From Runella sp. SP2 (GTDB taxonomy: Bacteria; Bacteroidota; Bacteroidia; Cytophagales; Spirosomataceae), in contig NZ_CP031030.1 in assembly GCF_003711225.1 (NCBI RefSeq), forward strand, positions 1,984,001 to 2,048,000: a stretch of DNA of 64,000 bases, given 5' to 3'. Both the position numbers and the translations under genes were made by a program. The notes under the pieces are model-generated. The model worked only from the letters and a program-made list of their open reading frames with translations, was not told the DNA's origin and ran no database searches. Within the stretch, counting starts at the first letter, position 1; the number at the start of each line of letters is the position of its first letter. This document shows, piece by piece, positions 1-64,000 of the stretch.

Positions 1-1
1 A

Positions 2-166
2 CCAATGGCACGGATTGTCTTTGAGTACGAAATTAGGAACCAAGATGGTACTTTGTTGAATACGGGAAAAACGACACTTTTGTTTTTGAGCCGAACAACC
101 AACCGCCCAACGCGTGCTCCCAAAGAAATGATTGAGCGACTTCAAGGTTTTTACGAACCTAAATAG
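2..166 (+). CDS. acyl-CoA thioesterase, hotdog fold (C-terminal end, partial)
   Basis: The 54 residues before the stop at 164-166 continue an open frame from outside the window. They read as the end of a 4-hydroxybenzoyl-CoA/YbgC-type thioesterase: the last beta strands (ARIVFEYEIRNQDG), then a G-K-T-T-L-L-F-L strand and the R-P-x-R-A-P-K-E tail that closes many members. Such enzymes hydrolyse acyl-CoA thioesters in the cytoplasm. The catalytic part lies upstream and cannot be checked, so the substrate is unknown. A hairpin terminator follows 10 bases after the stop. Confidence 0.7.
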   Translation, partial: PMARIVFEYEIRNQDGTLLNTGKTTLLFLSRTTNRPTRAPKEMIERLQGFYEPK

Positions 167-176
167 CATTACAAAA

Positions 177-222
177 AAGTCAAGCCTCCGAATTGTTTCA
201 ACTCGGAGGCTTGACTTTTTTA
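177..222. terminator. bidirectional intrinsic terminator
   Basis: A 15-bp perfect stem (177-191 with 203-217; core CAAGCCTCCGA) has an 11-nt loop, with T's on the right and A's on the left. It separates the thioesterase (+) from the convergent aldose epimerase (-) and overlaps the epimerase stop region. Confidence 0.85.
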
Positions 223-1092
223 GTCTTTCTCAGCAATGGAAACCGACCAAGTACGTTCAAAAGTCTGGTTGCCTTCTAGGCAAATTATTCCTTCTTTTTG
301 GGTCAAATCTTGCGTAGAATCAACACTGTCAGCAATTCCGCACCAAGGCTCAATACACACAAAGTCGGCGTCTTTGGCCGCCCAAATGCCCACATAAGGA
401 AAACCACTAAAGCCAAATGTAAGTGAGTTTCTGCCTTTAACTGAGCTTAAAGTAACAGCAGTAGAGTTAAGGTGTTTAAATACCAGTGCATCTTCATAAA
501 AAAGCGACTTGTTCAAAGCCAAGTTATTCGTTGTCGAAACCAACGTAGGCTGAGTTTCAATCAGTCCGTCAGAGGACAAAGGCCAACGCCATAATTCTTC
601 TTCAGTATTAAAATTTAACGTATAGTCATTGTACGTTCTTTCTTTGTCAAAAGGTACATGAAAAGCAGGGTGGCCTCCCACTGAAAACCACAATTGATTT
701 GCGGAAGGGTTATGAACCTGATACGTAACGTTTAATTGATTTTGCACAATTTCGTAGATAAGCCTCAATTCAAATTCAAACGGATAATTGGCCAAAGTGC
801 TTTCATCTTGAGTAAGTAAAAAGGTGGCTTTATTATCAGTTTGCGCTTCGACTAAAAAGATTTTATCCCTAGCAAATCCATGCCTAGGTAGTTGATAGTC
901 AATTTTCTGGTAACGATAGGTATTGCCCTTTAAGCTTCCAACAATGGGGAATAAAACAGGCGAATGTTTGGCCCAAACTGCTTGTGCATTCCAGAGATAG
1001 TCCGATTGCGAGGGTACATGAAATAGTTGTTGCAGTTCTGCTCCTTTGGGATGAATCTGAACTTGGAGATGGGTATTTTTAAGTTGTATCAT
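220..1092 (-). CDS. aldose 1-epimerase family protein, LacX-like
   Basis: A 290-residue cytoplasmic protein of the galactose mutarotase superfamily, which interconverts alpha and beta anomers of sugars or acts on related hexose derivatives. Visible landmarks are LPRHGFARD (about 69-76), the substrate-binding histidine in VGGHPAF (H141) and the probable catalytic glutamate in FVCIEPWCGI (E248). The HGFARD form and the length point to the LacX-like branch rather than canonical GalM; LacX-type proteins have no firmly assigned physiological substrate. The ATG at 1092 fits the family N-terminus. It stands alone, convergent with the thioesterase and divergent from the glycosyltransferase. Confidence 0.85.
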   Translation of the reverse strand: MIQLKNTHLQVQIHPKGAELQQLFHVPSQSDYLWNAQAVWAKHSPVLFPIVGSLKGNTYRYQKIDYQLPRHGFARDKIFLVEAQTDNKATFLLTQDESTLANYPFEFELRLIYEIVQNQLNVTYQVHNPSANQLWFSVGGHPAFHVPFDKERTYNDYTLNFNTEEELWRWPLSSDGLIETQPTLVSTTNNLALNKSLFYEDALVFKHLNSTAVTLSSVKGRNSLTFGFSGFPYVGIWAAKDADFVCIEPWCGIADSVDSTQDLTQKEGIICLEGNQTFERTWSVSIAEKD

Positions 1093-1368
1093 TGCGCAGT
1101 TGAAGGTTTGTACAGATAAAATAATGAGGTTGAAAGTGAGCGATTTGTGAATCTGTTTGCAAAAATTGACAATAAGGCATAGAAAATCTGTGTTTGCTAG
1201 AAATAAAACTCAAAAAAGTTGGGAGAGAACTGTAAAATACATAATTTCAGACCCTTACTCATACTACAAAAACTCTATTTTAACTCTAGCCGTTTGATGG
1301 ACTCACGTGCGCGATTTCAGTTGTCGTTACTTGGCGGTAAAACCGCCCTCCTAAAAATAGGCAAAGGA

Positions 1369-2691
1369 ATGCGCATTCTTCTATTGTTGTTGGTAATTGC
1401 TGTTATCGTAACGGGTGTATTCTTCTCGCAAACACTGGGATTGTTTTTCTTTGGTTTAGGTTTTCTCAACTACATCTTGCTGTTAAGTTTTAGGGTAAGT
1501 AATAACTTTTTTCGTCGAACAAAAAAAAGCATAACAGCTTCGATGTTAGTGGAAGAGTGGCCGAAGTTTTCGATTCTAGTACCCCTAAAAAACGAAGACG
1601 AAGTAATACACGCGACGCTTCAAGCCATTGAAAATTTAGATTATCCCAGCGACCAAAAAGAGGTACTGATTGTTGTGGAAGATACTGATGTGGTTACCCA
1701 ACGTAGCTTAGCTCAAATTGATTTGCCATTTTCATTTCGGGTTATCCACATACCTGAGCTTCCTCCTTTTACCAAAGGGCGGGCATTGTTGTACGCACTT
1801 AGCGAGGCTACGGGTACGTATATCACGGTGTATGATGCCGAAAGTAGGCCAGAGCCTAGTCAATTGAAAGTGGCGGCAACTGCTCTTTTACAGGCAAAAA
1901 ATGAAACATGTTTTCAGTCGAAAATTCGTATTTCAAACGCAGGGACAAACTGGCTCACCCGAAACTTTGCGGGTGAATATTACGAGTGGTACGAGCGGCA
2001 TTTGAGTGAGTTATCGGCGCAAGGTTTACCCTTTGGACTCGGTGGGAATTCGTTTTTTGTCTCCAAAAAAGTCCTTGAGGAGGCAGGCGCTTGGGATCCT
2101 TTCAACGTGACCGAAGATGCCGACCTGAGTGTGCGACTATCAGAGAACGGAGTTAAACTACAAATCCTCGATTCTGTCACGACCGAAACCTGTCCAGATA
2201 CGCCCAAAGGTTGGATAAACCAGCGTACGCGTTGGAACAAAGGGCTGTTTATTACGCAATTAGTGCATTTGGGGCGAACGTTAATGAGTGATAGTTGGCG
2301 GGGAGAGGCATGGATAAGTTTTTGGTTGCCCATGATTTCGGCGGCATTGGTGCCTTTCTTTAATCTATATATTCCCATTTATATGACGTGGGGGAATCTT
2401 TCCCTTTGGAATGTCTATATCATGAGTGTGGCGCTTTGGGGATTATTTACGCTCAATCTAGTTTTCACCTGTGCCATAAATTACCTGACCTACCGACGCA
2501 TGGGCATTGAAGTTTCGCCGCTGCGTATTTTAAAGGATTGGTTTTTGTACTTAATTCTTCATATAGCATCGGGGGTGAAGGCGTATGCTGAGTACTTCAT
2601 TTCTCCCTTGTACTGGCACAAAACCGAACACCTTGAAGATGACAAACCAAGCCCGATACGCTCGGAAAAAGAAGTCTTCACAACGTATTGA
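1369..2691 (+). CDS. membrane-bound family 2 glycosyltransferase
   Basis: A processive-type GT-A glycosyltransferase (CESA/hyaluronan-synthase-like fold). With the ATG at 1369 the protein has 440 residues: a strong N-terminal hydrophobic stretch (MRILLLLLVIAVIVTG, second helix about 20-40), a nucleotide-binding domain with VPLKNED, the metal-binding DAE at about 156-158, the catalytic TEDADLS (about 248-254) and QRTRW (285-289), then C-terminal membrane helices. It probably transfers activated sugars at the inner membrane to build a polysaccharide or glycolipid. The frame is open further upstream to a TTG at 1219 and has another ATG at 1297. I chose 1369 because the membrane segment follows directly and the upstream residues look non-conserved; 1297 remains possible. 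Confidence 0.8.
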   Translation: MRILLLLLVIAVIVTGVFFSQTLGLFFFGLGFLNYILLLSFRVSNNFFRRTKKSITASMLVEEWPKFSILVPLKNEDEVIHATLQAIENLDYPSDQKEVLIVVEDTDVVTQRSLAQIDLPFSFRVIHIPELPPFTKGRALLYALSEATGTYITVYDAESRPEPSQLKVAATALLQAKNETCFQSKIRISNAGTNWLTRNFAGEYYEWYERHLSELSAQGLPFGLGGNSFFVSKKVLEEAGAWDPFNVTEDADLSVRLSENGVKLQILDSVTTETCPDTPKGWINQRTRWNKGLFITQLVHLGRTLMSDSWRGEAWISFWLPMISAALVPFFNLYIPIYMTWGNLSLWNVYIMSVALWGLFTLNLVFTCAINYLTYRRMGIEVSPLRILKDWFLYLILHIASGVKAYAEYFISPLYWHKTEHLEDDKPSPIRSEKEVFTTY

Positions 2692-2732
2692 ATTTTACTC
2701 TATTACCAAATTAATAAATCCCCAAATGTCAA

Positions 2733-5700
2733 ATGTCTATTTCTAAACAACGCCTTCTGTATATGCTTGTCTTGCTCTGTTGGGCAGCTGGTCAAGCGTG
2801 GTCTGCTCCCAACAAATCGCGCCGAAAGGTTTCATTAAAGGAACAAAACGGTACCTATACGCTCAAAGGAAACGAAGTCAAAGTTTCTAATAATGAGCCT
2901 TGGGCTTTGATTGCTCCCACTGCGGGCGGTACGATTGTACCCGAAACTTTCGGAGTCATTTCGGTCAAAAAAATGACGAATCCACCAGTTTTGGATGTTT
3001 ATGTGTGGTCAGGTGCTATTAGTACCGATTGGCATACGGCAGGCAACTGGCTGGTGAATAGTGCCGTGGCTACGGGTACACCAAATTTTGGTTTTTTGAT
3101 AGGTAACCATGTCCAAATTCCAGTCGTTGGAAATGGACGATATCCAGTGGTGACAGCCAACGCGGGCGCACGTTCTCTTACGATTGCCGCGGGCGCGAGT
3201 GTCACTGTGGCCAGCGGCGGAAAACTACGGGTTTCAGGGAGTGACGTCGATGGTGTTACCAACGGAGGAACATTTACCAACAATGGCACAACCGAGCTGG
3301 ATTCTGCTTTTCGTGACGGATTTATTAACCAAGCGGGAGCGTCGTTAGTAAACACTGCTACTTTTTCGGTCGCCAAGGGTACAGGAAGTCGTCTTAAAAA
3401 TTCGAGTACGATTACTAACTCAGGTACTTTCAATGTCTTTGGAGGGTTGTCGTTGGGCTTCTATAATTATTCGGGGGCTAAGTTGTTGAACACAACCTCA
3501 GCGGCCGTTTTTAACGTCGAAAGTGCCAAAAACGGCGGGGTTTCTAATGAAGGAAAAATTGACAATGCAGGTACGTTGATTGTGAAGTCTGGAGATACGG
3601 GCCCGCAGTTTATCAATGCCGATTCAGTGATAAATAGGGTAGGGGCAACGTTTGAAGTAAAAGAGCATCAAGATGGGATTTTGCTTGACAATAAAAAATA
3701 CCTGCTCAATGAAGGCACATTTAGGGTGAAGAGTGGAGGAAATAAGGGAGGGGTTTATAACCGAAATGGTGCGAAATTGCTGAATACGGCTACAGGGAGC
3801 TTTTGGATTACTGGTACCACAACAACCAATCTAAGAAATGAGGGAGTCATTGAAAATAACAATTTGTTTGAGACAAGTTATAACGCCGATAGCGCTGTCG
3901 TAAACAATGCCACAGGGAGTATCACTAATAATGGAATATGGACAGTGCAGGGGAGTCAATTTGCGATAGTCAACCAAGGAGCTATATCGCTGGGTGGTTC
4001 GGCAACCTTTGATATTTCAGCAACTGGTGGCTCGGCCATAAAGAACCTAAACACCTTTATGACCTCCACAGGTTGTACCTTAAAAATTTCATCGGCTTCT
4101 TCTTCCATTCTCAATGAACTCAATGCACTTTTTGTAAATAACTGTAGTACCTCGTTTAAATACTTAGGAGGACCGCTTATGCTTAATAAGGGGCGCTTTA
4201 CTCATTTGAATGGTTCTATTTCAGCGGAAGCGTTTACCTCTTTTATCAAAAACGAGAAGTACATGAGTATCAATGTCCCAGTAACTTTTGGAAGTTTTGG
4301 GACTACTGCCAGTGGAGCTTTTGATAATAGCGATACGCTTATCGTGGGTTCAGCTCTTGCTAGGGCATGGTTTAATACCAATTTTTTTATAAAAAATTCG
4401 GGTTACATGACGATTGATGGGGCACATAATGTGAACCAAGTAGGAAATGTAATTGAAAATTCTGGTAAGTTAATTTTGCCTAGCACATTCAGCATTAATG
4501 CTTTCTTTATTGGGTCACCAATCATTAATTCAGGTACGATTCAGAATGATGCTTCTTTGGTTTTTTCTAATTTTGGTAGCCCATTGCTAAACAATACAGG
4601 AACGTTTAATAACAACGGCCGAGTGGAAGGTGGGCGTCATCAAATTGGTATTAACAATAATGGTGGTACTATCGTCAATGCTGGAGTTATAGAAATCGAT
4701 ACTGTGGGATCAAAGGGAATTGATCAATTTGGAACAAACCCAACGTTTACCAACACCGCTACTGGAAAAATTCTCCTTGATATGATAACTACCGATGGGA
4801 TAGGTATCTCAACTGGAACTTTTACCAATAATGGCGAAATTCTCATTGCCCAAACCGATAGCTTAGCCTTCAATGGGATTAATAACGCGGCTACTTTTAT
4901 CAACAATAAATTGATTCGGATTGGCAAGGCTGGACAAAAAGGAATTTTAAATACAGGAACGTTTACCAATGCGCCCAATTCGCAAATCTTTATTACGATG
5001 GCGCTGAGGGCTGCAAGTAGTACGGCGAAAGGGATTGATAACCAAGGGACGTTTACCAATCAAACCTGTGCGACGATAGAATCAAGACCCGCTATTGTTA
5101 ATACTTCTGGTACGTTTAACAATGAGGGGGCTATTACCAAACAAGAAGATGGTTTTACGGCGGTGAGTAATATTTCTAATAATACGGGAACAATTACCAA
5201 CCAAGACTCCGATGCGTTTAATGTCGCGGGTACCAATACAACGTTTGTGTTTGCGATGACGAGTAGCAATGCAGCAATGTGTGTAGGCGAAACCCGTACC
5301 CTTACTACTTCAGCAAGTGGTGCAGTAACGTTCTCTGTAACTGGTCCAGCTACTTTATCGGGAAATACATTAACGGTTACTGGAGGGGGAGATATTACGA
5401 TTACCGCAATCTATGCGCTTAATCCTAGCTGTTCGTTTACAGTTACTCAAACCATTACGGGCAAAGCCTTGCCAAACGCAGGAACGATTTCTCCATTGTC
5501 AGTTTGTGCTGGTAATACCATAACGCTTACTTCCAATGGTTTAGGGGGTGGTAGTTGGAGCGGAAATAATAACGCAGTAGCAACCGTTAATCCTACTACG
5601 GGTCAACTTACAGGCGTAAGTGCGGGTTTTGTTCAAGTTACTTATTTGGTAAGTAATAACGGTTGTTCAACTTCTACGACAACGACAGTTCAAGTAAAAG

Positions 5701-7607
5701 CATTGCCTACGCTTACAGTAACAGGAGGGCTGGTACCTAGCAGCCGCTGTCCTGTGTTAGAGCCAGTTTCTATGTATTCAACGGTAAGCTGTGGGACTGA
5801 TAAAACAGCGATGTGGTACGATGCTCCAACGGGTGGCAGTACAGTGTTGGTGCCAAATCAGACACCTTTGGTGACAAAAGATTACTATGTAGCGTGTAAA
5901 GACGTCTTGACGGGTTGTGAAAGTGCTGAACGCGCAAAAATTACTTTTACAGCTTTACCAGTGGGAAGTACACCAACAAACGTTAGCTTAACGGCTGATG
6001 GACAAACAGTTCCAGTTGGACAATCGGCTAGTTTTTGTGATTTGGTAGGTGGAGAGATTACGTTTTCTAGCGCTTGTCCAAGTGGCCAACAGCTATTGAT
6101 TTCGGTCGATGGTGCTGAATATTCGGCAACAATTCCAACCCAAATGGTGGATGGAAACAATCACAATTATCGGGTACGTTGCCAAGCAGGGACAGGTATT
6201 GAAGCCTGTCTAGGACCAGAGTCTGGTGCTATGACGCTGAGAATTTACCCAGCCCTCCCAAAGCCAACTGCTACAATTTCACCTTTAAGTATTTGTAGCT
6301 CAAGTGCATCTGTGCCGTTTTTATCAAATGCCAGTTGCGGAAATACCGTGACAATTTGGTACAATGCAGCAACGAACCAACCTGTAAACTTACCAAGTCA
6401 AACGCCAACAACGACCTCTTCGTACTACGTTAAATGCCAAAGTGCGGGTGGGTGTATGAGTGAAGCCAGTGATGTGGTTACTTTCACTGTTTATCAAGCA
6501 GGCGTAGCTCCAGTAGTGTCAGTGATTGGCGATGATAACCTATGTGCTGGCCAAACAGCTCGTTTGACAACCAATTGCCCTGCTGGCTCAACAGTGGTTT
6601 GGAATACGAGCGTAAACGGAGCTACACTTGAAGTAAGTTCTGCCACTATCTCAACGGCGTCATACAGCGCCAAATGTGTTTTGACGGGTGGTTGTGAGAC
6701 ACCAATGAGTGCTCCTAAGGTAATCAATTGGAGGGCATTTAGTCTGACTGTCTATAACGTTGGAAGTTCACAATCGGGTGTGAAGTCGGGAGCTGTGGTT
6801 ACGAAATCGGATTGGAGTGCCAATTTTATCACACCAGATGCTGGACCAAGCCTTGAGAAAAGCACCCAAAACAACCCAACGGTTTACTACGTAGAAAATG
6901 TAAACAAAATTGCTCCTCGGTACTGGACGATAGAAGTAGAAACCTGTAATTTAGGCACTGACGGCTCAATAACGTATAATATGTCGGCGGCTCCCGAAAC
7001 GGGCGTGGTGCGTTCGTACAATACCCACGAAAACAACGCTCCTTATTTTATGTACGCCAACCGTGATGGTTTCCGTGAACTTTACGCACAAAACCACCCT
7101 GCTTATGGGTTCTATCTTGACAATGGTAGCGGCGGAAATGTCTATGATGTAGGCTTACCCAAAGGTTCATACAAACTTGGTATTCGCTACTGGGATATGA
7201 AAGGATGGGGAAGTATTTACCCTTCTACTCGTCAGGCGCAGGGAAATGTGCTTGCCTATCAGGAATTCTGGTTTAGAATCCAATCAAAAGATGGTATTGG
7301 AGTAGGTGCTGCAAGAGAAGCGGCTGAAAGCTTGGCGACAGTAGAACAAAATGAACTCGCCGAAATCGCTCCCAACCCTGTTTCACAGACGCTTTACTTG
7401 AAGGTGAAAAATGTGAAAGGTGTTTCGGTGAACTTAGATTTGATGGATATTTCTGGTCGCAAAGTGCTTGGACGCTCGTTTGTCCCTGAATCTAACCAAC
7501 ACCAAGAGGAGTTTGACGTGAGTCAAATGGTCAATGGGATGTATTTCTTACGGATCAATGCTGGCGCTAAGCAAACAACCTTGAAGGTGCTAAAAATGAG
7601 TAAGTAA
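2733..7607 (+). CDS. large secreted cell-surface protein with T9SS type A sorting domain
   Basis: A 1624-residue exported protein with signal peptide MSISKQRLLYMLVLLCWAAG..WSA. After it comes a W-S-G/N-W segment (about 90-110) typical of Bacteroidota adhesin-like proteins. About 700 residues of beta-solenoid-like imperfect repeats follow, with recurring N-x-G-T-F-T-N-N and G-x-I-x-N motifs. Next are Ig-like/BIG-type modules (about 850-960) and several Cys-containing repeats with W-Y-(D/N)-A and Y-Y-V-(A/K)-C. The end is EIAPNPVSQTLYLKVKN ... G-M-Y-F-L-R-I, the type IX secretion sorting signal. It is probably exported through T9SS and displayed on the surface or in an extracellular matrix. No catalytic motif is seen. 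It starts 41 bases after the glycosyltransferase and may be cotranscribed. Confidence 0.85.
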   Translation: MSISKQRLLYMLVLLCWAAGQAWSAPNKSRRKVSLKEQNGTYTLKGNEVKVSNNEPWALIAPTAGGTIVPETFGVISVKKMTNPPVLDVYVWSGAISTDWHTAGNWLVNSAVATGTPNFGFLIGNHVQIPVVGNGRYPVVTANAGARSLTIAAGASVTVASGGKLRVSGSDVDGVTNGGTFTNNGTTELDSAFRDGFINQAGASLVNTATFSVAKGTGSRLKNSSTITNSGTFNVFGGLSLGFYNYSGAKLLNTTSAAVFNVESAKNGGVSNEGKIDNAGTLIVKSGDTGPQFINADSVINRVGATFEVKEHQDGILLDNKKYLLNEGTFRVKSGGNKGGVYNRNGAKLLNTATGSFWITGTTTTNLRNEGVIENNNLFETSYNADSAVVNNATGSITNNGIWTVQGSQFAIVNQGAISLGGSATFDISATGGSAIKNLNTFMTSTGCTLKISSASSSILNELNALFVNNCSTSFKYLGGPLMLNKGRFTHLNGSISAEAFTSFIKNEKYMSINVPVTFGSFGTTASGAFDNSDTLIVGSALARAWFNTNFFIKNSGYMTIDGAHNVNQVGNVIENSGKLILPSTFSINAFFIGSPIINSGTIQNDASLVFSNFGSPLLNNTGTFNNNGRVEGGRHQIGINNNGGTIVNAGVIEIDTVGSKGIDQFGTNPTFTNTATGKILLDMITTDGIGISTGTFTNNGEILIAQTDSLAFNGINNAATFINNKLIRIGKAGQKGILNTGTFTNAPNSQIFITMALRAASSTAKGIDNQGTFTNQTCATIESRPAIVNTSGTFNNEGAITKQEDGFTAVSNISNNTGTITNQDSDAFNVAGTNTTFVFAMTSSNAAMCVGETRTLTTSASGAVTFSVTGPATLSGNTLTVTGGGDITITAIYALNPSCSFTVTQTITGKALPNAGTISPLSVCAGNTITLTSNGLGGGSWSGNNNAVATVNPTTGQLTGVSAGFVQVTYLVSNNGCSTSTTTTVQVKALPTLTVTGGLVPSSRCPVLEPVSMYSTVSCGTDKTAMWYDAPTGGSTVLVPNQTPLVTKDYYVACKDVLTGCESAERAKITFTALPVGSTPTNVSLTADGQTVPVGQSASFCDLVGGEITFSSACPSGQQLLISVDGAEYSATIPTQMVDGNNHNYRVRCQAGTGIEACLGPESGAMTLRIYPALPKPTATISPLSICSSSASVPFLSNASCGNTVTIWYNAATNQPVNLPSQTPTTTSSYYVKCQSAGGCMSEASDVVTFTVYQAGVAPVVSVIGDDNLCAGQTARLTTNCPAGSTVVWNTSVNGATLEVSSATISTASYSAKCVLTGGCETPMSAPKVINWRAFSLTVYNVGSSQSGVKSGAVVTKSDWSANFITPDAGPSLEKSTQNNPTVYYVENVNKIAPRYWTIEVETCNLGTDGSITYNMSAAPETGVVRSYNTHENNAPYFMYANRDGFRELYAQNHPAYGFYLDNGSGGNVYDVGLPKGSYKLGIRYWDMKGWGSIYPSTRQAQGNVLAYQEFWFRIQSKDGIGVGAAREAAESLATVEQNELAEIAPNPVSQTLYLKVKNVKGVSVNLDLMDISGRKVLGRSFVPESNQHQEEFDVSQMVNGMYFLRINAGAKQTTLKVLKMSK

Positions 7608-7628
7608 TATTGGTCGCTCTGCTATAAT

Positions 7629-7665
7629 AAAACCCCGTTTAACCTTAAAGTTAAACGGGGTTTTT
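7629..7665. terminator. bidirectional intrinsic terminator
   Basis: Perfect 15-bp stem AAAACCCCGTTTAAC (7629-7643) with its complement (7650-7664) and a 6-nt loop. T's follow on the plus side and A's precede, so it can end both the surface-protein gene (+) and pbp1a (-). Confidence 0.9.
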
Positions 7666-7695
7666 GCATTATTGGATATTATCTGAGGTCGATTA

Positions 7696-10293
7696 TCAAC
7701 GAGAATTTGTCGTGTCCACGGGCACTTGAGGATCGTGATCACTATCATCAAATGTGGGTAGCATATCCAACGTATCATTCACCACGCTAGTCGAGTCAGC
7801 AATGGTTTCAATCGGGGAAGATGGTGCACAATCACGGTAACTTTTCAGGATGGCGATGGTTGGTTTGGGGAATGGTCCACGAACATAGCCAATATTAGGG
7901 TCATCATAGACTTTTTCTAAAAACCGTCCCACTAACGGAAGGGCTGTTTTGGCTCCTTCGCCCAGGTTCGTACTGCGGAAGTGGATGCTTCGGTCGTCGC
8001 CGCCTACCCATGCGCCTACCACAAGGTCTTTGGTGACACCCATAAACCAGCCATCAGAGTTGTTGGAAGTGGTTCCTGTTTTACCACCGATTTCAAATCC
8101 TTTTTTGAATAAACTACCGAAAGTCCACATATTTTGGGAAGTGCCCCCTGGTTCTTCAATACCGCCTTTGAGCATGTGAACCATCAAAAATGCCGATTCT
8201 TCGCTGATAACTTGCTTACTTTTCGGGGCAAAACTTGCAATTTCACTGCCATTGGAATCTAAAATACGAGCCACCACGATAGGGTCTGTATGTTTGCCGT
8301 GATTAGGAAAAACGCTGTAGGCAGTTACCATGTCGAAAAGTGAAACGTCAAAAGGGCCAAGTCCAATAGAAGCCACGGGCTTTAGTGCGGTGGTTATTCC
8401 TAGTTTTTGGGCATATTTAACAACGGCCTGTGCCCCAATTCGATTGGTCAAATGCGCAGTAACGGAGTTAATGGAGCGAGCCAATGCCCTACGAAGCGTC
8501 AGTTCTTGGTAAGTAAAACCACCCGTAGAGTTTTTGGGGCGCCAAATGCGGGTCGTGTCTTTACCTTTGACTTTCTCCCGAACTTCAATCTCAAACGGTT
8601 CGTCTTTCATTTTATCACAAGGAGAAAGATTAAAGGCCGAGCTGTCGATGGCAGCGCAGTAAACAAACGGTTTGAAAGTTGAACCTGGTTGGCGTTTCCC
8701 TTGCTGAACGGCATCGTACTTGAAAAATTTGTAATTTAAACCTCCCACCCAGGCTTTTACTTGACCTGTGTAAGGATCCATGGCCATCATGCCCGCCCGT
8801 AAAATGCGTTTGTAGTAATTGAGCGAATCTATCGAGCTCATCACGACCTTTTTATCCCGTCCTGTTTTCCAATCATAAATGGTCATGGTATCTTTTTTAT
8901 TCATATAATACCAGATGGAATCCTGACGGACGGTCGAGTCTAATTTGGCAAAACGTTTGGAAAGGGCTTTGTAACGATCAGTACGCTTGGCTACATCCGT
9001 GAGGAAGTTGGGGATTTCTACCCCTTTTTCGTCGCGCCAAGGATTTTGGTTTAACCAGTGATTTTCAAACGTTTGTTGGAGCATTTTCATCCGTTCAAAC
9101 GTAGCTTCCACGGCGTATTTCTGCATCCGTGAGTCTATCGTGGTGTAGATTTTAAGGCCATCTTTATAAGGGTCGTAGTCGTTTTCTTCCCCCCATTTTT
9201 CCATAAAATCTTCCACACTTCCGTTGAAATACTGATAAATCGCGTATTCGTTATTTTCGTCGTTAAAGCGCTCAGGAGTAAGTTTGAGGTCAATCGGCGA
9301 TTTAGACAAGGAATCCACCGTGGCCTGTTTTAAGTACCCGTATTTCACCATCTGATTCATCACTGTATTCCGACGAATAAGAGAACGATCATAGTTTTTA
9401 ACGGGGTTGTAAAGGGTTGTTCCTTTTTGAAGCCCCACCAACACAGCAGCCTCTTGAATAGTCAGGTTGTATGGCCCTTTATCGAAATAAAAACGAGCGG
9501 CTGTTTTAATTCCGTAGGTATTGTTTCCGTAGTCAACGGTGTTAAAGTACATCGTCAAAATTTCCTCTTTGGAAAAATTTCGTTCGAGCCGAATGGCCGT
9601 CAACCACTCTTTAGTTTTGTACAATACCGTTCTAATCAGAGGAATATTGCCAAGTAACCCCCGTGCTGACTTACGGCGCGTGCGAAAAAGCTTTTTGGCC
9701 AACTGTTGGGTAATGGTACTACCGCCTCCGCGTTCTCCGCCTTTTAAAATCCCGACGGCAACCCCAAAAAGTGCGCGGGAGTCAATGCCCGAGTGCTCAT
9801 AAAAACGAGCATCTTCTGTCGCAATGAGTGCCTTAACAAGGTAAGGGGACAAACTATCGAAATCTACGGGAGTCCGATTTTCGGTATATAATTTCCCGAT
9901 AAGTTTCCCGTCTGCCGAATAAATCTCCGAAGCCTGCGCTACTTTTGGGTTTTGTAGTTCTTCGACACTCGGCATACTTCCGCAGAGCCATAAGAAGTTT
10001 GTTTCTACACAAAAAATGTAAAAAACAAAAGCGCCTAATCCGTAAATAAATGTTTTCCAGGCGGTTACGACGGGTTTGTAGTAGGGTGAATTAACGTCAA
10101 CGCGTGCGTAGTAGTAATCCCAGAGTCGTTTTGTAAGCTGTTGGTATTGGTTGGTCCATTCGTTGAGACGATCGAGTCCCACGATTTTGGCGAGCAGTTG
10201 GTACAGCAAAGCTCCGAGCCATTTTCCGAATTTTCGAAAAGGTGTGGTGATTTTCTGCCAAAGTGCTCCTATTTTCTCCAAAAAATCCTGCAT
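7696..10293 (-). CDS. penicillin-binding protein 1A, bifunctional transglycosylase/transpeptidase
   Basis: A class A PBP of 865 residues that polymerises lipid II and crosslinks peptidoglycan in the periplasm. It has one N-terminal membrane helix (about 80-104). A GT51 domain follows with the catalytic glutamate in ATEDARFYEH (E160), GGGSTITQQLAK (189-200) and ERNFSKEEILTMYFN. The transpeptidase domain carries all three active-site motifs: STFK (S538), SIN (607-609) and KTGT (738-741). The acidic C-terminus is typical of Bacteroidota. It lies 79 bases downstream of the transglutaminase gene on the same strand, so it may be the last gene of that run. Confidence 0.95.
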   Translation of the reverse strand: MQDFLEKIGALWQKITTPFRKFGKWLGALLYQLLAKIVGLDRLNEWTNQYQQLTKRLWDYYYARVDVNSPYYKPVVTAWKTFIYGLGAFVFYIFCVETNFLWLCGSMPSVEELQNPKVAQASEIYSADGKLIGKLYTENRTPVDFDSLSPYLVKALIATEDARFYEHSGIDSRALFGVAVGILKGGERGGGSTITQQLAKKLFRTRRKSARGLLGNIPLIRTVLYKTKEWLTAIRLERNFSKEEILTMYFNTVDYGNNTYGIKTAARFYFDKGPYNLTIQEAAVLVGLQKGTTLYNPVKNYDRSLIRRNTVMNQMVKYGYLKQATVDSLSKSPIDLKLTPERFNDENNEYAIYQYFNGSVEDFMEKWGEENDYDPYKDGLKIYTTIDSRMQKYAVEATFERMKMLQQTFENHWLNQNPWRDEKGVEIPNFLTDVAKRTDRYKALSKRFAKLDSTVRQDSIWYYMNKKDTMTIYDWKTGRDKKVVMSSIDSLNYYKRILRAGMMAMDPYTGQVKAWVGGLNYKFFKYDAVQQGKRQPGSTFKPFVYCAAIDSSAFNLSPCDKMKDEPFEIEVREKVKGKDTTRIWRPKNSTGGFTYQELTLRRALARSINSVTAHLTNRIGAQAVVKYAQKLGITTALKPVASIGLGPFDVSLFDMVTAYSVFPNHGKHTDPIVVARILDSNGSEIASFAPKSKQVISEESAFLMVHMLKGGIEEPGGTSQNMWTFGSLFKKGFEIGGKTGTTSNNSDGWFMGVTKDLVVGAWVGGDDRSIHFRSTNLGEGAKTALPLVGRFLEKVYDDPNIGYVRGPFPKPTIAILKSYRDCAPSSPIETIADSTSVVNDTLDMLPTFDDSDHDPQVPVDTTNSR

Positions 10294-10372
10294 ATCTGAT
10301 ATTCTGAATGAGTTTTGGGGTCAAAGATAGGGTTATTGGGATAAATCAAAAAATGATGTTTGACCCAATTAT

Positions 10373-11248
10373 TTATCGACCTTTTGGAATGACATCAACG
10401 GCTACGGATAATGTGTGCCGTCCTGAACTAAAAATAATACCTTTGAGGGGAGCAATGTCGCTGTAATCGCGACCATAGGCTGTCACAATGTGGCGTTCTT
10501 GCGGAATCATGTCGTTGGTAGGGTCAAATTCGCACCAACCAAAAGGCGGAATATATACCGATACCCAAGCATGGGAAGCATCCGAGCCTTGGAGTTTCTT
10601 TTTGCCAGGAGGCGGTAGGGTTTCCAGATAACCGCTTACGTAACGCGCAGGAAAACCCATGCTTCGTAAACTGGCAATGGCCAAATGTGAAAAATCCTGA
10701 CAAACACCTCGTTTTTCTTTGAGCACCGTTTGCAGGGGCGTTTGAACGGTCGTAAAATTAGAATCAAACTTAAATTCTGTAAAAATGGCGTGACAAAGGT
10801 CTTTGACGCAGGTGTAAAGCAGTTTGTTGGGCAAAAAAAAGCGTTGGGCAAAGGCGGTAATTTCGTCGTCCCAAGCAATAAAATAACTAGGAAGTAGGTA
10901 CTGAAGCAAGTCCACCTTCAAGGCGCGTGTACCCCAAATATGTTCTTTGGCTGCTTGGCAGGTCATTGAAAGGGGCTCGTTGACGGGTTCTTTGGCAAAA
11001 CTTTCTACATCGCTTTCGGCAACCACAATCAATTCTTTGTGGGCAACGTCAATTGAAAAATAATGGAGCGTATTACCAAAGTAGTCGGTTCGGGTGACTA
11101 TCTCGGCTGGCGCAGGTGAAATCCGTAACTCAAAGTGGCGACAAATTTGCGCCTCAAGTTGGCGTGGTTGCAGGCATACCAAACTATGATAGGTAGAGAC
11201 AGACCCAAAATAGTTGTACTTGGTTCGGTGGGTAAGTTTATACCTCAT
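10373..11248 (-). CDS. transglutaminase-like protein
   Basis: A 291-residue COG1305 protein with the N-terminal bacterial transglutaminase beta domain (about 1-80) and a transglutaminase/papain-fold core. The Cys-His-Asp triad is visible: KRGVCQDFSH (C183), DASHAWV (H226), FDPTND (D242). No signal peptide, so it is probably cytoplasmic. In this context such proteins are predicted peptidases or amidases/ligases acting on a peptide modified by the neighbouring ATP-grasp protein. It overlaps the upstream gene by 11 bases, indicating coupled translation. Confidence 0.88.
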   Translation of the reverse strand: MRYKLTHRTKYNYFGSVSTYHSLVCLQPRQLEAQICRHFELRISPAPAEIVTRTDYFGNTLHYFSIDVAHKELIVVAESDVESFAKEPVNEPLSMTCQAAKEHIWGTRALKVDLLQYLLPSYFIAWDDEITAFAQRFFLPNKLLYTCVKDLCHAIFTEFKFDSNFTTVQTPLQTVLKEKRGVCQDFSHLAIASLRSMGFPARYVSGYLETLPPPGKKKLQGSDASHAWVSVYIPPFGWCEFDPTNDMIPQERHIVTAYGRDYSDIAPLKGIIFSSGRHTLSVAVDVIPKGR

Positions 11249-13805
11249 TAGTAGCGTCGTTTACAGATTTTTCTACCAAGACAGACTGAATAAAGGTATG
11301 GGTAAAATAGGTGTCGGTGAGACTCACCGTGACTGAGGAGATGAGGTTGGCCACGCGCGACAAAAGCTGGTCAAAATCTTTTCGGAAAGGCTTGTTAGGT
11401 GAACCCAAAACAAGCCGAGAAACATCCGCCATTTTCATTTGTGTTGCTGCTTCTAATACAGCTTTCTCCGCTTTGTTTAAACGGATAGTTGGCGAAACTT
11501 TGGGTAGTTGGGCCAGACATTTTGCCAACAAATCAAGTTGGTAGGCAATCGAATACGGAATTTTGTCGTCCATCAACACCATATCAAGCATGGTTTCGAG
11601 GTTAAAACTACTTTTGTACAGCTGACGGTAATGTACCAATAAGTAATGATTGGTCAATACGGCTTCAATCAGTTCGTTTTCGGTATTAACGTCATTTTTG
11701 AAACTAAAACATGAACGTAATACACTTATTTTGGCCAAAAGCCGCTCTACCAACTTGCCTGCTTCAAAGAGGTGGTAGGCATGGTCGCGGGGCATAGATT
11801 CAGAGAGGGTTCCGTAAAAGGTAAAAACCCTTCCGTGGAGCTTGTCCAATAAATTTTGGACGGAATTGTGGTTATGAATGTCCAAGCTCTTGGTTTTCTT
11901 CAAGCTGTTTTCCAACAGCGTTATGACCCGACGTGTATCATGATTCCAGCGGTCGCTTACGGCCAATGCACTGTTTAAAAACGACTGGACGTTGGAGGCG
12001 ACTGTCCCCAATTTTTGACTGTTTTTTACCAATTCACCAAGCTCAAGATAGGGGTTATCTCGGATTTGCTCATTTTTTTCGTCCGTAAATCCTGGGTAGG
12101 AAAGGGTAAGATGCGTGGTCGATTTGAGCAAGATGTCAATGTATTCCAACTTAAACGACCCGCGAAAGTCCACGTTCTCGTTGATGGCACTGATTACAAT
12201 CCGAAGAAACTTCGTTAGCGACATGGTTCGCTCGGCATAACGCCCTGCCCAAAATAAATTTTCGGCACTTCGGCTGGGCAAAGTACTGTGTGGCGTAGCC
12301 GTATTTTTGACCGTGTTGGTCATTCGACTTGGTGTTTCGGCCACCGTATCCGAAACAATCCACGTATCTTTTGAAATTCCGCCGTATTGATTAGAAATGA
12401 CGTAGCGGTCTTTTTCGGCCGAACTTCGCGTCAGGCCTCCTTGCAACATGCAATAATCGGAGCCGTTGGATACCATGTAAGCCCGCAAAGAGGCCAAACG
12501 GGGTTCTATTTTTCCATTGACCAACGACGGCGTCGTGGACAAGCTTACCTCCTCCTGCGCCACGTATTCGTGGGGCGTTTTAAGGATTTCGAGTCGGAGC
12601 TGCGTTAATTCTTCTTTGGACAATGTTTTGCCATAAACCGACCGAAATTTTTGTTTTCGATTGGCTTTTTTGATGATAAGTCGGTGCAAATTGTCCAACA
12701 CATACCCTAGTTCCTTCTGCTGCCCACACCACCAAGTGGCAATGGAGGGCATGAGAAGGTCTTGTTGTAAGAAAAACTTGGAACAAGACTGCATAAAGGA
12801 CAACAAAGCGCTGTTTTCAAGCGCACTGACGCCTGGAGGGTTGATAACAGCCACTTTCCCCGAACGAATCGAATGTAGCAAACCTGGCACACCAAGTCGA
12901 GAATCTTCGCGGAGTTCGAGGGGGTCAGACCAATCATCATCAACCCGCCGAATGATGACATCCACTTTTTCCAGCCCTTCCAAAGATTTTAACCACACGT
13001 AGCCATCCCGCACCACCAAGTCATCACCTTGTGCCAAAGTATAGCCAAGGTAAGAGGCCAAATAGGCATGTTCAAAGTACGTTTCATTGTTTGGCCCAGG
13101 GGTAAGATACACCACATTGGGATTCTCTTTGGTGTGAGGAGCGAGGCTGAGAATCGTTTGGTGAATGGTATTAAAAAAAGGAAATAATCGTCCAACGTAC
13201 ATCCCTTCCGTGAGTTCGGGAAGGAGCTTGCTCATAATTCGGCGGTTTTCGAGGGCATAGCCAGCCCCAGAAGGCGCTTGGGTACGGTTGTCAACCAGCC
13301 ACATACGGCGGTCGGGGCCCCGTGCGAGGTCGGCTGCGTAGAGTAACAGCTGGTTTTCGGAAGGAAGTTTTACGTCAAAACAAGGGCGGAAAAATCCTGT
13401 GTTGTCAAAAATAAGCTCGGGCGGAAGAATGCCTTCATGGACAAGGCGTTGCGGGCCATAAATGTCCCGCAGCACCAAGTCCAAGACCTGCGCTCGTTGT
13501 TTTAACCCGAGCGTAATTTGTTCCCATTCTTTTTGTTCGATTAAAAAGGGGATGGGGTCTAGTTGCCAAGGGTGATTGAGCCCATCGGCACTTTCATAGA
13601 CATTGTACGTAACGCCATTTTCTCGTAACCTATTGATTATTTCTTGGTTACGATAGTCGAGTTCTTTTAACCCTATTTTTTCTAAAGATGCAAAAAGTTT
13701 GTTCCAATGTGGCTTCACCAGCCCATCGGCCCCAATGACTTCATCATACGTACTTATTTCGCGTCGATACGATTGGAGGAGGCTAGTTTGGGTATCAGTC
13801 AGCAT
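11238..13805 (-). CDS. fused circularly permuted ATP-grasp and alpha-E domain protein
   Basis: About 855 residues. Residues 1-500 match the circularly permuted ATP-grasp family (DUF404/DUF407, COG2308), with LDLVLRDIYGPQRLVHEG near 110, YAADLARGPDR and the nucleotide-binding stretch GDDLVVRDGYVWLK. From about 511 the alpha-E domain (DUF403, COG2307) begins at PSRSAENLFWAGRYAERT. These are usually two adjacent genes; here they are fused. The family is predicted to form amide bonds using ATP (Iyer and Aravind amidoligase survey), but the product is unknown. The ATG at 13805 is preferred over a TTG three bases upstream. It sits 29 bases after the DUF2126 gene and overlaps the next gene. Confidence 0.9.
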   Translation of the reverse strand: MLTDTQTSLLQSYRREISTYDEVIGADGLVKPHWNKLFASLEKIGLKELDYRNQEIINRLRENGVTYNVYESADGLNHPWQLDPIPFLIEQKEWEQITLGLKQRAQVLDLVLRDIYGPQRLVHEGILPPELIFDNTGFFRPCFDVKLPSENQLLLYAADLARGPDRRMWLVDNRTQAPSGAGYALENRRIMSKLLPELTEGMYVGRLFPFFNTIHQTILSLAPHTKENPNVVYLTPGPNNETYFEHAYLASYLGYTLAQGDDLVVRDGYVWLKSLEGLEKVDVIIRRVDDDWSDPLELREDSRLGVPGLLHSIRSGKVAVINPPGVSALENSALLSFMQSCSKFFLQQDLLMPSIATWWCGQQKELGYVLDNLHRLIIKKANRKQKFRSVYGKTLSKEELTQLRLEILKTPHEYVAQEEVSLSTTPSLVNGKIEPRLASLRAYMVSNGSDYCMLQGGLTRSSAEKDRYVISNQYGGISKDTWIVSDTVAETPSRMTNTVKNTATPHSTLPSRSAENLFWAGRYAERTMSLTKFLRIVISAINENVDFRGSFKLEYIDILLKSTTHLTLSYPGFTDEKNEQIRDNPYLELGELVKNSQKLGTVASNVQSFLNSALAVSDRWNHDTRRVITLLENSLKKTKSLDIHNHNSVQNLLDKLHGRVFTFYGTLSESMPRDHAYHLFEAGKLVERLLAKISVLRSCFSFKNDVNTENELIEAVLTNHYLLVHYRQLYKSSFNLETMLDMVLMDDKIPYSIAYQLDLLAKCLAQLPKVSPTIRLNKAEKAVLEAATQMKMADVSRLVLGSPNKPFRKDFDQLLSRVANLISSVTVSLTDTYFTHTFIQSVLVEKSVNDATNEV

Positions 13806-13834
13806 CAAATAGGGTATTTAGAAAAACGTTTTTA

Positions 13835-16800
13835 CTAACGCGCCCGCCAAAAACGGCGTAAGTCGAGCGTCGTTGGGTATTCAGGATTGATAAGTTCAAT
13901 AGGGGTGTCAATTTTGAGGTCTTTTTTGTTTTCGGCCATAAAACGCGAAACCGAACCGCCTTGGTTTGTAATTACTTCGATAGCGTCTTGCTTGGCCGAA
14001 GGCGTATGCCCAAAATCCCAGAAACGACTAATTCGCCGCGATTCGGCCTCATAACTATTGACAGGGTAGGTATCGAAGCTGCGGCCGCCCGGGTGAGTGA
14101 CAAAATACGTACAACCTCCCAGTACGCGGTTATTCCAAGTATCCACAATGTCGAATACCAAGGGGGCATCCACACCAACTGTAGGGTGCAGCGCCGACGG
14201 TGGGTTCCAGGCTTTGTAGCGAATCCCCGAGACGTACTCTCCCTTCACGCCTGTGCTGCGCAACGGCACACGGCAGCCATTACAAATCAGGATGTGACGT
14301 TCTTCCACAAAACCACTTACTTTGACTTGAAGGCGTTCGAGCGACGAATCGACAAAACGAGCCGTGCCAGCGCTAGAGAGTTCTTCACCCAAGACGTGCC
14401 AAGGCTCAATGCCAAGTCGCAAATCGAGCTGAATATTCCCGACAGAAATATTGCCATAATGCGGGAATCGGAACTCAAAGAAGGCATCAAACCACGAAAT
14501 GTCGAAGTGATAGCCTGTGTCTTTTAAGTCATTGACGACATCCACCATGTCGAGATATGCAAAGTGTGGCAGCAAGAAGCGGTCGTGTAGCTCAGTGCCC
14601 CAGCGAATGAGTTTTTTCTTGTAAGGTTGTTTCCAAAATTTGGCAATCAACGCCCGCACCAAGAGGTTTTGCACCAAGTTCATGTGCTTGTGGGGAGGCA
14701 TATCAAATGCCCTAAATTCGAGAATCCCCAGGCGGCCCGTAGAAGAGTCGGGCGAGTAAAGTTTGTCAATGCAAAATTCGGTACGGTGGGTATTGCCTGT
14801 GATGTCCACCAACAGGTTTCTAAATATCCTGTCCACCATCCAAAACGGAACGTCTTTGTTTTCTGGGATTTGGTCGAAAGCAATTTCAACTTCGTACAAA
14901 CGCTCATCGCGGCCTTCGTCGAAACGTGGTGCTTGGCTAGTAGGGCCAATAAATGGCCCCGCAAACAAATAACTCAACGCGGGGTGATGCTGCCAGTAGG
15001 TAAGCAAACTACGCAGCAAATCTGGCCGACGAAGCACGGGGCTATCGGCAGGTTTGGCGCCACCAATGGTCACGTGGTTACCACCGCCCGTGCCTGTATG
15101 ACGGCCGTCCACCATAAACTTGTCCGTACCAAGGCGTGCTAGAAAAGCTTCTTCGTAGAGGGCTGTTGTGTTGTCAACAAGTTCTTGCCAAGTTTTAGCG
15201 GGGTGAATATTCACTTCAATTACCCCAGGGTCAGGCGTAACCATCAATTTTTGGATACGGTAGTCCGAAGGCGGTGTATAGCCTTCAATTCGCACAGGCA
15301 TTTGTAATTTCTCGGCCGTTACTTCTACCGAAGCAACCAAGTCGAGGTAGTGCTCCAAATAATCTGTTGGGGGTAAAAAAACGTAAATGATTCCATCCCT
15401 TTCTTCCACCGACAAGGCAGTGGTGAAAGTATTCAATTCAAAAAGAATGGATTTGTCCTCTTCATCTTCCGATTCGTTTTTGGAAGAGGTAGGTAATTGA
15501 TAATCAGGCGCAATGGTTCCGTATCTTTTTTCGGCAGCGGCGTGGTGGGTTCCTAGGTCATCCAATTCCTCAAAAGGACTCCGTTCTACGATGGGCTCTT
15601 TTTTTTCTTTTGCAACCTTAGGCAAAGATTCTAAAGGCAAACGCAAACCAGCGGGAGAATTTCCAGGGATTAAAAAGACATGCTTCCTTCTAAATTCCCA
15701 CAAACAGCTCGTCCAAGCGTTGGTTTCATACTGCCATTTGAGGGGTAATACGTAACCAGTAGGGTTGTTTAAGCCTTTTTCAAAAATTTTAGCCATTGTT
15801 TGCCGTTGAATCGAATCTTTCAGATTCACCTCAAGTGGGTCAAGATTCACGGGCAGTTTGCCTTCCTCTAACGCCCAATAAATCGGGTCTTCGTAAGTTG
15901 GCTTTAGATTTTGAGGATTGATTCCCAGGTATTTTGTTAGCTCTTGGGCAAAAATATGGGCATCTTCAAACGTATAATTTGTTTCATTTTCTTTGGCTAC
16001 CAGCGCATCATTTTTCCAGATTGGCAACCCGTCGTTCCGCCAGTAAAGTGCATATTGCCAGCGTGGGAACAATTCACCTGGATACCACTTCCCTTGCCCA
16101 AAGTGCAACAAACCACCGTGGGCAAAGCGATTTTTTAAGCGCAAGGCCAAGTCGTACGCCAGCTTGCGCTTGAGTGGCCCGTCGGCGGCGGAATTCCATT
16201 CGGGCGACTCGTAATCGTCAATCGAAACAAAGGTAGGTTCGCCACCCATTGTGAGCCGTACGTCGCCGTCTTGTAAGTCTTTTTCGACAACATTTCCGAC
16301 TTGCATAATGGCTTCCCATTGCGACTCGCTGTAGGGTTTAGTGACCCGTGGGTCTTCGTGAATCCGAAACACTTGGTTGTCAAATTCAAACGAAACCTCG
16401 CAAACGTCAGTGGCTCCCGTCACTGGAGCGGCGCTTGCAAAATCTGGCGTACAGCAAAGTGGTATGTGCCCTTCACTGGCAAACAGCCCCGAAGTAGGGT
16501 CTAGCCCAATCCAGCCTGCCCCAGGAATATAGGCTTCTACCCAAGCGTGCAAATCGGTAAAATCTTTTTCAGGCCCCGAGGGGCCATCTAGTGATTTAAC
16601 ATCAGAAGTCAACTGCACCAAATAGCCAGATACAAACCGCGCTGCAATTCCTAAATGACGAAGTACTTGCACGAACAACCAAGCCGAATCGCGGCATGAG
16701 CCGCTACGTTTGGTGAGGGTTTCTTCGCACGTTTGTACGCCAGGCTCCATGCGTACATTGTAAAACAAGTCGCTAAAAATCCGTTGATTGAGGTGTACCA

Positions 16801-17236
16801 AATAATCAACGGTATTGATATCGGTTGTGATTTTGTTTTTTTCAATCCAATCCATCAACAAAGGCCCTGTTTCGCGCGCTTCTAAGTACGGAATAAGCTC
16901 TTTACTAAGCAGCTCATCGTATTTGAACGGGAACTTGGTGGCATACTCTTCCACAAAAAAATCGAATGGGTTGATGACCTGCATTCGGGCAATGACCTCT
17001 ACTTCGATGCTTAACTCAGTGGTTTTTTCGGGAAAAACAACCCGCGCTTGGTAGTTGCCAAAAGGGTCTTGTTGCCAATTGATAAAGTGGTTTTTTGGCG
17101 AAATTTTGAAAGAATACCCTTCGATGGGCGTCCGTGAGTGGGGCGCTGGCCGTAACCGAAATACGTGAGGAGAAAGGCTTACGCTACGGTCGAAGATGTA
17201 CTTGGTTTTGTGGGAAATAGCAACTTTTATTGACAT
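13835..17236 (-). CDS. transglutaminase-DUF2126 fusion protein
   Basis: A protein of 1133 residues. The N-terminal part (1-280) has the bacterial transglutaminase N domain and a papain-like core with C181 (RSGSCRDSAW), H230 (DLHAWVEAY) and D246 (LDPTSG). The remaining 800 residues match DUF2126 (COG4196), with MGGEPTFVSIDD, GGGNHVTIGG and the closing H-P-G-G-R-S-F-D-T segment. DUF2126 is an uncharacterised domain tied by context to ATP-grasp/alpha-E operons. The ATG at 17236 gives the usual MSIKVAI start; the longer frame begins at TTG. It is the first gene of the minus-strand run that ends with PBP1A. Confidence 0.9.
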   Translation of the reverse strand: MSIKVAISHKTKYIFDRSVSLSPHVFRLRPAPHSRTPIEGYSFKISPKNHFINWQQDPFGNYQARVVFPEKTTELSIEVEVIARMQVINPFDFFVEEYATKFPFKYDELLSKELIPYLEARETGPLLMDWIEKNKITTDINTVDYLVHLNQRIFSDLFYNVRMEPGVQTCEETLTKRSGSCRDSAWLFVQVLRHLGIAARFVSGYLVQLTSDVKSLDGPSGPEKDFTDLHAWVEAYIPGAGWIGLDPTSGLFASEGHIPLCCTPDFASAAPVTGATDVCEVSFEFDNQVFRIHEDPRVTKPYSESQWEAIMQVGNVVEKDLQDGDVRLTMGGEPTFVSIDDYESPEWNSAADGPLKRKLAYDLALRLKNRFAHGGLLHFGQGKWYPGELFPRWQYALYWRNDGLPIWKNDALVAKENETNYTFEDAHIFAQELTKYLGINPQNLKPTYEDPIYWALEEGKLPVNLDPLEVNLKDSIQRQTMAKIFEKGLNNPTGYVLPLKWQYETNAWTSCLWEFRRKHVFLIPGNSPAGLRLPLESLPKVAKEKKEPIVERSPFEELDDLGTHHAAAEKRYGTIAPDYQLPTSSKNESEDEEDKSILFELNTFTTALSVEERDGIIYVFLPPTDYLEHYLDLVASVEVTAEKLQMPVRIEGYTPPSDYRIQKLMVTPDPGVIEVNIHPAKTWQELVDNTTALYEEAFLARLGTDKFMVDGRHTGTGGGNHVTIGGAKPADSPVLRRPDLLRSLLTYWQHHPALSYLFAGPFIGPTSQAPRFDEGRDERLYEVEIAFDQIPENKDVPFWMVDRIFRNLLVDITGNTHRTEFCIDKLYSPDSSTGRLGILEFRAFDMPPHKHMNLVQNLLVRALIAKFWKQPYKKKLIRWGTELHDRFLLPHFAYLDMVDVVNDLKDTGYHFDISWFDAFFEFRFPHYGNISVGNIQLDLRLGIEPWHVLGEELSSAGTARFVDSSLERLQVKVSGFVEERHILICNGCRVPLRSTGVKGEYVSGIRYKAWNPPSALHPTVGVDAPLVFDIVDTWNNRVLGGCTYFVTHPGGRSFDTYPVNSYEAESRRISRFWDFGHTPSAKQDAIEVITNQGGSVSRFMAENKKDLKIDTPIELINPEYPTTLDLRRFWRAR

Positions 17237-17395
17237 AGCCAGCAACGAAAAGTTAAGAAGTTAACAGTGGGTTGACAAGAAACCGTCGAAAGACGTTCTA
17301 TGTAAAAAAAGCAAAAAATGTTGGATAAAATAAGCCCAGACCTGAAAAATTATACTTTTCCTTTGAGGAGTAATAAGCGACTGCAGGCCATTCAT

Positions 17396-18097
17396 TCAAA
17401 GTCCGAGACTTTTTAGAAATCCTTCGCGGTAACTACTACCAATGGGCACCTCATGGGACTGGATAAAAACGCGATTTCCCTCGATGTGGGTGATTCTAGC
17501 TTTATTAATCAAAAACGAACGATGCACCCGTAAAAAATGCGTTGTCGGAAGTAATTCCTCAAAACTTGAAAAAGTCATACTTGGCAGCAGCGTATGTTGC
17601 GTAGTGACAACCTTCGTATAATTTCCCTGCGCTTCTGCAAACAGCAATTCGTCGTGCAGGATTTTGAAAATTTTTCCCTCTGCTTTTAGAAATAAATAAT
17701 CTTCTTTTTTTTCAACGTTAATGGTTCCCCCATTGGGGGCTAGGGGGCTAAGTACTTTGTCCACTGCCACAATAAAGCGTTCGAGTGAGAAAGGTTTGAG
17801 CAAATAATCGCAGGCGGCTAGGTCAAAGGCATCAATCGCGTATTCTTTGTAGGCTGTGGTAAAAATAACCTGTGGTGGATGTTTGAGGGTTTTTAGAAAA
17901 GAAATGCCGTTCAAAATGGGCATATTGATGTCCAAAAAAAGAAGGTCAACTTGCTGGGTTTGTAAAATCGTTTTGGCTTCCAGCGCATTGCCCACCGAAG
18001 CCACGATGTGAAGCATCGGTAAATGACTGCAATACGCTTTGATGATTTCCCGCGCAATGGGCTCATCGTCAACAATCAAGCAATTGAGTTGGCGCAT
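17396..18097 (-). CDS. LytTR-family response regulator
   Basis: 233 residues. The CheY-like receiver (1-115) has the acidic pair D10/D11, phospho-acceptor D56 (LLFLDINMP) and K in LLKPFSLE. The LytTR DNA-binding domain (about 130-230) includes HTLLPSMTFSSFEELL and FLRVHRSFLIN. It is a cytoplasmic transcription factor, the partner of the histidine kinase encoded 75 bases upstream. The linker segment LSPLAPNGG (about 116-124) is encoded by a 25-bp dispersed repeat that also occurs between genes at 44302-44326, so the linker was probably created by in-frame insertion. Confidence 0.93.
   Translation of the reverse strand: MRQLNCLIVDDEPIAREIIKAYCSHLPMLHIVASVGNALEAKTILQTQQVDLLFLDINMPILNGISFLKTLKHPPQVIFTTAYKEYAIDAFDLAACDYLLKPFSLERFIVAVDKVLSPLAPNGGTINVEKKEDYLFLKAEGKIFKILHDELLFAEAQGNYTKVVTTQHTLLPSMTFSSFEELLPTTHFLRVHRSFLINKARITHIEGNRVFIQSHEVPIGSSYREGFLKSLGL
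17725..17749 (-). repeat. 25-bp C-rich palindromic repeat inside the LytTR gene
   Basis: On the minus strand this reads AGCCCCCTAG, then CCCCC-AAT-GGGGG, then AA. It matches 44302-44326 at 23 of 25 positions. It contains a CCCCC/GGGGG hairpin and is read in frame as the linker SPLAPNGG between receiver and DNA-binding domain. Confidence 0.7.
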
Positions 18098-18101
18098 AAT
18101 T

Positions 18102-18178
18102 GAATTAGGAAGTAAGAATTAGGAGGTAAGAAATCGAAAATTACTCATATCTCCTAACTCATCGCTCATCTCTCACTT
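18102..18178. repeat. AT-rich TTAGGA/CTCCTAA repeat between kinase and regulator genes
   Basis: The stretch has repeated (G)AATTAGGA(A/G)GTAAGAA words and an inverted pair TTAGGAG (18119-18125) / CTCCTAA (18151-18157). Its composition resembles the insert at 42231-42314 inside the heparinase gene, suggesting the same dispersed element type. It fills the gap between the LytS-type kinase and LytTR gene. Confidence 0.45.
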
Positions 18179-19201
18179 CATCTTCAGTCGCAACATGATT
18201 TGATAAAAACCTTCTGCCTCTTCAATTCTTAACTCATGTTCATTAGGATAAAGCAATTCCAGTCGTTTTCTAATACTTACCAGACCAAATCCGCTGTGTT
18301 TGTCAATCATATTTTCGCCTTCTTGTGGCACACCAAATGAATTTTTTACTGAAAACAGAATTGAATCTGCCCAGGTTTTGAGCGTGATTTCTACAAAAAT
18401 ATGTTCGTCGGCGGTGTTTTTGGAGTGTTTAAAGGCATTTTCGATAAATACAATCAGCAACATGGGGGCGATTTTGATGTCGGGCCGAGAAAGTGACTCG
18501 AACGCGCTGGTAAGCATTAGCCGTTCGCCAATGCGTATTTTTTCAAAATCTATGTAATTGTTGATGTAGGTCAGTTCGTCCTTCAACGGGACAAATACTT
18601 CTTTGGTGTCATAGACCGAATACCGCAGTAAATCAGCCAGTTTTAATAAAAGTGGCGGGATTTTTTCGTGCTGGGTAATCGACAATCCGTACAGATTATT
18701 GAGCGTGTTGAACAAAAAATGGGGACTTAGCTGGGACTGTAGCAGCTGCAATTCACTCTTACTGTGGGCGGCCGACGTTTGGGCTTCGCGCAATTGAAAT
18801 TGAACATTGTGCCTCACTACTTTAATCAAACCTCCCAAAAGCAGAGGGATAAATACGAGGGGAATCCAAAATAAAAATTTGATGAGCCGATTTCCTTGAA
18901 AAGGAAGAACAAATACCGCGATAATACACCCAATAATTAACAAAATCATCGCAATAATGTATTCATTATCAATGGTTTTGTTGGGGGAAATCCAGAGTTG
19001 AGAAAGATACCTTCCAGCAAATACACCTACTATAAATAAAAACGTAATGGCTGAGGCCGTGGCTTCATCTTCGTGGATTCCTACGTTTCTGACATAGACT
19101 TCAATCATCAAAAATAAAGGAACGCTGAACAGAAGCGATAGGTAAATATAGAGCTGTTTCCCGAAAAAAGAAGTTAGCCAGTGACTTTGTGGAGTACTCA
19201 T
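18173..19201 (-). CDS. LytS-type sensor histidine kinase
   Basis: 342 residues from the ATG at 19201. Four predicted membrane helices fill residues 17-128. A His_kinase (PF06580-type) domain follows, with phospho-acceptor H161 in LQSQLSPHFLFNTLNNLYG, and then an ATPase domain with IFIENAFKHS (N-box) and GFGLVSIRKRLELLY. It senses an unknown envelope signal and phosphorylates the LytTR regulator downstream. The frame is open to another ATG at 19336, adding 45 residues with a further hydrophobic stretch. The shorter form fits the family better, but the longer cannot be excluded. Confidence 0.88.
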   Translation of the reverse strand: MSTPQSHWLTSFFGKQLYIYLSLLFSVPLFLMIEVYVRNVGIHEDEATASAITFLFIVGVFAGRYLSQLWISPNKTIDNEYIIAMILLIIGCIIAVFVLPFQGNRLIKFLFWIPLVFIPLLLGGLIKVVRHNVQFQLREAQTSAAHSKSELQLLQSQLSPHFLFNTLNNLYGLSITQHEKIPPLLLKLADLLRYSVYDTKEVFVPLKDELTYINNYIDFEKIRIGERLMLTSAFESLSRPDIKIAPMLLIVFIENAFKHSKNTADEHIFVEITLKTWADSILFSVKNSFGVPQEGENMIDKHSGFGLVSIRKRLELLYPNEHELRIEEAEGFYQIMLRLKMK

Positions 19202-19451
19202 GGGCGTACTGTTTACGTGTGTTGATTGAACTGGCAGCAAAGTTGAATAATTGGGGAAATGCAAGACTATTTTCAGGACGAACACTTCCAAAACGCTGAC
19301 GGAAACCTGTTGGAAGACCACCAACCAGTTCGACATCCAAAATCAGTATTCTGTCAGACTTTTGGCAAGATACGACAGGTTTTTTTTAGCGCGCAAAACT
19401 GCCAACGCAAATTTGCTTCGTCAAAATTGACCAACGCTAAAAAACAACGAC

Positions 19452-21896
19452 ATGAAATCAGCAGCCATTTTGTTATTGACCTTTTTGTCATCTACACTTT
19501 TTGCCCAAACGGCTTCCAGAAACATCAGTGGTAGGGTAAAAGACACCCAAAATGAAACCATTCCTGGAGCTACAGTTAAACTTTTAAAAGCCTCGGATTC
19601 GACCATGATTTTGGGAGAAATTACCAATTCAGATGGTAAGTTTCAGTTCAATAAACTACCCAATGGTGCTTACCTATTGGCTATTACAGCCGTGGGGCAA
19701 AAGCCTTTTATGAGTACGATATTGACGTTGGATGATAGTCGAACTACCCTAGTATTGCCTATCATCGTGCTTTTACCTGCCAAAAACATTGAATTGAAAG
19801 AAGTGGTCGTCAAGGCCAAACGCCCGTTGATTGAACAAGATATTGATAAGACGATTGTCAACGTCGAATCTATGATTAGCAGCGCCACGAGTAACACGTT
19901 GGAAGTACTAGAAAAAACACCTGGGGTGACGATAGGAATGAATGGCGAGATTAGTCTCAATGGTAAAAGTGGCATTTTGGTGTTGATTGATGGTCGGGCT
20001 ACGTACATGTCGGGGCAAGATTTGGCGGCGTACCTGAAATCACTGCCAGGGGGCTTATTGGATAAAATTGAATTGATGGACAATCCGTCATCAAAATACG
20101 ATGCAGCAGGTAATGCCATCATTAATATTCGCCTGAAAAAGAACCGAGCAGGGGGCTTTATGGGGAACGTTTCAATGGCTTCCAGCCAAGGGGTGTATGG
20201 AAGAAATAATGGCTCTATGAACCTAAATTACAACCACAAAAAGCTGAATATATTTACCAACTTGGGCGTCAACCGTGAGAAAAACTACAACTTGGATGTA
20301 TTTGACCGACGCTTCTACGCGGCGGAGGGGCAACAAGTTTCCAGCGTTGAGTTGCTTAACAATGCGGTTACGATTGCCAAAAGCCTGAATGGGATTTTGG
20401 GGTTAGATTATGCTGCAAATTCAAAAAATACGTACGGATTTTTGTTGAACTTAAATGGAGGGAGTCGCAGTTCAGTGACTGATTATCAAAGCAATAACTA
20501 CAATGCTGCCCGCTTGCTTGATGCCGTAGGGGATGGGGTAACTGGCATTGCCGACAAAAGAAAAAATGTGGGTGGTAATCTTAACTTTCAGCATAAATTC
20601 AACTCCAAAGGACGCGAATTGATGGCGGATATAAACTACCTTAATTATCTTTCTAATGGCAATCAGCGTGTTCAGAATTTTAGTTACTGGCCCGAGGGTG
20701 CGTTGAACGATAGCGAAGAGTTTCTGTACCTCGTACCCATTAACATCAAAATCTATACCGCAAAAGTGGACTATGTTCATCCCTTGAAGAACAAAGGGAG
20801 TTGGGAGGCAGGTCTCAAATCGAGTGTGATTGATAACGACAATCGTTCGGACTATTTTGACGTCATTGGCTTAACCCAACGCATCGACAACACGAAATCG
20901 AATCATTTTATGTACCGCGAAAATATCCATGCGGCTTACGTAAATACCCGAAAAGAGTGGAAAAGGGTAGGTGTGCAGCTAGGGCTACGCGGCGAAACGA
21001 CCCAAGCGTGGGGTAATCAACTGGGTAACGAAGCGGTGAAAGGAAGTACGTTTACCAAAAATTATACAAAGCTGTTTCCTGCGGTTTTTATCAATTATAA
21101 ATTGGATAGTTTGAACAGAAATTCGTTGAATTTGAGCTTTACGCGTCGGATATATCACCCTGATTACCAGTCGTTTAATCCGTTTTTATTTTTTAGAGAC
21201 CAATATTCTTATACCGCTGGTAATCCGTTGCTGTTGCCCCAATACCAAAACCGCGTTGAAGTGAAATTTCAACACAAGCATTGGCTACAAATGGGGGTGA
21301 GTTACAATCATTTTACCAACATTATTTTTCAAACGACAGAGGCGGTGGACACGATTTTTATTACTCGTCCCAACAACGTTGCGAAGGGTTCTATGCTGTT
21401 GCTGAACACTACGGTGTCTGCTTCGCCAGCCAAATGGTGGAATTTGATTTACACGTTGCGATTATCGAAACTGGGCCTCAATGGTATGAGTTATACCGAA
21501 AAATTGAATCTAACAGCTTACATCGCGCGGTTTGAGGTTTATAACCAATTTCGATTCGCCAAAGGATGGAGCGCCGACTTGTCAGGATATTATGCAAGTT
21601 CAGACCTAAACGGGCAAGCCTATACCGATGGAATGTACCGAGTATGGGTGGCGGCTCAGAAGAAAATTTGGAAAGACAAAGCCAGTATTCGTCTTACAAT
21701 AGATGATGTATTTCACTCTTGGATACGCCACAATCGCTCGGTAGGAATCAAACAAGCTCAGTTTTTCCAGACCAATGAATCAGATACCCAGCGGATTGGT
21801 GTTGCTTTTACGTATCGTTTTGGAAAAGAGACCTTTGCCCGAAAGCGACGACACAACGACAATGCCGCCGACGATGAAAAAGGAAGGGTGCAGTAG
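19452..21896 (+). CDS. outer-membrane beta-barrel receptor-like protein with carboxypeptidase-like N domain
   Basis: 814 residues with signal peptide MKSAAILLLTFLSSTLFA. A carboxypeptidase-regulatory-like beta-sandwich follows (about 24-110; ISGRVKDTQNETIPGATVKL), then a plug-like region (LIEQDIDKTIVNVESM..EVLEKTPGVTI..LVLIDGR) and a long beta-barrel of the OMP_b-brl_3 type related to TonB-dependent receptors. It probably sits in the outer membrane for binding or uptake of an unknown ligand. No SusD partner is adjacent. It is divergent from the LytS/LytTR pair, a plausible sensor-target arrangement. Confidence 0.85.
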   Translation: MKSAAILLLTFLSSTLFAQTASRNISGRVKDTQNETIPGATVKLLKASDSTMILGEITNSDGKFQFNKLPNGAYLLAITAVGQKPFMSTILTLDDSRTTLVLPIIVLLPAKNIELKEVVVKAKRPLIEQDIDKTIVNVESMISSATSNTLEVLEKTPGVTIGMNGEISLNGKSGILVLIDGRATYMSGQDLAAYLKSLPGGLLDKIELMDNPSSKYDAAGNAIINIRLKKNRAGGFMGNVSMASSQGVYGRNNGSMNLNYNHKKLNIFTNLGVNREKNYNLDVFDRRFYAAEGQQVSSVELLNNAVTIAKSLNGILGLDYAANSKNTYGFLLNLNGGSRSSVTDYQSNNYNAARLLDAVGDGVTGIADKRKNVGGNLNFQHKFNSKGRELMADINYLNYLSNGNQRVQNFSYWPEGALNDSEEFLYLVPINIKIYTAKVDYVHPLKNKGSWEAGLKSSVIDNDNRSDYFDVIGLTQRIDNTKSNHFMYRENIHAAYVNTRKEWKRVGVQLGLRGETTQAWGNQLGNEAVKGSTFTKNYTKLFPAVFINYKLDSLNRNSLNLSFTRRIYHPDYQSFNPFLFFRDQYSYTAGNPLLLPQYQNRVEVKFQHKHWLQMGVSYNHFTNIIFQTTEAVDTIFITRPNNVAKGSMLLLNTTVSASPAKWWNLIYTLRLSKLGLNGMSYTEKLNLTAYIARFEVYNQFRFAKGWSADLSGYYASSDLNGQAYTDGMYRVWVAAQKKIWKDKASIRLTIDDVFHSWIRHNRSVGIKQAQFFQTNESDTQRIGVAFTYRFGKETFARKRRHNDNAADDEKGRVQ

Positions 21897-21971
21897 CAAT
21901 ATTTGAAGACAGATGGCGGTCATAATCCAGTATTTTTTCTATTTTTGGATACTTATCCTTATTGTACCAAG

Positions 21972-22607
21972 ATGCGAATTTTAATTGTGGACGACCATCT
22001 TATTTTTGGACAAAGTTTGGCGGCATTGCTTAGCGAAAGTGAAAATGTGGATGTCGTTGCTACGGTGGGAAGTGGTAGAGCAGCGCTACAAAAGCTTGCC
22101 TCCAACGAGGTAGATGTTGTGATTAGCGACTTGCAAATGCCCGAAATTGGGGGCGTAGAACTTGCCTTACAAATTAGAGAACACCATCCTCAGGTGAAAA
22201 TAATGATTCTCTCAATGATTGACGAGGCGCACTTGATCAGGGAGGCACTTAGAGCTGGGGTACTGGGTTTTGGTTCAAAAACTATTGATAAATGGGAGCT
22301 CTCCAAGGCATTAGCGATGATTGAGAAAGGAGAGGTTTACCTTAGCTCTTCCGTGATTCAGGAGTTGAGCCGAACACCCGCCACGCACCATACTGAAGTA
22401 ATCTCTAATACGTTAGTGCTTTCTGAACGTGAAATCGAAGTTTTGAAACTGGTAGCTCAAGAAATGAATACCAACGAAATTGCGGAAAAGCTTTTTGTGA
22501 GTGTCAATACCATTGAAACGCATCGAAAAAACCTACTGAAAAAACTGGGCGTCAAAAATTCAATTGGGCTGATAAAGTTTGCCATCAGGCATGGTTTAGT
22601 TGATTAA
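21972..22607 (+). CDS. NarL/LuxR-family response regulator
   Basis: 211 residues from the ATG at 21972 (MRILIVDDHL); the frame is open further upstream only from a TTG. The receiver has D7/D8, phospho-acceptor D53 (VISDLQMPEIGG) and a K near 100. The C-terminal GerE-type helix-turn-helix reads LSEREIEVLKLVAQ ... SVNTIETHRKNLLKKLGVKN. It is probably activated by the TPR histidine kinase encoded convergently, whose gene shares its last 23 bases with this one. Confidence 0.93.
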   Translation: MRILIVDDHLIFGQSLAALLSESENVDVVATVGSGRAALQKLASNEVDVVISDLQMPEIGGVELALQIREHHPQVKIMILSMIDEAHLIREALRAGVLGFGSKTIDKWELSKALAMIEKGEVYLSSSVIQELSRTPATHHTEVISNTLVLSEREIEVLKLVAQEMNTNEIAEKLFVSVNTIETHRKNLLKKLGVKNSIGLIKFAIRHGLVD

Positions 22608-24714
22608 ATTTAAGACTAATGACGGTTCCTTCCCCCTGCTGCGAACGAATCATTAGTTGATTGCCCAATATTCTAGCTCGCTCTTGTAGGTTTTGAAAGC
22701 CTACACCTTTTTCGGCGTTGGAGCCAAAGTCGAAGCCTTTGCCATTGTCACTGACCAACAGAAGCGAATGATGGGCCTGTTGGTGAAGTTCAATGAAGGC
22801 TTGGGTGGCCTGGGCGTGTTTGAGAATGTTGTTACAAAGTTCGAGAATGATGGCGTAGAGATGTACTTCCGTTTGTGGGTTGAGTCGCTGGGAAAAGCCG
22901 CTAATTTCTAATTTGAAATGCGTTTTACTACCCAAGTTTAGCTTACTTACCAGCCGCTCAAGGCTCGGAATAAGCCCGTGTTTTTCGAGTTCTTGCGGAA
23001 GTAAATTGTGAGAAAGGGAGCGGACTTGGGCGTTGGCGTCATCAATCATCGAGACGATTTCTCCGTAAATTGCTTTCTCTTGGGGGCGGAGCGAATTGGC
23101 ATTGAGCGCGTTGGTTGTCATTTTAAGTGCGCCCAGTAGCCCGCCGAGGTTATCGTGCAATTCGGCCGCAACACGTTTGCGTTCGGTAGTTTGGCCACGC
23201 AAAAGTGCTTCGGTTATTTCCTGGTTTTTGGTGGCTAATTGCACGTTTTTAAAAGAAAGGAGTCGGTTATACCAAAAAATCCCTCCTAAGAGTAAAACCA
23301 AAAGCCCCGTTCCAATCCAAAGGAAGTTTTGCGTGCGCTGTTGGAGCGCTAAACGGTGACTCAGTTCGCTGATTTCGAGTTCTTTTATTTTTCTAACTTG
23401 ATTGTTTTGTATGCGTTGTGCTTGGGTTTTGAGCGACTGAGTTTCGAGCCTGTTCTTTAGTTCCATTTCAATGGTTTGGGCAGTGAGTGCATCTTGGGTA
23501 GCTTGGGCGCGCACCCTGTCGAGTTCCGCTTGCTTTTGCAACGCTACCAACTTCTGGGCTTCAATTTCTTGCGCCTGGCGGCTTCGCAGGGCTAATTGGT
23601 CAAGTTCGAATTGGTTTTGGAGGCTAATCGCCTCCGTCAGTTTTCGTCTTGTGAGTAGGCTATCAGTAATTCGATGGAACTCTTTGTAATTCATAAGTGC
23701 TTTTTCCCACTCATTTTTAGATTCAAATATTCCATAAAGTGCCTTGTAACCAAGTCTTTGTGTAACAAGTAGCCCGCCTGATGCTATGCTTTTTTGAGCA
23801 TATTCTTGAGCTAAATCATGATGTTTAAGTAGGTGGTAGATGTTGGCCATCCATGCCCACACGTAACGTTTCTGATTGATATTGTTGATTTTCGTTGCTT
23901 CGATTTCTGCTTTAGCATAAAAATTGTTTGCCTTTTCGTACTCTTTTGTGTGATAATATAGCTCCCCCAAATCCGCGTACAAGTAGTAAAAAGATGTGGC
24001 ACTATTCGTATTTTTAATTTGGTCAACAGCTGCTAACAAATTTTTTTCGCTTTCATCAAAACGTTTTATAATGCGATAAATATTACCAATTTGTTGAAGT
24101 ACGTTGACATAGTGAAACTGAAATTTTTCTATATTAACTTTTTGATAGTCAGTCATATTTTCTAATTCATGCTTAACGTCCTGTAAGATTGTCAATGCTT
24201 TAGGATATTGCTCAAGCTTGATTAAAATTTCCCCCATAATTAGTTTAAATCTCCAAATTTCAATTTTCATGGTTGGGGCTTGGTCAATAAGCCGTAAAGC
24301 TTCGTGACAATACTCTAGTGCTTTAAGATAATTAGGAACAGTAATTTGATAATATAAAGCATTGGAGTAAAGCCCCTTTAGTTGGAAACTAGGCTGTTTT
24401 ATTTGTCGAGCAAGCGTTATTAATTTATCAGTATAAAACAATACACTATCTCTTTTTCCTGATCTGTACCTATACATTGTAGCCAAATAGGACAGAGCTT
24501 CAAGTTTTGATATATCGGTTACTGGACTACTTTTTTTTGAAACAGTATTTCTCAAGAACTCTTTACCTATATTTATAAGACTATCTACATAATCGACATT
24601 TGACCGTCGGTCGAGGTTAATGTTGGGCAAAGTACTGTTTTGGCCGTTGGCAGCCAGAAAGACAAGCCCTAGCAGTAGGATGAGCATTAAGTACTTCATA
24701 GAAGTAATAGCCAT
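22585..24714 (-). CDS. TPR-containing sensor histidine kinase (HisKA_3 family)
   Basis: 709 residues: signal peptide (about 1-24, ending AANGQ), helical TPR-like repeats (about 70-350) that would lie outside the inner membrane, a coiled-coil segment (about 355-460), one membrane helix (464-482), then a HisKA_3 domain with H520 (RVAAELHDNLGGLLG) and an ATPase domain (LELCNNILKHA, DNGKGFD, GVGFQNLQERA). It is the cognate kinase of the NarL-type regulator with which it overlaps tail-to-tail. A second in-frame ATG lies at 24699. The large solvent-exposed TPR array suggests sensing of a protein or peptide, but the ligand is unknown. Confidence 0.9.
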   Translation of the reverse strand: MAITSMKYLMLILLLGLVFLAANGQNSTLPNINLDRRSNVDYVDSLINIGKEFLRNTVSKKSSPVTDISKLEALSYLATMYRYRSGKRDSVLFYTDKLITLARQIKQPSFQLKGLYSNALYYQITVPNYLKALEYCHEALRLIDQAPTMKIEIWRFKLIMGEILIKLEQYPKALTILQDVKHELENMTDYQKVNIEKFQFHYVNVLQQIGNIYRIIKRFDESEKNLLAAVDQIKNTNSATSFYYLYADLGELYYHTKEYEKANNFYAKAEIEATKINNINQKRYVWAWMANIYHLLKHHDLAQEYAQKSIASGGLLVTQRLGYKALYGIFESKNEWEKALMNYKEFHRITDSLLTRRKLTEAISLQNQFELDQLALRSRQAQEIEAQKLVALQKQAELDRVRAQATQDALTAQTIEMELKNRLETQSLKTQAQRIQNNQVRKIKELEISELSHRLALQQRTQNFLWIGTGLLVLLLGGIFWYNRLLSFKNVQLATKNQEITEALLRGQTTERKRVAAELHDNLGGLLGALKMTTNALNANSLRPQEKAIYGEIVSMIDDANAQVRSLSHNLLPQELEKHGLIPSLERLVSKLNLGSKTHFKLEISGFSQRLNPQTEVHLYAIILELCNNILKHAQATQAFIELHQQAHHSLLLVSDNGKGFDFGSNAEKGVGFQNLQERARILGNQLMIRSQQGEGTVISLKFNQLNHA

Positions 24715-24819
24715 GATAAATGTGGTGCCTAAAATACAGAAATACGTAATTCAATACAATTAAGCTGCCTGATAATTAAAGTTTTACGTGAAAATACGTA
24801 TTTATACCTGCTTCCCAAA

Positions 24820-24858
24820 TCACGGAAAACCGTGAGCAAAAATCACGGTTTTCCGTGA
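24820..24858. promoter_or_regulatory. twin 16-bp palindromic operator upstream of solo LuxR gene
   Basis: Two perfect inverted repeats, TCACGGAAAACCGTGA (24820-24835) and TCACGGTTTTCCGTGA (24843-24858), lie 23 bp centre to centre, about two helical turns, on the same DNA face. Each is the reverse complement of the other, so the pair can also fold into one long hairpin. They lie 56-94 bases upstream of the ATG of the solo HTH gene and about 125 bases upstream of the divergent kinase gene. This is a likely binding site for a dimeric regulator, possibly the LuxR-type protein itself. Confidence 0.7.
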
Positions 24859-24913
24859 AACCCCTTTCGCCTTCTTATTCTGATTTTTGTGGTGTTTAAA
24901 ACTCACTATCTCA

Positions 24914-25114
24914 ATGGCGTCGATAACCGTTACTCCCCGTGAGGGAGAAGTTTTAAGACTTATTCAAGACGGACTCTCAACCTCCCAAATTGCGGAACAA
25001 TTGTCGCTAAGTGTCAATACAATTGAGAGTCACCGCAAAAAATTGTACCGTAAACTGGGCGTAAGCCGAGTTGCAGAAGCGTTAAAAGTGGCTAAAAGTC
25101 AGGGAATTATATAA
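24914..25114 (+). CDS. solo LuxR-type HTH transcription factor (66 residues)
   Basis: A stand-alone GerE domain: TPREGEVLRLIQDGLSTSQ (about 6-24), then the recognition helix region SVNTIESHRKKLYRKLGV. There is no receiver or ligand-binding domain. The start is the ATG at 24914 (MASITVTPRE); the longer frame begins at TTG. The twin operator ends 55 bases upstream and the gene is followed after 15 bases by the YadA/S74 surface protein gene on the same strand. I infer it regulates itself and the downstream surface genes. Confidence 0.85.
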   Translation: MASITVTPREGEVLRLIQDGLSTSQIAEQLSLSVNTIESHRKKLYRKLGVSRVAEALKVAKSQGII

Positions 25115-25129
25115 CTAAAGTCAAGTTTT

Positions 25130-26560
25130 ATGAAAAAATCATTTTTCCTTTACCCTATTTTCTTCCTCCTCACTGGGCTTGAAGTTGTGGCTCAATCCTC
25201 GGTTTTGATTGAGCCTAACGGAGCCAACGGAATCCTGTCAAAAAACAGTTCGGGTCTCACGGCAAGTAGTAATAACACCACGAATCCTCCCGTAGCTCCC
25301 GTTTCGGGGCAAGGTACACGTTTGATGTGGATACCGTCGCGGTCGGCTTTCAGGGTGGGAACAGCTGAATCGACTGAGTGGAATGCCTCTGAGATAGGGC
25401 TTTTTTCAATGGGTTTGGGTTACGGGACACTGGCTAAAGGTAAATATTCGATGGCCTTAGGTGCTTATTCGGGGGCCGACAAAGACTACGCGGTGGCAAT
25501 GGGTAATAATGCCTACGCAAATGGTTTTAACTCACTGGCTTTTGGTAGTTCGACTCTTGCTACGGGGCATTATGCCACAGTCATGGGCGTAAGCAGCAGC
25601 GCCACTGGGAATACAGCTACAGCGATGGGACGTTTTACCAAGGCTCAGGGTTGGGCTGCTACGGCGTTGGGGGACAGTACGTTAGCCAGTGGGAATTCAT
25701 CAACTGCAATGGGGTATGGAACTACTGCAAGTGGAGATCGTTCAACTGCCATCGGAGGCTTTAGTGTTGCAAGTGGTTTCAGGTCAGTTGCGGCAGGGGC
25801 GTATTCTAATGCAAGTGGTGAAAATGCGCTTGCCGCAGGTTGGCAGGCTGAGGCCAGTGGTTATACTGCTATTTCGTTGGGATATAATACAACCGCTGGT
25901 AATAATTATACCGTGGCGATAGGAGCTAGTTCATCTGCTACGGCCGTAAATGCTACTACAATAGGTTTTGGGAATCTTGCCAGCGGCGAAAATTCAACAG
26001 CAATGGGCTTCAATGCCTCGACAAGCGGCAGGCTTCGTTCGTTTGCCATCGGGGGGCATTCTTCCAATGCCACTCCCCAAGTCGCCAATACTGCCGACTA
26101 CCAAATGATGATGGCATTTCACAACTACCGTTTTTGGACTCAAAACGGGGGCAAATACGTGGACTTTGGCCCTAATGGCGAAGTAACGGCCACGGGCGCG
26201 TACACCAACATATCTGACCGCCGTCTTAAAAAAGACCCCAAACCTTTGACCAACTCGCTTTCTAAACTGCTCAAAACGAATACATACCATTATTATTGGA
26301 AAAGCGACACCACCTCCAAAGATCTACAAACGGGGGTAATTGCCCAAGAAATCCGCGAACTTTTCCCCGAACTCGTCCACGAAGACGACAAGGGCATGCT
26401 CTCAGTCAATTACGTAGGTTTAGTGCCGCACCTCATTGAAGCGGTGAAGGAATTGAAAAAGGAGAATGAGGCAATGAAAATGGGAAACACCGAACTAATG
26501 GGGAGATTTTCAAAACTTGAAAGACAAATAGAATCCTTGATACACTCGACAACGAAGTAA
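25130..26560 (+). CDS. secreted YadA-head repeat protein with C-terminal S74 chaperone domain
   Basis: 476 residues. Signal peptide MKKSFFLYPIFFLLTGLEVVAQ. Residues 98-310 are 14-residue trimeric-adhesin head repeats (A-x-G-x-x-S-x-A-x-G, for example STAMGYGTTASGDRSTAIGG), which form left-handed trimeric beta-rolls. The C-terminus (about 360-476) is a peptidase S74 intramolecular chaperone: ISDRRLKKD (S362), Y-H-Y-Y-W, TGVIAQEIRELFPELV, LSVNYVGLVPHLIEAVKEL and a terminal coiled coil. S74 domains trimerise phage fibres and then cut themselves off before the S-D motif. Here it is joined to an export signal, without phage genes nearby. It has no membrane anchor, unlike true autotransporter adhesins, so surface attachment is unexplained. 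Confidence 0.9.
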   Translation: MKKSFFLYPIFFLLTGLEVVAQSSVLIEPNGANGILSKNSSGLTASSNNTTNPPVAPVSGQGTRLMWIPSRSAFRVGTAESTEWNASEIGLFSMGLGYGTLAKGKYSMALGAYSGADKDYAVAMGNNAYANGFNSLAFGSSTLATGHYATVMGVSSSATGNTATAMGRFTKAQGWAATALGDSTLASGNSSTAMGYGTTASGDRSTAIGGFSVASGFRSVAAGAYSNASGENALAAGWQAEASGYTAISLGYNTTAGNNYTVAIGASSSATAVNATTIGFGNLASGENSTAMGFNASTSGRLRSFAIGGHSSNATPQVANTADYQMMMAFHNYRFWTQNGGKYVDFGPNGEVTATGAYTNISDRRLKKDPKPLTNSLSKLLKTNTYHYYWKSDTTSKDLQTGVIAQEIRELFPELVHEDDKGMLSVNYVGLVPHLIEAVKELKKENEAMKMGNTELMGRFSKLERQIESLIHSTTK

Positions 26561-26576
26561 CGAAACACTCGCCAAT

Positions 26577-27731
26577 ATGAAGTTCAAACTAATTTTCTGC
26601 CTTTGTGTAGTTTCGGTAATTTCTCATGCACAAAGTGGCTTATTATCGCCAAGCGGTATCTCTTTTCCTGCTTTTACAACGAGTAGCCGACCCGCAGCCA
26701 ATAGTGTAGGCATCGGGACAGTCTTATACAATACGACCGATAATACCCACCAATACAGCAATGGAAGTTCATGGTTGAATTTATCAGGTACAAACACCCT
26801 CCCAAGCGGCACAGCCAACCAAACGCTAAGAAACAATGGAAGTGGATGGATAGCCGATGGCTTGATGAAAAATGACGGAACAAAAATCCAAATAGGAAAT
26901 TCCGTTGATTTTGGCTATGCTCTATTAAATGTTTATGCTAATAATAATGCTCCTGCAATTTTTGCACATTCAACAAATTTAGGAGACGGAGTTTCAGCTA
27001 ACTCTGATTTTGGGAGAGCAGTTTATGGTGCCACAATTAGTGGTGTTGGTGTTGGGGGCTTTGCATCTGCACCTCAGGGTGTCGGGGTTTTCGGGTCTGC
27101 TCCTGATGGTATTGGCGTACAGGGATTTTCTCTCAATTCCTACGGAGGAATATTTGTAGGAAGATTACGGCTTAAAAAAAACAATTTCGGCGATGCTGGA
27201 ATATTTTTCGATAATAGTTCAGGCAACAATGTCGGATATGTAGGTATGTTTGGCGATAATGAGTTGATGGTGTGGGGCAATGGCGTGGCTATCCAGCGTT
27301 GGAATGTAAATAATCTGGCTATTTGCCATGCGACATCTCCCACGATATGCTCTGATATTCGTTTGAAAAAAGATTTTCGCAATCTGTCCAATTCTTTGAC
27401 TTCTATCAATCAGTTGAAAGGGTATCACTACTACCTCCGAAACGAAAAAAATAAAAACCTTCAAACGGGTTTTATTGCCCAAGAAATCCAAAAAATCTTC
27501 CCTGAATTGGTACAAACAGACACCGACGGTTATTTATCGGTTGATTATACGGGCTTGATTCCCCATTTAGTAGAGGCCGTGAAGGAGTTGAAAGCAGAAA
27601 ATGAAAAGTGGAAAATGATGAACGAAGAATCAAGGGCGAGTAATAATGAATTGAGTGGGCGGTTGGGAAAACTTGAAGAGAGGCTTATCCAAATAGAAGT
27701 ATTGCTTCAATCAAAAATAGGTGATAAATAA
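26577..27731 (+). CDS. secreted S74-domain fibre-like protein
   Basis: 384 residues with signal peptide MKFKLIFCLCVVSVISHAQ. A short N-terminal segment (VGIGTVLYNTTDNTHQYSNG) resembles phage-fibre-like head motifs. The middle is rich in G-V-G-V-x-G/G-V-F-G-S repeats (about 150-185). The C-terminal S74 domain begins at ICSDIRLKKDF (S259) and includes YHYYLRNEKNKNLQTGFIAQ and VEAVKELKAENEKWK. It is a paralog of the preceding gene in domain plan, 16 bases downstream, and probably in the same operon. It probably forms a self-processed trimer outside the cell. Confidence 0.85.
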   Translation: MKFKLIFCLCVVSVISHAQSGLLSPSGISFPAFTTSSRPAANSVGIGTVLYNTTDNTHQYSNGSSWLNLSGTNTLPSGTANQTLRNNGSGWIADGLMKNDGTKIQIGNSVDFGYALLNVYANNNAPAIFAHSTNLGDGVSANSDFGRAVYGATISGVGVGGFASAPQGVGVFGSAPDGIGVQGFSLNSYGGIFVGRLRLKKNNFGDAGIFFDNSSGNNVGYVGMFGDNELMVWGNGVAIQRWNVNNLAICHATSPTICSDIRLKKDFRNLSNSLTSINQLKGYHYYLRNEKNKNLQTGFIAQEIQKIFPELVQTDTDGYLSVDYTGLIPHLVEAVKELKAENEKWKMMNEESRASNNELSGRLGKLEERLIQIEVLLQSKIGDK

Positions 27732-27743
27732 TATCCCCGAACT

Positions 27744-29999
27744 ATGAAAAAACTACTCTCATACTTACTTCACTTTTTGATAGTAGCCTGCAATAAGCAG
27801 AAAGATGGGGTCAATCCAGATGGTTCAATTGCTTTTAGCCAAATCAAACAACGGGCTTTTCGTAATGCAGAGACATCACTGGGACAATATTTTCGTGACC
27901 CAAATATTGATAAAGATGTGTTTGTATTTGGTTTAAAAAACAGTGAGGGCTATCTCAAAACCATTGATTATGTAATGGTAGTGGATAGCAAAACCCAAGA
28001 TTGGATATTGTACGGACTCAATGATGATTATTTACCTAAATGGATGAGGCTTTCTAAGAATTACACGTTGGTATTTTCAGATTATAACCTTGCCAATAAG
28101 ACTTTTACCATTACTACTTATCAAACCGATACGCAAACTCAAATAAGCGTACTGAAAAATCAAAAGTTAAGTGATAATGCCCTCAAATGGGCTGAGGCGG
28201 CCTGTAGTAATCTCAAACAAGACCTTCGCAATGCACGAGTTGCCAAAGAATGTGATGACACAAAATATGCTGCTGCCGCTGCTGCTTACTTTGCCTTCAA
28301 TGCCGCAGGTTGTGCTTTGGGAATTGCGGAATTTGGTACTGGTGCAGGAATACCTGCTGCTATTTTGAGTGCTTACAATACTTACCAAAATTGTATGAGT
28401 GCCTTGCAGGTATTGGCCAACATTGCTCAATCAAAACCCGCTGTCGAATGCCCGAGTGCGTCTGATTTAGCCAATGGTGGTGCGGGCTGTTTAGAAGGAG
28501 AATTGAACGCTTTTGCTGGGCAACCGTACAATTTTATCCAAAGTTGCGCGTCAGGATTTTTGGCCAGTGCAGCTGCCCAAGCCAACTGTGATTGCGACAA
28601 GCAACAACCTAAGCCCCCCGCCCGTAGTACAGGCGACCCGCACATTCGCACCTTAGACGAACTTGACTATGATTTTCAAGCACATGGTGAGTTTATCATC
28701 CTTAAATCTACCACCAATGACTTAGAGATTCAGGCACGCCAAGAAGATTACAACAACACGGGTATCGCTACGGTCAATACCGCAGTGGCTGTCAAGATGG
28801 GTACTGATTTTGTGCAGATAAATGCCAGTCCATCAAGGCTTTATATCAATCGTTCAATTGTCAGTACACCTTTTGCCGAACGTGCTTTGAGCAATGGAAC
28901 TGTGCTACGTAAATATGGCGAAGCTTATACGCTTTCCAATACACAAGGTGATATAGTGACGATTCGATCGTTAGGCGACTACTACTTACTCGACTACCTC
29001 GTAGTACTCTCTGCTACACGTGCAGGAAAAGTTAGTGGCATTTTGGGTAACTTTGATGGCGATCCCGACAATGATTTAGCCCTTAGCGCAGGCACACTTA
29101 TAGAAGCCGATGTAGCCAACATTCATGGGGCATTTGCCGAAAGTTGGCGTGTCAAAGCAGCACAGTCGCTGTTTGTATATGACACAGGCAAAAATACCGA
29201 TTCATATACGGATCGCAATTTTCCGAGAGCCAAGCCCAGCATTGATGAATCGCGCTTAGAATGGGCAAGAAATGTCTGCCAACAGGCAGGAGTAAGTGAT
29301 AAAGACTACCTTCAAGATTGTGTCTTTGATGTGGCCATCACAGGCGACGAGAACCTTGCTGAGTCGTCGCTGTGGATGCAACAAGCCGATGGTATTGCTC
29401 CTGCTGTACCATTAGCAAACAACAGCGACTTAAAGTTGTTCCAGAATGTACGCCTTGAAGTTGCTCCTTCCCAAACCAATTTGGAGCAACTAAACCTAAT
29501 TGATTTTGACGAAGGTAAAGTCTATAAACTGCGAGAAGGAGCTGCCAATGCCACCAAAATAGATGCCATAGCTACTGAGTACTGCTCCCATACATTGGCT
29601 ACTCCCTTTACATTCAAAACCTGTGGTATCTCTTGTGGGACTAATCCAACTTGGGAAATCATCCAAAAAGATTGGGCGAAGTTTCAAAAAGGGCAGATTG
29701 TTTATCTCAAAGCAGAGTACAACGAGGGCCATGACGTACCCATTAGTTTTTGGAATTTTATCAGAACCAAGAAAGACCTTGCCACTCATCTAAAAAAATC
29801 ATTCAATAGAGAGGAGTCCGCCAGTACTGTAATGGTACGGGAGAGCAATTTGCAGTGTAAACCCACCCTATTACAGAATACGTTTCTGTTCGGTTTCGTT
29901 ACTGAGCAGGGTAAGAGTGGAGTATTTCGTATCACCAAAAGTGGCCAAGATACCTCAGGTATGCAGTGGTATTTTATTGACATCATCGTAGAAAAATGA
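27744..29999 (+). CDS. lipoprotein with von Willebrand factor type D domain
   Basis: 751 residues. The N-terminus MKKLLSYLLHFLIVAC has a lipobox-like LIVAC with C16 as lipidation site. Residues 150-290 are Ala- and Cys-rich (ACSNLK, AAGCALG, CNCDCD-like clusters). A VWD domain spans about 297-470: STGDPHIRTLDELDYDFQAHGEF, then VSGILGNFDGDPDND. The C-terminal 280 residues are unassigned, with further Cys pairs. VWD domains are best known from animal mucins and vitellogenins but occur in secreted bacterial proteins. It follows the S74 genes by 12 bases, so it probably belongs to the same surface-structure operon. Confidence 0.85.
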   Translation: MKKLLSYLLHFLIVACNKQKDGVNPDGSIAFSQIKQRAFRNAETSLGQYFRDPNIDKDVFVFGLKNSEGYLKTIDYVMVVDSKTQDWILYGLNDDYLPKWMRLSKNYTLVFSDYNLANKTFTITTYQTDTQTQISVLKNQKLSDNALKWAEAACSNLKQDLRNARVAKECDDTKYAAAAAAYFAFNAAGCALGIAEFGTGAGIPAAILSAYNTYQNCMSALQVLANIAQSKPAVECPSASDLANGGAGCLEGELNAFAGQPYNFIQSCASGFLASAAAQANCDCDKQQPKPPARSTGDPHIRTLDELDYDFQAHGEFIILKSTTNDLEIQARQEDYNNTGIATVNTAVAVKMGTDFVQINASPSRLYINRSIVSTPFAERALSNGTVLRKYGEAYTLSNTQGDIVTIRSLGDYYLLDYLVVLSATRAGKVSGILGNFDGDPDNDLALSAGTLIEADVANIHGAFAESWRVKAAQSLFVYDTGKNTDSYTDRNFPRAKPSIDESRLEWARNVCQQAGVSDKDYLQDCVFDVAITGDENLAESSLWMQQADGIAPAVPLANNSDLKLFQNVRLEVAPSQTNLEQLNLIDFDEGKVYKLREGAANATKIDAIATEYCSHTLATPFTFKTCGISCGTNPTWEIIQKDWAKFQKGQIVYLKAEYNEGHDVPISFWNFIRTKKDLATHLKKSFNREESASTVMVRESNLQCKPTLLQNTFLFGFVTEQGKSGVFRITKSGQDTSGMQWYFIDIIVEK

Positions 30000-30078
30000 T
30001 AATAAAATAAAAATATTGAAGAACCTTCTTGCCCTGTTATTTATGTATTTATATCAGAAAAACTAACACTTAAAACTT

Positions 30079-30534
30079 ATGAAAATGCTTAGATTATTCA
30101 GTTTTATTTTTTTCGTAATGACGAATATAGCCTGTAACGATGAGGAAACACCACAAGGACTCATGAATGGCAGTATCGAATGTGACGTGGATGGACAGCC
30201 CTGGAAAGCCACCAACACCGTAACCGCTTTGAAGGATTTTGAGAAACTCACTATCATTGGTAGAGATGGGAAAGAAGGAGGTATTGCATTGTATATCCCT
30301 AATTCTGGACTGAAATCTGGTACAACCATTGAGCTTGCTGCTACGGGCAAAGGGATCATTGTTGCAGCCAATAAATTCACTAAAACCGATGGAAAGGAGT
30401 TCTATGTAACGGCAGGTACTATTACTATCAACAATGCCACCACCAACAAGGCCGAAGGTACATTTAATTTTCAAGGTGGTGATAATGGGGCTGTTATTAA
30501 CATTGACAAGGGTAAATTTTCAGTAGATTTCTAA
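30079..30534 (+). CDS. small lipoprotein, DUF6252-like
   Basis: 151 residues with lipoprotein signal MKMLRLFSFIFFVMTNIAC (C19). The mature part has a beta-rich pattern, starting MNGSIECDVDGQPWKATN, with I-T-I-N-N ... G-T-F-N-F near the end. This resembles small Bacteroidota lipoproteins of the DUF6252 kind; the function is unknown. It is 79 bases after the VWD lipoprotein and 12 bases before the hydrolase gene. A second ATG is at 30085. Confidence 0.65.
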   Translation: MKMLRLFSFIFFVMTNIACNDEETPQGLMNGSIECDVDGQPWKATNTVTALKDFEKLTIIGRDGKEGGIALYIPNSGLKSGTTIELAATGKGIIVAANKFTKTDGKEFYVTAGTITINNATTNKAEGTFNFQGGDNGAVINIDKGKFSVDF

Positions 30535-30546
30535 ATCTTTACATTT

Positions 30547-31938
30547 ATGAAAAAGATCATTCTCTCTGCTGTTTTTGCTTTTTTTAACACCTTACTGCTC
30601 GCCCAAACGCCCCTCTTTATTCCACCGTTGCCCGAAATGAGTTACGCCCAAGTGGTGGATAAGTCGAAGTTCAATGGCGACAGATGGAGTTATATGGCAG
30701 CGGGCCAAGATACTAAACCCGCTATCATTTGTCTGCACGGCTACGGCGGTAGCTCCGCAGACTGGCGGTATCAACTCCACGGGCTGTCAGATACTTACCG
30801 CGTCATAGCTTGGAACGCTCCGGGCTACATGCTCTCCGATGAGCTTAAAACCGATTATCCCACTTGCAAAGATTACGCCGATGCTTTGGCCGATTTTCTA
30901 AACGCCCTCAAATTGGACAAAGTCTATCTCTTAGGCAACTCCTTTGGTAGCCGGGTATCGCAATGTTTTGCTTATCACTACCCCGAGAGGGTTATCAAAA
31001 TGGCTTTTGCGGGGCCTTCGGCGGGCAAAAAGAACATCAGCTATGAAGAACGAGAACGCTATGTAAATATGCGCTATGACCAAATAAAGGATGGACCTTT
31101 TGCTTTTGCCAGCAAGCGAGTAGAGGCATTGTTGGCGCTCAATTCATCGTCCGAACTCATCGAACTCGCTCGAAAAGGCATGAGAGGTGTAAGCCCTCGG
31201 ATGTTTATGAGAGGCACCAATTTTATGATGGCAGAAGATCACTATCCCGAAAAAATAGCCACCAAGGCTACCATGCCCGTTTTGGTGATGGCTGGTACCG
31301 AAGATAGGGTGTCGCCCATCAATCTCAATGCTCAACCCATTGCCAAGACATTTCGGAACGCCCAACTCGAAATCTTGAATGGTATTGGCCACTTGCCGCA
31401 TTTGGAGGCTTACCAGAAAGTCAATGAGATGGTGCGGGCGTTTTTGGGAGAAGGTTCTATTGCTGATTCGCGTTTAAAACGCGAACCTACTGAGCCTCGT
31501 GTTTCAAATGCAAACCAGCAAACAAGTTTAAAGTCATTGAGTAGTTACGAAAATCAAGTGCTACGCCACATCGACAGCCTGATTCAGTACCAAGAACAGC
31601 TCATTTTAAAGCAGGATACGACGGCAATGCGTGCATTTTACCCAGACGATATGATCATAACTAACCCTTTTGGGCAGATGATTGGCAAAGAAAAAATGAT
31701 TGAACGGGTCAAATCGGGTATTATTCAGTACAGCAGGTTTGAAAAAAACATTGAGCATTTTGCCATGGAAGGCGATAAGGTAGCAATTGTTGTAGGAAAA
31801 GAGCGGGTGACGCCAACGCCCGACGCCAACCGCGCCGACGCTGGAAAACCGCACGAACGTAGATTTACTGAAGTGTGGGTACTACGAGATGGACGTTGGC
31901 AAAGATTGATTCGGCACGCAAGTACTGCTTCACAATAG
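30547..31938 (+). CDS. exported alpha/beta hydrolase fused to NTF2/SnoaL-like domain
   Basis: 463 residues with signal peptide (MKKIILSAVF..LLLAQ). The alpha/beta hydrolase (about 25-300) has oxyanion motif CLHGYGG, nucleophile S132 in LLGNSFGSR, acid D253 in AGTEDRVSP and H282 in GIGHLPH. After a linker, residues 330-463 read as a DUF4440/SnoaL NTF2-like domain (DTTAMRAFYPDDMIITNPFG, RRFTEVWVLRDGRWQ). The linker contains SRLKREP, encoded by a 19-bp palindrome. The combination is unusual, and the two domains may have been joined after repeat insertion. Substrate unknown. It ends in a strong terminator. Confidence 0.85.
   Translation: MKKIILSAVFAFFNTLLLAQTPLFIPPLPEMSYAQVVDKSKFNGDRWSYMAAGQDTKPAIICLHGYGGSSADWRYQLHGLSDTYRVIAWNAPGYMLSDELKTDYPTCKDYADALADFLNALKLDKVYLLGNSFGSRVSQCFAYHYPERVIKMAFAGPSAGKKNISYEERERYVNMRYDQIKDGPFAFASKRVEALLALNSSSELIELARKGMRGVSPRMFMRGTNFMMAEDHYPEKIATKATMPVLVMAGTEDRVSPINLNAQPIAKTFRNAQLEILNGIGHLPHLEAYQKVNEMVRAFLGEGSIADSRLKREPTEPRVSNANQQTSLKSLSSYENQVLRHIDSLIQYQEQLILKQDTTAMRAFYPDDMIITNPFGQMIGKEKMIERVKSGIIQYSRFEKNIEHFAMEGDKVAIVVGKERVTPTPDANRADAGKPHERRFTEVWVLRDGRWQRLIRHASTASQ
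31467..31485. repeat. 19-bp palindrome at domain junction of the hydrolase gene
   Basis: TTCGCGTTT and AAACGCGAA flank a single A. The palindrome lies exactly in the sequence joining the hydrolase and NTF2-like domains and is translated as part of DSRLKREPTEPR. It is a candidate dispersed repeat read in frame; no second copy is present in this window. Confidence 0.5.
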
Positions 31939-31984
31939 CTGCTCAACAGGCAGTTGACCACTGCATTGTTTTAATTTTTCTTTT

Positions 31985-32033
31985 AAAGAAGATTATCGAA
32001 AATTTATTTTTATTTTCGATAATCTTCTTTTTT
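31985..32033 (+). terminator. intrinsic terminator
   Basis: An 18-bp perfect stem (31985-32002 with 32013-32030; core GAAGATTATCGAAAA) with a 10-nt loop and a following T run ends the hydrolase-fusion transcript before the DUF1593 gene. Confidence 0.88.
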
Positions 32034-32084
32034 GTATGTATAATTGCGTATTATTTCAAAAAAATACTGTTAAAAGATAATTTG

Positions 32085-33362
32085 ATGCGCATCTTTATAC
32101 TGCTTTTGTTTCTTTTAGAAACAGGTTTTTGGGGTCTTGTATGGGCACAGCCGAAAGAAAAGCCTCGCATTATTGTTAGCACCGATATTGGTGGAACCGA
32201 CCCCGACGACAATCAGTCGATGATACACTTGATGATGTATTCTGATTTGTTCCAAATCGAAGGGCTAATTTCATCGCCGTTTGGGAAAGGTAGAAAGAAA
32301 GATTTGTTGGATATGATTGACCTGTACGAAAAGGATTTTCCCCAATTGATCGCTCACAATAAAAACTTAGCAACGCCAGACCAACTTCGCAAAGTTTGTA
32401 AGCAAGGAACCGTTCCAGAAGCACCTTACAAGGGCTTTTCGAATTCAACTGAAGGGTCGGAATGGATTGTGAAATGTGCAAAAAAGAAAAGCAAACAACC
32501 GCTTTGGGTGCTGGTATGGGGTGGTTTAGAAGACCTTGCACAAGCGCTGCACGATGCTCCCGAAATTGAACAGAAAATAAAGGTGTATTGGATTGGAGGT
32601 CCTAATAAAAAATGGAGTGTAAATGCGTATTCCTACATCGTACAACACCATCCCAATCTGTGGATGATTGAGGCCAATGCTACTTATCGGGGTTGGTTTA
32701 TGGAAGATGAAAATGCGCCTAAAAATATGAGTGGAGGTGCTTATTATGAGAACTTTGTGAAAAATCACGGGGCAATGGGGGCTGATTTTGTGAATCATTA
32801 CAAAGGCCATGTTAAAATGGGGGACACGCCTTCATTGGCCTACTTAATGTTTGGAAACCCACTAAACCCTGAGGGCGAAAGTTGGGGAGGGCAATTTGTT
32901 CCCATTCGCCGAAGTTCAAGAGCTATTTTTGAACGAAATACCACCACTGCCGATACCATTCCAGCCTACGGAATAATCGAATGGCGTTTCAAAGGGCCTG
33001 TGTTACCTATTTCCAAAGACTCAACTTGTTTTACGTTGGAGGCGCAGAATCAACAATGGCCTGGGTATTATCTAGGAAATGGCGTATATGCAGTACGTTA
33101 TTCTTCTAAAAAACCTGAAGTTGGAAATTACGTGCTACACAGTGCAATTAAGGAGTTAGACGGGCAAAAGGGAGTGTATGTCAGTACAGTGCCTTGGCCT
33201 GGAAAACCCAATAAAAATGATTATCCACTTGGTAAAAATTGGTACAGTGATTTGCCAAACCCTGCTTTGTTTTTGGGAGAACAGCAAGGGGCACGAACCA
33301 TCTCCAAATACCGTGAAGCGTATCTTTCGGACTGGGCAAAACGCTGGGCGTGGATAAAGTAA
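32085..33362 (+). CDS. DUF1593 nucleoside-hydrolase-like secreted protein (first paralog)
   Basis: 425 residues from the ATG at 32085 with signal peptide MRIFILLLFLLETGFWGLVWA; the longer frame runs through the terminator and is not credible. The nucleoside-hydrolase-like metal motif STDIGGTDPDDNQ (D34, D39, D41, D42) is followed by W-V-L-V-W-G-G-L-E-D and D-T-P-S-L-A-Y-L. DUF1593 proteins are predicted to hydrolyse N-glycosidic bonds, or to bind cell-wall polysaccharide, outside the cytoplasm. A paralog follows 67 bases downstream. Confidence 0.82.
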   Translation: MRIFILLLFLLETGFWGLVWAQPKEKPRIIVSTDIGGTDPDDNQSMIHLMMYSDLFQIEGLISSPFGKGRKKDLLDMIDLYEKDFPQLIAHNKNLATPDQLRKVCKQGTVPEAPYKGFSNSTEGSEWIVKCAKKKSKQPLWVLVWGGLEDLAQALHDAPEIEQKIKVYWIGGPNKKWSVNAYSYIVQHHPNLWMIEANATYRGWFMEDENAPKNMSGGAYYENFVKNHGAMGADFVNHYKGHVKMGDTPSLAYLMFGNPLNPEGESWGGQFVPIRRSSRAIFERNTTTADTIPAYGIIEWRFKGPVLPISKDSTCFTLEAQNQQWPGYYLGNGVYAVRYSSKKPEVGNYVLHSAIKELDGQKGVYVSTVPWPGKPNKNDYPLGKNWYSDLPNPALFLGEQQGARTISKYREAYLSDWAKRWAWIK

Positions 33363-33429
33363 GTGGAAAAAATGAGCGAAATAATTCTTTAAGTAAAAGA
33401 AAGAAAAAGTAATAAAAACAAAAAAATCG

Positions 33430-34941
33430 ATGAGAAAAAACGTTTTGCTCTTGTGTGCTATTTTTATTTGGGGGGCGAATATCGGTTTTACCCAAAGTCC
33501 CAAACCGCGTACCATCGTCACAACCGACGGAGAATTGGATGATGTAGATTCCTTTATACGAATGTTACTTTATTCCAATGAATATAAGGTGGAAGGCTTG
33601 ATTGTCAGCAGTTCACAATGGCATTATAAAGGCGATGGCAAAGGGACGAAGTTTACGTCCGAAATGGAAATGACCAAAAAGATGTACGGCGAACGTACCG
33701 AACTCCGTTGGCCAGGTGAGCAGTGGATTTACGATTTGGTGGACGCCTACGGAAAAGTATATCCGAACCTTATCAAACATTCAAAGGATTTTCCAACGCA
33801 TAAATATCTTAGAGACAGAATCCGCATCGGAAACATTGATTTTGAAGGAGAAATGGCCAAAGACACGCCTGGTTCTGACTTTATCAAAGCTAAACTATTG
33901 GATGATGACATGACACCGCTTTACTTACAAGTATGGGGAGGGACAAATACCATTGCTCGGGCATTGAAAAGCATTGAAGATACCTATAAATCAACGCCTC
34001 AATGGGATAAAATTTATAGTAAAGTTTGCCAAAAAGCCATTCTTTACGCGATTCTTGACCAAGATGCTACTTACAAAAAATACATCGAACCCAATTGGAA
34101 AGATCTCAAAGTGTATTACAATGCAAGCCAATTTTGGAGTTTTGCCTACTTTTGGAAAAGAGCTGTGCCTGAGCAGCTTCACCCATATTTAGAGGGTAAG
34201 TTTATGGGAAATATCATCAATAACCACGGCCCGCTCCTCAAAATGTACTACAGCTACGGCGATGGAAATCCTCCCAAAGGTGAAATTGAAGACATTTACA
34301 GCAGTATGGAAAAGGCCAAAAAGAACCAATGGGGGAGTTTTGGGCAATATGACTTTATTTCAGAAGGCGATTCTCCAGCCTTTTTACACTTGATAGACGT
34401 GGGTTTGAATAACCTCGAAAACCCACAAGATGGCGGTTGGGGCGGCCGTTTGGTTCAGTCAGAGAAAACACCGAGCCGTTGGGAAGATGGCAAAGCAGCA
34501 GCAGATTTTAATCCTTATACCCAAAAAATGGATGATGCTTTTGCCCAAACTCGCTGGATTCCCGCCATTCAAAACGATTTTGCTGCTCGTGCCGATTGGT
34601 GTATTAAAGACTTTAAACATGCCAATCATGCTCCAAAGGTAATGGTTAATGGTAATCGGCGGGCGGCGTTCCGCTTATTGGTTATTGGTGGTCAGAAAAT
34701 TACTTTAAAAGCCAAAACCTCTGACCCTGACGGCAATAAAGTTTCGTTGAAGTTTTGGCAATACAAAGAAGTGGGGACTTGTAAAGAAGAAGCCTCAATT
34801 ACTCAAAATGGTAATAGTGCTGATATCACAGTTCCAGCATCTGCAAAAAGCGGCGACACCATTCACATCATCGTTGAGGCCGAAGACAATGGCTCGCCAG
34901 CATTAACAAGGTATCAGCGAGTGATTTTGAAAGTCAAATAA
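33430..34941 (+). CDS. DUF1593 nucleoside-hydrolase-like secreted protein with C-terminal beta domain (second paralog)
   Basis: 503 residues with signal peptide MRKNVLLLCAIFIWGANIGF. The N-terminal DUF1593 domain has TTDGELDDVDSF, a shifted version of the metal-binding aspartate motif of the first paralog, plus LQVWGGTNTIARAL and SPAFLHLIDVGL. The last 100 residues (HAPKVMVNGNRRA ... TRYQRVILKVK) form an Ig-like domain with K-T-S-D-P-D-G-N, absent from the first paralog. It is probably exported and acts on an extracellular glycoside or nucleoside. The two genes look like a divergent tandem duplication. Confidence 0.82.
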   Translation: MRKNVLLLCAIFIWGANIGFTQSPKPRTIVTTDGELDDVDSFIRMLLYSNEYKVEGLIVSSSQWHYKGDGKGTKFTSEMEMTKKMYGERTELRWPGEQWIYDLVDAYGKVYPNLIKHSKDFPTHKYLRDRIRIGNIDFEGEMAKDTPGSDFIKAKLLDDDMTPLYLQVWGGTNTIARALKSIEDTYKSTPQWDKIYSKVCQKAILYAILDQDATYKKYIEPNWKDLKVYYNASQFWSFAYFWKRAVPEQLHPYLEGKFMGNIINNHGPLLKMYYSYGDGNPPKGEIEDIYSSMEKAKKNQWGSFGQYDFISEGDSPAFLHLIDVGLNNLENPQDGGWGGRLVQSEKTPSRWEDGKAAADFNPYTQKMDDAFAQTRWIPAIQNDFAARADWCIKDFKHANHAPKVMVNGNRRAAFRLLVIGGQKITLKAKTSDPDGNKVSLKFWQYKEVGTCKEEASITQNGNSADITVPASAKSGDTIHIIVEAEDNGSPALTRYQRVILKVK

Positions 34942-34950
34942 ATGAGTGAA

Positions 34951-34993
34951 GACCTTCCAAGACTGGGCACCTATTTTCAAAACTTGGAAGGTC
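34951..34993. repeat. CCTTCCAAG/CTTGGAAGG inverted repeat
   Basis: GACCTTCCAAG (34951-34961) and CTTGGAAGGTC (34983-34993) form an 11-bp stem with a 21-nt loop between the convergent DUF1593 and fahA genes. The same arms recur at 46323-46349. It may act as a terminator, although no strong T run follows. Confidence 0.6.
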
Positions 34994-35000
34994 TAAAATA

Positions 35001-36197
35001 TTAAACAGCAGGCAACACAGTATTTCTCACCTCTCCAAAATCAACTCGAACCCCTTCTTTTTCGGCATAGCCTCGAATGATGATGGTGTCAAAATCTTCT
35101 AAAAAACGTCGTTCTGTACCGTCAGGTAACAGAATCGGTTTTTTGCCTCCCCAGGTTAGTTCTAACAAAGACCCAAAACTGTCGGGTTCTTTTCCTGAAA
35201 TAGTGCCCGATGCAAGTAAATCTCCGACGTTTAAATTACACCCATTCACGGTATGGTGGGCAATTTGCTGGGCGACTGTCCAGTACAAATGTTTAAAATT
35301 AGAATGGCATAGTTTGATTTCAGTGCCCGAAGCCGTTTGCAAAATTACTTCCAACTCTACGTCGAAAAAGTGCCTGTTTTTTTCTTGAAGGTAGGGCAAG
35401 ACTGGAGGAGTTTGTTCTTCGCTAGCCACTTGGAAAGGAGCTAAAGCTTCAATGGGTACGACCCAAGGCGATACGGATGAAAAGAAGTTTTTGGCCAAAA
35501 AAGGCCCAAGGGGTACGTACTCCCATTTTTGAATGTCGCGGGCAGACCAATCATTAAATAGTTGAAAACCAAATATATACTCTTCGGCTTTGTTCACGTC
35601 AATGGCCTGTCCAATCGGATTGGTTTTGCCAATGACCGTGGCCATTTCAAGTTCAATGTCGAGGCGTTTGGTGGGTGAGAAAAAAGGAGGCTGACTTTCG
35701 TCGGGACAAAGTTGCCCTTTGGGACGATGAAAATTTGTGCCCGACACAAAAATCGAACTGGCACGCCCGTGATAGGCTACTGGAAGATGCTTCCAATTGG
35801 GCAATAGTGCTTTGTCGGGGTCGCGAAACATCATCCCAACGTTGGTGGCGTGCTGCTCAGAGGAGTAAAAATCGGTATAATCCCCAATTTTAACGGGTAA
35901 ATGAAGCAGCACATCAGCCACTTCATGAAAGACGGATGCTGGGAGCTGAGTAGGCTGTTTTAAAAGTTCCTTTAGGTGCGCCCGAACGGCATTGGTTTTC
36001 GCTTTACCCAGTGAAATGAAATCATTGAGGTAGTCGTTTGTAAAAACCCTTTTGGGGATTTTAAGGGCATCGAAGTACCCCAAATGGGCTAATTCTGCCA
36101 AGTCAACTACTTGATTTTCAATAATAGTTGCTACTTTTTTACGGCGATTTTTAACCGAAAAAATGCCAAAAGGGATGGTATCGAGGGAAAAGTTCAT
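35001..36197 (-). CDS. fahA: fumarylacetoacetase
   Basis: 398 residues. It cleaves 4-fumarylacetoacetate to fumarate and acetoacetate, the last step of tyrosine/homogentisate degradation, in the cytoplasm. Family landmarks are the small N-terminal SH3-like domain, KIGDYTDFYSSEQHATNVG with catalytic D109 and H116, the metal-binding glutamates in RLDIELEMATVIG (E182, E184), FNDWSARDIQKWEY and GTISGKEPDSFGSLLE. The length is normal. It lies downstream of hmgA on the same strand, separated only by the GxxExxY unit and its repeats. Confidence 0.96.
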   Translation of the reverse strand: MNFSLDTIPFGIFSVKNRRKKVATIIENQVVDLAELAHLGYFDALKIPKRVFTNDYLNDFISLGKAKTNAVRAHLKELLKQPTQLPASVFHEVADVLLHLPVKIGDYTDFYSSEQHATNVGMMFRDPDKALLPNWKHLPVAYHGRASSIFVSGTNFHRPKGQLCPDESQPPFFSPTKRLDIELEMATVIGKTNPIGQAIDVNKAEEYIFGFQLFNDWSARDIQKWEYVPLGPFLAKNFFSSVSPWVVPIEALAPFQVASEEQTPPVLPYLQEKNRHFFDVELEVILQTASGTEIKLCHSNFKHLYWTVAQQIAHHTVNGCNLNVGDLLASGTISGKEPDSFGSLLELTWGGKKPILLPDGTERRFLEDFDTIIIRGYAEKEGVRVDFGEVRNTVLPAV

Positions 36198-36209
36198 TTT
36201 AGGTGTTAT

Positions 36210-36310
36210 TTAAACACATAGATACATAGGATTTACACATAGTTTCACATAGCGTTCACTAATGATTTCTATTGTGAAAACTTCTATGTTTACTATGTGG
36301 TAAAAAAAGG
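36210..36310. repeat. hairpin repeat unit A (left flank of GxxExxY gene)
   Basis: The unit starts TTAAACACATAG, carries four ACATAG words on the left and two CTATGT words on the right (outer arms CACATAG / CTATGTG), and has an inner TTCAC/GTGAA arm pair. Its central 46 bases are identical to unit D at 36926-36960 and flanks. It begins 12 bases upstream of the fahA start codon. Confidence 0.8.
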
Positions 36311-36377
36311 TTAAACACATAGATACATAGGATTTACACATAGTTTCACATAGCGTTTTCTATGTGGTAAAAAATGG
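36311..36377. repeat. hairpin repeat unit B, internally deleted
   Basis: It begins with the same 45 bases as unit A but lacks the inner arm. The remaining core CACATAG-CGTTTT-CTATGTG still closes a perfect 7-bp outer stem, so the deletion kept the hairpin. Confidence 0.8.
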
Positions 36378-36410
36378 TTAAACACATAGATACTGACTCT
36401 TGTGTATCTA
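36378..36410. repeat. hairpin repeat unit C, partial
   Basis: It starts with TTAAACACATAGATAC and then diverges, but TAGATAC (36387-36393) pairs with GTATCTA (36404-36410). The GxxExxY leader begins just downstream. Confidence 0.65.
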
Positions 36411-36456
36411 AAAGTAAGAAATTCAGTCTTTATAGAAAGAACAAGTATATAGAGAT

Positions 36457-36879
36457 ATGAGTCAAATAATCACAAAAAAGATAATCAATGACCTGACTTA
36501 CCAAATCATTGGAGCTGCGATTGAAGTTCATAAAGTCCTAGGTCCTGGCCTGTTAGAAAGCAATTACGAAAAGGCATTAATTCATGAGCTTTCACTTCGT
36601 GGATTACGCACAAAAAGTCAACAAACGATTCAGGTACCATATAAGGAAATTTTGCTTGATTGTGAACTTCGATACGACATCCTCGTCGAAGACCTGGTGT
36701 TAGTGGAAAATAAGGCCGTCTTGGACATGCACCCTATTTTTGAAGCAACCTTATTGACCTATATGAAACACCTGAAAATTCCCAAAGGTATCCTAATCAA
36801 CTTTCATGTTTTGAACATTTTTAGCAGTGGACAGAAAACGTTTGTGAATGAGTATTTTCGAGAATTACCTGAATTATAG
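36457..36879 (+). CDS. GxxExxY protein, PD-(D/E)XK nuclease-like
   Basis: 140 residues, the usual size. The naming motif is GLLESNY (G31, E34, Y37). The nuclease-fold residues look complete: E34, D74 in LRYDILVEDL and E84-N-K86 in LVLVENKAV, as expected of PF13366/TIGR04256 proteins, which occur in many copies in some genomes and have no proven function. No export signal, so cytoplasmic. The gene lies between fahA and hmgA, transcribed against both, and is bracketed by hairpin repeat units A, B, C upstream and D 11 bases after its stop. This suggests that gene plus repeats moved in as a unit. Confidence 0.92.
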   Translation: MSQIITKKIINDLTYQIIGAAIEVHKVLGPGLLESNYEKALIHELSLRGLRTKSQQTIQVPYKEILLDCELRYDILVEDLVLVENKAVLDMHPIFEATLLTYMKHLKIPKGILINFHVLNIFSSGQKTFVNEYFRELPEL

Positions 36880-36890
36880 TAAAGGCCATC

Positions 36891-36977
36891 TAAACACATA
36901 GTTACATAGAAATTGCACATAGCGTTCACTAATGATTTCTATTGTGAAAACTTCTATGTTTTCTATGTGGTTAAAAA
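36891..36977. repeat. hairpin repeat unit D (right flank of GxxExxY gene)
   Basis: TAAACACATAG with a CACATAG / CTATGTG outer stem and the same inner TTCAC/GTGAA pair as unit A, in the same orientation. It ends two bases before the hmgA stop codon. Confidence 0.8.
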
Positions 36978-36978
36978 G

Positions 36979-38136
36979 TCACTCAATCCAACTTTGATAG
37001 TACTTCCCATCATCCAATTTCAACGCCTCTTCCGTAAGCGCAAGGGGACGGAACGTATCAATCATGACTGCTAGTTCTTCCGTAGAAGTTTTGCCAATGC
37101 TGCGTTCGTAAGCGCCTGGCGCTGGCCCGTGCGGGATTCCTCCAGGGTGGAGCGTAATGTGTCCTTTTTCAATGTTATTCCGACTCATAAAATCGCCATC
37201 AACGTAATACAGCATTTCGTCTGAATCAATATTTGAATGATTGTAAGGAGCAGGAATGGCCTGCGGGTGATAGTCGTACAGACGTGGGCAGAACGAACAA
37301 ACCACAAATGCCTTTGTCTCAAATGTTTGGTGCACTGGCGGCGGTTGATGAATCCGACCAGTTATAGGTTCAAAATTATGAATCGAAAACCCATAAGGGA
37401 AATTATATCCATCCCAACCGACCACGTCAAACGGATGCGTAGGGTAGAGGAGTTCGTACAAAATACCCTGTTTTTTTATTTTTAGGACAAAATCGCCCTT
37501 TTCGTCGTGCGTTTCGAGCTCTTGGGGGAGCTTGTAATCCCGCTCACAAAAGGGCGAATGTTCAAGCAATTGACCAAACCAATTTCTATACCTTTTCGGC
37601 GTGTAAATGGGGTGAAACGACTCGGCAAACAAAATCCGATTGTCAGTGCCATCGAAGTCAATTTGGTAAATCATGCCTCTCGGAATGACTAAATAGTCGC
37701 CATATTCAAATGGAATGTTACCCAGTTGCGTCCGTAAAATCCCCGTCCCTTGGTGAATGAAAAGTAGCTCGTCGGCATCAGCATTTTTGTAAAAATAGGA
37801 GCGGAGCGATTGACGCGGTGCCGCTAAGCCAATGTGAACATCAGCATTTGCCAATAACACCTTGCGGCTTTCTAAAAAATCGTCCTCAGCGGGAAGTTGA
37901 AACCCTTTCAACAGACGAGGCTTGATACTTTTTGAAATAGCAATTTTGGGATTTACATCGGTTTCGGACAAAACCTCACGAATCATAGTGGGACGATGCA
38001 CGTGGTACATCAGCGCCGACATCCCATCAAATCCGATGGTGCCAAACAATTGTTCGTAATACAACCCACCGTCGGGCTTACGAAACTGCGTATGCCGTTT
38101 GGGTAGAATTTTTCCGAGTTTGTGGTAAATAGGCAT
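36979..38136 (-). CDS. hmgA: homogentisate 1,2-dioxygenase
   Basis: 385 residues from the ATG at 38136 (MPIYHKLGKILPKRHTQFRK). A non-haem iron enzyme that opens the homogentisate ring to maleylacetoacetate. Characteristic stretches are LYYEQLFGTIGFDGMSALMY, the cupin-like middle (ELLFIHQGTG, YGDYLVIPRG) and the C-terminal iron-site region NHSNIDSDEMLYYVDG with HPGGIPHGPAPG. It is shorter than proteobacterial HmgA (about 430), as seen in the Bacteroidota branch. It starts one base after the marR stop, so both are cotranscribed; fahA lies beyond the GxxExxY unit. No maleylacetoacetate isomerase gene is in the window. Confidence 0.93.
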   Translation of the reverse strand: MPIYHKLGKILPKRHTQFRKPDGGLYYEQLFGTIGFDGMSALMYHVHRPTMIREVLSETDVNPKIAISKSIKPRLLKGFQLPAEDDFLESRKVLLANADVHIGLAAPRQSLRSYFYKNADADELLFIHQGTGILRTQLGNIPFEYGDYLVIPRGMIYQIDFDGTDNRILFAESFHPIYTPKRYRNWFGQLLEHSPFCERDYKLPQELETHDEKGDFVLKIKKQGILYELLYPTHPFDVVGWDGYNFPYGFSIHNFEPITGRIHQPPPVHQTFETKAFVVCSFCPRLYDYHPQAIPAPYNHSNIDSDEMLYYVDGDFMSRNNIEKGHITLHPGGIPHGPAPGAYERSIGKTSTEELAVMIDTFRPLALTEEALKLDDGKYYQSWIE

Positions 38137-38137
38137 G

Positions 38138-38578
38138 TTATGATGAAGTTGGAATACAGTTCTTAACAATCATTGCCAGCATTTCTTGGGCTGCCGAAAC
38201 CGACGCTGGCTCAATTCCTTCAAGGGCTTTTTGACGAATTTGGGGTACTAATTCCGTCAATTTTTCGATGGTTTCAAGCCCTTTTTCAGTAATGGTGAGT
38301 TGAAACATCCGCCGATTGGTGGGATGAATGTCACGCTCTAAAAAACCATTTTGAACCAATAATTCAATAATCCGAGTCACCGAAGCTTTGTCTTTGAAGA
38401 CTTTCTCGGCAATGTCATTTTGGGTACAGTCAGGATTTTCGGCGACTGTATTTAAAATCAACCATTGGTCAAGCGTAATGTCAAACCCGTTGATTTTGAA
38501 CTGGTTTTGAAAAAACTGACGATAGATTTTGACGGTTTTTTCTAAATTGTAGAAAAAGGAGGTCGTTAATTTTTTCAT
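38138..38578 (-). CDS. MarR-family transcriptional regulator of the homogentisate genes
   Basis: 146 residues from the ATG at 38578 (MKKLTTSFFYNLEK); the upstream extension is not conserved-looking and runs through the operator. Winged-helix elements are visible: LDQWLILNTVAENPDCTQNDIAEKVF, SVTRIIELLVQNGFLERD and the wing HPTNRRMFQLTITEKG. It is immediately upstream of hmgA, so it probably senses a tyrosine-pathway intermediate. An imperfect palindrome at 38614-38637 upstream of its start is the likely autoregulatory operator. Confidence 0.9.
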   Translation of the reverse strand: MKKLTTSFFYNLEKTVKIYRQFFQNQFKINGFDITLDQWLILNTVAENPDCTQNDIAEKVFKDKASVTRIIELLVQNGFLERDIHPTNRRMFQLTITEKGLETIEKLTELVPQIRQKALEGIEPASVSAAQEMLAMIVKNCIPTSS

Positions 38579-38613
38579 TGATTTTAAATTGTTGTGACAA
38601 ATATATTTAAAAT

Positions 38614-38637
38614 CAATAGTTGATGTATCAATTATTG
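38614..38637. promoter_or_regulatory. MarR-type operator palindrome
   Basis: Arms CAATAGTTGAT (38614-38624) and ATCAATTATTG (38627-38637) pair at 10 of 11 positions around GT. It lies 36-59 bases upstream of the marR start codon. The TTGAT-GT-ATCAA core is the size and symmetry expected for a MarR dimer. Confidence 0.65.
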
Positions 38638-38671
38638 GTAAAAATATTTCAAAAACCCTTAAAAACAAGAA

Positions 38672-40258
38672 TTAATGGCGAAGGAGAAAGAAGGACTGTT
38701 CAACAGGCTGTGCTGATTTGATTTTGCCAGCAATACCGTATTGCCACGCCACAACAGTAACTTTTACGGGGTATTTTGTCTTGGGAGGTATTTTTGTGAA
38801 TACCAGTTGATTACCAGATATAAAAGCAGGGCCTTCCTTAACGTAAAAGTCCACGGGCAAATTGGTGGAACTTGTGGCGTGTAGTGGAATGAATTTTGGG
38901 GTTTTGGATAGGTTGGGTATAGCTTCAAAATCAATTTGTTGATTAGCTCCCTCGGTATTTTTTATTGGAAATTTGAGTTCAATCTGCTGAATCACCGATT
39001 TGAAATGATCGTCACCTTCATTGTGCGCTAAGAGCCAAATCGCGTTGCTTCGTTTAGGGTTCAAAAACCCCATTCGGTAAAAACTTAGCCTAAAAGTTGT
39101 ATCATTTATTTTCTGGACTGGCCCACAAATACGGTCAATTGTCAACAAAGATGTCGCGTGTTGTGAAGTAGGTTTTATTTTGGAAGTATCTGTAAAAAAA
39201 GGTTTTAAGTAAAAGGTGGTGCCATCGTTTGCGGGTTTAAATGTAAGGCTGAATTGCCCATGAGATTTAGACGGTTTTAGGGTGTCGGCGTTTTGGATAA
39301 ACCCTAAGTATTGATTTTTCTTTCCCCGTGGATGTGCATAATAGGCTTCGGTGGCTCGCGCCATTTCTCCATCAAAACACCACGACGCCACGCTTTTATC
39401 GCCACTGAATTGAGAATACGGGGCAGGGGGAGCAGTTGGATGGGAGTTGGGGCGCCAACGGTCGATAAGCCATCCTTGCTGTGGGTCAATGAAACGAAGA
39501 CCGTTTTTGGAAAGGCGATAGTTGGCCGCTTTTTTGATAAAAAATGCGATATAATTAACCATTCGTTGGTTATAGTCAAAGTGGCCGTGACCTGCGTCTG
39601 CAAAAAAGGTAATGGGGGTTTTAGGGTGTTTTTTTACGTAATTAAAACCAGGTTCAATACGGTCTTCCCACCATTCTACTTCGCTCATAATAAACAAACC
39701 TGGGACTCCTTCCACCGTCCGATTACCCCAATCAGGATTGGGCTTGCCACTTCCTGTAAGATGGGTGAGGGGAGAATCGCCTTTTATGGATATAATTGCC
39801 AAGGTTCGTGCGGAATTCCAAGCCCCGAAATTCCAAGGGAAAGAAGCGTGGGCAGAATGTCCTATCGGCACAACGGGAGCGGTTGCTATCTCCTGATAAC
39901 CAGACACGTCGGCCAATTGCTTCACCATGTTTTCAAAGCCTTCGCCTGCCCCTCTATTGAAGTCGAAAACCATGTCTAAACCTGGCGTTACCCAAATCGT
40001 AGCAAACCCAATTTCGCTCATTGACTGGCGGAATTTAGCGTTTTCTAGGATTCCTTCCTCTGTCATATTGTGCATTCCCCACACTACGCCCTTTACTTTT
40101 TTGCAATTTTCAGGAATCCAGAGAAAAGCCGTGGGGTTATCGTTTATCTCAGGATGTTTGTACCCATCCACTTTCACCGACCATTGCCAAACTTGGGCGT
40201 AAAGGGTCGTTTTTAAAAAAAGTGTGATAAGATATAGGGAGATGATTCGCAGATACAT
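38672..40258 (-). CDS. secreted alpha/beta hydrolase-like protein
   Basis: 528 residues with signal peptide MYLRIISLYLITLFLKTTLYAQ. The first 240 residues look like an alpha/beta hydrolase: GVVWGMHNMTEEG, nucleophile S135 in PIGHSAHASF and the histidine-rich DAGHGHFDYN (H224/H226). The C-terminal half has beta-sandwich character and ends in an Ig-like segment (KTKYPVKVTVVAWQYG). It is probably an extracellular or periplasmic esterase or glycan-processing hydrolase; the substrate is unknown. It lies 93 bases upstream of marR and could be read independently. Confidence 0.7.
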   Translation of the reverse strand: MYLRIISLYLITLFLKTTLYAQVWQWSVKVDGYKHPEINDNPTAFLWIPENCKKVKGVVWGMHNMTEEGILENAKFRQSMSEIGFATIWVTPGLDMVFDFNRGAGEGFENMVKQLADVSGYQEIATAPVVPIGHSAHASFPWNFGAWNSARTLAIISIKGDSPLTHLTGSGKPNPDWGNRTVEGVPGLFIMSEVEWWEDRIEPGFNYVKKHPKTPITFFADAGHGHFDYNQRMVNYIAFFIKKAANYRLSKNGLRFIDPQQGWLIDRWRPNSHPTAPPAPYSQFSGDKSVASWCFDGEMARATEAYYAHPRGKKNQYLGFIQNADTLKPSKSHGQFSLTFKPANDGTTFYLKPFFTDTSKIKPTSQHATSLLTIDRICGPVQKINDTTFRLSFYRMGFLNPKRSNAIWLLAHNEGDDHFKSVIQQIELKFPIKNTEGANQQIDFEAIPNLSKTPKFIPLHATSSTNLPVDFYVKEGPAFISGNQLVFTKIPPKTKYPVKVTVVAWQYGIAGKIKSAQPVEQSFFLLRH

Positions 40259-40307
40259 ATTTACTTTAGCAGAGAAATCGGTTATATTTGTTAAAAAAAG
40301 CGCTACT

Positions 40308-40547
40308 ATGACGGTTCAAACCCTTTATGATGATGTGGCTAATTTTATTGCCAACATGAATCCTACTAAAATCCTTGAACTAAAAGCACCCCTTGAAGCT
40401 CAAGAGCGTGTACAGGCCTTGATTAAAAAGGAAAAAGAGTCAGCATTGACAGCTACAGAAAAAGATGAACTTGACCATTTTCTTGTTTTGGAACGATTGA
40501 TAAGGCTTGCTAAAGCACACGCACGCCAGCGCTTGAGTGGTGTATGA
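40308..40547 (+). CDS. small partner protein of the HNH endonuclease
   Basis: 79 residues from the ATG at 40308 (MTVQTLYDDVANFIANMNPT). Entirely helical and charged (ALIKKEKESALTATEKDELDHF), without known motifs. Its stop overlaps the start of the HNH gene (ATGA, 40544-40547), so translation is coupled. The arrangement resembles an antitoxin or immunity partner, or a subunit. I recognise it only as a commonly seen neighbour of this HNH type, not by function. Confidence 0.75.
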   Translation: MTVQTLYDDVANFIANMNPTKILELKAPLEAQERVQALIKKEKESALTATEKDELDHFLVLERLIRLAKAHARQRLSGV

Positions 40548-40966
40548 GCCAGAAAATACCTCGTGCTATCCGAAATAAAATTATTGAACGAGCTGAGCAT
40601 CGTTGTGAGTACTGCCGTATTCCTGATACGGATTCATATTATGGATTCCAAGTTGACCATATCATCAGCCGTAAACATGGAGGTGAAGATGAACTTGGGA
40701 ATTTTGCATATGCTTGTCCTGACTGCAATCGTTACAAAGGCTCGGATTTGGGAACATATCTTGGAAAAAATTTTGACTTTGTAAGATTTTTTCACCCTCG
40801 AATTGACGATTGGTCTTATCATTTTGAATTACAAACATCGGGATTAATCATTGGCAAAACTGATATTGGCAATGCCACTCTCAAAATTTTTGCTATCAAC
40901 CACCCAGATAGAATCATAGAACGTAAAGTGCTGTGCCAATTGGGATTAATGGATGTTTTTACTTGA
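40544..40966 (+). CDS. HNH endonuclease
   Basis: 140 residues, a McrA-like HNH nuclease. Zinc ligands C21/C24 (HRCEYCRIP) and C58/C61 (CPDCNRYKG) surround the active site VDHIISRKHGGEDELGN (D38-H39, H45, N53). The C-terminal 70 residues (FDFVRFFHPRIDDW ...) are typical of this subgroup. It overlaps the small upstream gene by 4 bases. It could be a defence or toxin nuclease, or a DNA-processing enzyme; there is no methyltransferase, terminase or phage gene nearby. Confidence 0.9.
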   Translation: MSQKIPRAIRNKIIERAEHRCEYCRIPDTDSYYGFQVDHIISRKHGGEDELGNFAYACPDCNRYKGSDLGTYLGKNFDFVRFFHPRIDDWSYHFELQTSGLIIGKTDIGNATLKIFAINHPDRIIERKVLCQLGLMDVFT

Positions 40967-40970
40967 AAAT

Positions 40971-43358
40971 CTACTTTTCCAAACCAATTGTTATCTTTCC
41001 GTCTTTCCATGCGGGCGCCCTTTTTTTGTCGTTGACAATCATTGCGCTTGGTTCCTCGGTAGCTCGTAATAAAATACGCATCAACGGTTGGCCATCCACT
41101 TCAACTTTCAATTGTTTCTTAGAATAATCAGCATTCATAAACACCTTGGAAAGCGAATGCAAAAAGGTTTTTTCGTCTTTGCGCAAATAACTTCCATTGC
41201 TGACAAAAAACGAGGTCAGGTTATCAGGATTTGAGCGGTCGGCTTTTTCGGGGAAAGTCACGGCGGTTAAATAGGCGTCGGTTTCCCAGCCATTGATAAT
41301 CGCATTGGCGTTGCGGTGCATGAGGCGGCCATCGGCGAGCAAATTGAGATAAACTTCCGTTATCGTTCCGTTTTGGGTAATCCGTACTCCCTGCCAGTTG
41401 TCGCCGCTTATTTTTTCGATTACGGGCAAATTGGTACGTCCTACGGCTCCATTAGCGCCCGATGAACCAACAAAAGTTTCAACGGCTTTATTGGTGTTAT
41501 CTAACAATAGAATAGCGTTCCAAAACTTTGTTTGTCGTGAGTTTTCAGCGGGTGAAATGGCATAGTAAGGGATTTTCGTTTTGACGTCACGGTCTTTGAT
41601 TCCCCATCGTTCTTCCAACTTCATTTTTTCGGGAAAATCGTGCGGATACCCTAATGGCAATGTTTCAGGATAGAGTGGCCGAAACAGAATAGATGCTTCT
41701 CCTTGGCTAATTTCGAGGTCGGGGCCTTTCTTTTTAGCTTCATTTTGGTAGTGTAACAAAAACTCAAACTTGCCCGCTTCGTACGTTTTTACGTCATCTA
41801 CTACCAAAATCACTTTGTCAAGCCACAAAAAATGACGGTAATTCCGCAAAAAATAGCGGGAAGTCGGCCCTGTTGCATCAGCCATGAGGTATTTGAGTGA
41901 GCCACCATTAATCAAATGATGCAGACTACCTGACGTTTTTACGGCATGATATTGGTCTTGTGGGTCTTGTGCTTTGCCATTGAACAACATAACGTTGTGA
42001 GCTTCACTCCGTACAAAATATGAACTGTACTCAGGTAAACCGTAGCTGACATCACCGCCGTCGATGAGTAAATACTGGCCGTTGTGGTACAACACAAACG
42101 AACCTGCATCGGCGTGCGCATGATTCCAAGTATAACCCGATTTTACCCCCAACATCGTCGCATCTTTCTCCCAAGACGAGCGCAACATTCCCCAGCCCAT
42201 ATCTTTGTAAATAGCCGCCGTGGGAAGAGGGTTAGGAAGTGTCGAGTTTTGAATGCTGAGTGTCGAATTTGTATTCCTTTTTCCTAATTCATCATTCTTA
42301 ATTCCTAATTCTATTGGATGGTAAAGCAGCCCCAACGGAGTAGCAAGATTCATGTCTTCTCGCCCTTCACTGTTGCCGATTTGTTGTAAATACCAATAAT
42401 AATGAGGATTCCCCATTCCCAGTGCCAACATCAATTTGGCGGGGCGTTCTCCGTTGGCATGATCGTTTGAGTCGCCAAAATTGAGCGACATCATTCGGTG
42501 CTTTGACGTGGGATAAGAAGCATGAATGAACCAATCGACTGTCTTTTTGAGGGTTTCATCATAAGGCATTGATGCCTTTCCAAAAAGGTTAGTCCAGGCC
42601 AAGCGAAACGTAAGGTATTCTGAAACCGCAAAGTTGGCATAACTCACACTTTCGTAAAAGCCTCCGTTGGCATCGAAATTGGAGGGTTTATTCTCCAAAA
42701 CACTTCCCTGAAACGCAAACCATTCTTTGGACGCTCGCATTATTTCCTCAGCCCAGGTTTTGGCTTGGGGCTCTTCGTTCAGTACAGCCATGGAAGCTAT
42801 CCCTGCTTGAAATACCACCGCCGACCACCAATTGTGCCCCATCGAGTTGAGGGTATGAATGCGACTATCTTCTGATACCCAATCTTTTATGGCAGGTTCA
42901 ATTCCCAGTTTGATAATTTTATTAGTGATTTCTTTTCGTTCGACAGGAGTGAGGTAATTGTAAATGCCGTCGAAAGCAATAGCGGTTTGAAAACAGCCAC
43001 GGGCAGTTCCAAGGCCTGAGTTCCACCGTGGAGTGCGGTCGTCCATCCCGTCCCACTGAGGACGATTTACCCAGTCGAGCAACAAAAGTTTGGCTCGTTC
43101 GGCGTATTTGGTGTCGCCTGTCATGCAATAAACCAAAGTCAGGTTTTCCAAATTTCCCCCTTTCCCTTCGAGAGACTTGTCGGTGCGTTGCAGCATATTT
43201 TGCCAAGCTTTAGCCAATAAAGTATCGGTTTGGAGGCGTTCTTTGGTAATCTTGACGCGCTCAGGGGTATAAAAAAGATAAGGGTGCGCCTTTTTTGATT
43301 GGCCAAAAGTTGTAAAACAGAATAAGTTGAAAAGCCAGAAAATGATATGTTTTTTCAT
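40971..43358 (-). CDS. heparinase II/III-family polysaccharide lyase
   Basis: 795 residues with signal peptide MKKHIIFWLFNLFCFTTFGQ. The N-terminal (alpha/alpha)-toroid domain (about 40-340) contains NSMGHNWWSAVVFQAGIA and GGFYESVSYANFAVSEYL. The C-terminal beta-sandwich has the hallmark NHAHADAGSFVLYHNGQYLL and SEAHNVMLFNG. Such lyases cleave uronic-acid polysaccharides by beta-elimination, leaving unsaturated ends that suit the GH88 enzyme of this locus. It is the last gene of the PUL. Residues about 349-375 (NDELGKRNTNSTLSIQNSTL) are encoded by a repeat-like insert and look foreign to the fold. Confidence 0.87.
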   Translation of the reverse strand: MKKHIIFWLFNLFCFTTFGQSKKAHPYLFYTPERVKITKERLQTDTLLAKAWQNMLQRTDKSLEGKGGNLENLTLVYCMTGDTKYAERAKLLLLDWVNRPQWDGMDDRTPRWNSGLGTARGCFQTAIAFDGIYNYLTPVERKEITNKIIKLGIEPAIKDWVSEDSRIHTLNSMGHNWWSAVVFQAGIASMAVLNEEPQAKTWAEEIMRASKEWFAFQGSVLENKPSNFDANGGFYESVSYANFAVSEYLTFRLAWTNLFGKASMPYDETLKKTVDWFIHASYPTSKHRMMSLNFGDSNDHANGERPAKLMLALGMGNPHYYWYLQQIGNSEGREDMNLATPLGLLYHPIELGIKNDELGKRNTNSTLSIQNSTLPNPLPTAAIYKDMGWGMLRSSWEKDATMLGVKSGYTWNHAHADAGSFVLYHNGQYLLIDGGDVSYGLPEYSSYFVRSEAHNVMLFNGKAQDPQDQYHAVKTSGSLHHLINGGSLKYLMADATGPTSRYFLRNYRHFLWLDKVILVVDDVKTYEAGKFEFLLHYQNEAKKKGPDLEISQGEASILFRPLYPETLPLGYPHDFPEKMKLEERWGIKDRDVKTKIPYYAISPAENSRQTKFWNAILLLDNTNKAVETFVGSSGANGAVGRTNLPVIEKISGDNWQGVRITQNGTITEVYLNLLADGRLMHRNANAIINGWETDAYLTAVTFPEKADRSNPDNLTSFFVSNGSYLRKDEKTFLHSLSKVFMNADYSKKQLKVEVDGQPLMRILLRATEEPSAMIVNDKKRAPAWKDGKITIGLEK
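42231..42314 (-). repeat. low-complexity repeat insert inside the heparinase gene
   Basis: On the minus strand the region holds GAATTAGGAATTAAGAATGA-type words, then GAATTAGG again, plus a GTGTCGA direct repeat (plus-strand 42239 and 42260) before TTAGGAAGTG. Its vocabulary matches the intergenic repeat at 18102-18178. It keeps the frame open and adds about 27 Asn/Ser/Thr-rich residues. Confidence 0.55.
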
Positions 43359-43415
43359 GTAAACGGAGTGGTTATTTCTTGATTTTATTGCGGGACATTG
43401 CCAGCTTCAAGGAAT

Positions 43416-44294
43416 CTAAAAGTGTTGGAAGTGATTTTTGGGTAAAAGCTCGTTGCTAACAGCCCCCATTAAAGCAGCGTATTCGTTGAGTGCCGACTGA
43501 CGCAGCGCTACTTGGTTCATTAGGCGCGTCTTGATTGCTGGGAAGAATAACTCAGAGGACTGCGCAATATTTCCCCCAAAAACAACTACGTCGGGTTGAT
43601 AAAGAGCCACAAATTCTTCCATTATCCTACTCAGATTTTGGGCAAATTCATCAAATGTTTGTCGAGCGGCGGGATTGGTCTCGTAGGTATCCACCAATTC
43701 TTTCACGCCTGTAATGGGATGCTTTGTTAGCTGAAAGTAACGTTTTATAAACCAACGAGTTGAGATGTAGTCTTCGGCTACGCCTTCGTGTAGTGGGTGG
43801 TTGATACCAAGCGCTAAATCGTAAGCCTTTCCGTTTTCAAATAATGACGTACCTAAGCCCGTCCCGAGGGTGATTCCTAATCCTTTCGCAAAACCTTTCC
43901 CCGCGCCAAATACCATTTCGCCTGCTAAAAATGCTTCTGCATCATTACTGAAACAGATTTGAGCAGGCGAAATGGTGAGGCGTGCTGCCAATTCCCGACG
44001 AATGTCAAGACCATAGAGGTGGTCGTATTTGTTGACGTTTTTCATCCAACAAATACCGTTTTCGTAGTCAAACGGTCCTGGCATGGCAATCCCAATTTGA
44101 CATTCCGAAAGGTAGTCGGATTGAATAGTTTGCCGAACTGTCGTTGTCCATGTCGTTAATATTTCGTCAGCGGAAGCATACGAATCAACGGGCATACGTC
44201 GTAGTGATGACTCATTGATTGTTCCTGAGACAAGATTAACAACCGCCGCTGTAATGTGCGAACCTCCAATATCTACACCTATGTATATTTTCAT
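43416..44294 (-). CDS. ROK-family sugar kinase
   Basis: 292 residues. ATP-binding IGVDIGGSHITAAVVN at the N-terminus, GIAMPGPFDYENGI, catalytic-site FSNDAEAFLAGE and the second phosphate loop LGITLGTGLGTSLF. It probably phosphorylates a hexose released by the PUL enzymes. The zinc-binding CxCGxxGCxE loop of classic ROK proteins is missing: the sequence goes from GINHPLHEG straight to VAEDYIS. It is cytoplasmic and lies between the GH97 and heparinase genes. Confidence 0.9.
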   Translation of the reverse strand: MKIYIGVDIGGSHITAAVVNLVSGTINESSLRRMPVDSYASADEILTTWTTTVRQTIQSDYLSECQIGIAMPGPFDYENGICWMKNVNKYDHLYGLDIRRELAARLTISPAQICFSNDAEAFLAGEMVFGAGKGFAKGLGITLGTGLGTSLFENGKAYDLALGINHPLHEGVAEDYISTRWFIKRYFQLTKHPITGVKELVDTYETNPAARQTFDEFAQNLSRIMEEFVALYQPDVVVFGGNIAQSSELFFPAIKTRLMNQVALRQSALNEYAALMGAVSNELLPKNHFQHF

Positions 44295-44301
44295 AGAATC
44301 C

Positions 44302-44326
44302 AGCCCCCTAACCCCCGATGGGGGAA
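44302..44326 (+). repeat. 25-bp C-rich palindromic repeat (intergenic copy)
   Basis: AGCCCCCTAA, then CCCCC-GAT-GGGGG, then AA. It differs at 2 of 25 positions from the copy read in frame in the LytTR gene (17725-17749). It lies 8 bases upstream of the ROK start codon. Confidence 0.75.
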
Positions 44327-44354
44327 TACTATTTGTTTTAAAGATTGAAATGAT

Positions 44355-44367
44355 GTGCCGTAGGCAC
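44355..44367. repeat. GTGCC/GGCAC palindrome
   Basis: GTGCCGTAGGCAC, a 5-bp perfect stem in the ROK-GH97 gap next to the C-rich repeat. It is a candidate short dispersed repeat; only one copy is seen. Confidence 0.4.
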
Positions 44368-44378
44368 TACCCAAACAG

Positions 44379-46298
44379 TTACAGTTGTCTTAACCAAATC
44401 GCCTGACCACCTGAGGCTTTTAGATCCACCTTCAATACACTTTTAGTATCTACTTCCTCTGTTTTAATGCCTACTTTGGTTTTGGTCGGAACGTTGCCAT
44501 CGTCGGAGTAAATACGAGCTTGGTATTTTTTTCCTTTTGGCAAGAAATCGAATTTTACCTCCAAACTACGGGCGTCATTGTTGGTCATCGTACCAATAAA
44601 CCAGTCGTTGCCGCTTCGGCGAGCAGTGGTGATGTATTGACCGATTTCGCCCTGAAGTACCCGCGTTTCGTCCCAAGAAGTAGGGATTTGTTTCCAAAAT
44701 TCTAGCTCAGGTTCGCCTTCATACAAGGCAGGTTTATCGTACCAAAACAAGGTTTGAAGCGGGCTGTAATAAACCGCTGCCATGGCCAACTGATGCGCAT
44801 GGGTGGTTTTGATTCGTTTGTCAAAGTAGCAAATGGTATAATCGGCTGCTCCACCGATATAGCGCGTAAATGGCAGCGTGACGTTGTGGGTAGCATCGGG
44901 CATTTCTTCATTTCCGCGAATGCCTTCGGCCGTCATTAGGTTAGGGAAAGTACGCATCTCACCCGTTGGTCGCCAATCGTCGTGGACATTGACCATGAGT
45001 TGATTTTCGGCGCATTTTTTAATCATTTCTTCCACCCATACCGTCCAGCGATGACTCCCGACTTGCACAAATCCATATTTTACCCCTTTGATACCCCATT
45101 TATGAAAAAGAGGAAAAATCTCATCCGCCTGTTTGACAAGCGCCTGTTTGTTGACGTACAACCAAACTCCTACACCCCGTTCTTTTCCGTACTGTACCAC
45201 GGCAGGCATGTCAATGGGAGCCTTTACTTGCGTAGCGTCCGAATCCCAAGTGAGGGCAGGGCCGTACCATTTCCAATCAAACAAAATGTATTGTAAACCA
45301 CGTTGTTGGGCAAAATCAATGGCGGTTTTAGCACCTTCGGTGGTCAGGGTCATTTCGCGGATGATTTTCCCAGGTTTTACCCATGACCAATCTCCCCAGC
45401 CCTTGCTTTTATCGGTAGAAACGGGAGGATTAAGGTTGAGCAAAATATCGTTGTTTTCAATCAATTTTCCTGGCGTTTCGGCAATCATAACTACGCGCCA
45501 AGGAGTGCCAAAATAGGTAATAGCATCTACTTTGTCGTCGAGCGAAACCAGTATTGAATTAGGTTTGGAGGGATGGAGTTTAAATTTACCGCGTGAGTAA
45601 TCGGTCATAGCAGCTTCGGCCAAACAAGCATACAAGCCATTTGGAAGTTTTAGGGTCAAAGGCCGTTCGCAGTCGTCCACCCAGTTTTGAAGCGGAAGTG
45701 GGGCATATTTACCCTGTGCCCATTGGGTATAATAGGCTAAACTGCCTTCTGGTAGAGTAAACTCCGTATTTTCAGCAGTAATTTGATAATAACTTCCTTT
45801 GGGATTTTCAGGGAAGAAATATCGAATAGCAATGCCTTCATTGTAAGCCCTTACCTGAATTTGCATTTTGTAATCGGCATTACTGGCCTTTTGAAACGAT
45901 AAGGTCGCCGCCTCAAAATGGTCTTTAACGATAGAACGCTCACCGTAAAGTGGTTTCCAAGTGGTATCTTGTTTGGAGGTTTCTGTTTTGATAAACGTAA
46001 GGTCTTCACACCAATACTGGGTTTTGTCCACCTTCAAGGCCATCGCCAATTCAGAAAGGTGGTTGTCGAGCTGGATGTTCAGCGCCGATTCAGAAATAAC
46101 CGAACGGTTTTTGTACGTCACAGTGTAAAAAATACTTCGCCGTCCGTCACTCGCTTGTTTTTGATATACTTGGCAGCTTAGATTCTTATCGGGCGACTGA
46201 ATGATGGTGCGGGTGTTTTCTAACACTCCCGTTTGTCCCCACACCAACTGGTTGAGCAGAAAGGTTAAGAAAAGGAGGAGAGTCGATTTTTTAGCCAT
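44379..46298 (-). CDS. glycoside hydrolase family 97 enzyme
   Basis: 639 residues with signal peptide MAKKSTLLLFLTFLLNQLVWG. The N-terminal beta-supersandwich (about 25-290) is followed by a (beta/alpha)8 barrel (GWGDWSWVKPGK, YILFDWKWYGP, GVWLYVNK) and a C-terminal beta domain. GH97 enzymes are periplasmic alpha-glucosidases or alpha-galactosidases. Catalytic region: GVKYGFVQVG (about 405-414) has Gly where retaining members have the nucleophile Asp. The usual H-E motif reads H439-D-D-W-R-P-T-G, while AEGIRGNEE (457-465) is kept. The enzyme may thus be an unusual inverting type or have altered activity. It lies between the LacI and ROK genes in the PUL. Confidence 0.9.
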   Translation of the reverse strand: MAKKSTLLLFLTFLLNQLVWGQTGVLENTRTIIQSPDKNLSCQVYQKQASDGRRSIFYTVTYKNRSVISESALNIQLDNHLSELAMALKVDKTQYWCEDLTFIKTETSKQDTTWKPLYGERSIVKDHFEAATLSFQKASNADYKMQIQVRAYNEGIAIRYFFPENPKGSYYQITAENTEFTLPEGSLAYYTQWAQGKYAPLPLQNWVDDCERPLTLKLPNGLYACLAEAAMTDYSRGKFKLHPSKPNSILVSLDDKVDAITYFGTPWRVVMIAETPGKLIENNDILLNLNPPVSTDKSKGWGDWSWVKPGKIIREMTLTTEGAKTAIDFAQQRGLQYILFDWKWYGPALTWDSDATQVKAPIDMPAVVQYGKERGVGVWLYVNKQALVKQADEIFPLFHKWGIKGVKYGFVQVGSHRWTVWVEEMIKKCAENQLMVNVHDDWRPTGEMRTFPNLMTAEGIRGNEEMPDATHNVTLPFTRYIGGAADYTICYFDKRIKTTHAHQLAMAAVYYSPLQTLFWYDKPALYEGEPELEFWKQIPTSWDETRVLQGEIGQYITTARRSGNDWFIGTMTNNDARSLEVKFDFLPKGKKYQARIYSDDGNVPTKTKVGIKTEEVDTKSVLKVDLKASGGQAIWLRQL

Positions 46299-46322
46299 GT
46301 TTTTTAAAGTTTTTGGTTTAAC

Positions 46323-46349
46323 CCTTCCAAGGTTTTAAAACTTGGAAGG
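46323..46349. repeat. CCTTCCAAG/CTTGGAAGG repeat that supplies the LacI stop codon
   Basis: CCTTCCAAG (46323-46331) and CTTGGAAGG (46341-46349) flank GTTTTAAAA. The right half overlaps the LacI gene: the final residues S-P-S-K-F and the TAA stop are read from the repeat. Same arms as 34951-34993. Confidence 0.7.
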
Positions 46350-47369
46350 AGACTGTTTTTGAGAGGATAATCGTTTGATGAGTGTTGCGGGCAAAACGTG
46401 CTTTTGTGGAAGATACCTCTCCGCTCGACGATTCATGTGGTTCAGTAGCGTCAAAATAAGCTGTTGAGCCATTTCATGAACAGGCTGGGCCACGGCCGAA
46501 ATAGTGGGTTGGTGAATGCGAAACAAATCGTTATCATCAAACACGACAATGCCAAACTCGCTACCGATGTTGATTTTTAAACGACTCAATACTTCAATGC
46601 CGCTGATAGCCAAATAATTGGTAGCAAAAAACAACGCATCCAACTGAGGATGTTTTCGTAAAAACTGCTCAATTTCACTGGTAATATCAGTCGTTTTGGC
46701 TGTCAGATAATCGAACTTAATCAGGAGGGTATCTTTACGGTGTTCAAAGACAGCGCGTTGATAGCCAAGCAATCGGTCAATCATCTGAGCTTGGGCTGAG
46801 TCCAAGGTCACTAAGCCAATATTGAGGTAACCTTGGGCAAAAAGAAAATCAACGGCTTGGTAGGCACTTTCAAAATTATTCATCCCGACGTAGCTAGCTT
46901 CTACATCTTTGCACTGGCGGTCAAAAAGAACAACGGGCAAATTGCTTTGCATCAAGTCACGGATGTCGTCTTCAATGCTTTCGGTGGGCGTGATAATGTA
47001 GCCGTCAACGTTTCTTTCCCGAAAAGTTGTTATCAACTCTTTGGCTTTTTGGGGGCTATTTTTGGTGCTGCTGTAAATGATTTTATAGCCATTTTCGTAA
47101 GCAATATTTTCAATACTCCCCGCAATACTCGAAAAAAAAGTATCGGCAATATCCTCTACCATTAGACCGATGACGTTGGTTTTGCCCGTGCGTAAACTTT
47201 TTGCTAAATGATTAGGCTTGAAATTGGTTTTCTCCACAAAGGCCAATACTTTTTGCGTCAACTCCTCGCTGATTCGTTTTTCTTTGGCTTTTCCATTAAG
47301 AATGTACGAAACCGTAGCGGTAGAAATTTGCAGTGTTTCGGCTATGGCTTTGATAGAGAGTTTTTTCAT
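46335..47369 (-). CDS. LacI-family transcriptional regulator of the PUL
   Basis: 344 residues. N-terminal HTH: SIKAIAETLQISTATVSYILNGK, hinge HLAKSLRTGKTN. The periplasmic-binding-protein-like effector domain begins at VIGLMVEDIADTFFSSIAGS and includes VVLFDRQ and FATNYLAISGIEVL. It probably binds a sugar released by the locus and controls the enzyme genes, a second regulatory layer beside the sigma/FecR pair. Its C-terminus (SPSKF and the stop) is encoded by a palindromic repeat. Confidence 0.92.
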   Translation of the reverse strand: MKKLSIKAIAETLQISTATVSYILNGKAKEKRISEELTQKVLAFVEKTNFKPNHLAKSLRTGKTNVIGLMVEDIADTFFSSIAGSIENIAYENGYKIIYSSTKNSPQKAKELITTFRERNVDGYIITPTESIEDDIRDLMQSNLPVVLFDRQCKDVEASYVGMNNFESAYQAVDFLFAQGYLNIGLVTLDSAQAQMIDRLLGYQRAVFEHRKDTLLIKFDYLTAKTTDITSEIEQFLRKHPQLDALFFATNYLAISGIEVLSRLKINIGSEFGIVVFDDNDLFRIHQPTISAVAQPVHEMAQQLILTLLNHMNRRAERYLPQKHVLPATLIKRLSSQKQSPSKF

Positions 47370-47395
47370 TGAAATGATTTAATGTTTATTGGATA

Positions 47396-47547
47396 GCCGC
47401 TACGCGGCATAAAATGAAGAACTCATTAATGCTTCCCGCTACAAATAGGCAGCCACTACGTGGCATTTTTCAAAATGGTTTCTGCCGCGTAGCGGCTACC
47501 TATTTGTAGATAGAAATAATTTGCCTGCGCACTTGCCACATCGTGGC
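47396..47547. repeat. cluster of four GCC(A/G)C-type palindromes
   Basis: Four 13-bp hairpins: GCCGCTACGCGGC (47396-47408), GCCACTACGTGGC (47452-47464), GCCGCGTAGCGGC (47484-47496) and GCCACATCGTGGC (47535-47547). The second and third sit in a larger inverted repeat, 47439-47509, with ACAAATAGG / CCTATTTGT outer arms. This fills the gap between the GH88 stop and the LacI start. It looks like a REP-type cluster. Confidence 0.75.
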
Positions 47548-47575
47548 TACCCTAATTTGCCTCTTGCAAACTTGC

Positions 47576-48754
47576 CTATTTGCCCTTTCTCTTTTGCTCC
47601 AACTTCATCAATGCTTCCACATAGTAATAATCAGCATAATTGATAGAGGCATCTACCTCAGTGCCATTGGGGTGATGCCCTGTAGAATGTAAGAGAATTG
47701 CGCTGTTTTTGTCGCCACTTTGGTAACGTGGACTTGACAATTCAGCTAACATTTCTTTGGCTTTATCGAAATACAGCTTTTTCTTCGCTGGGTCTTTGAC
47801 AAATTTTGATAAATCAATCAAAGCCGAAGCCGTCACTGCCGCCGCGGAAGCATCACGGGGGGCATTAGGAATTTTAGGGTCATTAAAATCCCAATAAGAA
47901 ATTAAATCTGCGGGCAAGTTTTTCAAATAAACATCGGTTACTTTCTGCGCAAAGTCCAGAAATTCAGGCTTTTTAGTTTCTTTAAAACACATCGTAAAAC
48001 CGTAAATTGCCCACGATTGCCCGCGTGCCCACATACTGTTGTCGGCATAGCCTTGGTGGGTGACGGCTTTGGTACGTTTGCCCGTGAGTGTGTCATACAC
48101 AACTACGTGGTAGGAAGTATAATCAGGACGAAAATGGTTATTCATCGTGGTTTCGGCGTGCTTGACGGCGATGTCGTACAATTTTTTATTTCCCCCGTTT
48201 TTGGACGCCCAAAAGAGCAATTCCAAATTAATCATGTTATCAATGATGGTATTGTGCCCACCAAACTTCTTTACTTCACGCGGCCACGATAAAATTGTTC
48301 CCACTTTGGGGTTATACAAGGTTGCTAATACATCCGCCGTTTTTAAAATCACTTTTTTGTATTCGGGATTTTTCGTGATTCGGTAGCCATTTCCGAAGCT
48401 GCAAAAAATTTGAAAGCCCAAGTCGTGGTCAAAGGCAGGTTCGTCGGAAAGTGGAGTCAGTAATCGTGAGAAACGGTCTGCTTCTATCTTGAGTTTGGGG
48501 TCGTGGTTATATTCGTACAAGTACCACAACGTGCCAGGCCAAAAGCCGCTTGTCCAGTCACGAAAATTCACAAATCGCCATTGGGTGGAGCCACGATTGA
48601 TATTTCGGGGAATATCTTTGGTATTGTCGGGAATGAGTGTGAGTGTTTTTTCGACTTGTTTGGCAGAATAGTCTAAACTTTTGTTGATAAAAGCTTGAGC
48701 CCATAGTTTGTTTGACAAAACCGTTATCAACAGGATATTAAGCAGAAATTTCAT
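47576..48754 (-). CDS. glycoside hydrolase family 88 unsaturated glucuronyl hydrolase
   Basis: 392 residues from the ATG at 48754, with signal peptide MKFLLNILLITVLSNKLWAQ; the longer frame adds unconserved residues. An (alpha/alpha)6-barrel with the two catalytic aspartates in FDHDLGFQIF (D111) and IIDNMINLELLFWAS (D172), plus SMWARGQSWAIYGF. It removes 4,5-unsaturated uronic acid from the ends of lyase-generated oligosaccharides by hydrating the double bond. It fits directly with the heparinase-family lyase in the same locus, and lies downstream of SusD. Confidence 0.93.
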   Translation of the reverse strand: MKFLLNILLITVLSNKLWAQAFINKSLDYSAKQVEKTLTLIPDNTKDIPRNINRGSTQWRFVNFRDWTSGFWPGTLWYLYEYNHDPKLKIEADRFSRLLTPLSDEPAFDHDLGFQIFCSFGNGYRITKNPEYKKVILKTADVLATLYNPKVGTILSWPREVKKFGGHNTIIDNMINLELLFWASKNGGNKKLYDIAVKHAETTMNNHFRPDYTSYHVVVYDTLTGKRTKAVTHQGYADNSMWARGQSWAIYGFTMCFKETKKPEFLDFAQKVTDVYLKNLPADLISYWDFNDPKIPNAPRDASAAAVTASALIDLSKFVKDPAKKKLYFDKAKEMLAELSSPRYQSGDKNSAILLHSTGHHPNGTEVDASINYADYYYVEALMKLEQKRKGK

Positions 48755-48772
48755 AGTGTTCGTGTTTGGAAG

Positions 48773-48798
48773 GTAGTGGCGACAGTCGCCGCCACTAC
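48773..48798. repeat. GTAGTGGCGAC/GTCGCC..CCACTAC inverted repeat
   Basis: GTAGTGGCGAC (48773-48783) pairs with GTCGCCGCCACTAC (48785-48798), with a 3-base GCC expansion on one arm. It lies between SusD and GH88 and could be a processing or partial-termination hairpin. Its words resemble the cluster at 47396-47547. Confidence 0.6.
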
Positions 48799-48836
48799 GA
48801 TTACTCACTTAATTAACCTTGATGAAAAAAAACTAA

Positions 48837-50567
48837 TTACCATCCAGGGTTCTGAACCAGATTGGGGTTCAACTGTATTTGCTGAGAGGGAATAGGAAGT
48901 AAATAATGTTTTTCGCTCCATTGGCGATTGCCCTCCAAACGATAATTGCCATTCACTACCTGATTTTTGATGCCATGCCAACGGGTTTCGTAAGCAGTTC
49001 CCGTCCACACAATGCCTTCAACGGGCTTGGGCATTTCGACTTCGGCGGTTTTCCAGCGAATCAAATCATCGCGACGGAAACCTTCTAAAAACAACTCCAA
49101 AGTACGCTCTCGACGGATTTCGGTACGCATCTCTAATCCATTGGTTTGTACCAAGTTATTGCTCAACTTGGGCATTTTTTTGTTGATACGATTCCGAACC
49201 AAATTCAACGATTTGTCCAAGTCTGCGTCGCTAATCGTTCCATTTTTCTCGAAAACCGCCTCGGCGTAGTTCAAAAGTACTTCGGCGTAGCGAATGACGG
49301 GATAATCGTAGCCTTCTTCGGCATCTTGCAGACGGCGTTCGGTGGCAAATTTTTGAGGCGCGTAGCCACTTCCACCCGCTGGGTTGTATCTACCGCCCGA
49401 ACTGGCGATGTCGGCCGCATCGCCTTTCCAGGTAGTTCGTGCACCTGGATTTTCGTTGTTCCAATAATACTTTCCGTCTTGTCCCCACGTATAAATCATG
49501 CGATTGTCACGATTTTCGTACTCCGAAAGCGTTGTTTTGTAGCCGTTGAAAAGGGCTGATTTTTCAATCGGTAGGCCGTCTTGACAGAGGTACATGTCCA
49601 TTAATTTTTTAGCACCCCAATGGATATTTCCCTGCAATTGGTGGGTAATGTTTATCCGAATTTGACGAGAAGCAAAGTCGTAGCGATTCGCTAAAATGTA
49701 CTCTTTGTTGGCCGATTTTGTAATGTTGGCGGGGTTCGACTGCTGATTTTCCAAGATAAAAAGGTATTTCTGGGAAGAGTCACCCAAAGCGGCTGGGGCA
49801 AAAAGTTCATACTGTTTACTGGAAATGACCGCATCGGCGTTTGTGGCTGCTTTGTCCAACAGTGCATTCGCGCGGGCGGCGTTGTTTCTGAATTTTTGCC
49901 AAGTGCCCTCGTACAAAGCCACTCGACTCAAAAACGCTTGGGCACTGCCTTTGCTTATCCGTCCTTTGTCGGAAGCAGCAATGGCGCTTTCGAGGGGCAA
50001 TACCGCAATGGCACTTTCGAGGTCGGCAATAATAAAGTCTATCACTTCGTCGCGGCTGTTGCGGGCTGCTTGCAATTCAGGAGATTCGGTTGAAAGAAGG
50101 GTTTTTACGATTGGAACCCCTCCAAATAACTGCAACAAATCGAAGTACAAATAAGCCCTGAAAAACTTAGCCTCGGCTACATATTTCTCAATTTCGGAAG
50201 GTGAAGAAAAGCTTTCTGATTTGCTGAGTAAGTAGTTTATAGCCCTAATGCGGGAGTAAGCACCGCTCCAACTGCCGTCGGTATTGGGTACGGTATTGGT
50301 GCCATTGCTAAAGGTATTGGCTCCGTCGCGCGTAAAAATAATGTCGCTGCGTCGGTCGGAGTGGGGGTTGTTATCCAAAATGTCCCCGAAGCTGCGTAAA
50401 TAGGTGTAAAATTCATTGGCTGCCAATTTGAACTGGTCGGCATTTTTCCAATAACTCGCGTCTGAAATCTCGTTCAGCGGCTTCATGTCCACGAGTTTGT
50501 TACAGCCAACACTCAGAAACAATGTTCCTGTGAAGGCCAAAATGGTATATATTTTTTGTGCTTTCAT
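48837..50567 (-). CDS. SusD/RagB-family glycan-binding lipoprotein
   Basis: 576 residues. Lipoprotein signal MKAQKIYTILAFTGTLFLSVGC (C22). Helical TPR-like SusD fold, with the conserved start MKPLNEISDASYWKNADQF, YLYFDLLQLFGGVPIV and C-terminal YPVIRYAEVLLNYAEA ... IRRERTLELFLEGFRRDDLIRWK. It sits on the outer face of the outer membrane and caps the SusC transporter encoded 31 bases upstream, delivering oligosaccharides to it. Confidence 0.96.
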   Translation of the reverse strand: MKAQKIYTILAFTGTLFLSVGCNKLVDMKPLNEISDASYWKNADQFKLAANEFYTYLRSFGDILDNNPHSDRRSDIIFTRDGANTFSNGTNTVPNTDGSWSGAYSRIRAINYLLSKSESFSSPSEIEKYVAEAKFFRAYLYFDLLQLFGGVPIVKTLLSTESPELQAARNSRDEVIDFIIADLESAIAVLPLESAIAASDKGRISKGSAQAFLSRVALYEGTWQKFRNNAARANALLDKAATNADAVISSKQYELFAPAALGDSSQKYLFILENQQSNPANITKSANKEYILANRYDFASRQIRINITHQLQGNIHWGAKKLMDMYLCQDGLPIEKSALFNGYKTTLSEYENRDNRMIYTWGQDGKYYWNNENPGARTTWKGDAADIASSGGRYNPAGGSGYAPQKFATERRLQDAEEGYDYPVIRYAEVLLNYAEAVFEKNGTISDADLDKSLNLVRNRINKKMPKLSNNLVQTNGLEMRTEIRRERTLELFLEGFRRDDLIRWKTAEVEMPKPVEGIVWTGTAYETRWHGIKNQVVNGNYRLEGNRQWSEKHYLLPIPSQQIQLNPNLVQNPGW

Positions 50568-50598
50568 TTTATTTGAATGTTTGAAGGGTAATGGAGGC

Positions 50599-53500
50599 TT
50601 AAAACGTCAAATTCAATCCGAGCGTCATGTACCGATAAAAAGGAAAACGCTGGCTAAAAGTGCTGACGTTGTTGTTCTCTGAATCGCCCGAGTTGGAAAC
50701 CGAGCGCGTTGATTCGGGATCCCATCCGTCACGTATTTTTGACTTTTCCCACAAGTCGCTTCCCGAGAAATAGACCCGAAGCCGTTGGATTTTGGCCTTT
50801 TGAGTCAAATTCGTGGGTAAGGTATAGCCTACCACCAAGTTTTTAAGACGGATATAAGCGCCATTTTCGGCAATCCAGTCAGATTGGTAGTAATTGTAGT
50901 TATTGATAGTTCCCGTTGTGGAGAGTCGAGGATAGAAAGCTTCGGTGTTGGTGGGAGACCAAGTTTTACCCAAAAATGCTTCGTTTTGGGCTTGGAAAAT
51001 CACTGCCGCAGGAATCCGCCAGTTGCCATCACGGATGATGGTACGTTTGGCTACTCCCTGAAAAATGGCGTTAAAGTCAAACCCTTTCCATTCCAAACCA
51101 CCGTTGAAAGAATACACAAAGCGTGGGTCATCGCGTCCAAGTGCTACTGCATCTTCGGGCCAAGTAATTTTGCCGTCGCCGTTTACGTCCTTAAACATAT
51201 TATCGCCCAGACTCAAGCGTGAGTTGGCTTGGGCAGTTGCTACGCCAGCAGGGATTCCGATGTTGTTGCCCGCAATAAATTTACGGTAGGCTTCCAGTTG
51301 CTCATTGGTTTGAATCCGTCCGTCATAAACCAGCCCAAAATAGGTGTTGAGCGGATAACCTTCCACGGCACCGTTGAGGCCACGATTGGTAGAATTAATA
51401 ATTTTTTGTCCGCCGTAGTTAGTCAATAAGTTGGTATTGTCGGAGATATTTCCTGCGATGTGGTAACTCAATTGCCCGATTTTATCCCGCCAGCCAAGCG
51501 AAAACTCCCAACCTTTGGTTTCGAGTTGGCCATTATTCCCATCAGGAGCTGCGGCCCCCAACACGTTGGGATAAGTACGGGCGATGAGCATATTATCATT
51601 TTTCTTCTTGAAATATTCAACGGTCCCATACAGGCGATTTTGTAAAAAGGCAAAGTCAAGTCCGATATTCTGGTTGATTATTTCCTCCCAAGTACGGTCG
51701 AGGGCAACCAACGTTCCACTTGGCGATACCCTTACTGCTGGACTGGTTCCAAGAATCGGGAAGCCTGCGGCGGTTGCTCCTGTAGAGTAATTGATATTCA
51801 TGAATTGGATATAGTCGTACAAACCGATTCCATTCTGGTTTCCAACCCGCCCGTATGATGCTCTAAGCTTTAGGTCATTGATGAACGACAATTGTTTCAT
51901 GAAACTTTCTTCGGTGATGCGCCATCCCAGCGATACGCCCCAGAAGCCTTTCCATCGGTTAGAAGCATCAAATTTTGACGAGCCATCGTAGCGAGCATTG
52001 GCTTCGAGCAAATATTTGTCTTTGAAAGAATAATTGAGACGGCTGAAGTACCCACCAATGGCGTAGTGATTTTGGGCTTCGGAGACAGTTTTGGTCGTGG
52101 GGTCACCCGTACTCAATGACAACGAGTTAGGAACATCAGGAATCGCATCTAAGGTTTTGGCAATGAATCGGTTGTATTCTTGGCGCTCGTACTGAACTCC
52201 CGCCGTTAGTTTAAACTGGTGGATTTCCCGTAAACTTTTGGTGTACTCTGCAAAAGCGTTGGCGCTGTAGAACGCCTCTTGCTTATTGCCCCGCTGATAC
52301 GAACTTCGGGTTGGTAAATAAGCAATCAAATTAGCGCCTGTATAATCATAAAAAGGAATGTTGTTCTCGAAAGTTCGATAATCGGTGTTCAGCAAATAAT
52401 ACCCCGCCGTTCCGACCAACTTGAGGTTGGGAAGTAGGTTGTAGGTAAGCGATAAGTTGGTATTAACTCGGGTGTTCGTTTCTTTATTGTCGCCACCAAA
52501 TGCCGCGATTGACACTTGAGAAGCATTGGCAATACCCGAACCCCACACGTAGGCTTGTCCTTTTTGGTTGAAAAACGGAAGCCCTTGCTGAATACCGTTG
52601 TTCATAATATCGCCCAAGCGCGTCGGCTGAATAATTTGTTGACGTTCGAGAGAGATATTGGTGGCCAACTTGAGTTTTTCGGAGAAACTATAGTCGTGGG
52701 TCAGACGAAGGTTGTAACGTTTGTTGGAATTGTTTCCCCACTGCAACAAGCTACCGTCATTGAGGTAACCAAGTGAAACCCGATACCCTGATTTATCGCT
52801 GCGTGAAGAAACGCTCAATTGGTGCTCCTGAGATTGGGCCGATCCCCACAAAACATCTTGCATGGTTTGGTCAAAGAAAGGGAAGTCTTTCACATCCCCA
52901 AAAAGACCCGCACCTGGTACACTCAAAGCTTGGTATTCGGCAGGCGTAAGCCATTGTTTTCCTTGGCCAAGGGCTTTTTCCATGACAGTGGTCAAATTGT
53001 ACCAAATGTCGGTTGGGGCAAATCCATCGTTGCCTCGGGCCTCCCGAATGAGCGGCCACCAATCATTGACGCGAACTAAATTGGGTTGTAATCCTATTTT
53101 TTTCTGAGAAAAAGCGGCGCTGTACTCAACGGTTGGTTTGCCATTTTTTGCTCTTTTGGTCGTGATTAGAACCACCCCGCCTGCTGCACGTGAGCCATAA
53201 ATAGCCGCCGCTGCATCTTTTAGAAATGAAATATTGTCTATGTCATTAGGATTGAGTGAATTAAGGGCGTTGGTGCTTGGTACAGGCACGCCATCAATGA
53301 TCACCAAAGGCTCACTATTGTTGACAGACGACGCTCCTCGCATCTGGAAATTCCACTGTTCGCGGCCTGGTTGGGCTGAGTTCCGCGTGACTACTACCCC
53401 AGGAACCTGGCCTTGCAATGCTTGTAGCGGGTTTGCAACGGGGCCACGGTTTTTAAACACTTGGTCATTGACACTTACTACGGAGCCTGTGAGGGTTTCT

Positions 53501-54177
53501 TTGCGTTGTTCGCCGTAGCCTACCACCACTACTTCTTGCAAACTTTTGGGGTCGGGTCTGAGCTGAATATTGATAATTTTGCGGTTCCCAAGGGCAAATT
53601 CTTGTTTTTCATACCCCAAAAATGAAAATATGAGCACCACTGATTCGTCTGGGACGGACAAAATAAAACGCCCGTTGGGGTCGGTGGTTGTGCCACGGGT
53701 GGTGTTTTTTATCGTCACGTTGACCCCAGGCATAGGTTCATTTTTTTCATCTTTTACTGTTCCGCTGATAGAAATATCCACGACTTGGGGCGCCGCAACC
53801 GCTGCTTCAGAAGGGGTGATGTGCCGAAGTAAAATTTGTGAACCCTTTACTTCATACGCAATGTCGAGGGGTTTAAATAGCGTTTCAAGCACGTAGGAAA
53901 GTGATTGGTTTTGAACGTTTAAGCTGACCTTGCGTTCAGCCCGAATGTGTTGGGGGCTATACACAAACCGTACCGAAGCCACCTTGCCAATCGTACGAAT
54001 GGCAGATTCAACATTCTGATTTTCAATCGAAACCGATAAACGTCGGTTGAGTAACTCTTGGGCATTGCCATTGGTGGCCAATACCCAAGTACAGGTCCAG
54101 ACTGACAATAAAAATTGATAGAAGGAAAGACGCATGATTTTTAGGCAAACCGTTAGCGTTTTAGAACCATTTTTCAT
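50599..54177 (-). CDS. SusC/RagA-family TonB-linked outer-membrane transporter with STN domain
   Basis: 1192 residues. An N-terminal signal region (about 1-40, ending NGNAQ) is followed by an STN signalling domain (about 45-118; VSLNVQNQSLSYVLETLF), a carboxypeptidase-like domain (135-205; ISGTVKDEKNEPMPGVNV), a SusC box and TonB-dependent plug from about 215 (LQEVVVVGYGEQRKETLTGS), then a 22-strand barrel ending in YRYMTLGLNLTF. It imports oligosaccharides across the outer membrane. The STN domain matches the FecR/ECF sigma pair upstream: substrate binding can be signalled to FecR to release the sigma factor. A hairpin-rich 210-base leader separates it from fecR. Confidence 0.96.
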   Translation of the reverse strand: MKNGSKTLTVCLKIMRLSFYQFLLSVWTCTWVLATNGNAQELLNRRLSVSIENQNVESAIRTIGKVASVRFVYSPQHIRAERKVSLNVQNQSLSYVLETLFKPLDIAYEVKGSQILLRHITPSEAAVAAPQVVDISISGTVKDEKNEPMPGVNVTIKNTTRGTTTDPNGRFILSVPDESVVLIFSFLGYEKQEFALGNRKIINIQLRPDPKSLQEVVVVGYGEQRKETLTGSVVSVNDQVFKNRGPVANPLQALQGQVPGVVVTRNSAQPGREQWNFQMRGASSVNNSEPLVIIDGVPVPSTNALNSLNPNDIDNISFLKDAAAAIYGSRAAGGVVLITTKRAKNGKPTVEYSAAFSQKKIGLQPNLVRVNDWWPLIREARGNDGFAPTDIWYNLTTVMEKALGQGKQWLTPAEYQALSVPGAGLFGDVKDFPFFDQTMQDVLWGSAQSQEHQLSVSSRSDKSGYRVSLGYLNDGSLLQWGNNSNKRYNLRLTHDYSFSEKLKLATNISLERQQIIQPTRLGDIMNNGIQQGLPFFNQKGQAYVWGSGIANASQVSIAAFGGDNKETNTRVNTNLSLTYNLLPNLKLVGTAGYYLLNTDYRTFENNIPFYDYTGANLIAYLPTRSSYQRGNKQEAFYSANAFAEYTKSLREIHQFKLTAGVQYERQEYNRFIAKTLDAIPDVPNSLSLSTGDPTTKTVSEAQNHYAIGGYFSRLNYSFKDKYLLEANARYDGSSKFDASNRWKGFWGVSLGWRITEESFMKQLSFINDLKLRASYGRVGNQNGIGLYDYIQFMNINYSTGATAAGFPILGTSPAVRVSPSGTLVALDRTWEEIINQNIGLDFAFLQNRLYGTVEYFKKKNDNMLIARTYPNVLGAAAPDGNNGQLETKGWEFSLGWRDKIGQLSYHIAGNISDNTNLLTNYGGQKIINSTNRGLNGAVEGYPLNTYFGLVYDGRIQTNEQLEAYRKFIAGNNIGIPAGVATAQANSRLSLGDNMFKDVNGDGKITWPEDAVALGRDDPRFVYSFNGGLEWKGFDFNAIFQGVAKRTIIRDGNWRIPAAVIFQAQNEAFLGKTWSPTNTEAFYPRLSTTGTINNYNYYQSDWIAENGAYIRLKNLVVGYTLPTNLTQKAKIQRLRVYFSGSDLWEKSKIRDGWDPESTRSVSNSGDSENNNVSTFSQRFPFYRYMTLGLNLTF

Positions 54178-54209
54178 ACATTTGAAACGTTTTCAATGTT
54201 AATTTTTGA

Positions 54210-54312
54210 GACAAAAAGTCCCTTTGTCCGACGTCCTGTCGGAGAGCAGCAAGCCTGAGAAACTTTGCGGGGACTGACCTGAAATCGGGAACGTTGGCGC
54301 GTTTCCGATTTC
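54210..54312. promoter_or_regulatory. hairpin-rich leader between fecR and susC
   Basis: Three stems lie in the SusC upstream region: GACAAA/TTTGTC (54210-54228), TCCGAC/GTCGGA (54227-54243), and a 13-bp stem GAAATCGGGAACG (54281-54293) with 54300-54312 containing one G-A exchange. A T run follows the last stem only on the plus strand, so for susC it is more likely a structured leader or promoter-bounding element than a terminator. Confidence 0.45.
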
Positions 54313-54387
54313 GTTTTTTAAGGGAGTAGTTAGTAGGTTTTTATGTCATGTAAAAAAATTAGGGTTTATTGTCTGGGTTTTGAATCA

Positions 54388-55494
54388 TCAATTTATACTG
54401 CACCCTTTGCCTTGAATCACGATTTGAGCGTCCACTACTTGGTACGTTGCCCCAATAGCTTTACAGATTAAATCCAGTTGTTCATAAAAACTTTCTTCGG
54501 CAAATTCGGCACTGATTTCACAGGCTTTCAGTATATTTTTGTCAAACACAATTGGGATACTGTATTTTTGGCTAAGTGCGTCTAAGGCTTGTTCGACGGG
54601 GGTATTTGAAAACGACAAACCCACCTTGGTCTGTTCTGCAATGGCAAGAACTGGTGTAGGAATGCTGACCAACGTTTTTTCCATGTTTTCTACCTTTCGG
54701 TCAAAAACGACTTGTTGGTTTGGGGTTAGAATCGTCCCAGTAAGCTCAGTAGTAGGTGTTTTAATCGCTTCTTCTTTGATCGAATAAACAGCTACTTTTC
54801 CCGTTTTTACGATTACTTCTACCTTATCGGCTTTGTCGAAGGCACGAATCAAAAAGCTGGTTCCCAGTACTTTGGTGACCAGTTCGTTGGCATACACCAA
54901 AAAGGGCTTTTGTGGATTTTTGGTCACGTTAAAAAAACCTTCTCCGCTCAAATACACCTCACGAACCGTAGAAGTAAAGGTTTTGGGGTAACTTAATCGA
55001 CTAAGCGGCGAGAGCCGAACTTGGCTGCCGTCGGGAAGAGAAACCAATTTTTCGACCTTATCGTCATTGATTACCTCAACGAGTTGAGTACCCAGTTGAC
55101 TTTTGCGTACTTCATAAACAACCGTTGAACTGATTTTTGATTGATAAACGGTATAAAATGCACCTAAAACTCCCAACACAACGACCGCAGCAGCGGCTTG
55201 TTTCCACCAGCTTATTCGATTAAGCAAAGGTTTAACAAAAACTTCCTCGCGGTTTCGTGCCTCAGAGAGATTAGAAATGGCTTGTTTTAGCTCATTCTCC
55301 GAAAGTAACTCGTGTGTTTGGTTCATTTTCAGAATAAACGCGCGGGCTTGGGTAACGCTTTCGTTTTTCGATGGATTTTCCAGTACCCATTTTTCCCAAA
55401 AGGAACTATCAGTTGGTAGGTTTTTAAGTACCCACCTCCTAAAAGAATCATCCAGGACAAATTCAGTAACGGTATATTCTTTGTAATCTTTCAT
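54388..55494 (-). CDS. FecR-family anti-sigma factor
   Basis: 368 residues from the ATG at 55494 (MKDYKEYTVTEF). A cytoplasmic sigma-binding N-domain, one membrane helix (about 98-118), a periplasmic FecR domain (VEKLVSLPDGSQVRLSPLS ... REVYLSGEGFFNVTKNPQKPF) and a C-terminal DUF4974 domain (VGLSFSNTPVEQALDALSQKYS). It holds the ECF sigma factor until the SusC STN domain signals substrate. It lies 197 bases after the sigma gene, with a terminator-like hairpin in between. Confidence 0.94.
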   Translation of the reverse strand: MKDYKEYTVTEFVLDDSFRRWVLKNLPTDSSFWEKWVLENPSKNESVTQARAFILKMNQTHELLSENELKQAISNLSEARNREEVFVKPLLNRISWWKQAAAAVVVLGVLGAFYTVYQSKISSTVVYEVRKSQLGTQLVEVINDDKVEKLVSLPDGSQVRLSPLSRLSYPKTFTSTVREVYLSGEGFFNVTKNPQKPFLVYANELVTKVLGTSFLIRAFDKADKVEVIVKTGKVAVYSIKEEAIKTPTTELTGTILTPNQQVVFDRKVENMEKTLVSIPTPVLAIAEQTKVGLSFSNTPVEQALDALSQKYSIPIVFDKNILKACEISAEFAEESFYEQLDLICKAIGATYQVVDAQIVIQGKGCSIN

Positions 55495-55590
55495 AGATTT
55501 TATTTTCACATCTGAAGGTGTGTTGTAAGGAAATAGTACTTACCAAAGAAGGAATACCCTTTTTTGGAGAAAAATTTTCGATTTTTTTTG

Positions 55591-55638
55591 AAAAAAGAAT
55601 TTAACACGCTATAAACGATTGATTTGTAGTGTGTTAAA
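55591..55638 (-). terminator. intrinsic terminator or attenuator between sigma factor and fecR
   Basis: On the minus strand, a 12-bp stem (55627-55638 with 55600-55611, TTTAACAC-type ends, one G-T pair) is followed by TTCTTTTTTC. It would partly uncouple fecR from the sigma gene. Confidence 0.6.
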
Positions 55639-55691
55639 GTTTATGTCCTTGAATAATAGGTAAGCCTATCACGAAGATGTAGCTTAAACGT

Positions 55692-56300
55692 TTAGGCAAG
55701 TTTTTTGAAAAGTCGAAGCAAAAAGGGTAAAAATACAACCAGTGCTGGAAGTAAGTTTTTCATTTGGGAAAGCGCACGGTACAAAAAGTTAGCAACGGTT
55801 TGTCGCTCTACATCCATGATTTGGGCAATTTCTTCGTTAGAAAGCCCTTCGTAAAATTTCAAAAAAATAACTTCTTGTTGACGTGGAGGCAGTTGTTCAA
55901 TGGCCCGACGAAGGGCCTGCTCTTGTTCCGATAGCAGTTCAGCGTTAATTAAATCAATTTCAACGTTAGCGTTTTCAACCAAGGTGTCTTCTTCAACACC
56001 TTGAGAATTTAGCCAAGGTTTGTCATGTTTGAGCTGACGAATAAAGTTGTTTCTAAGGGCTTTGATGAGATAAATAGTCACGTACGGCGTGTCAACGAGT
56101 CGTTCGCGCCGTTCCCAGAGTTCCAAAAACAAATCTTGGATGCAATCCTTAATGTAATCGCGGTCTTTGGTGAACCGAGTACCGTAGTTAAATAACACCC
56201 GATAACGTAATTCAACGAGCTGGTCAAAAGCATGTTCATCCCCTGTTTTAAAGCGGCTCCACAATTCGGCTAACAAAGGCTCATCGACGGGTACTGGCAT
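55692..56300 (-). CDS. ECF RNA polymerase sigma factor
   Basis: 202 residues from the ATG at 56300 (MPVPVDEPLLAELWSRF). Region 2: GDEHAFDQLVELRYRVLFNYG ... DYIKDCIQDLFLELWERR; region 4: LPPRQQEVIFLKFYEGLSN and EEIAQIMDVERQTVANFLYRAL. The end is an unusual hydrophobic tail (LLPALVVFLPFLLRLFKKLA) that could help it dock to the membrane-bound FecR. It probably transcribes the SusC-SusD genes downstream. Confidence 0.94.
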   Translation of the reverse strand: MPVPVDEPLLAELWSRFKTGDEHAFDQLVELRYRVLFNYGTRFTKDRDYIKDCIQDLFLELWERRERLVDTPYVTIYLIKALRNNFIRQLKHDKPWLNSQGVEEDTLVENANVEIDLINAELLSEQEQALRRAIEQLPPRQQEVIFLKFYEGLSNEEIAQIMDVERQTVANFLYRALSQMKNLLPALVVFLPFLLRLFKKLA

Positions 56301-56451
56301 ATACAAAAAGGAAGTGGTAGCACAATATTACGAGGTCAGTTGAAATATAGCTAATTCCTTCCATTATTTTCTAGGTAAAAAAATAAAGACATTCTTTGAA
56401 TGAATTGTGTTATTTTTAGGTTCATTAGCAAACAATTTAGCCATAATAACG

Positions 56452-57186
56452 ATGAAAAAGATATTTATCTGCCTGTTTTTCATTGGGTATTGTTTACACG
56501 CTGTAGCCCAAGATAAAAATGCGTATAGCTACTTTCTACCTGAAACCAAAATGACTGATCAAAATGCCCGCATTGAAGTGAACCAAAAAGGGGATACCGT
56601 TTTGGTGGCTTTCTATCGAGCTTTAGAGGCAGTTAATAAGACCAATAATACCTTTACAAAAGTGTACAAAGGAACGCCTTTTTTTAAAAACGGGTGGTTC
56701 AAGGGGAAAACAATTGAGAAAAATGGGCACGAGGCCGAGTATTTGATGGCTTACAACCAACAAAAAGGCGTGCTTCACGTCATGGCTAATCCACTTTTGG
56801 AGGCAGTTACGATGAAGCCAACCGAGTTTGTTCTTCAAAACCACCGTTTTGTACTCCTCAAAAATCAATACTATGAGCCTATTTACGAGGGGAAAACGAT
56901 GATTTTGAAAGAACACCAATGTTTGCTACATTCCAAAAGTAGTGCCCAAACTACTGGTTACGAAGCATCGGGGAGTGAGAGTGAATATGAGGGAGAATTT
57001 ATCAAAACGACGAAATATTACTGGTACGAAGATGGTAAACTTTCGGGCATTCCAACTGGTAAACGTTTTTTTAAACTGTTTGGAAATCAGGCAAAAGAAA
57101 TGGAAATGTTTGCCAAAGAACGCCAACTTACGCCAACGACCGAAAAGGGCATGATTGAAATCGTTAAAAATTTCAACCCACTTTGA
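56452..57186 (+). CDS. exported protein of unknown function
   Basis: 244 residues from the ATG at 56452 with signal peptide MKKIFICLFFIGYCLHAVAQ. The mature part is basic, beta-rich and repetitive in K/Y/F; it contains an acidic patch GSESEYEGEF and ends GMIEIVKNFNPL. No domain recognised. It stands divergent from the sigma-factor gene and upstream of the DUF2911 gene, with no terminator between them. Confidence 0.75.
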   Translation: MKKIFICLFFIGYCLHAVAQDKNAYSYFLPETKMTDQNARIEVNQKGDTVLVAFYRALEAVNKTNNTFTKVYKGTPFFKNGWFKGKTIEKNGHEAEYLMAYNQQKGVLHVMANPLLEAVTMKPTEFVLQNHRFVLLKNQYYEPIYEGKTMILKEHQCLLHSKSSAQTTGYEASGSESEYEGEFIKTTKYYWYEDGKLSGIPTGKRFFKLFGNQAKEMEMFAKERQLTPTTEKGMIEIVKNFNPL

Positions 57187-57252
57187 CAACTTTCTCAAAG
57201 GAGTTTCGTTTATTAGTAGTTCAACCTAATCATTTATTCTTACAAACAACAC

Positions 57253-57759
57253 ATGAAAAATTTATTTTTAACTCTGTTCTGTACCCTTGTTGCATTCACA
57301 TTTGCTTACAGCCAAAATCCTCCTGCTAGTCCACGTGTAACTGCCGAAAACGGTAACATTAAAATTTCTTACGGACAACCTTCAAAAAAAGGTCGTGTGA
57401 TTTTTGGGGCCGAAGGAAGCCAAAGCTTGGAAAAATACGGTAAAGTTTGGCGTACAGGTGCCAACGAAGCAACCGTAATTACGTTCAAGAAAGACGGAAA
57501 GCTCGGTGGTAAAGACGTGAAAGCAGGCGATTATGCTTTCTTCACAATTCCTGGTGAGAAAGAATGGGTAATTATTTTGAACAGTGAAGTAAAACAGTGG
57601 GGTGCTTACAACTATAAGCAAGACAAAGACGTACTTCGCGTGACTGTACCTGCTACAAGCTCAAAAGAGCCAGTTGAAAAACTTACTATTGAAGTTAAAG
57701 ACAACGCAATTGTATTAGGATGGGACACCGCAGGTTTCTCGGTTCCAGTGAAATTTTAA
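57253..57759 (+). CDS. DUF2911 family exported protein
   Basis: 168 residues with signal peptide MKNLFLTLFCTLVAFTFAYS. The DUF2911 pattern is clear: SPRVTAENGNIKISYGQPSK, GKVWRTGANEATVITF, DYAFFTIPGEKEWVIILN and the closing LGWDTAGFSVPVKF. These small periplasmic or secreted beta proteins are common in Bacteroidota; the function is unknown. A strong terminator follows 19 bases after the stop. Confidence 0.9.
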   Translation: MKNLFLTLFCTLVAFTFAYSQNPPASPRVTAENGNIKISYGQPSKKGRVIFGAEGSQSLEKYGKVWRTGANEATVITFKKDGKLGGKDVKAGDYAFFTIPGEKEWVIILNSEVKQWGAYNYKQDKDVLRVTVPATSSKEPVEKLTIEVKDNAIVLGWDTAGFSVPVKF

Positions 57760-57778
57760 TAACGCTAATTATACATTT

Positions 57779-57812
57779 AGAAGCCCAGCCATTTGGTTGG
57801 GCTTCTTTTTTT
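57779..57812 (+). terminator. intrinsic terminator
   Basis: Stem AGAAGCCCAGCC (57779-57790) with GGTTGGGCTTCT (57795-57806), one G-T pair, loop ATTT, followed by a T run. It ends the DUF2911 transcript. Confidence 0.9.
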
Positions 57813-57854
57813 GTAGTATTGCTAGAAATTGAAACTTCCTTAACCTCTCAACCG

Positions 57855-58811
57855 ATGAAACGATTTCTGTATGCCGTACTTTTTTTAGTACTCGTTGTGT
57901 GTTTGGCGGGTCTATCTTTGGCCTTCTGGCCCAACAAATGGCGAATTGACAACCAAGGAATTACAACAGAACAAGCCGCAATTTTACGAAAAACCTACGA
58001 AGGACCTCACCATTTGATGAAAACCTCGGACGGTGAAACGCTCTTCTTACGGCGCTGGAATCCTGACTCACTTACCCCCGCTAAAAAAGACATTGCGGTG
58101 CTCATTTTTCACGGTTTTACGGCTTACAGTGGCCCATACAGCATGGCAGCCATCCCCTTTTCGAAAGGTGGCTACACCACATTTGGGCTGGATTACCGAG
58201 GTCATGGACTTTCGGGAGGTAACCGTGGCGATAGCCCCAATAAAGACAGATGGATTGCCGACTTGGCAGAAGCAATCGTTTATCTCAAGAAATTGGGATT
58301 CTCAAAAGTCGTAGTGATGGGACATAGCTTAGGGGTGGCTGCAACGATTTGTGCGGCCAATGCCGTCCCCAATGAAGTGGCAGGGTTGGTACTACTTTCG
58401 GGTGCATACGAGAGTCGGCCTGGACTTAACAAGCCAATGAACCCGTTTGTAAAAGCCAAAATCATCGCAAGTGCAGTCTTTCGCCCTTCGTTCCAGTCGG
58501 TGGAGTATTATCGGGAAGGGATGACTGTTACACCTGATACCTTGTTTACTTTTCATTATACCCCACGATTTGTGACAATGCTGGATGTAAAACAGCTTCG
58601 GCTTACGTCCGAATTAAATGTACCTGTTTTGGTAGGAGTAGGGGACAAAGACGAATTATTTGCGATTGATAAAGTCAAAGAGTTTTACAACCTCGTGCCA
58701 GGCAACAAGAAGGAGTTTTATGTGATGAAAAATGCCACCCATGCCAAAATCCCCGTTGAAAGTTGGGAGGGAATTGCGAAATGGCTTGACAAAACGTATG
58801 TGTTAAAGTAA
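57855..58811 (+). CDS. alpha/beta hydrolase, monoacylglycerol-lipase-like
   Basis: 318 residues from the ATG at 57855; the longer frame would run through the preceding terminator. An N-terminal membrane anchor (about 4-26), then a Hydrolase_4 fold with LIFHGFTAYSGPY, GLDYRGHGLSGG, nucleophile S158 in VVVMGHSLGVA, acid in GVGDKDELFAID and histidine in NATHAKIP. It probably hydrolyses a lipid or ester at the periplasmic face of the inner membrane. Confidence 0.88.
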   Translation: MKRFLYAVLFLVLVVCLAGLSLAFWPNKWRIDNQGITTEQAAILRKTYEGPHHLMKTSDGETLFLRRWNPDSLTPAKKDIAVLIFHGFTAYSGPYSMAAIPFSKGGYTTFGLDYRGHGLSGGNRGDSPNKDRWIADLAEAIVYLKKLGFSKVVVMGHSLGVAATICAANAVPNEVAGLVLLSGAYESRPGLNKPMNPFVKAKIIASAVFRPSFQSVEYYREGMTVTPDTLFTFHYTPRFVTMLDVKQLRLTSELNVPVLVGVGDKDELFAIDKVKEFYNLVPGNKKEFYVMKNATHAKIPVESWEGIAKWLDKTYVLK

Positions 58812-59190
58812 TGAATTTTCCATTTCTTATCCCTAACGCCTATCAAAAAACAAAAGGGGGGCGTGGTGTAGCTCTGAAAAAGTTTCTACAAAATGTAAAG
58901 AACCAAATAAGTTAAGGTATTAGCCTTTTAAGGTTCGTAAGTGAGTGCCCAACCTGTATTTTTGCCTTTCAACAAGAATTTTGGAGCTATACAAATAAAT
59001 TTATCAAATTTGCACTCACAAATAATTGACGTCAACTCAAGTTGAAAAAATATACAGTCTTAGTTTGATAGTTAATAGTTCTAATTTGTGCAATTCATTG
59101 TTTACTGAGTTACTTGGGGCATTTGTTTGGGATTTTACTCAGACTTTTAAGATTAGTGATATTTTTTCTTTAACCTCTAAAAACAAAAAC

Positions 59191-59274
59191 ATGAAAATGA
59201 ACAAATTTATTAAGGGAGTTATTGTGGTGGGTGCAGCACTTGGAAAAGGAAGAGCCTCAAAAACGACTACTTAA
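59191..59274 (+). CDS. possible 27-residue peptide
   Basis: ATG to TAA encodes MKMNKFIKGVIVVGAALG followed by a basic, Thr-rich tail (KGRASKTTT). It has a short hydrophobic stretch like a membrane peptide. It may be a real small protein, a remnant of a longer one, or chance within a non-coding RNA. An intrinsic terminator 58 bases downstream supports a transcribed unit. Confidence 0.35.
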   Translation: MKMNKFIKGVIVVGAALGKGRASKTTT

Positions 59275-59331
59275 CTTGATAACTGAGACCGATGCCAATG
59301 GCAGCCCCTTTTCTTCAATTCCAACCCAATT

Positions 59332-59363
59332 AAAAGCCAAGAGTTTTCTCATTGGCTTTTTTT
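59332..59363 (+). terminator. intrinsic terminator of the small unit
   Basis: AAAAGCCAA (59332-59340) pairs with TTGGCTTTT (59352-59360), with an extra GAG/CTC pair and one bulged A inside, followed by T's. No annotated-size gene precedes it, so it implies a short transcript. Confidence 0.75.
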
Positions 59364-59433
59364 ATGCCCGTTTAGCCAATAGATGGAATTTAAGTAGTTG
59401 CGCATAAATTTTAGTGTATTTGTAGCTTATATC

Positions 59434-59580
59434 GCTTCGGAGAAGCACAACCTTTGTAGTAGTAGTAAAGAGAGCCATCTATAAAACCCTTTTGCTTCGG
59501 AGAAGCATAACTTGATGCTTTGTTATGCTTCTCCGAAGCAAAAACTAAAAAATTACCTGCTGTTACTACAAATGTTGCGC
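59434..59580. repeat. GCTTCGGAGAAGC repeat cluster in nested hairpins
   Basis: The 13-bp palindrome occurs at 59434-59446, 59494-59506 and, inverted, 59527-59539. The last two form a perfect 22-bp stem (59490-59511 with 59522-59543) with a 10-nt loop. Outer arms TTTGTAGTA (59453-59461) and TTACTACAAA (59563-59572) enclose it. Confidence 0.8.
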
Positions 59581-59740
59581 CTCTACTGAGGCTAATTTGA
59601 ATTACCCTAGAACTTTTGCTTAATTATTTAGAATATGAGTTTTTAGCATTGTTCATTTGCTACTTTCTGAAAAGAAAATGGTCAAGACAACAATAAATTT
59701 GGGTCGTTTTTGCCTTTTAAGCAGATAAACCCATGTTTTT

Positions 59741-60676
59741 ATGCAAATTACCCGTCGTCAGACTTTGTCTTTACTCACCGCTACCACAGGAATGAGTATG
59801 CTGCCAGAAAATTCGCAAGCCGTTGAGCCTGCCAAATCAGCCTCTTTTGTGCCTTGCCTGAACATGAGCACCATTCGAGGACAAAAATTAGGATACGTCA
59901 AAGAACTAGAAACGGCTTCTAAGGCAGGGTTTCGTTCGGTTGAAATTTGGATGGATACCCTCCAAGAATTTATAAAAAACGGGAATAGCCCTGCACAAGC
60001 CCGAAAAGTCGCGTCGGATTTAGGCATAAAGCTCGAAAATGCCATTGGTTTTGCGGCTTGGATTGTTGACGACGAAACCGCAAGAGTCAAAGGCGTGGAC
60101 CAACTCAAACGTGAAATGGAGCTGTTGGCAGAAGTTGGCTGTATGCGCGTAGCAACCCCACCCGTTGGAGCTCAAGCACCGCAAGCCCCTCGTATCGATC
60201 TTCAAAAAGCGGCCGAACGCTACCGTACCATTCTTGAAATAAGTGACCAAACCAAAGTAATTCCGCAACTGGAACTGTGGGGCTTTTCCAAAAACCTCAA
60301 CAAACTCAGTGAAGTGATGTACGTGGCAGTAGAAAGTGGCCATCCGTCGGCGCGGTTGTTGTTGGATGTATATCATTTGTTCAAAGGTGGTTCAAGTTTG
60401 GATACCCTCAAGTTGGTAGGGAAACCTGGCGTTGAAATATTCCACATCAATGATTATCCCGCAAATTTCCCGAAAGAAACCATTGTCGATGCCGACCGCG
60501 TGTATCCAGGCGATGGGATTGCGCCCATTGGGCAAATTTTAAAGACCATCAAAAACCCAGAGCGACCCATTGTGCTTTCGTTGGAAGTATTTAACAAGAC
60601 CTATTATGCCCAAAATGCCCTTGAAGTTGCTAAAATGGGCTTGGCAAAAATCAATAAAGTCATCGCGGGGATTTGA
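59741..60676 (+). CDS. Tat-exported sugar phosphate isomerase/epimerase-like TIM-barrel protein
   Basis: 311 residues. The N-terminus MQITRRQTLSLLTATTG has a twin-arginine signal, so the protein is folded and probably cofactor-bound before export. The xylose-isomerase-like TIM barrel (AP endonuclease 2 family) shows a metal-site set: E178 (IPQLELWG), D209 (RLLLDVYHLFKGG), H235 (EIFHINDYP) and a late Glu in VLSLEVFN. It probably isomerises or epimerises a sugar or inositol derivative in the periplasm; the substrate is not predictable. It stands alone. Confidence 0.85.
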   Translation: MQITRRQTLSLLTATTGMSMLPENSQAVEPAKSASFVPCLNMSTIRGQKLGYVKELETASKAGFRSVEIWMDTLQEFIKNGNSPAQARKVASDLGIKLENAIGFAAWIVDDETARVKGVDQLKREMELLAEVGCMRVATPPVGAQAPQAPRIDLQKAAERYRTILEISDQTKVIPQLELWGFSKNLNKLSEVMYVAVESGHPSARLLLDVYHLFKGGSSLDTLKLVGKPGVEIFHINDYPANFPKETIVDADRVYPGDGIAPIGQILKTIKNPERPIVLSLEVFNKTYYAQNALEVAKMGLAKINKVIAGI

Positions 60677-60690
60677 TTTTCGTACAGAAT

Positions 60691-60720
60691 CTAAACGCTT
60701 TGCACGATATTTGCGTTTAG
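60691..60720. terminator. weak hairpin after the isomerase gene
   Basis: CTAAACGC (60691-60698) pairs with GCGTTTAG (60713-60720) around a 14-nt loop; no T run. It may be a weak terminator or a promoter-proximal operator of the BatA-like gene. Confidence 0.35.
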
Positions 60721-60753
60721 AGTTCTAACGACTACCGATAACACCAAACCTGA

Positions 60754-62811
60754 ATGCAATTTCTTTTTCCGACCTTTTTGTGGAGTTTACTGGCAGTGGG
60801 GATTCCAATTGCCATTCACTTGTTCAATTTTCGCCGCACCCGCCGTATTTACTTTTCCAATGTCTCGTTGTTGAAAAACGTCGATATGGAAACAAGTTCG
60901 TTTCGACGTTTGAAACAGTACTTGATATTGGCAACCCGGGTACTTGCCATTGCGGCCTTGGCGTTGGCATTTGCTCAGCCCTATCTTCCAAGCGAAAATA
61001 AATCTGGAACCAATGCCCAAAGTGTGACGAGTGTTTATTTGGACAATTCGTTCTCGATGCAAAACGAGGATAATAACCAACGTTTTTTTGACATTGCCAC
61101 AGGAAAGCTCGATCAACTGCTGACGCTTTTTAGAAATGCTACTCGTTTGCAGTTGATTACCAATGACTTTGATGCCCAAGAACAACAACTCACAACGACC
61201 GACCGCATCAAAGACCGTTTGACTACTCTCAAGCTTTCGCACACGCCACGGTCGTTGCCAAGTATTTACAAACGTCAGGTGAATTTGATGTCGAGGTACG
61301 CGGGGAGTGGAAAAAATCAATTTTTTTGGTTTTCTGACTTTCAAAAAAGTACCGTTGGCGATGTTGCAAGCCTTAAAGTTGACTCAACCAATCGGTTGTT
61401 TATTGTGCCTGTGCAAGCCGTTGCGAACCAAAATGTGTATGTCGATTCGGTGTGGTTGAATACGCCTTTTGTGAGGGAGTTTCAGAACAATATTTTGTAC
61501 GTTCGGGTAAGTAATTCGGGCAATGATGACGTTCAAAACCTGGTTGTCAAATTGTTTTTAGACGATGTTCAAGTTTCGACGGCACCCGTCAACCTTGCTC
61601 CAAAAGGCTCGGCAACGGCCTCTTTCAATTTTAATGTACGCGGGAAAGGTTTCAAGCGTGGTCGGATTGTATTTGACGATTTGCCAATTACGTTTGACAA
61701 CGAATACTTTTTTGTCCTCAACGCTTCGCCCGTCATTCGAGTCTTGCATTTGTACGGACAAGCCAACCCCAACCGTTCGATTGAAAATGTTTTTGCCAAC
61801 GATAGCCTGTTTGCCACGCGTAGCCTCAACGCCAATAATGCCGACATTGGCTTATTGAAGCAGACCGATTTGGTCGTTTTAGAAAGTGTGGAGAGAGTAG
61901 AAGGAGCGATGCGCACCGAATTAGAAAATTTCGTTCGTAAAGGAGGAAGTATTTTGGTTGTTCCTCCATCTAACCCCGATATAGCTTCTTACGGAGGGTT
62001 TTTGAGCGCCCTTGGTGTAAATTCATTGAGTGAACGAACGTCCAACGAGCCCATTCCATTGACCAATCCTGAGCGGGAAAGTCCGTTTTTTAGTGATGTT
62101 TTTGAGCAATCCATTCGCCAAGAAAACCTTGAATTACCAGTGTCGAAGCCCGTTTGGCAATGGCAGGCGGGTGGAGCCAAGCTGTTGAGTTTGCGGAGTG
62201 GAGACGTTTTCTTGAGTCAGTCGGCCGTTCAGCGGGGCAAAGTTTATGTCTTGGCAAATCCGCTTACGGAAGCTTTTGGAAGTTTTGCGCAAAATGCACT
62301 TTTTGTGCCCGTGATGTACAAAATCGCCGCACAGAGCGTACGTGAACAGCGTGCTGCGTATTCTTTTGATGAAAACAACATCGCACTGACTGTACCAGAT
62401 TTGCCACAAAATACGATTTTTAAACTCAAAAAAGGTAAAATAGAGTTGATTCCAGTGCAACGCTTGAATGGAAATCAATTAACCCTCGAATTACCGAAGA
62501 GTAACCAATTGACCACCGAACAAGACATGGAGTCGGGTTATTATGAGTTGCAAAAAGATGGACAAACCGTTCAATTGTTGGCCTTGAATCACGACAACCA
62601 AGAATCGCAGTTAGATTATTACACTCCTGATGAACTTCGGAAACTATTCGCTAATCAGCCCAACGTACAAGTGTTTGACCACGTGGCGGACGGTGATTTT
62701 GTGAAAGAGTTTCAAAAGCAAAACATTGGCGTTAGCCTTTGGAAATACTTCTTGTGGGCGGCGTTGGCGTTTTTGCTTTTAGAAATCTTAGTCATTCGCC
62801 TGATAAAATAG
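60754..62811 (+). CDS. BatA/vWA-domain membrane protein
   Basis: 685 residues. It begins with the BatA N-terminal double-membrane-helix signature (MQFLFPTFLWSLLAVGIPIAIHLFNFRR; second helix about 57-76). A von Willebrand A-like domain follows with a MIDAS-type D97-N-S-F-S motif (VYLDNSFSMQNED), then a long periplasmic region including GGSILVVPPSNPD, and a C-terminal membrane helix (about 665-683). Such proteins belong to the Bacteroides aerotolerance-like family, usually near MoxR ATPases and DUF58 proteins; none of those is in this window. Function uncertain, possibly envelope integrity. Confidence 0.88.
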   Translation: MQFLFPTFLWSLLAVGIPIAIHLFNFRRTRRIYFSNVSLLKNVDMETSSFRRLKQYLILATRVLAIAALALAFAQPYLPSENKSGTNAQSVTSVYLDNSFSMQNEDNNQRFFDIATGKLDQLLTLFRNATRLQLITNDFDAQEQQLTTTDRIKDRLTTLKLSHTPRSLPSIYKRQVNLMSRYAGSGKNQFFWFSDFQKSTVGDVASLKVDSTNRLFIVPVQAVANQNVYVDSVWLNTPFVREFQNNILYVRVSNSGNDDVQNLVVKLFLDDVQVSTAPVNLAPKGSATASFNFNVRGKGFKRGRIVFDDLPITFDNEYFFVLNASPVIRVLHLYGQANPNRSIENVFANDSLFATRSLNANNADIGLLKQTDLVVLESVERVEGAMRTELENFVRKGGSILVVPPSNPDIASYGGFLSALGVNSLSERTSNEPIPLTNPERESPFFSDVFEQSIRQENLELPVSKPVWQWQAGGAKLLSLRSGDVFLSQSAVQRGKVYVLANPLTEAFGSFAQNALFVPVMYKIAAQSVREQRAAYSFDENNIALTVPDLPQNTIFKLKKGKIELIPVQRLNGNQLTLELPKSNQLTTEQDMESGYYELQKDGQTVQLLALNHDNQESQLDYYTPDELRKLFANQPNVQVFDHVADGDFVKEFQKQNIGVSLWKYFLWAALAFLLLEILVIRLIK

Positions 62812-62823
62812 TGCGTTTTCGTA

Positions 62824-62999
62824 CCTCTGGTTTTGAGAAACCAGAGGCACACACGGGTGCTGCTTGTTTCTCGAACAGGTGTTGCTGGTTTCTCAAAACC
62901 AGCGCAAACGCAGAATGTGCAAAGGTTTCTCAAACAGGTGCTGCTGGTTTCTCAAAACCAGCGTAAACGCAGAATGTGCAAAAGGTTTCTCAAAACCTT
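62824..62999. repeat. tandem GGTTTCTCAAAACC hairpin repeat cluster
   Basis: Four hairpins share a GGTTT / AAACC core but have different outer pairs: CCTCTGGTTT/AAACCAGAGG (62824-62847, loop TGAG), GCTGGTTTCTCAAAACCAGC (62884-62903 and 62943-62962) and AAGGTTT/AAACCTT (62982-62999). The middle part is two direct units of 59-60 bases (62878-62936, 62937-62996) containing GCAAACGCAGAATGTGCAAA-type spacers. It fills the gap between the BatA-like gene and the small ORF. Confidence 0.85.
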
Positions 63000-63121
63000 G
63001 CCTATGAATGAAAAGCTAGTTTTTTTACCCCAATTTGAGGAAAAGTTTTCCCGTTTTGTAAAATATACGTTTGGCTCAAATTTTTGATAACTTGCAACAA
63101 ACGACTCTAAACTTTATAAAC

Positions 63122-63241
63122 ATGAATGACTTAATACGGGGATTATTGGCAGGCTACGGCGCAAAAAAATTAGGAGGAGGCTGTGTAAGCACAGTCGTTA
63201 TATTTCTAGTCCTTTGGTATGTTTTAGGACAATGTAGCTAA
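63122..63241 (+). CDS. 39-residue conserved-looking membrane peptide
   Basis: ATG to TAA encodes MNDLIRGLLAGYGAKKLGGG followed by CVSTVVIFLVLWYVLGQCS. A glycine-rich amphipathic start with paired lysines leads into one membrane helix (about 22-36). I recall similar tiny proteins with GYGAKKLGGG in other Bacteroidota, but cannot verify this here. It is closely followed by a strong bidirectional terminator, which supports it as the end of a transcript. Function unknown. Confidence 0.65.
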   Translation: MNDLIRGLLAGYGAKKLGGGCVSTVVIFLVLWYVLGQCS

Positions 63242-63246
63242 AACGA

Positions 63247-63292
63247 CCAATAAAAAACGCCGTCAATTTTCACTGACGGCGTTTTTTATTGG
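63247..63292. terminator. bidirectional intrinsic terminator
   Basis: A 19-bp perfect stem (63247-63265 with 63274-63292; core ACGCCGTCA/TGACGGCGT) with an 8-nt loop and A/T tracts on both sides. It serves the small ORF (+) and purL (-). Confidence 0.92.
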
Positions 63293-63307
63293 TGTAAACT
63301 GACCAGA

Positions 63308-64000
63308 CTAACTCATGATTTTACCCAATGAGTTGTCGTATAAATCTTTAGCTTCGGCTCCAGAAATAACCGTTTGTTTATCAACAACAAAACCTTCTTT
63401 CGTTACTTTACCAAGCAAGGCGTGCGTGATTTTAAGGTCGGCACCAAGCACTTTTTGGAATTCTGCTTGCTTATCAGGGCTTACACTGACCAACACGCGG
63501 CTTTGAGCTTCGCCAAACAAGAACGCATCGGCGCGGTAAGGACTTTGAGTTGCAACTTCAAAACCAAATCCGCGTGGCAAGGCAGATTCGGCCAAAGCCA
63601 CCATCAAACCACCATCCGAAACGTCATGAACTGACTCAACCAATTGCTTAGAAATCAATTGTGCCACTGCTTGTTGCAATTCAAATTCCTCGTCGAGGTC
63701 GAACGCGGGAGCAGGAGAGGCTTTTACGCCACGGTATGAGTACAAGTATTCCGACGAAGCGATGTCATTTTTCGGCTGACCTACTAAGAAAATCAAATCA
63801 CCTTCGTTTTTGAAGTCGAGTGTCATTTGGTTCTCAGGTTTTTCCATCAAACCAATCATGCCAATTGTTGGAGTTGGGAAAACAGGGCCGTCGTCCGATG
63901 ATTGATTGTAGAAACTCACGTTACCACCCGTCACAGGTGTACTGAATTTGCGGCAAGCTTCACCCATTCCTTTAACGGCATGAACAAATTGCCAATAAAC
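63308..64000 (-). CDS. purL: phosphoribosylformylglycinamidine synthase PurL (C-terminal part)
   Basis: The last 230 residues of PurL; the frame is open to the window edge (VYWQFVHAVKGMGEACRKFS). PurL converts FGAR to FGAM using ATP and ammonia in purine synthesis. Landmarks are PVTGGNVSFYNQS, PTIGMIGLM, DVSDGGLMVALAESAL and GEAQSRVLVSV, all of the AIR-synthase-related domain. The C-terminus has no glutaminase domain, so this is the small/bacterial PurL form that pairs with separate PurQ and PurS. Confidence 0.95.
   Translation of the reverse strand, partial: VYWQFVHAVKGMGEACRKFSTPVTGGNVSFYNQSSDDGPVFPTPTIGMIGLMEKPENQMTLDFKNEGDLIFLVGQPKNDIASSEYLYSYRGVKASPAPAFDLDEEFELQQAVAQLISKQLVESVHDVSDGGLMVALAESALPRGFGFEVATQSPYRADAFLFGEAQSRVLVSVSPDKQAEFQKVLGADLKITHALLGKVTKEGFVVDKQTVISGAEAKDLYDNSLGKIMS

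Follow-up and report, generated by a model that had tools for sequence, protein, structure and literature searches.

Repeat arms around a GxxExxY nuclease-like gene of Runella sp. SP2 point to a class of chromosomal word-hairpin cassettes

What is a small nuclease-like gene doing between fahA and hmgA, enclosed on both sides by hairpin repeats? The locus lies in a 64-kb stretch of DNA from Runella sp. SP2, the whole of which is called the window here. The 7.6 Mb genome of the organism (G000) was compared with the other genomes of the genus (G001 to G012, 13 in all), and L numbers denote loci. No assigned role for GxxExxY proteins was found in those parts of the open full-text literature that were covered, subscription papers and preprints being outside its scope. 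The window locus would be one member of an apparently undescribed class of elements, the chromosomal word-hairpin cassettes.

The cassette between fahA and hmgA

The whole cassette occupies positions 36205..36978 of the window. It is flanked by fahA (35001..36197) and hmgA (36979..38169, start codon uncertain), and marR (38138..38668) follows. All three are minus-strand ORFs whose names come from an earlier sequence-only reading; for fahA, relatives were also compared. The GxxExxY gene (36457..36879, plus strand, 140 aa) was identified from its ORF and profile matches (PF13366/TIGR04256, PDDEXK_3), and it is antisense to both flanking genes. Upstream of it, on the plus strand, are hairpin unit 1, an arm of the CACATAG word with its reverse complement (36212..36302), hairpin unit 2, with the same outer arms in shorter form (36313..36369), and a lone 5' arm, AAACACATAGATAC (36380..36393). 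Downstream is hairpin unit 3 (36892..36972, plus strand), in which a 65-nt stretch is 95% identical to unit 1. Measured from the start codon of fahA, the repeats begin at 12 nt, and they stop 1-2 nt short of the stop codon of hmgA. Outside the 140-aa ORF, the gap consists mostly of CACATAG repeats. The original prediction, that a GxxExxY gene and its repeats fill the space between hmgA and fahA, is borne out by the ORFs and the hairpin coordinates.

Folded as single-stranded DNA, unit 1 reaches -12.9 kcal/mol, against a mean of -6.7 for shuffled sequences (z -3.2), and 0 of 200 shuffles did as well. With up to two mismatches, AAACACATAGNNACATAG has three matches in the window, all in the cassette, where 0.01 would be expected. 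Without mismatch, CACATAGNNACATAG occurs five times in the genome. Three copies are in the cassette and the other two make up one orphan CACATAG hairpin (C1:3436387-3436445). Three further single places were found with one mismatch, and a reversed control pattern gave two matches. These window counts, together with the control windows and neighbour-gene controls given below, rule out a chance origin of the repeats. A scan of positions 35900-37300 against Rfam gave no match near a gathering score; one match, to a microRNA family, was far below its gathering score and was discarded.

The window protein scores 117.7 bits against PF13366 (curated cut-off 22) and 122.5 bits against TIGR04256 (cut-off 35), and is thus over both curated cut-offs of the family. 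The family entries provide a name only (GxxExxY protein; PD-(D/E)XK nuclease superfamily), and repeats, words and cassettes are absent from them. PF13366 was the sole Pfam match to the ORF at E values up to 1, with no transposase and no S23. The PD-(D/E)XK catalytic residues, D74, E84, and K86, are invariant in alignments of 27 and 41 sequences, as are G29, G31, E34, and Y37, and nuclease activity is predicted from them. DNA is the usual substrate of PD-(D/E)XK enzymes. No relatives in the PDB were found by sequence. It was possible to compute dN/dS for 10 of the 13 orthologous pairs, the remaining three being saturated. Nine values were 0.03-0.07 and one, against a broken copy with few changes, was 0.26. 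GxxExxY genes are under strong purifying selection.

Several familiar roles were considered and rejected. PADLOC matched neither the window protein nor L001 nor L003, and gave a single weak Cas4 match for L002 (E 0.002), so a defence system is not indicated. There were 0 matches to the window protein in 50,697 phage records, and no viral contig was confirmed in a scan with narrow peptide patterns. Plasmid cargo is likewise not indicated. Matches were found in just 8 of 72,556 plasmid records, and each of the eight is typed as non-mobilizable. The gene and its repeats had been proposed as a selfish or mobilised unit; the unit holds, and the word selfish is weakened by the strong purifying selection and the absence of phage relatives.

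Inverted arms and their words

A PF13366 profile search of the genome identified four places. The four GxxExxY genes have four different words, each present on both flanks. The window gene, between hmgA and fahA, has CACATAG. The others are located between prs-like and nampt-like genes (CATATAAG; L003), between fucose-isomerase-like and transketolase-like genes (fucI-tkt, CGCAGAT; L001), and between leuB and a cimA-like gene (CAC[A/G]GAG; L002). The neighbour names at these three loci are presumed from the translations. The cassettes have a common plan of word arm, gene, and reverse-complement arm, and complete hairpins are sometimes found alongside.

GxxExxY genes are widespread. PF13366 matches are present in all 13 genus genomes (53 rows, fragments among them), and genes were found in 186 of the 395 genomes of a phylum sample. 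Flanks were taken from the genus loci, from the best-scoring phylum rows, which are not a random draw, and from 80 named-organism loci found by protein alone. Matches below 80 bits in a purpose-built profile and one duplicate (L026, of L050) were left out before counting. A total of 213 genes in 210 of 219 loci were kept, and 207 genes have 150 clean nt on both sides. The arm score is that of the inverted alignment of the 150 nt upstream of a gene with the 150 nt downstream of it.

A score of at least 24 was reached by 150 of the 207 genes (genus 27/40, phylum 67/90, named organisms 56/77), compared to 125 of 6412 control windows taken from these loci with identical geometry. At a score of at least 36 the numbers were 80/207 and 0/6412. 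Neighbour genes in the same loci, used as a further control, reached 24 in 8 of 82 cases and 36 in one of 82. For 125 of the 207 genes the alignment was better than all 200 dinucleotide shuffles; a cruder and less sensitive statistic, based on 6-mer pairs, beat all 200 shuffles for 84 of 213. Scores below 24 were found for 57 of the 207 genes and below 20 for 38, and among the inspected genes scoring below 20 some have one-sided words or direct repeats. When upstream flanks were paired with the downstream flanks of other loci, 110 of 1029 pairings scored at least 24, which is expected if some loci have common words.

Similar repeats were found at places in plasmid records. Inverted and direct repeats were both scored there with two sets of windows, and the best result was used. 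Seven of nine such places were equalled by at most 2 of 200 shuffles. These belong to Gemmatimonadota (L306), Alphaproteobacteria (L307), Fusobacteriota (L309), and Bacteroidota (L311, L420, L421, and L422). L307 passes with one window set only, and its annotated start puts an arm inside the gene. The place in Treponema (L308) is weak, with 8 or 14 of 200 shuffles as high, and L310 is negative.

Within a run, word starts lie 8, 9, or 10 nt apart (60, 70, and 69 cases), and the counts go up again at 18-21. AACC lies before or overlaps the word start in 62 of 301 outermost words compared to 9 of 321 inner words.

Words go with proteins. Protein identity is correlated with word similarity (Mantel r 0.28 over 192 loci and 18042 pairs; 0 of 1000 permutations gave so high a value), in a calculation from which pairs with homologous neighbours were removed. 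The nearest protein has a common word in 78 of the 192 loci, compared to 9% for a random one; among the 96 strongly repeated loci, it does so in 52, compared to 14%. For pairs of these 96 loci from different genomes, again leaving out those with homologous neighbours, word sharing was 173/1991 below 40% identity, 79/1214 at 40-50%, 233/940 at 50-60%, 136/317 at 60-70%, and 24/31 at 70% or more. Loci within one genus genome have a common word in 5 of 21 pairs, which is above distant pairs with protein identity uncontrolled.

The words of the window protein's relatives can be compared with those of the phylum sample. CACATAG, with at least three copies and on both sides, was found in 19 of 80 relatives and in 0 of 91 sample loci, and ACATAG flanks were found in 33/80 and 2/91. 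The reverse is seen for CACAGAG (0/80 and 16/91) and CGCAAAG (0/80 and 12/91). When loci are grouped by how similar their protein is to the window protein, those with ACATAG number 6 of 9 at 60% identity or more, 7 of 18 at 55-60%, 19 of 57 at 50-55%, 3 of 16 at 45-50%, and 2 of 112 below 45%. It appears very probable, from these sequence comparisons, that a GxxExxY protein recognises its own word. Cognate recognition would be the simplest reading because the D and E-x-K are invariant, the gene is bracketed by arrayed words, and word and protein covary.

Fixed junctions and solo hairpins

The cassette is present at 3 of the 12 readable hmgA-fahA junctions of the genus (G000, G002, and G003) and is absent at nine junctions of eight genomes; G007 and G008 were uninformative. 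Presence at one and the same place in all relatives, which was named beforehand as speaking against the original prediction, is thus not seen. The number of hairpins also varies, and G002 has two upstream of the GxxExxY gene and at least two complete hairpins downstream. At prs-nampt, G000 has hairpin, gene, and hairpin, and G002, with DNA 91-93% identical, has a single hairpin. G003 has a hairpin interrupted by another insert, and G009, G011, and G012 are without such a hairpin. The fucI-tkt junction contains a GxxExxY gene with CGCAGAT in G000, an S23-type gene (PF05635) with GTGATGAG words in G002 and G003, and a CACAGAG-type hairpin in G007. It is bare in G011 and G012. At leuC-leuD, GxxExxY genes are found in G001, G010, and G008 and S23 genes in G011 and G012. 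The latter two are 64% identical to each other between flanks of 91 and 93%.

At leuB-cimA, between G000 and G002, the upstream flank is 0.96-0.97 identical over 565 nt, ending 35 nt before the gene, and 0.91-0.93 identical further out. The arm, gene, and arm fall to 0.62, 0.67, and 0.76, and identity then returns to 1.00 over the next 100 nt, followed by 0.94. In G003 and G012 the arm, gene, and arm are 1.00, 0.99, and 0.98 identical and the flanks 0.75-0.94 upstream and 0.90-0.97 downstream, the contrast therefore being weaker on the downstream side. Across these genomes the junctions are constant and the cassettes differ, arms included. Since the gene and both arms change together here, and since the word tracks the protein, the claim that gene and repeats form one unit is upheld.

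Broken copies are also present in the genus. In G012 (L053) the leuB-cimA frame is broken; this gene and its intact counterpart in G003 (L029) are 99.5% identical, with flanks of 88 and 92.5%. This cassette appears to have been exchanged recently and to be decaying already. A C-terminal GxxExxY remnant of 60 aa, accompanied by CGCAGAG/CGCAAAG-like words, was found in G004 (L036), G010 (L055), G006 (L056), and G001 (L057), and G005 has a broken, fuller copy (L054). The gene downstream of these remnants is presumably ruvB, which it resembles.

The words could possibly be the operators of a host gene, that is, cis-acting autoregulation sites of a resident nuclease that have grown by slippage and do not move. 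Such an arrangement would agree with the strong purifying selection, the regular 8-10 nt spacing of the words, and the lack of phage matches and small number of plasmid matches. It is highly improbable given presence and absence at hmgA-fahA, prs-nampt, and fucI-tkt, cassettes that differ while the flanks are unchanged, and solo hairpins far from any such gene.

These solo hairpins are about 65 nt long, contain the CATATAAG word, and are dispersed in G000, G002, G003, G009, and G007. They were found at 51 of 60 fetched sites (15/20, 17/20, 9/10, 8/8, and 2/2, respectively), and one of the five G000 sites without such a hairpin is the CACATAG orphan. Of the 15 hairpins in G000 one is beside the gene, so at least 14 are away from the single CATATAAG-type gene of this genome. 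Among the 42 kept genus genes, besides which gene fragments were seen, only that of G000 has CATATAAG flanks. The draft genomes G002, G003, G007, and G009 have the hairpins without a matching GxxExxY gene. Repeat units had been expected to cluster next to GxxExxY genes. Three of the four CACATAG hairpins do so, and the CATATAAG hairpins do not. Repeats occurring mostly without a GxxExxY gene, which was named beforehand as speaking against the unit, were seen in part, in the CATATAAG hairpins of G000 that lie away from its gene and in the gene-less ones of the four drafts.

At 12 of the 15 hairpin sites of G000, its sister species G002 has a hairpin with both flanks matching. Therefore most of the hairpins are old, and recent jumping was not seen. 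For two solo hairpins an empty site was sought in relatives. G002 has a hairpin at each, and the hairpin-less relatives are too diverged for the footprint of an insertion to be read. In 13 orthologous hairpin pairs of G000 and G002, the inner part is flipped in five, the same in seven, and ambiguous in one. In all 29 orthologous pairs (L360-L419), several with weak alignments, 13 are flipped, 14 are the same, and two are ambiguous. Flips were scored also between genomes without a CATATAAG-type gene. They would be expected from resolution of an extruded cruciform, and equally from template switching at inverted repeats. At two sites where G000 has CATATAAG hairpins, G003 has a hairpin-rich insert of about 200 nt with TTCTACTAAGAT-like ends (L272 and L354), at one of them inside the hairpin itself.

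The hairpins might instead be of an ordinary REP/BIME-like kind that is moved by another enzyme, either a Y1 'RAYT' or host recombination, with GxxExxY as a passenger. CATATAAG hairpins that persist without a matching gene, and S23 genes in similar arms without a GxxExxY protein, would agree with this. So would the presence of Y1 matches in all 13 genus genomes, G000 itself encoding one intact REP-associated tyrosine transposase (NF047646, 96.3 bits, 196 aa; L335 1366-1953, C1:3.78 Mb). That transposase is surrounded by its own, different repeats, palindromes of the GGTTTTGAGAAACC type, and is an ordinary REPtron in the same genome. No exact CATATAAG was found in its 3.2 kb locus or in any of 20 Y1 loci, out of 60 Y1 matches in the genus, and Y1 matches are present also in genomes without CATATAAG hairpins. 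A word that tracks the protein sequence is not expected of a mere passenger. The passenger reading is thus quite unlikely.

Cassettes with S23 genes, known systems, and mechanism

A second gene family, S23, which encodes four-helix-bundle proteins, has the same kind of arms. Flanks were read for 30 S23 (PF05635) genes of the genus, out of 50 match rows (L276-L305). An inverted score of at least 24 was obtained for 17 of the 30, and 13 beat all shuffles. The S23 genes lie between ordinary genes and their words, such as ACTACTCAATACTCAATAC, CACCAGTCACTAACCACC, and CAGCCGACAGCCG, differ in kind from those of GxxExxY genes. At two junctions, fucI-tkt and leuC-leuD, S23 cassettes are found where relatives hold GxxExxY cassettes. 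The earlier reading of a single locus thus extends to a general class with many words and a second gene family. S23 cassettes in operon junctions are a bridge between word-hairpin cassettes and 23S rRNA intervening sequences. The intervening sequence of Coxiella 23S rRNA has an S23 ORF, terminal inverted repeats, and heptameric repeats, and its mobility is suspected (PMC4990558). The likeness lies in a small ORF within terminal inverted repeats, in the heptameric repeats, and in the suspected mobility; the window cassette differs in lying between fahA and hmgA rather than in rRNA and in encoding GxxExxY rather than S23.

This bridge also bears on whether the arms act in RNA. The arms could function in the transcript, with RNase III-like processing of hairpins, a protein that binds or trims word RNA, and insertion tolerated between operon genes. 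S23 genes, which are the ORFs of rRNA intervening sequences, have the same kind of arms and junctions, and the Coxiella sequence has its inverted and heptameric repeats (PMC4990558, as far as described there). Of 181 GxxExxY genes with both neighbours found, 139 are codirectional with both. The window gene belongs to the rarer kind, 14 of 181, that is antisense to both, and PD-(D/E)XK enzymes act mostly on DNA. An RNA-level element appears unlikely on balance.

In logic the cassettes resemble REPIN/RAYT systems, or REPtrons. In those systems a nuclease gene is flanked by its own hairpin repeats, hairpins are dispersed, and each enzyme has a specific repeat family (PMC6006769; PMC3116915). CATATAAG has both flanking and dispersed hairpins, and CACATAG has only one orphan. 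The cassette enzyme is PD-(D/E)XK and not an HUH Y1 transposase. Further differences are arms built as arrays of 7-8 nt words, low copy numbers, and whole-cassette differences at fixed operon junctions. By definition a REP hairpin has the tetranucleotide 5' GT[AG]G at its foot, and atypical classes without it exist (PMC6006769). This foot is missing from the cassette, where AAA(C) or (G)AACC was seen by eye before the first word. The TAACTGA repeats of Beggiatoaceae and Cyanobacteria are also intergenic heptamer arrays, for which a repeat-binding protein was suggested as a possible mobile element. They differ in being direct repeats with one main word, and a bracketed nuclease gene was not seen in the part of the report consulted (PMC4679880).

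An insertion sequence would have a transposase, which the cassette unit is without. No target-site duplication was found, in relatives whose empty junctions are too diverged for an insertion footprint to be read. The leuB-cimA differences fit a homing endonuclease element, with cleavage of the empty allele as the putative step. The cassette was filed under no existing system because the REPtron enzyme and foot are missing and because it is neither in rRNA nor S23-coding. Searches of open full text, apart from subscription papers and preprints, on GxxExxY, PF13366/PDDEXK_3/TIGR04256, S23/intervening sequences, Bacteroidetes hairpin repeats, and heptamer repeats did not find the cassette class among the matches listed. 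A search for the repeat letters gave, among the matches listed, titles and abstracts that looked unrelated.

What was observed comprises the unit, its presence and absence, a word that covaries with the protein, different cassettes at fixed junctions, and purifying selection. The explanation we prefer, and hold to be reasonably probable, is a chromosomal unit whose PD-(D/E)XK nuclease recognises the word of its own hairpins and whose cassettes are exchanged at junctions. As a rule, the cassette would have its GxxExxY gene between arms of 7-8 nt word repeats, with the word upstream and its reverse complement downstream. The protein very probably recognises its own word, as the covariation suggests. 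It probably nicks or cuts the arrayed words once the arms have been extruded into a hairpin or cruciform, and nicking in the extruded hairpin could produce breaks at the cassette edges. Repair from a relative's chromosome would then replace the cassette and little else, which matches the leuB-cimA pattern. If the two hairpins of a cassette recombined with each other, a single hairpin would remain, which matches prs-nampt. Through such repair and recombination, hairpins could be copied or deleted, their inner part flipped, and cassettes swapped at intergenic junctions. These outcomes were seen, and the enzyme is their putative cause. Whether DNA cleavage drives the exchange is evenly balanced, cleavage and mobilisation both being putative steps.

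If each lineage reads its own word, genomes hold many natural short nuclease-target pairs for biochemistry, as well as a route by which operon junctions get rewritten. A broader proposal, made tentatively and with rather less confidence than the chromosomal unit, is of an undescribed class that crosses phyla, carries a GxxExxY or S23 protein, and in each protein lineage recognises a separate, evolving word of 7-8 nt. The origin of 23S rRNA intervening sequences could then be explained by the arrival of S23 cassettes in rRNA genes. If this is true, the decades-old puzzle of these sequences gains a family and a testable mechanism.

One other ORF of the window was recorded. An HNH-endonuclease-like ORF, with CEYCR and DHI motifs identified by eye, is present at 40544-40966, preceded by a short ORF and 3.6 kb from the cassette.
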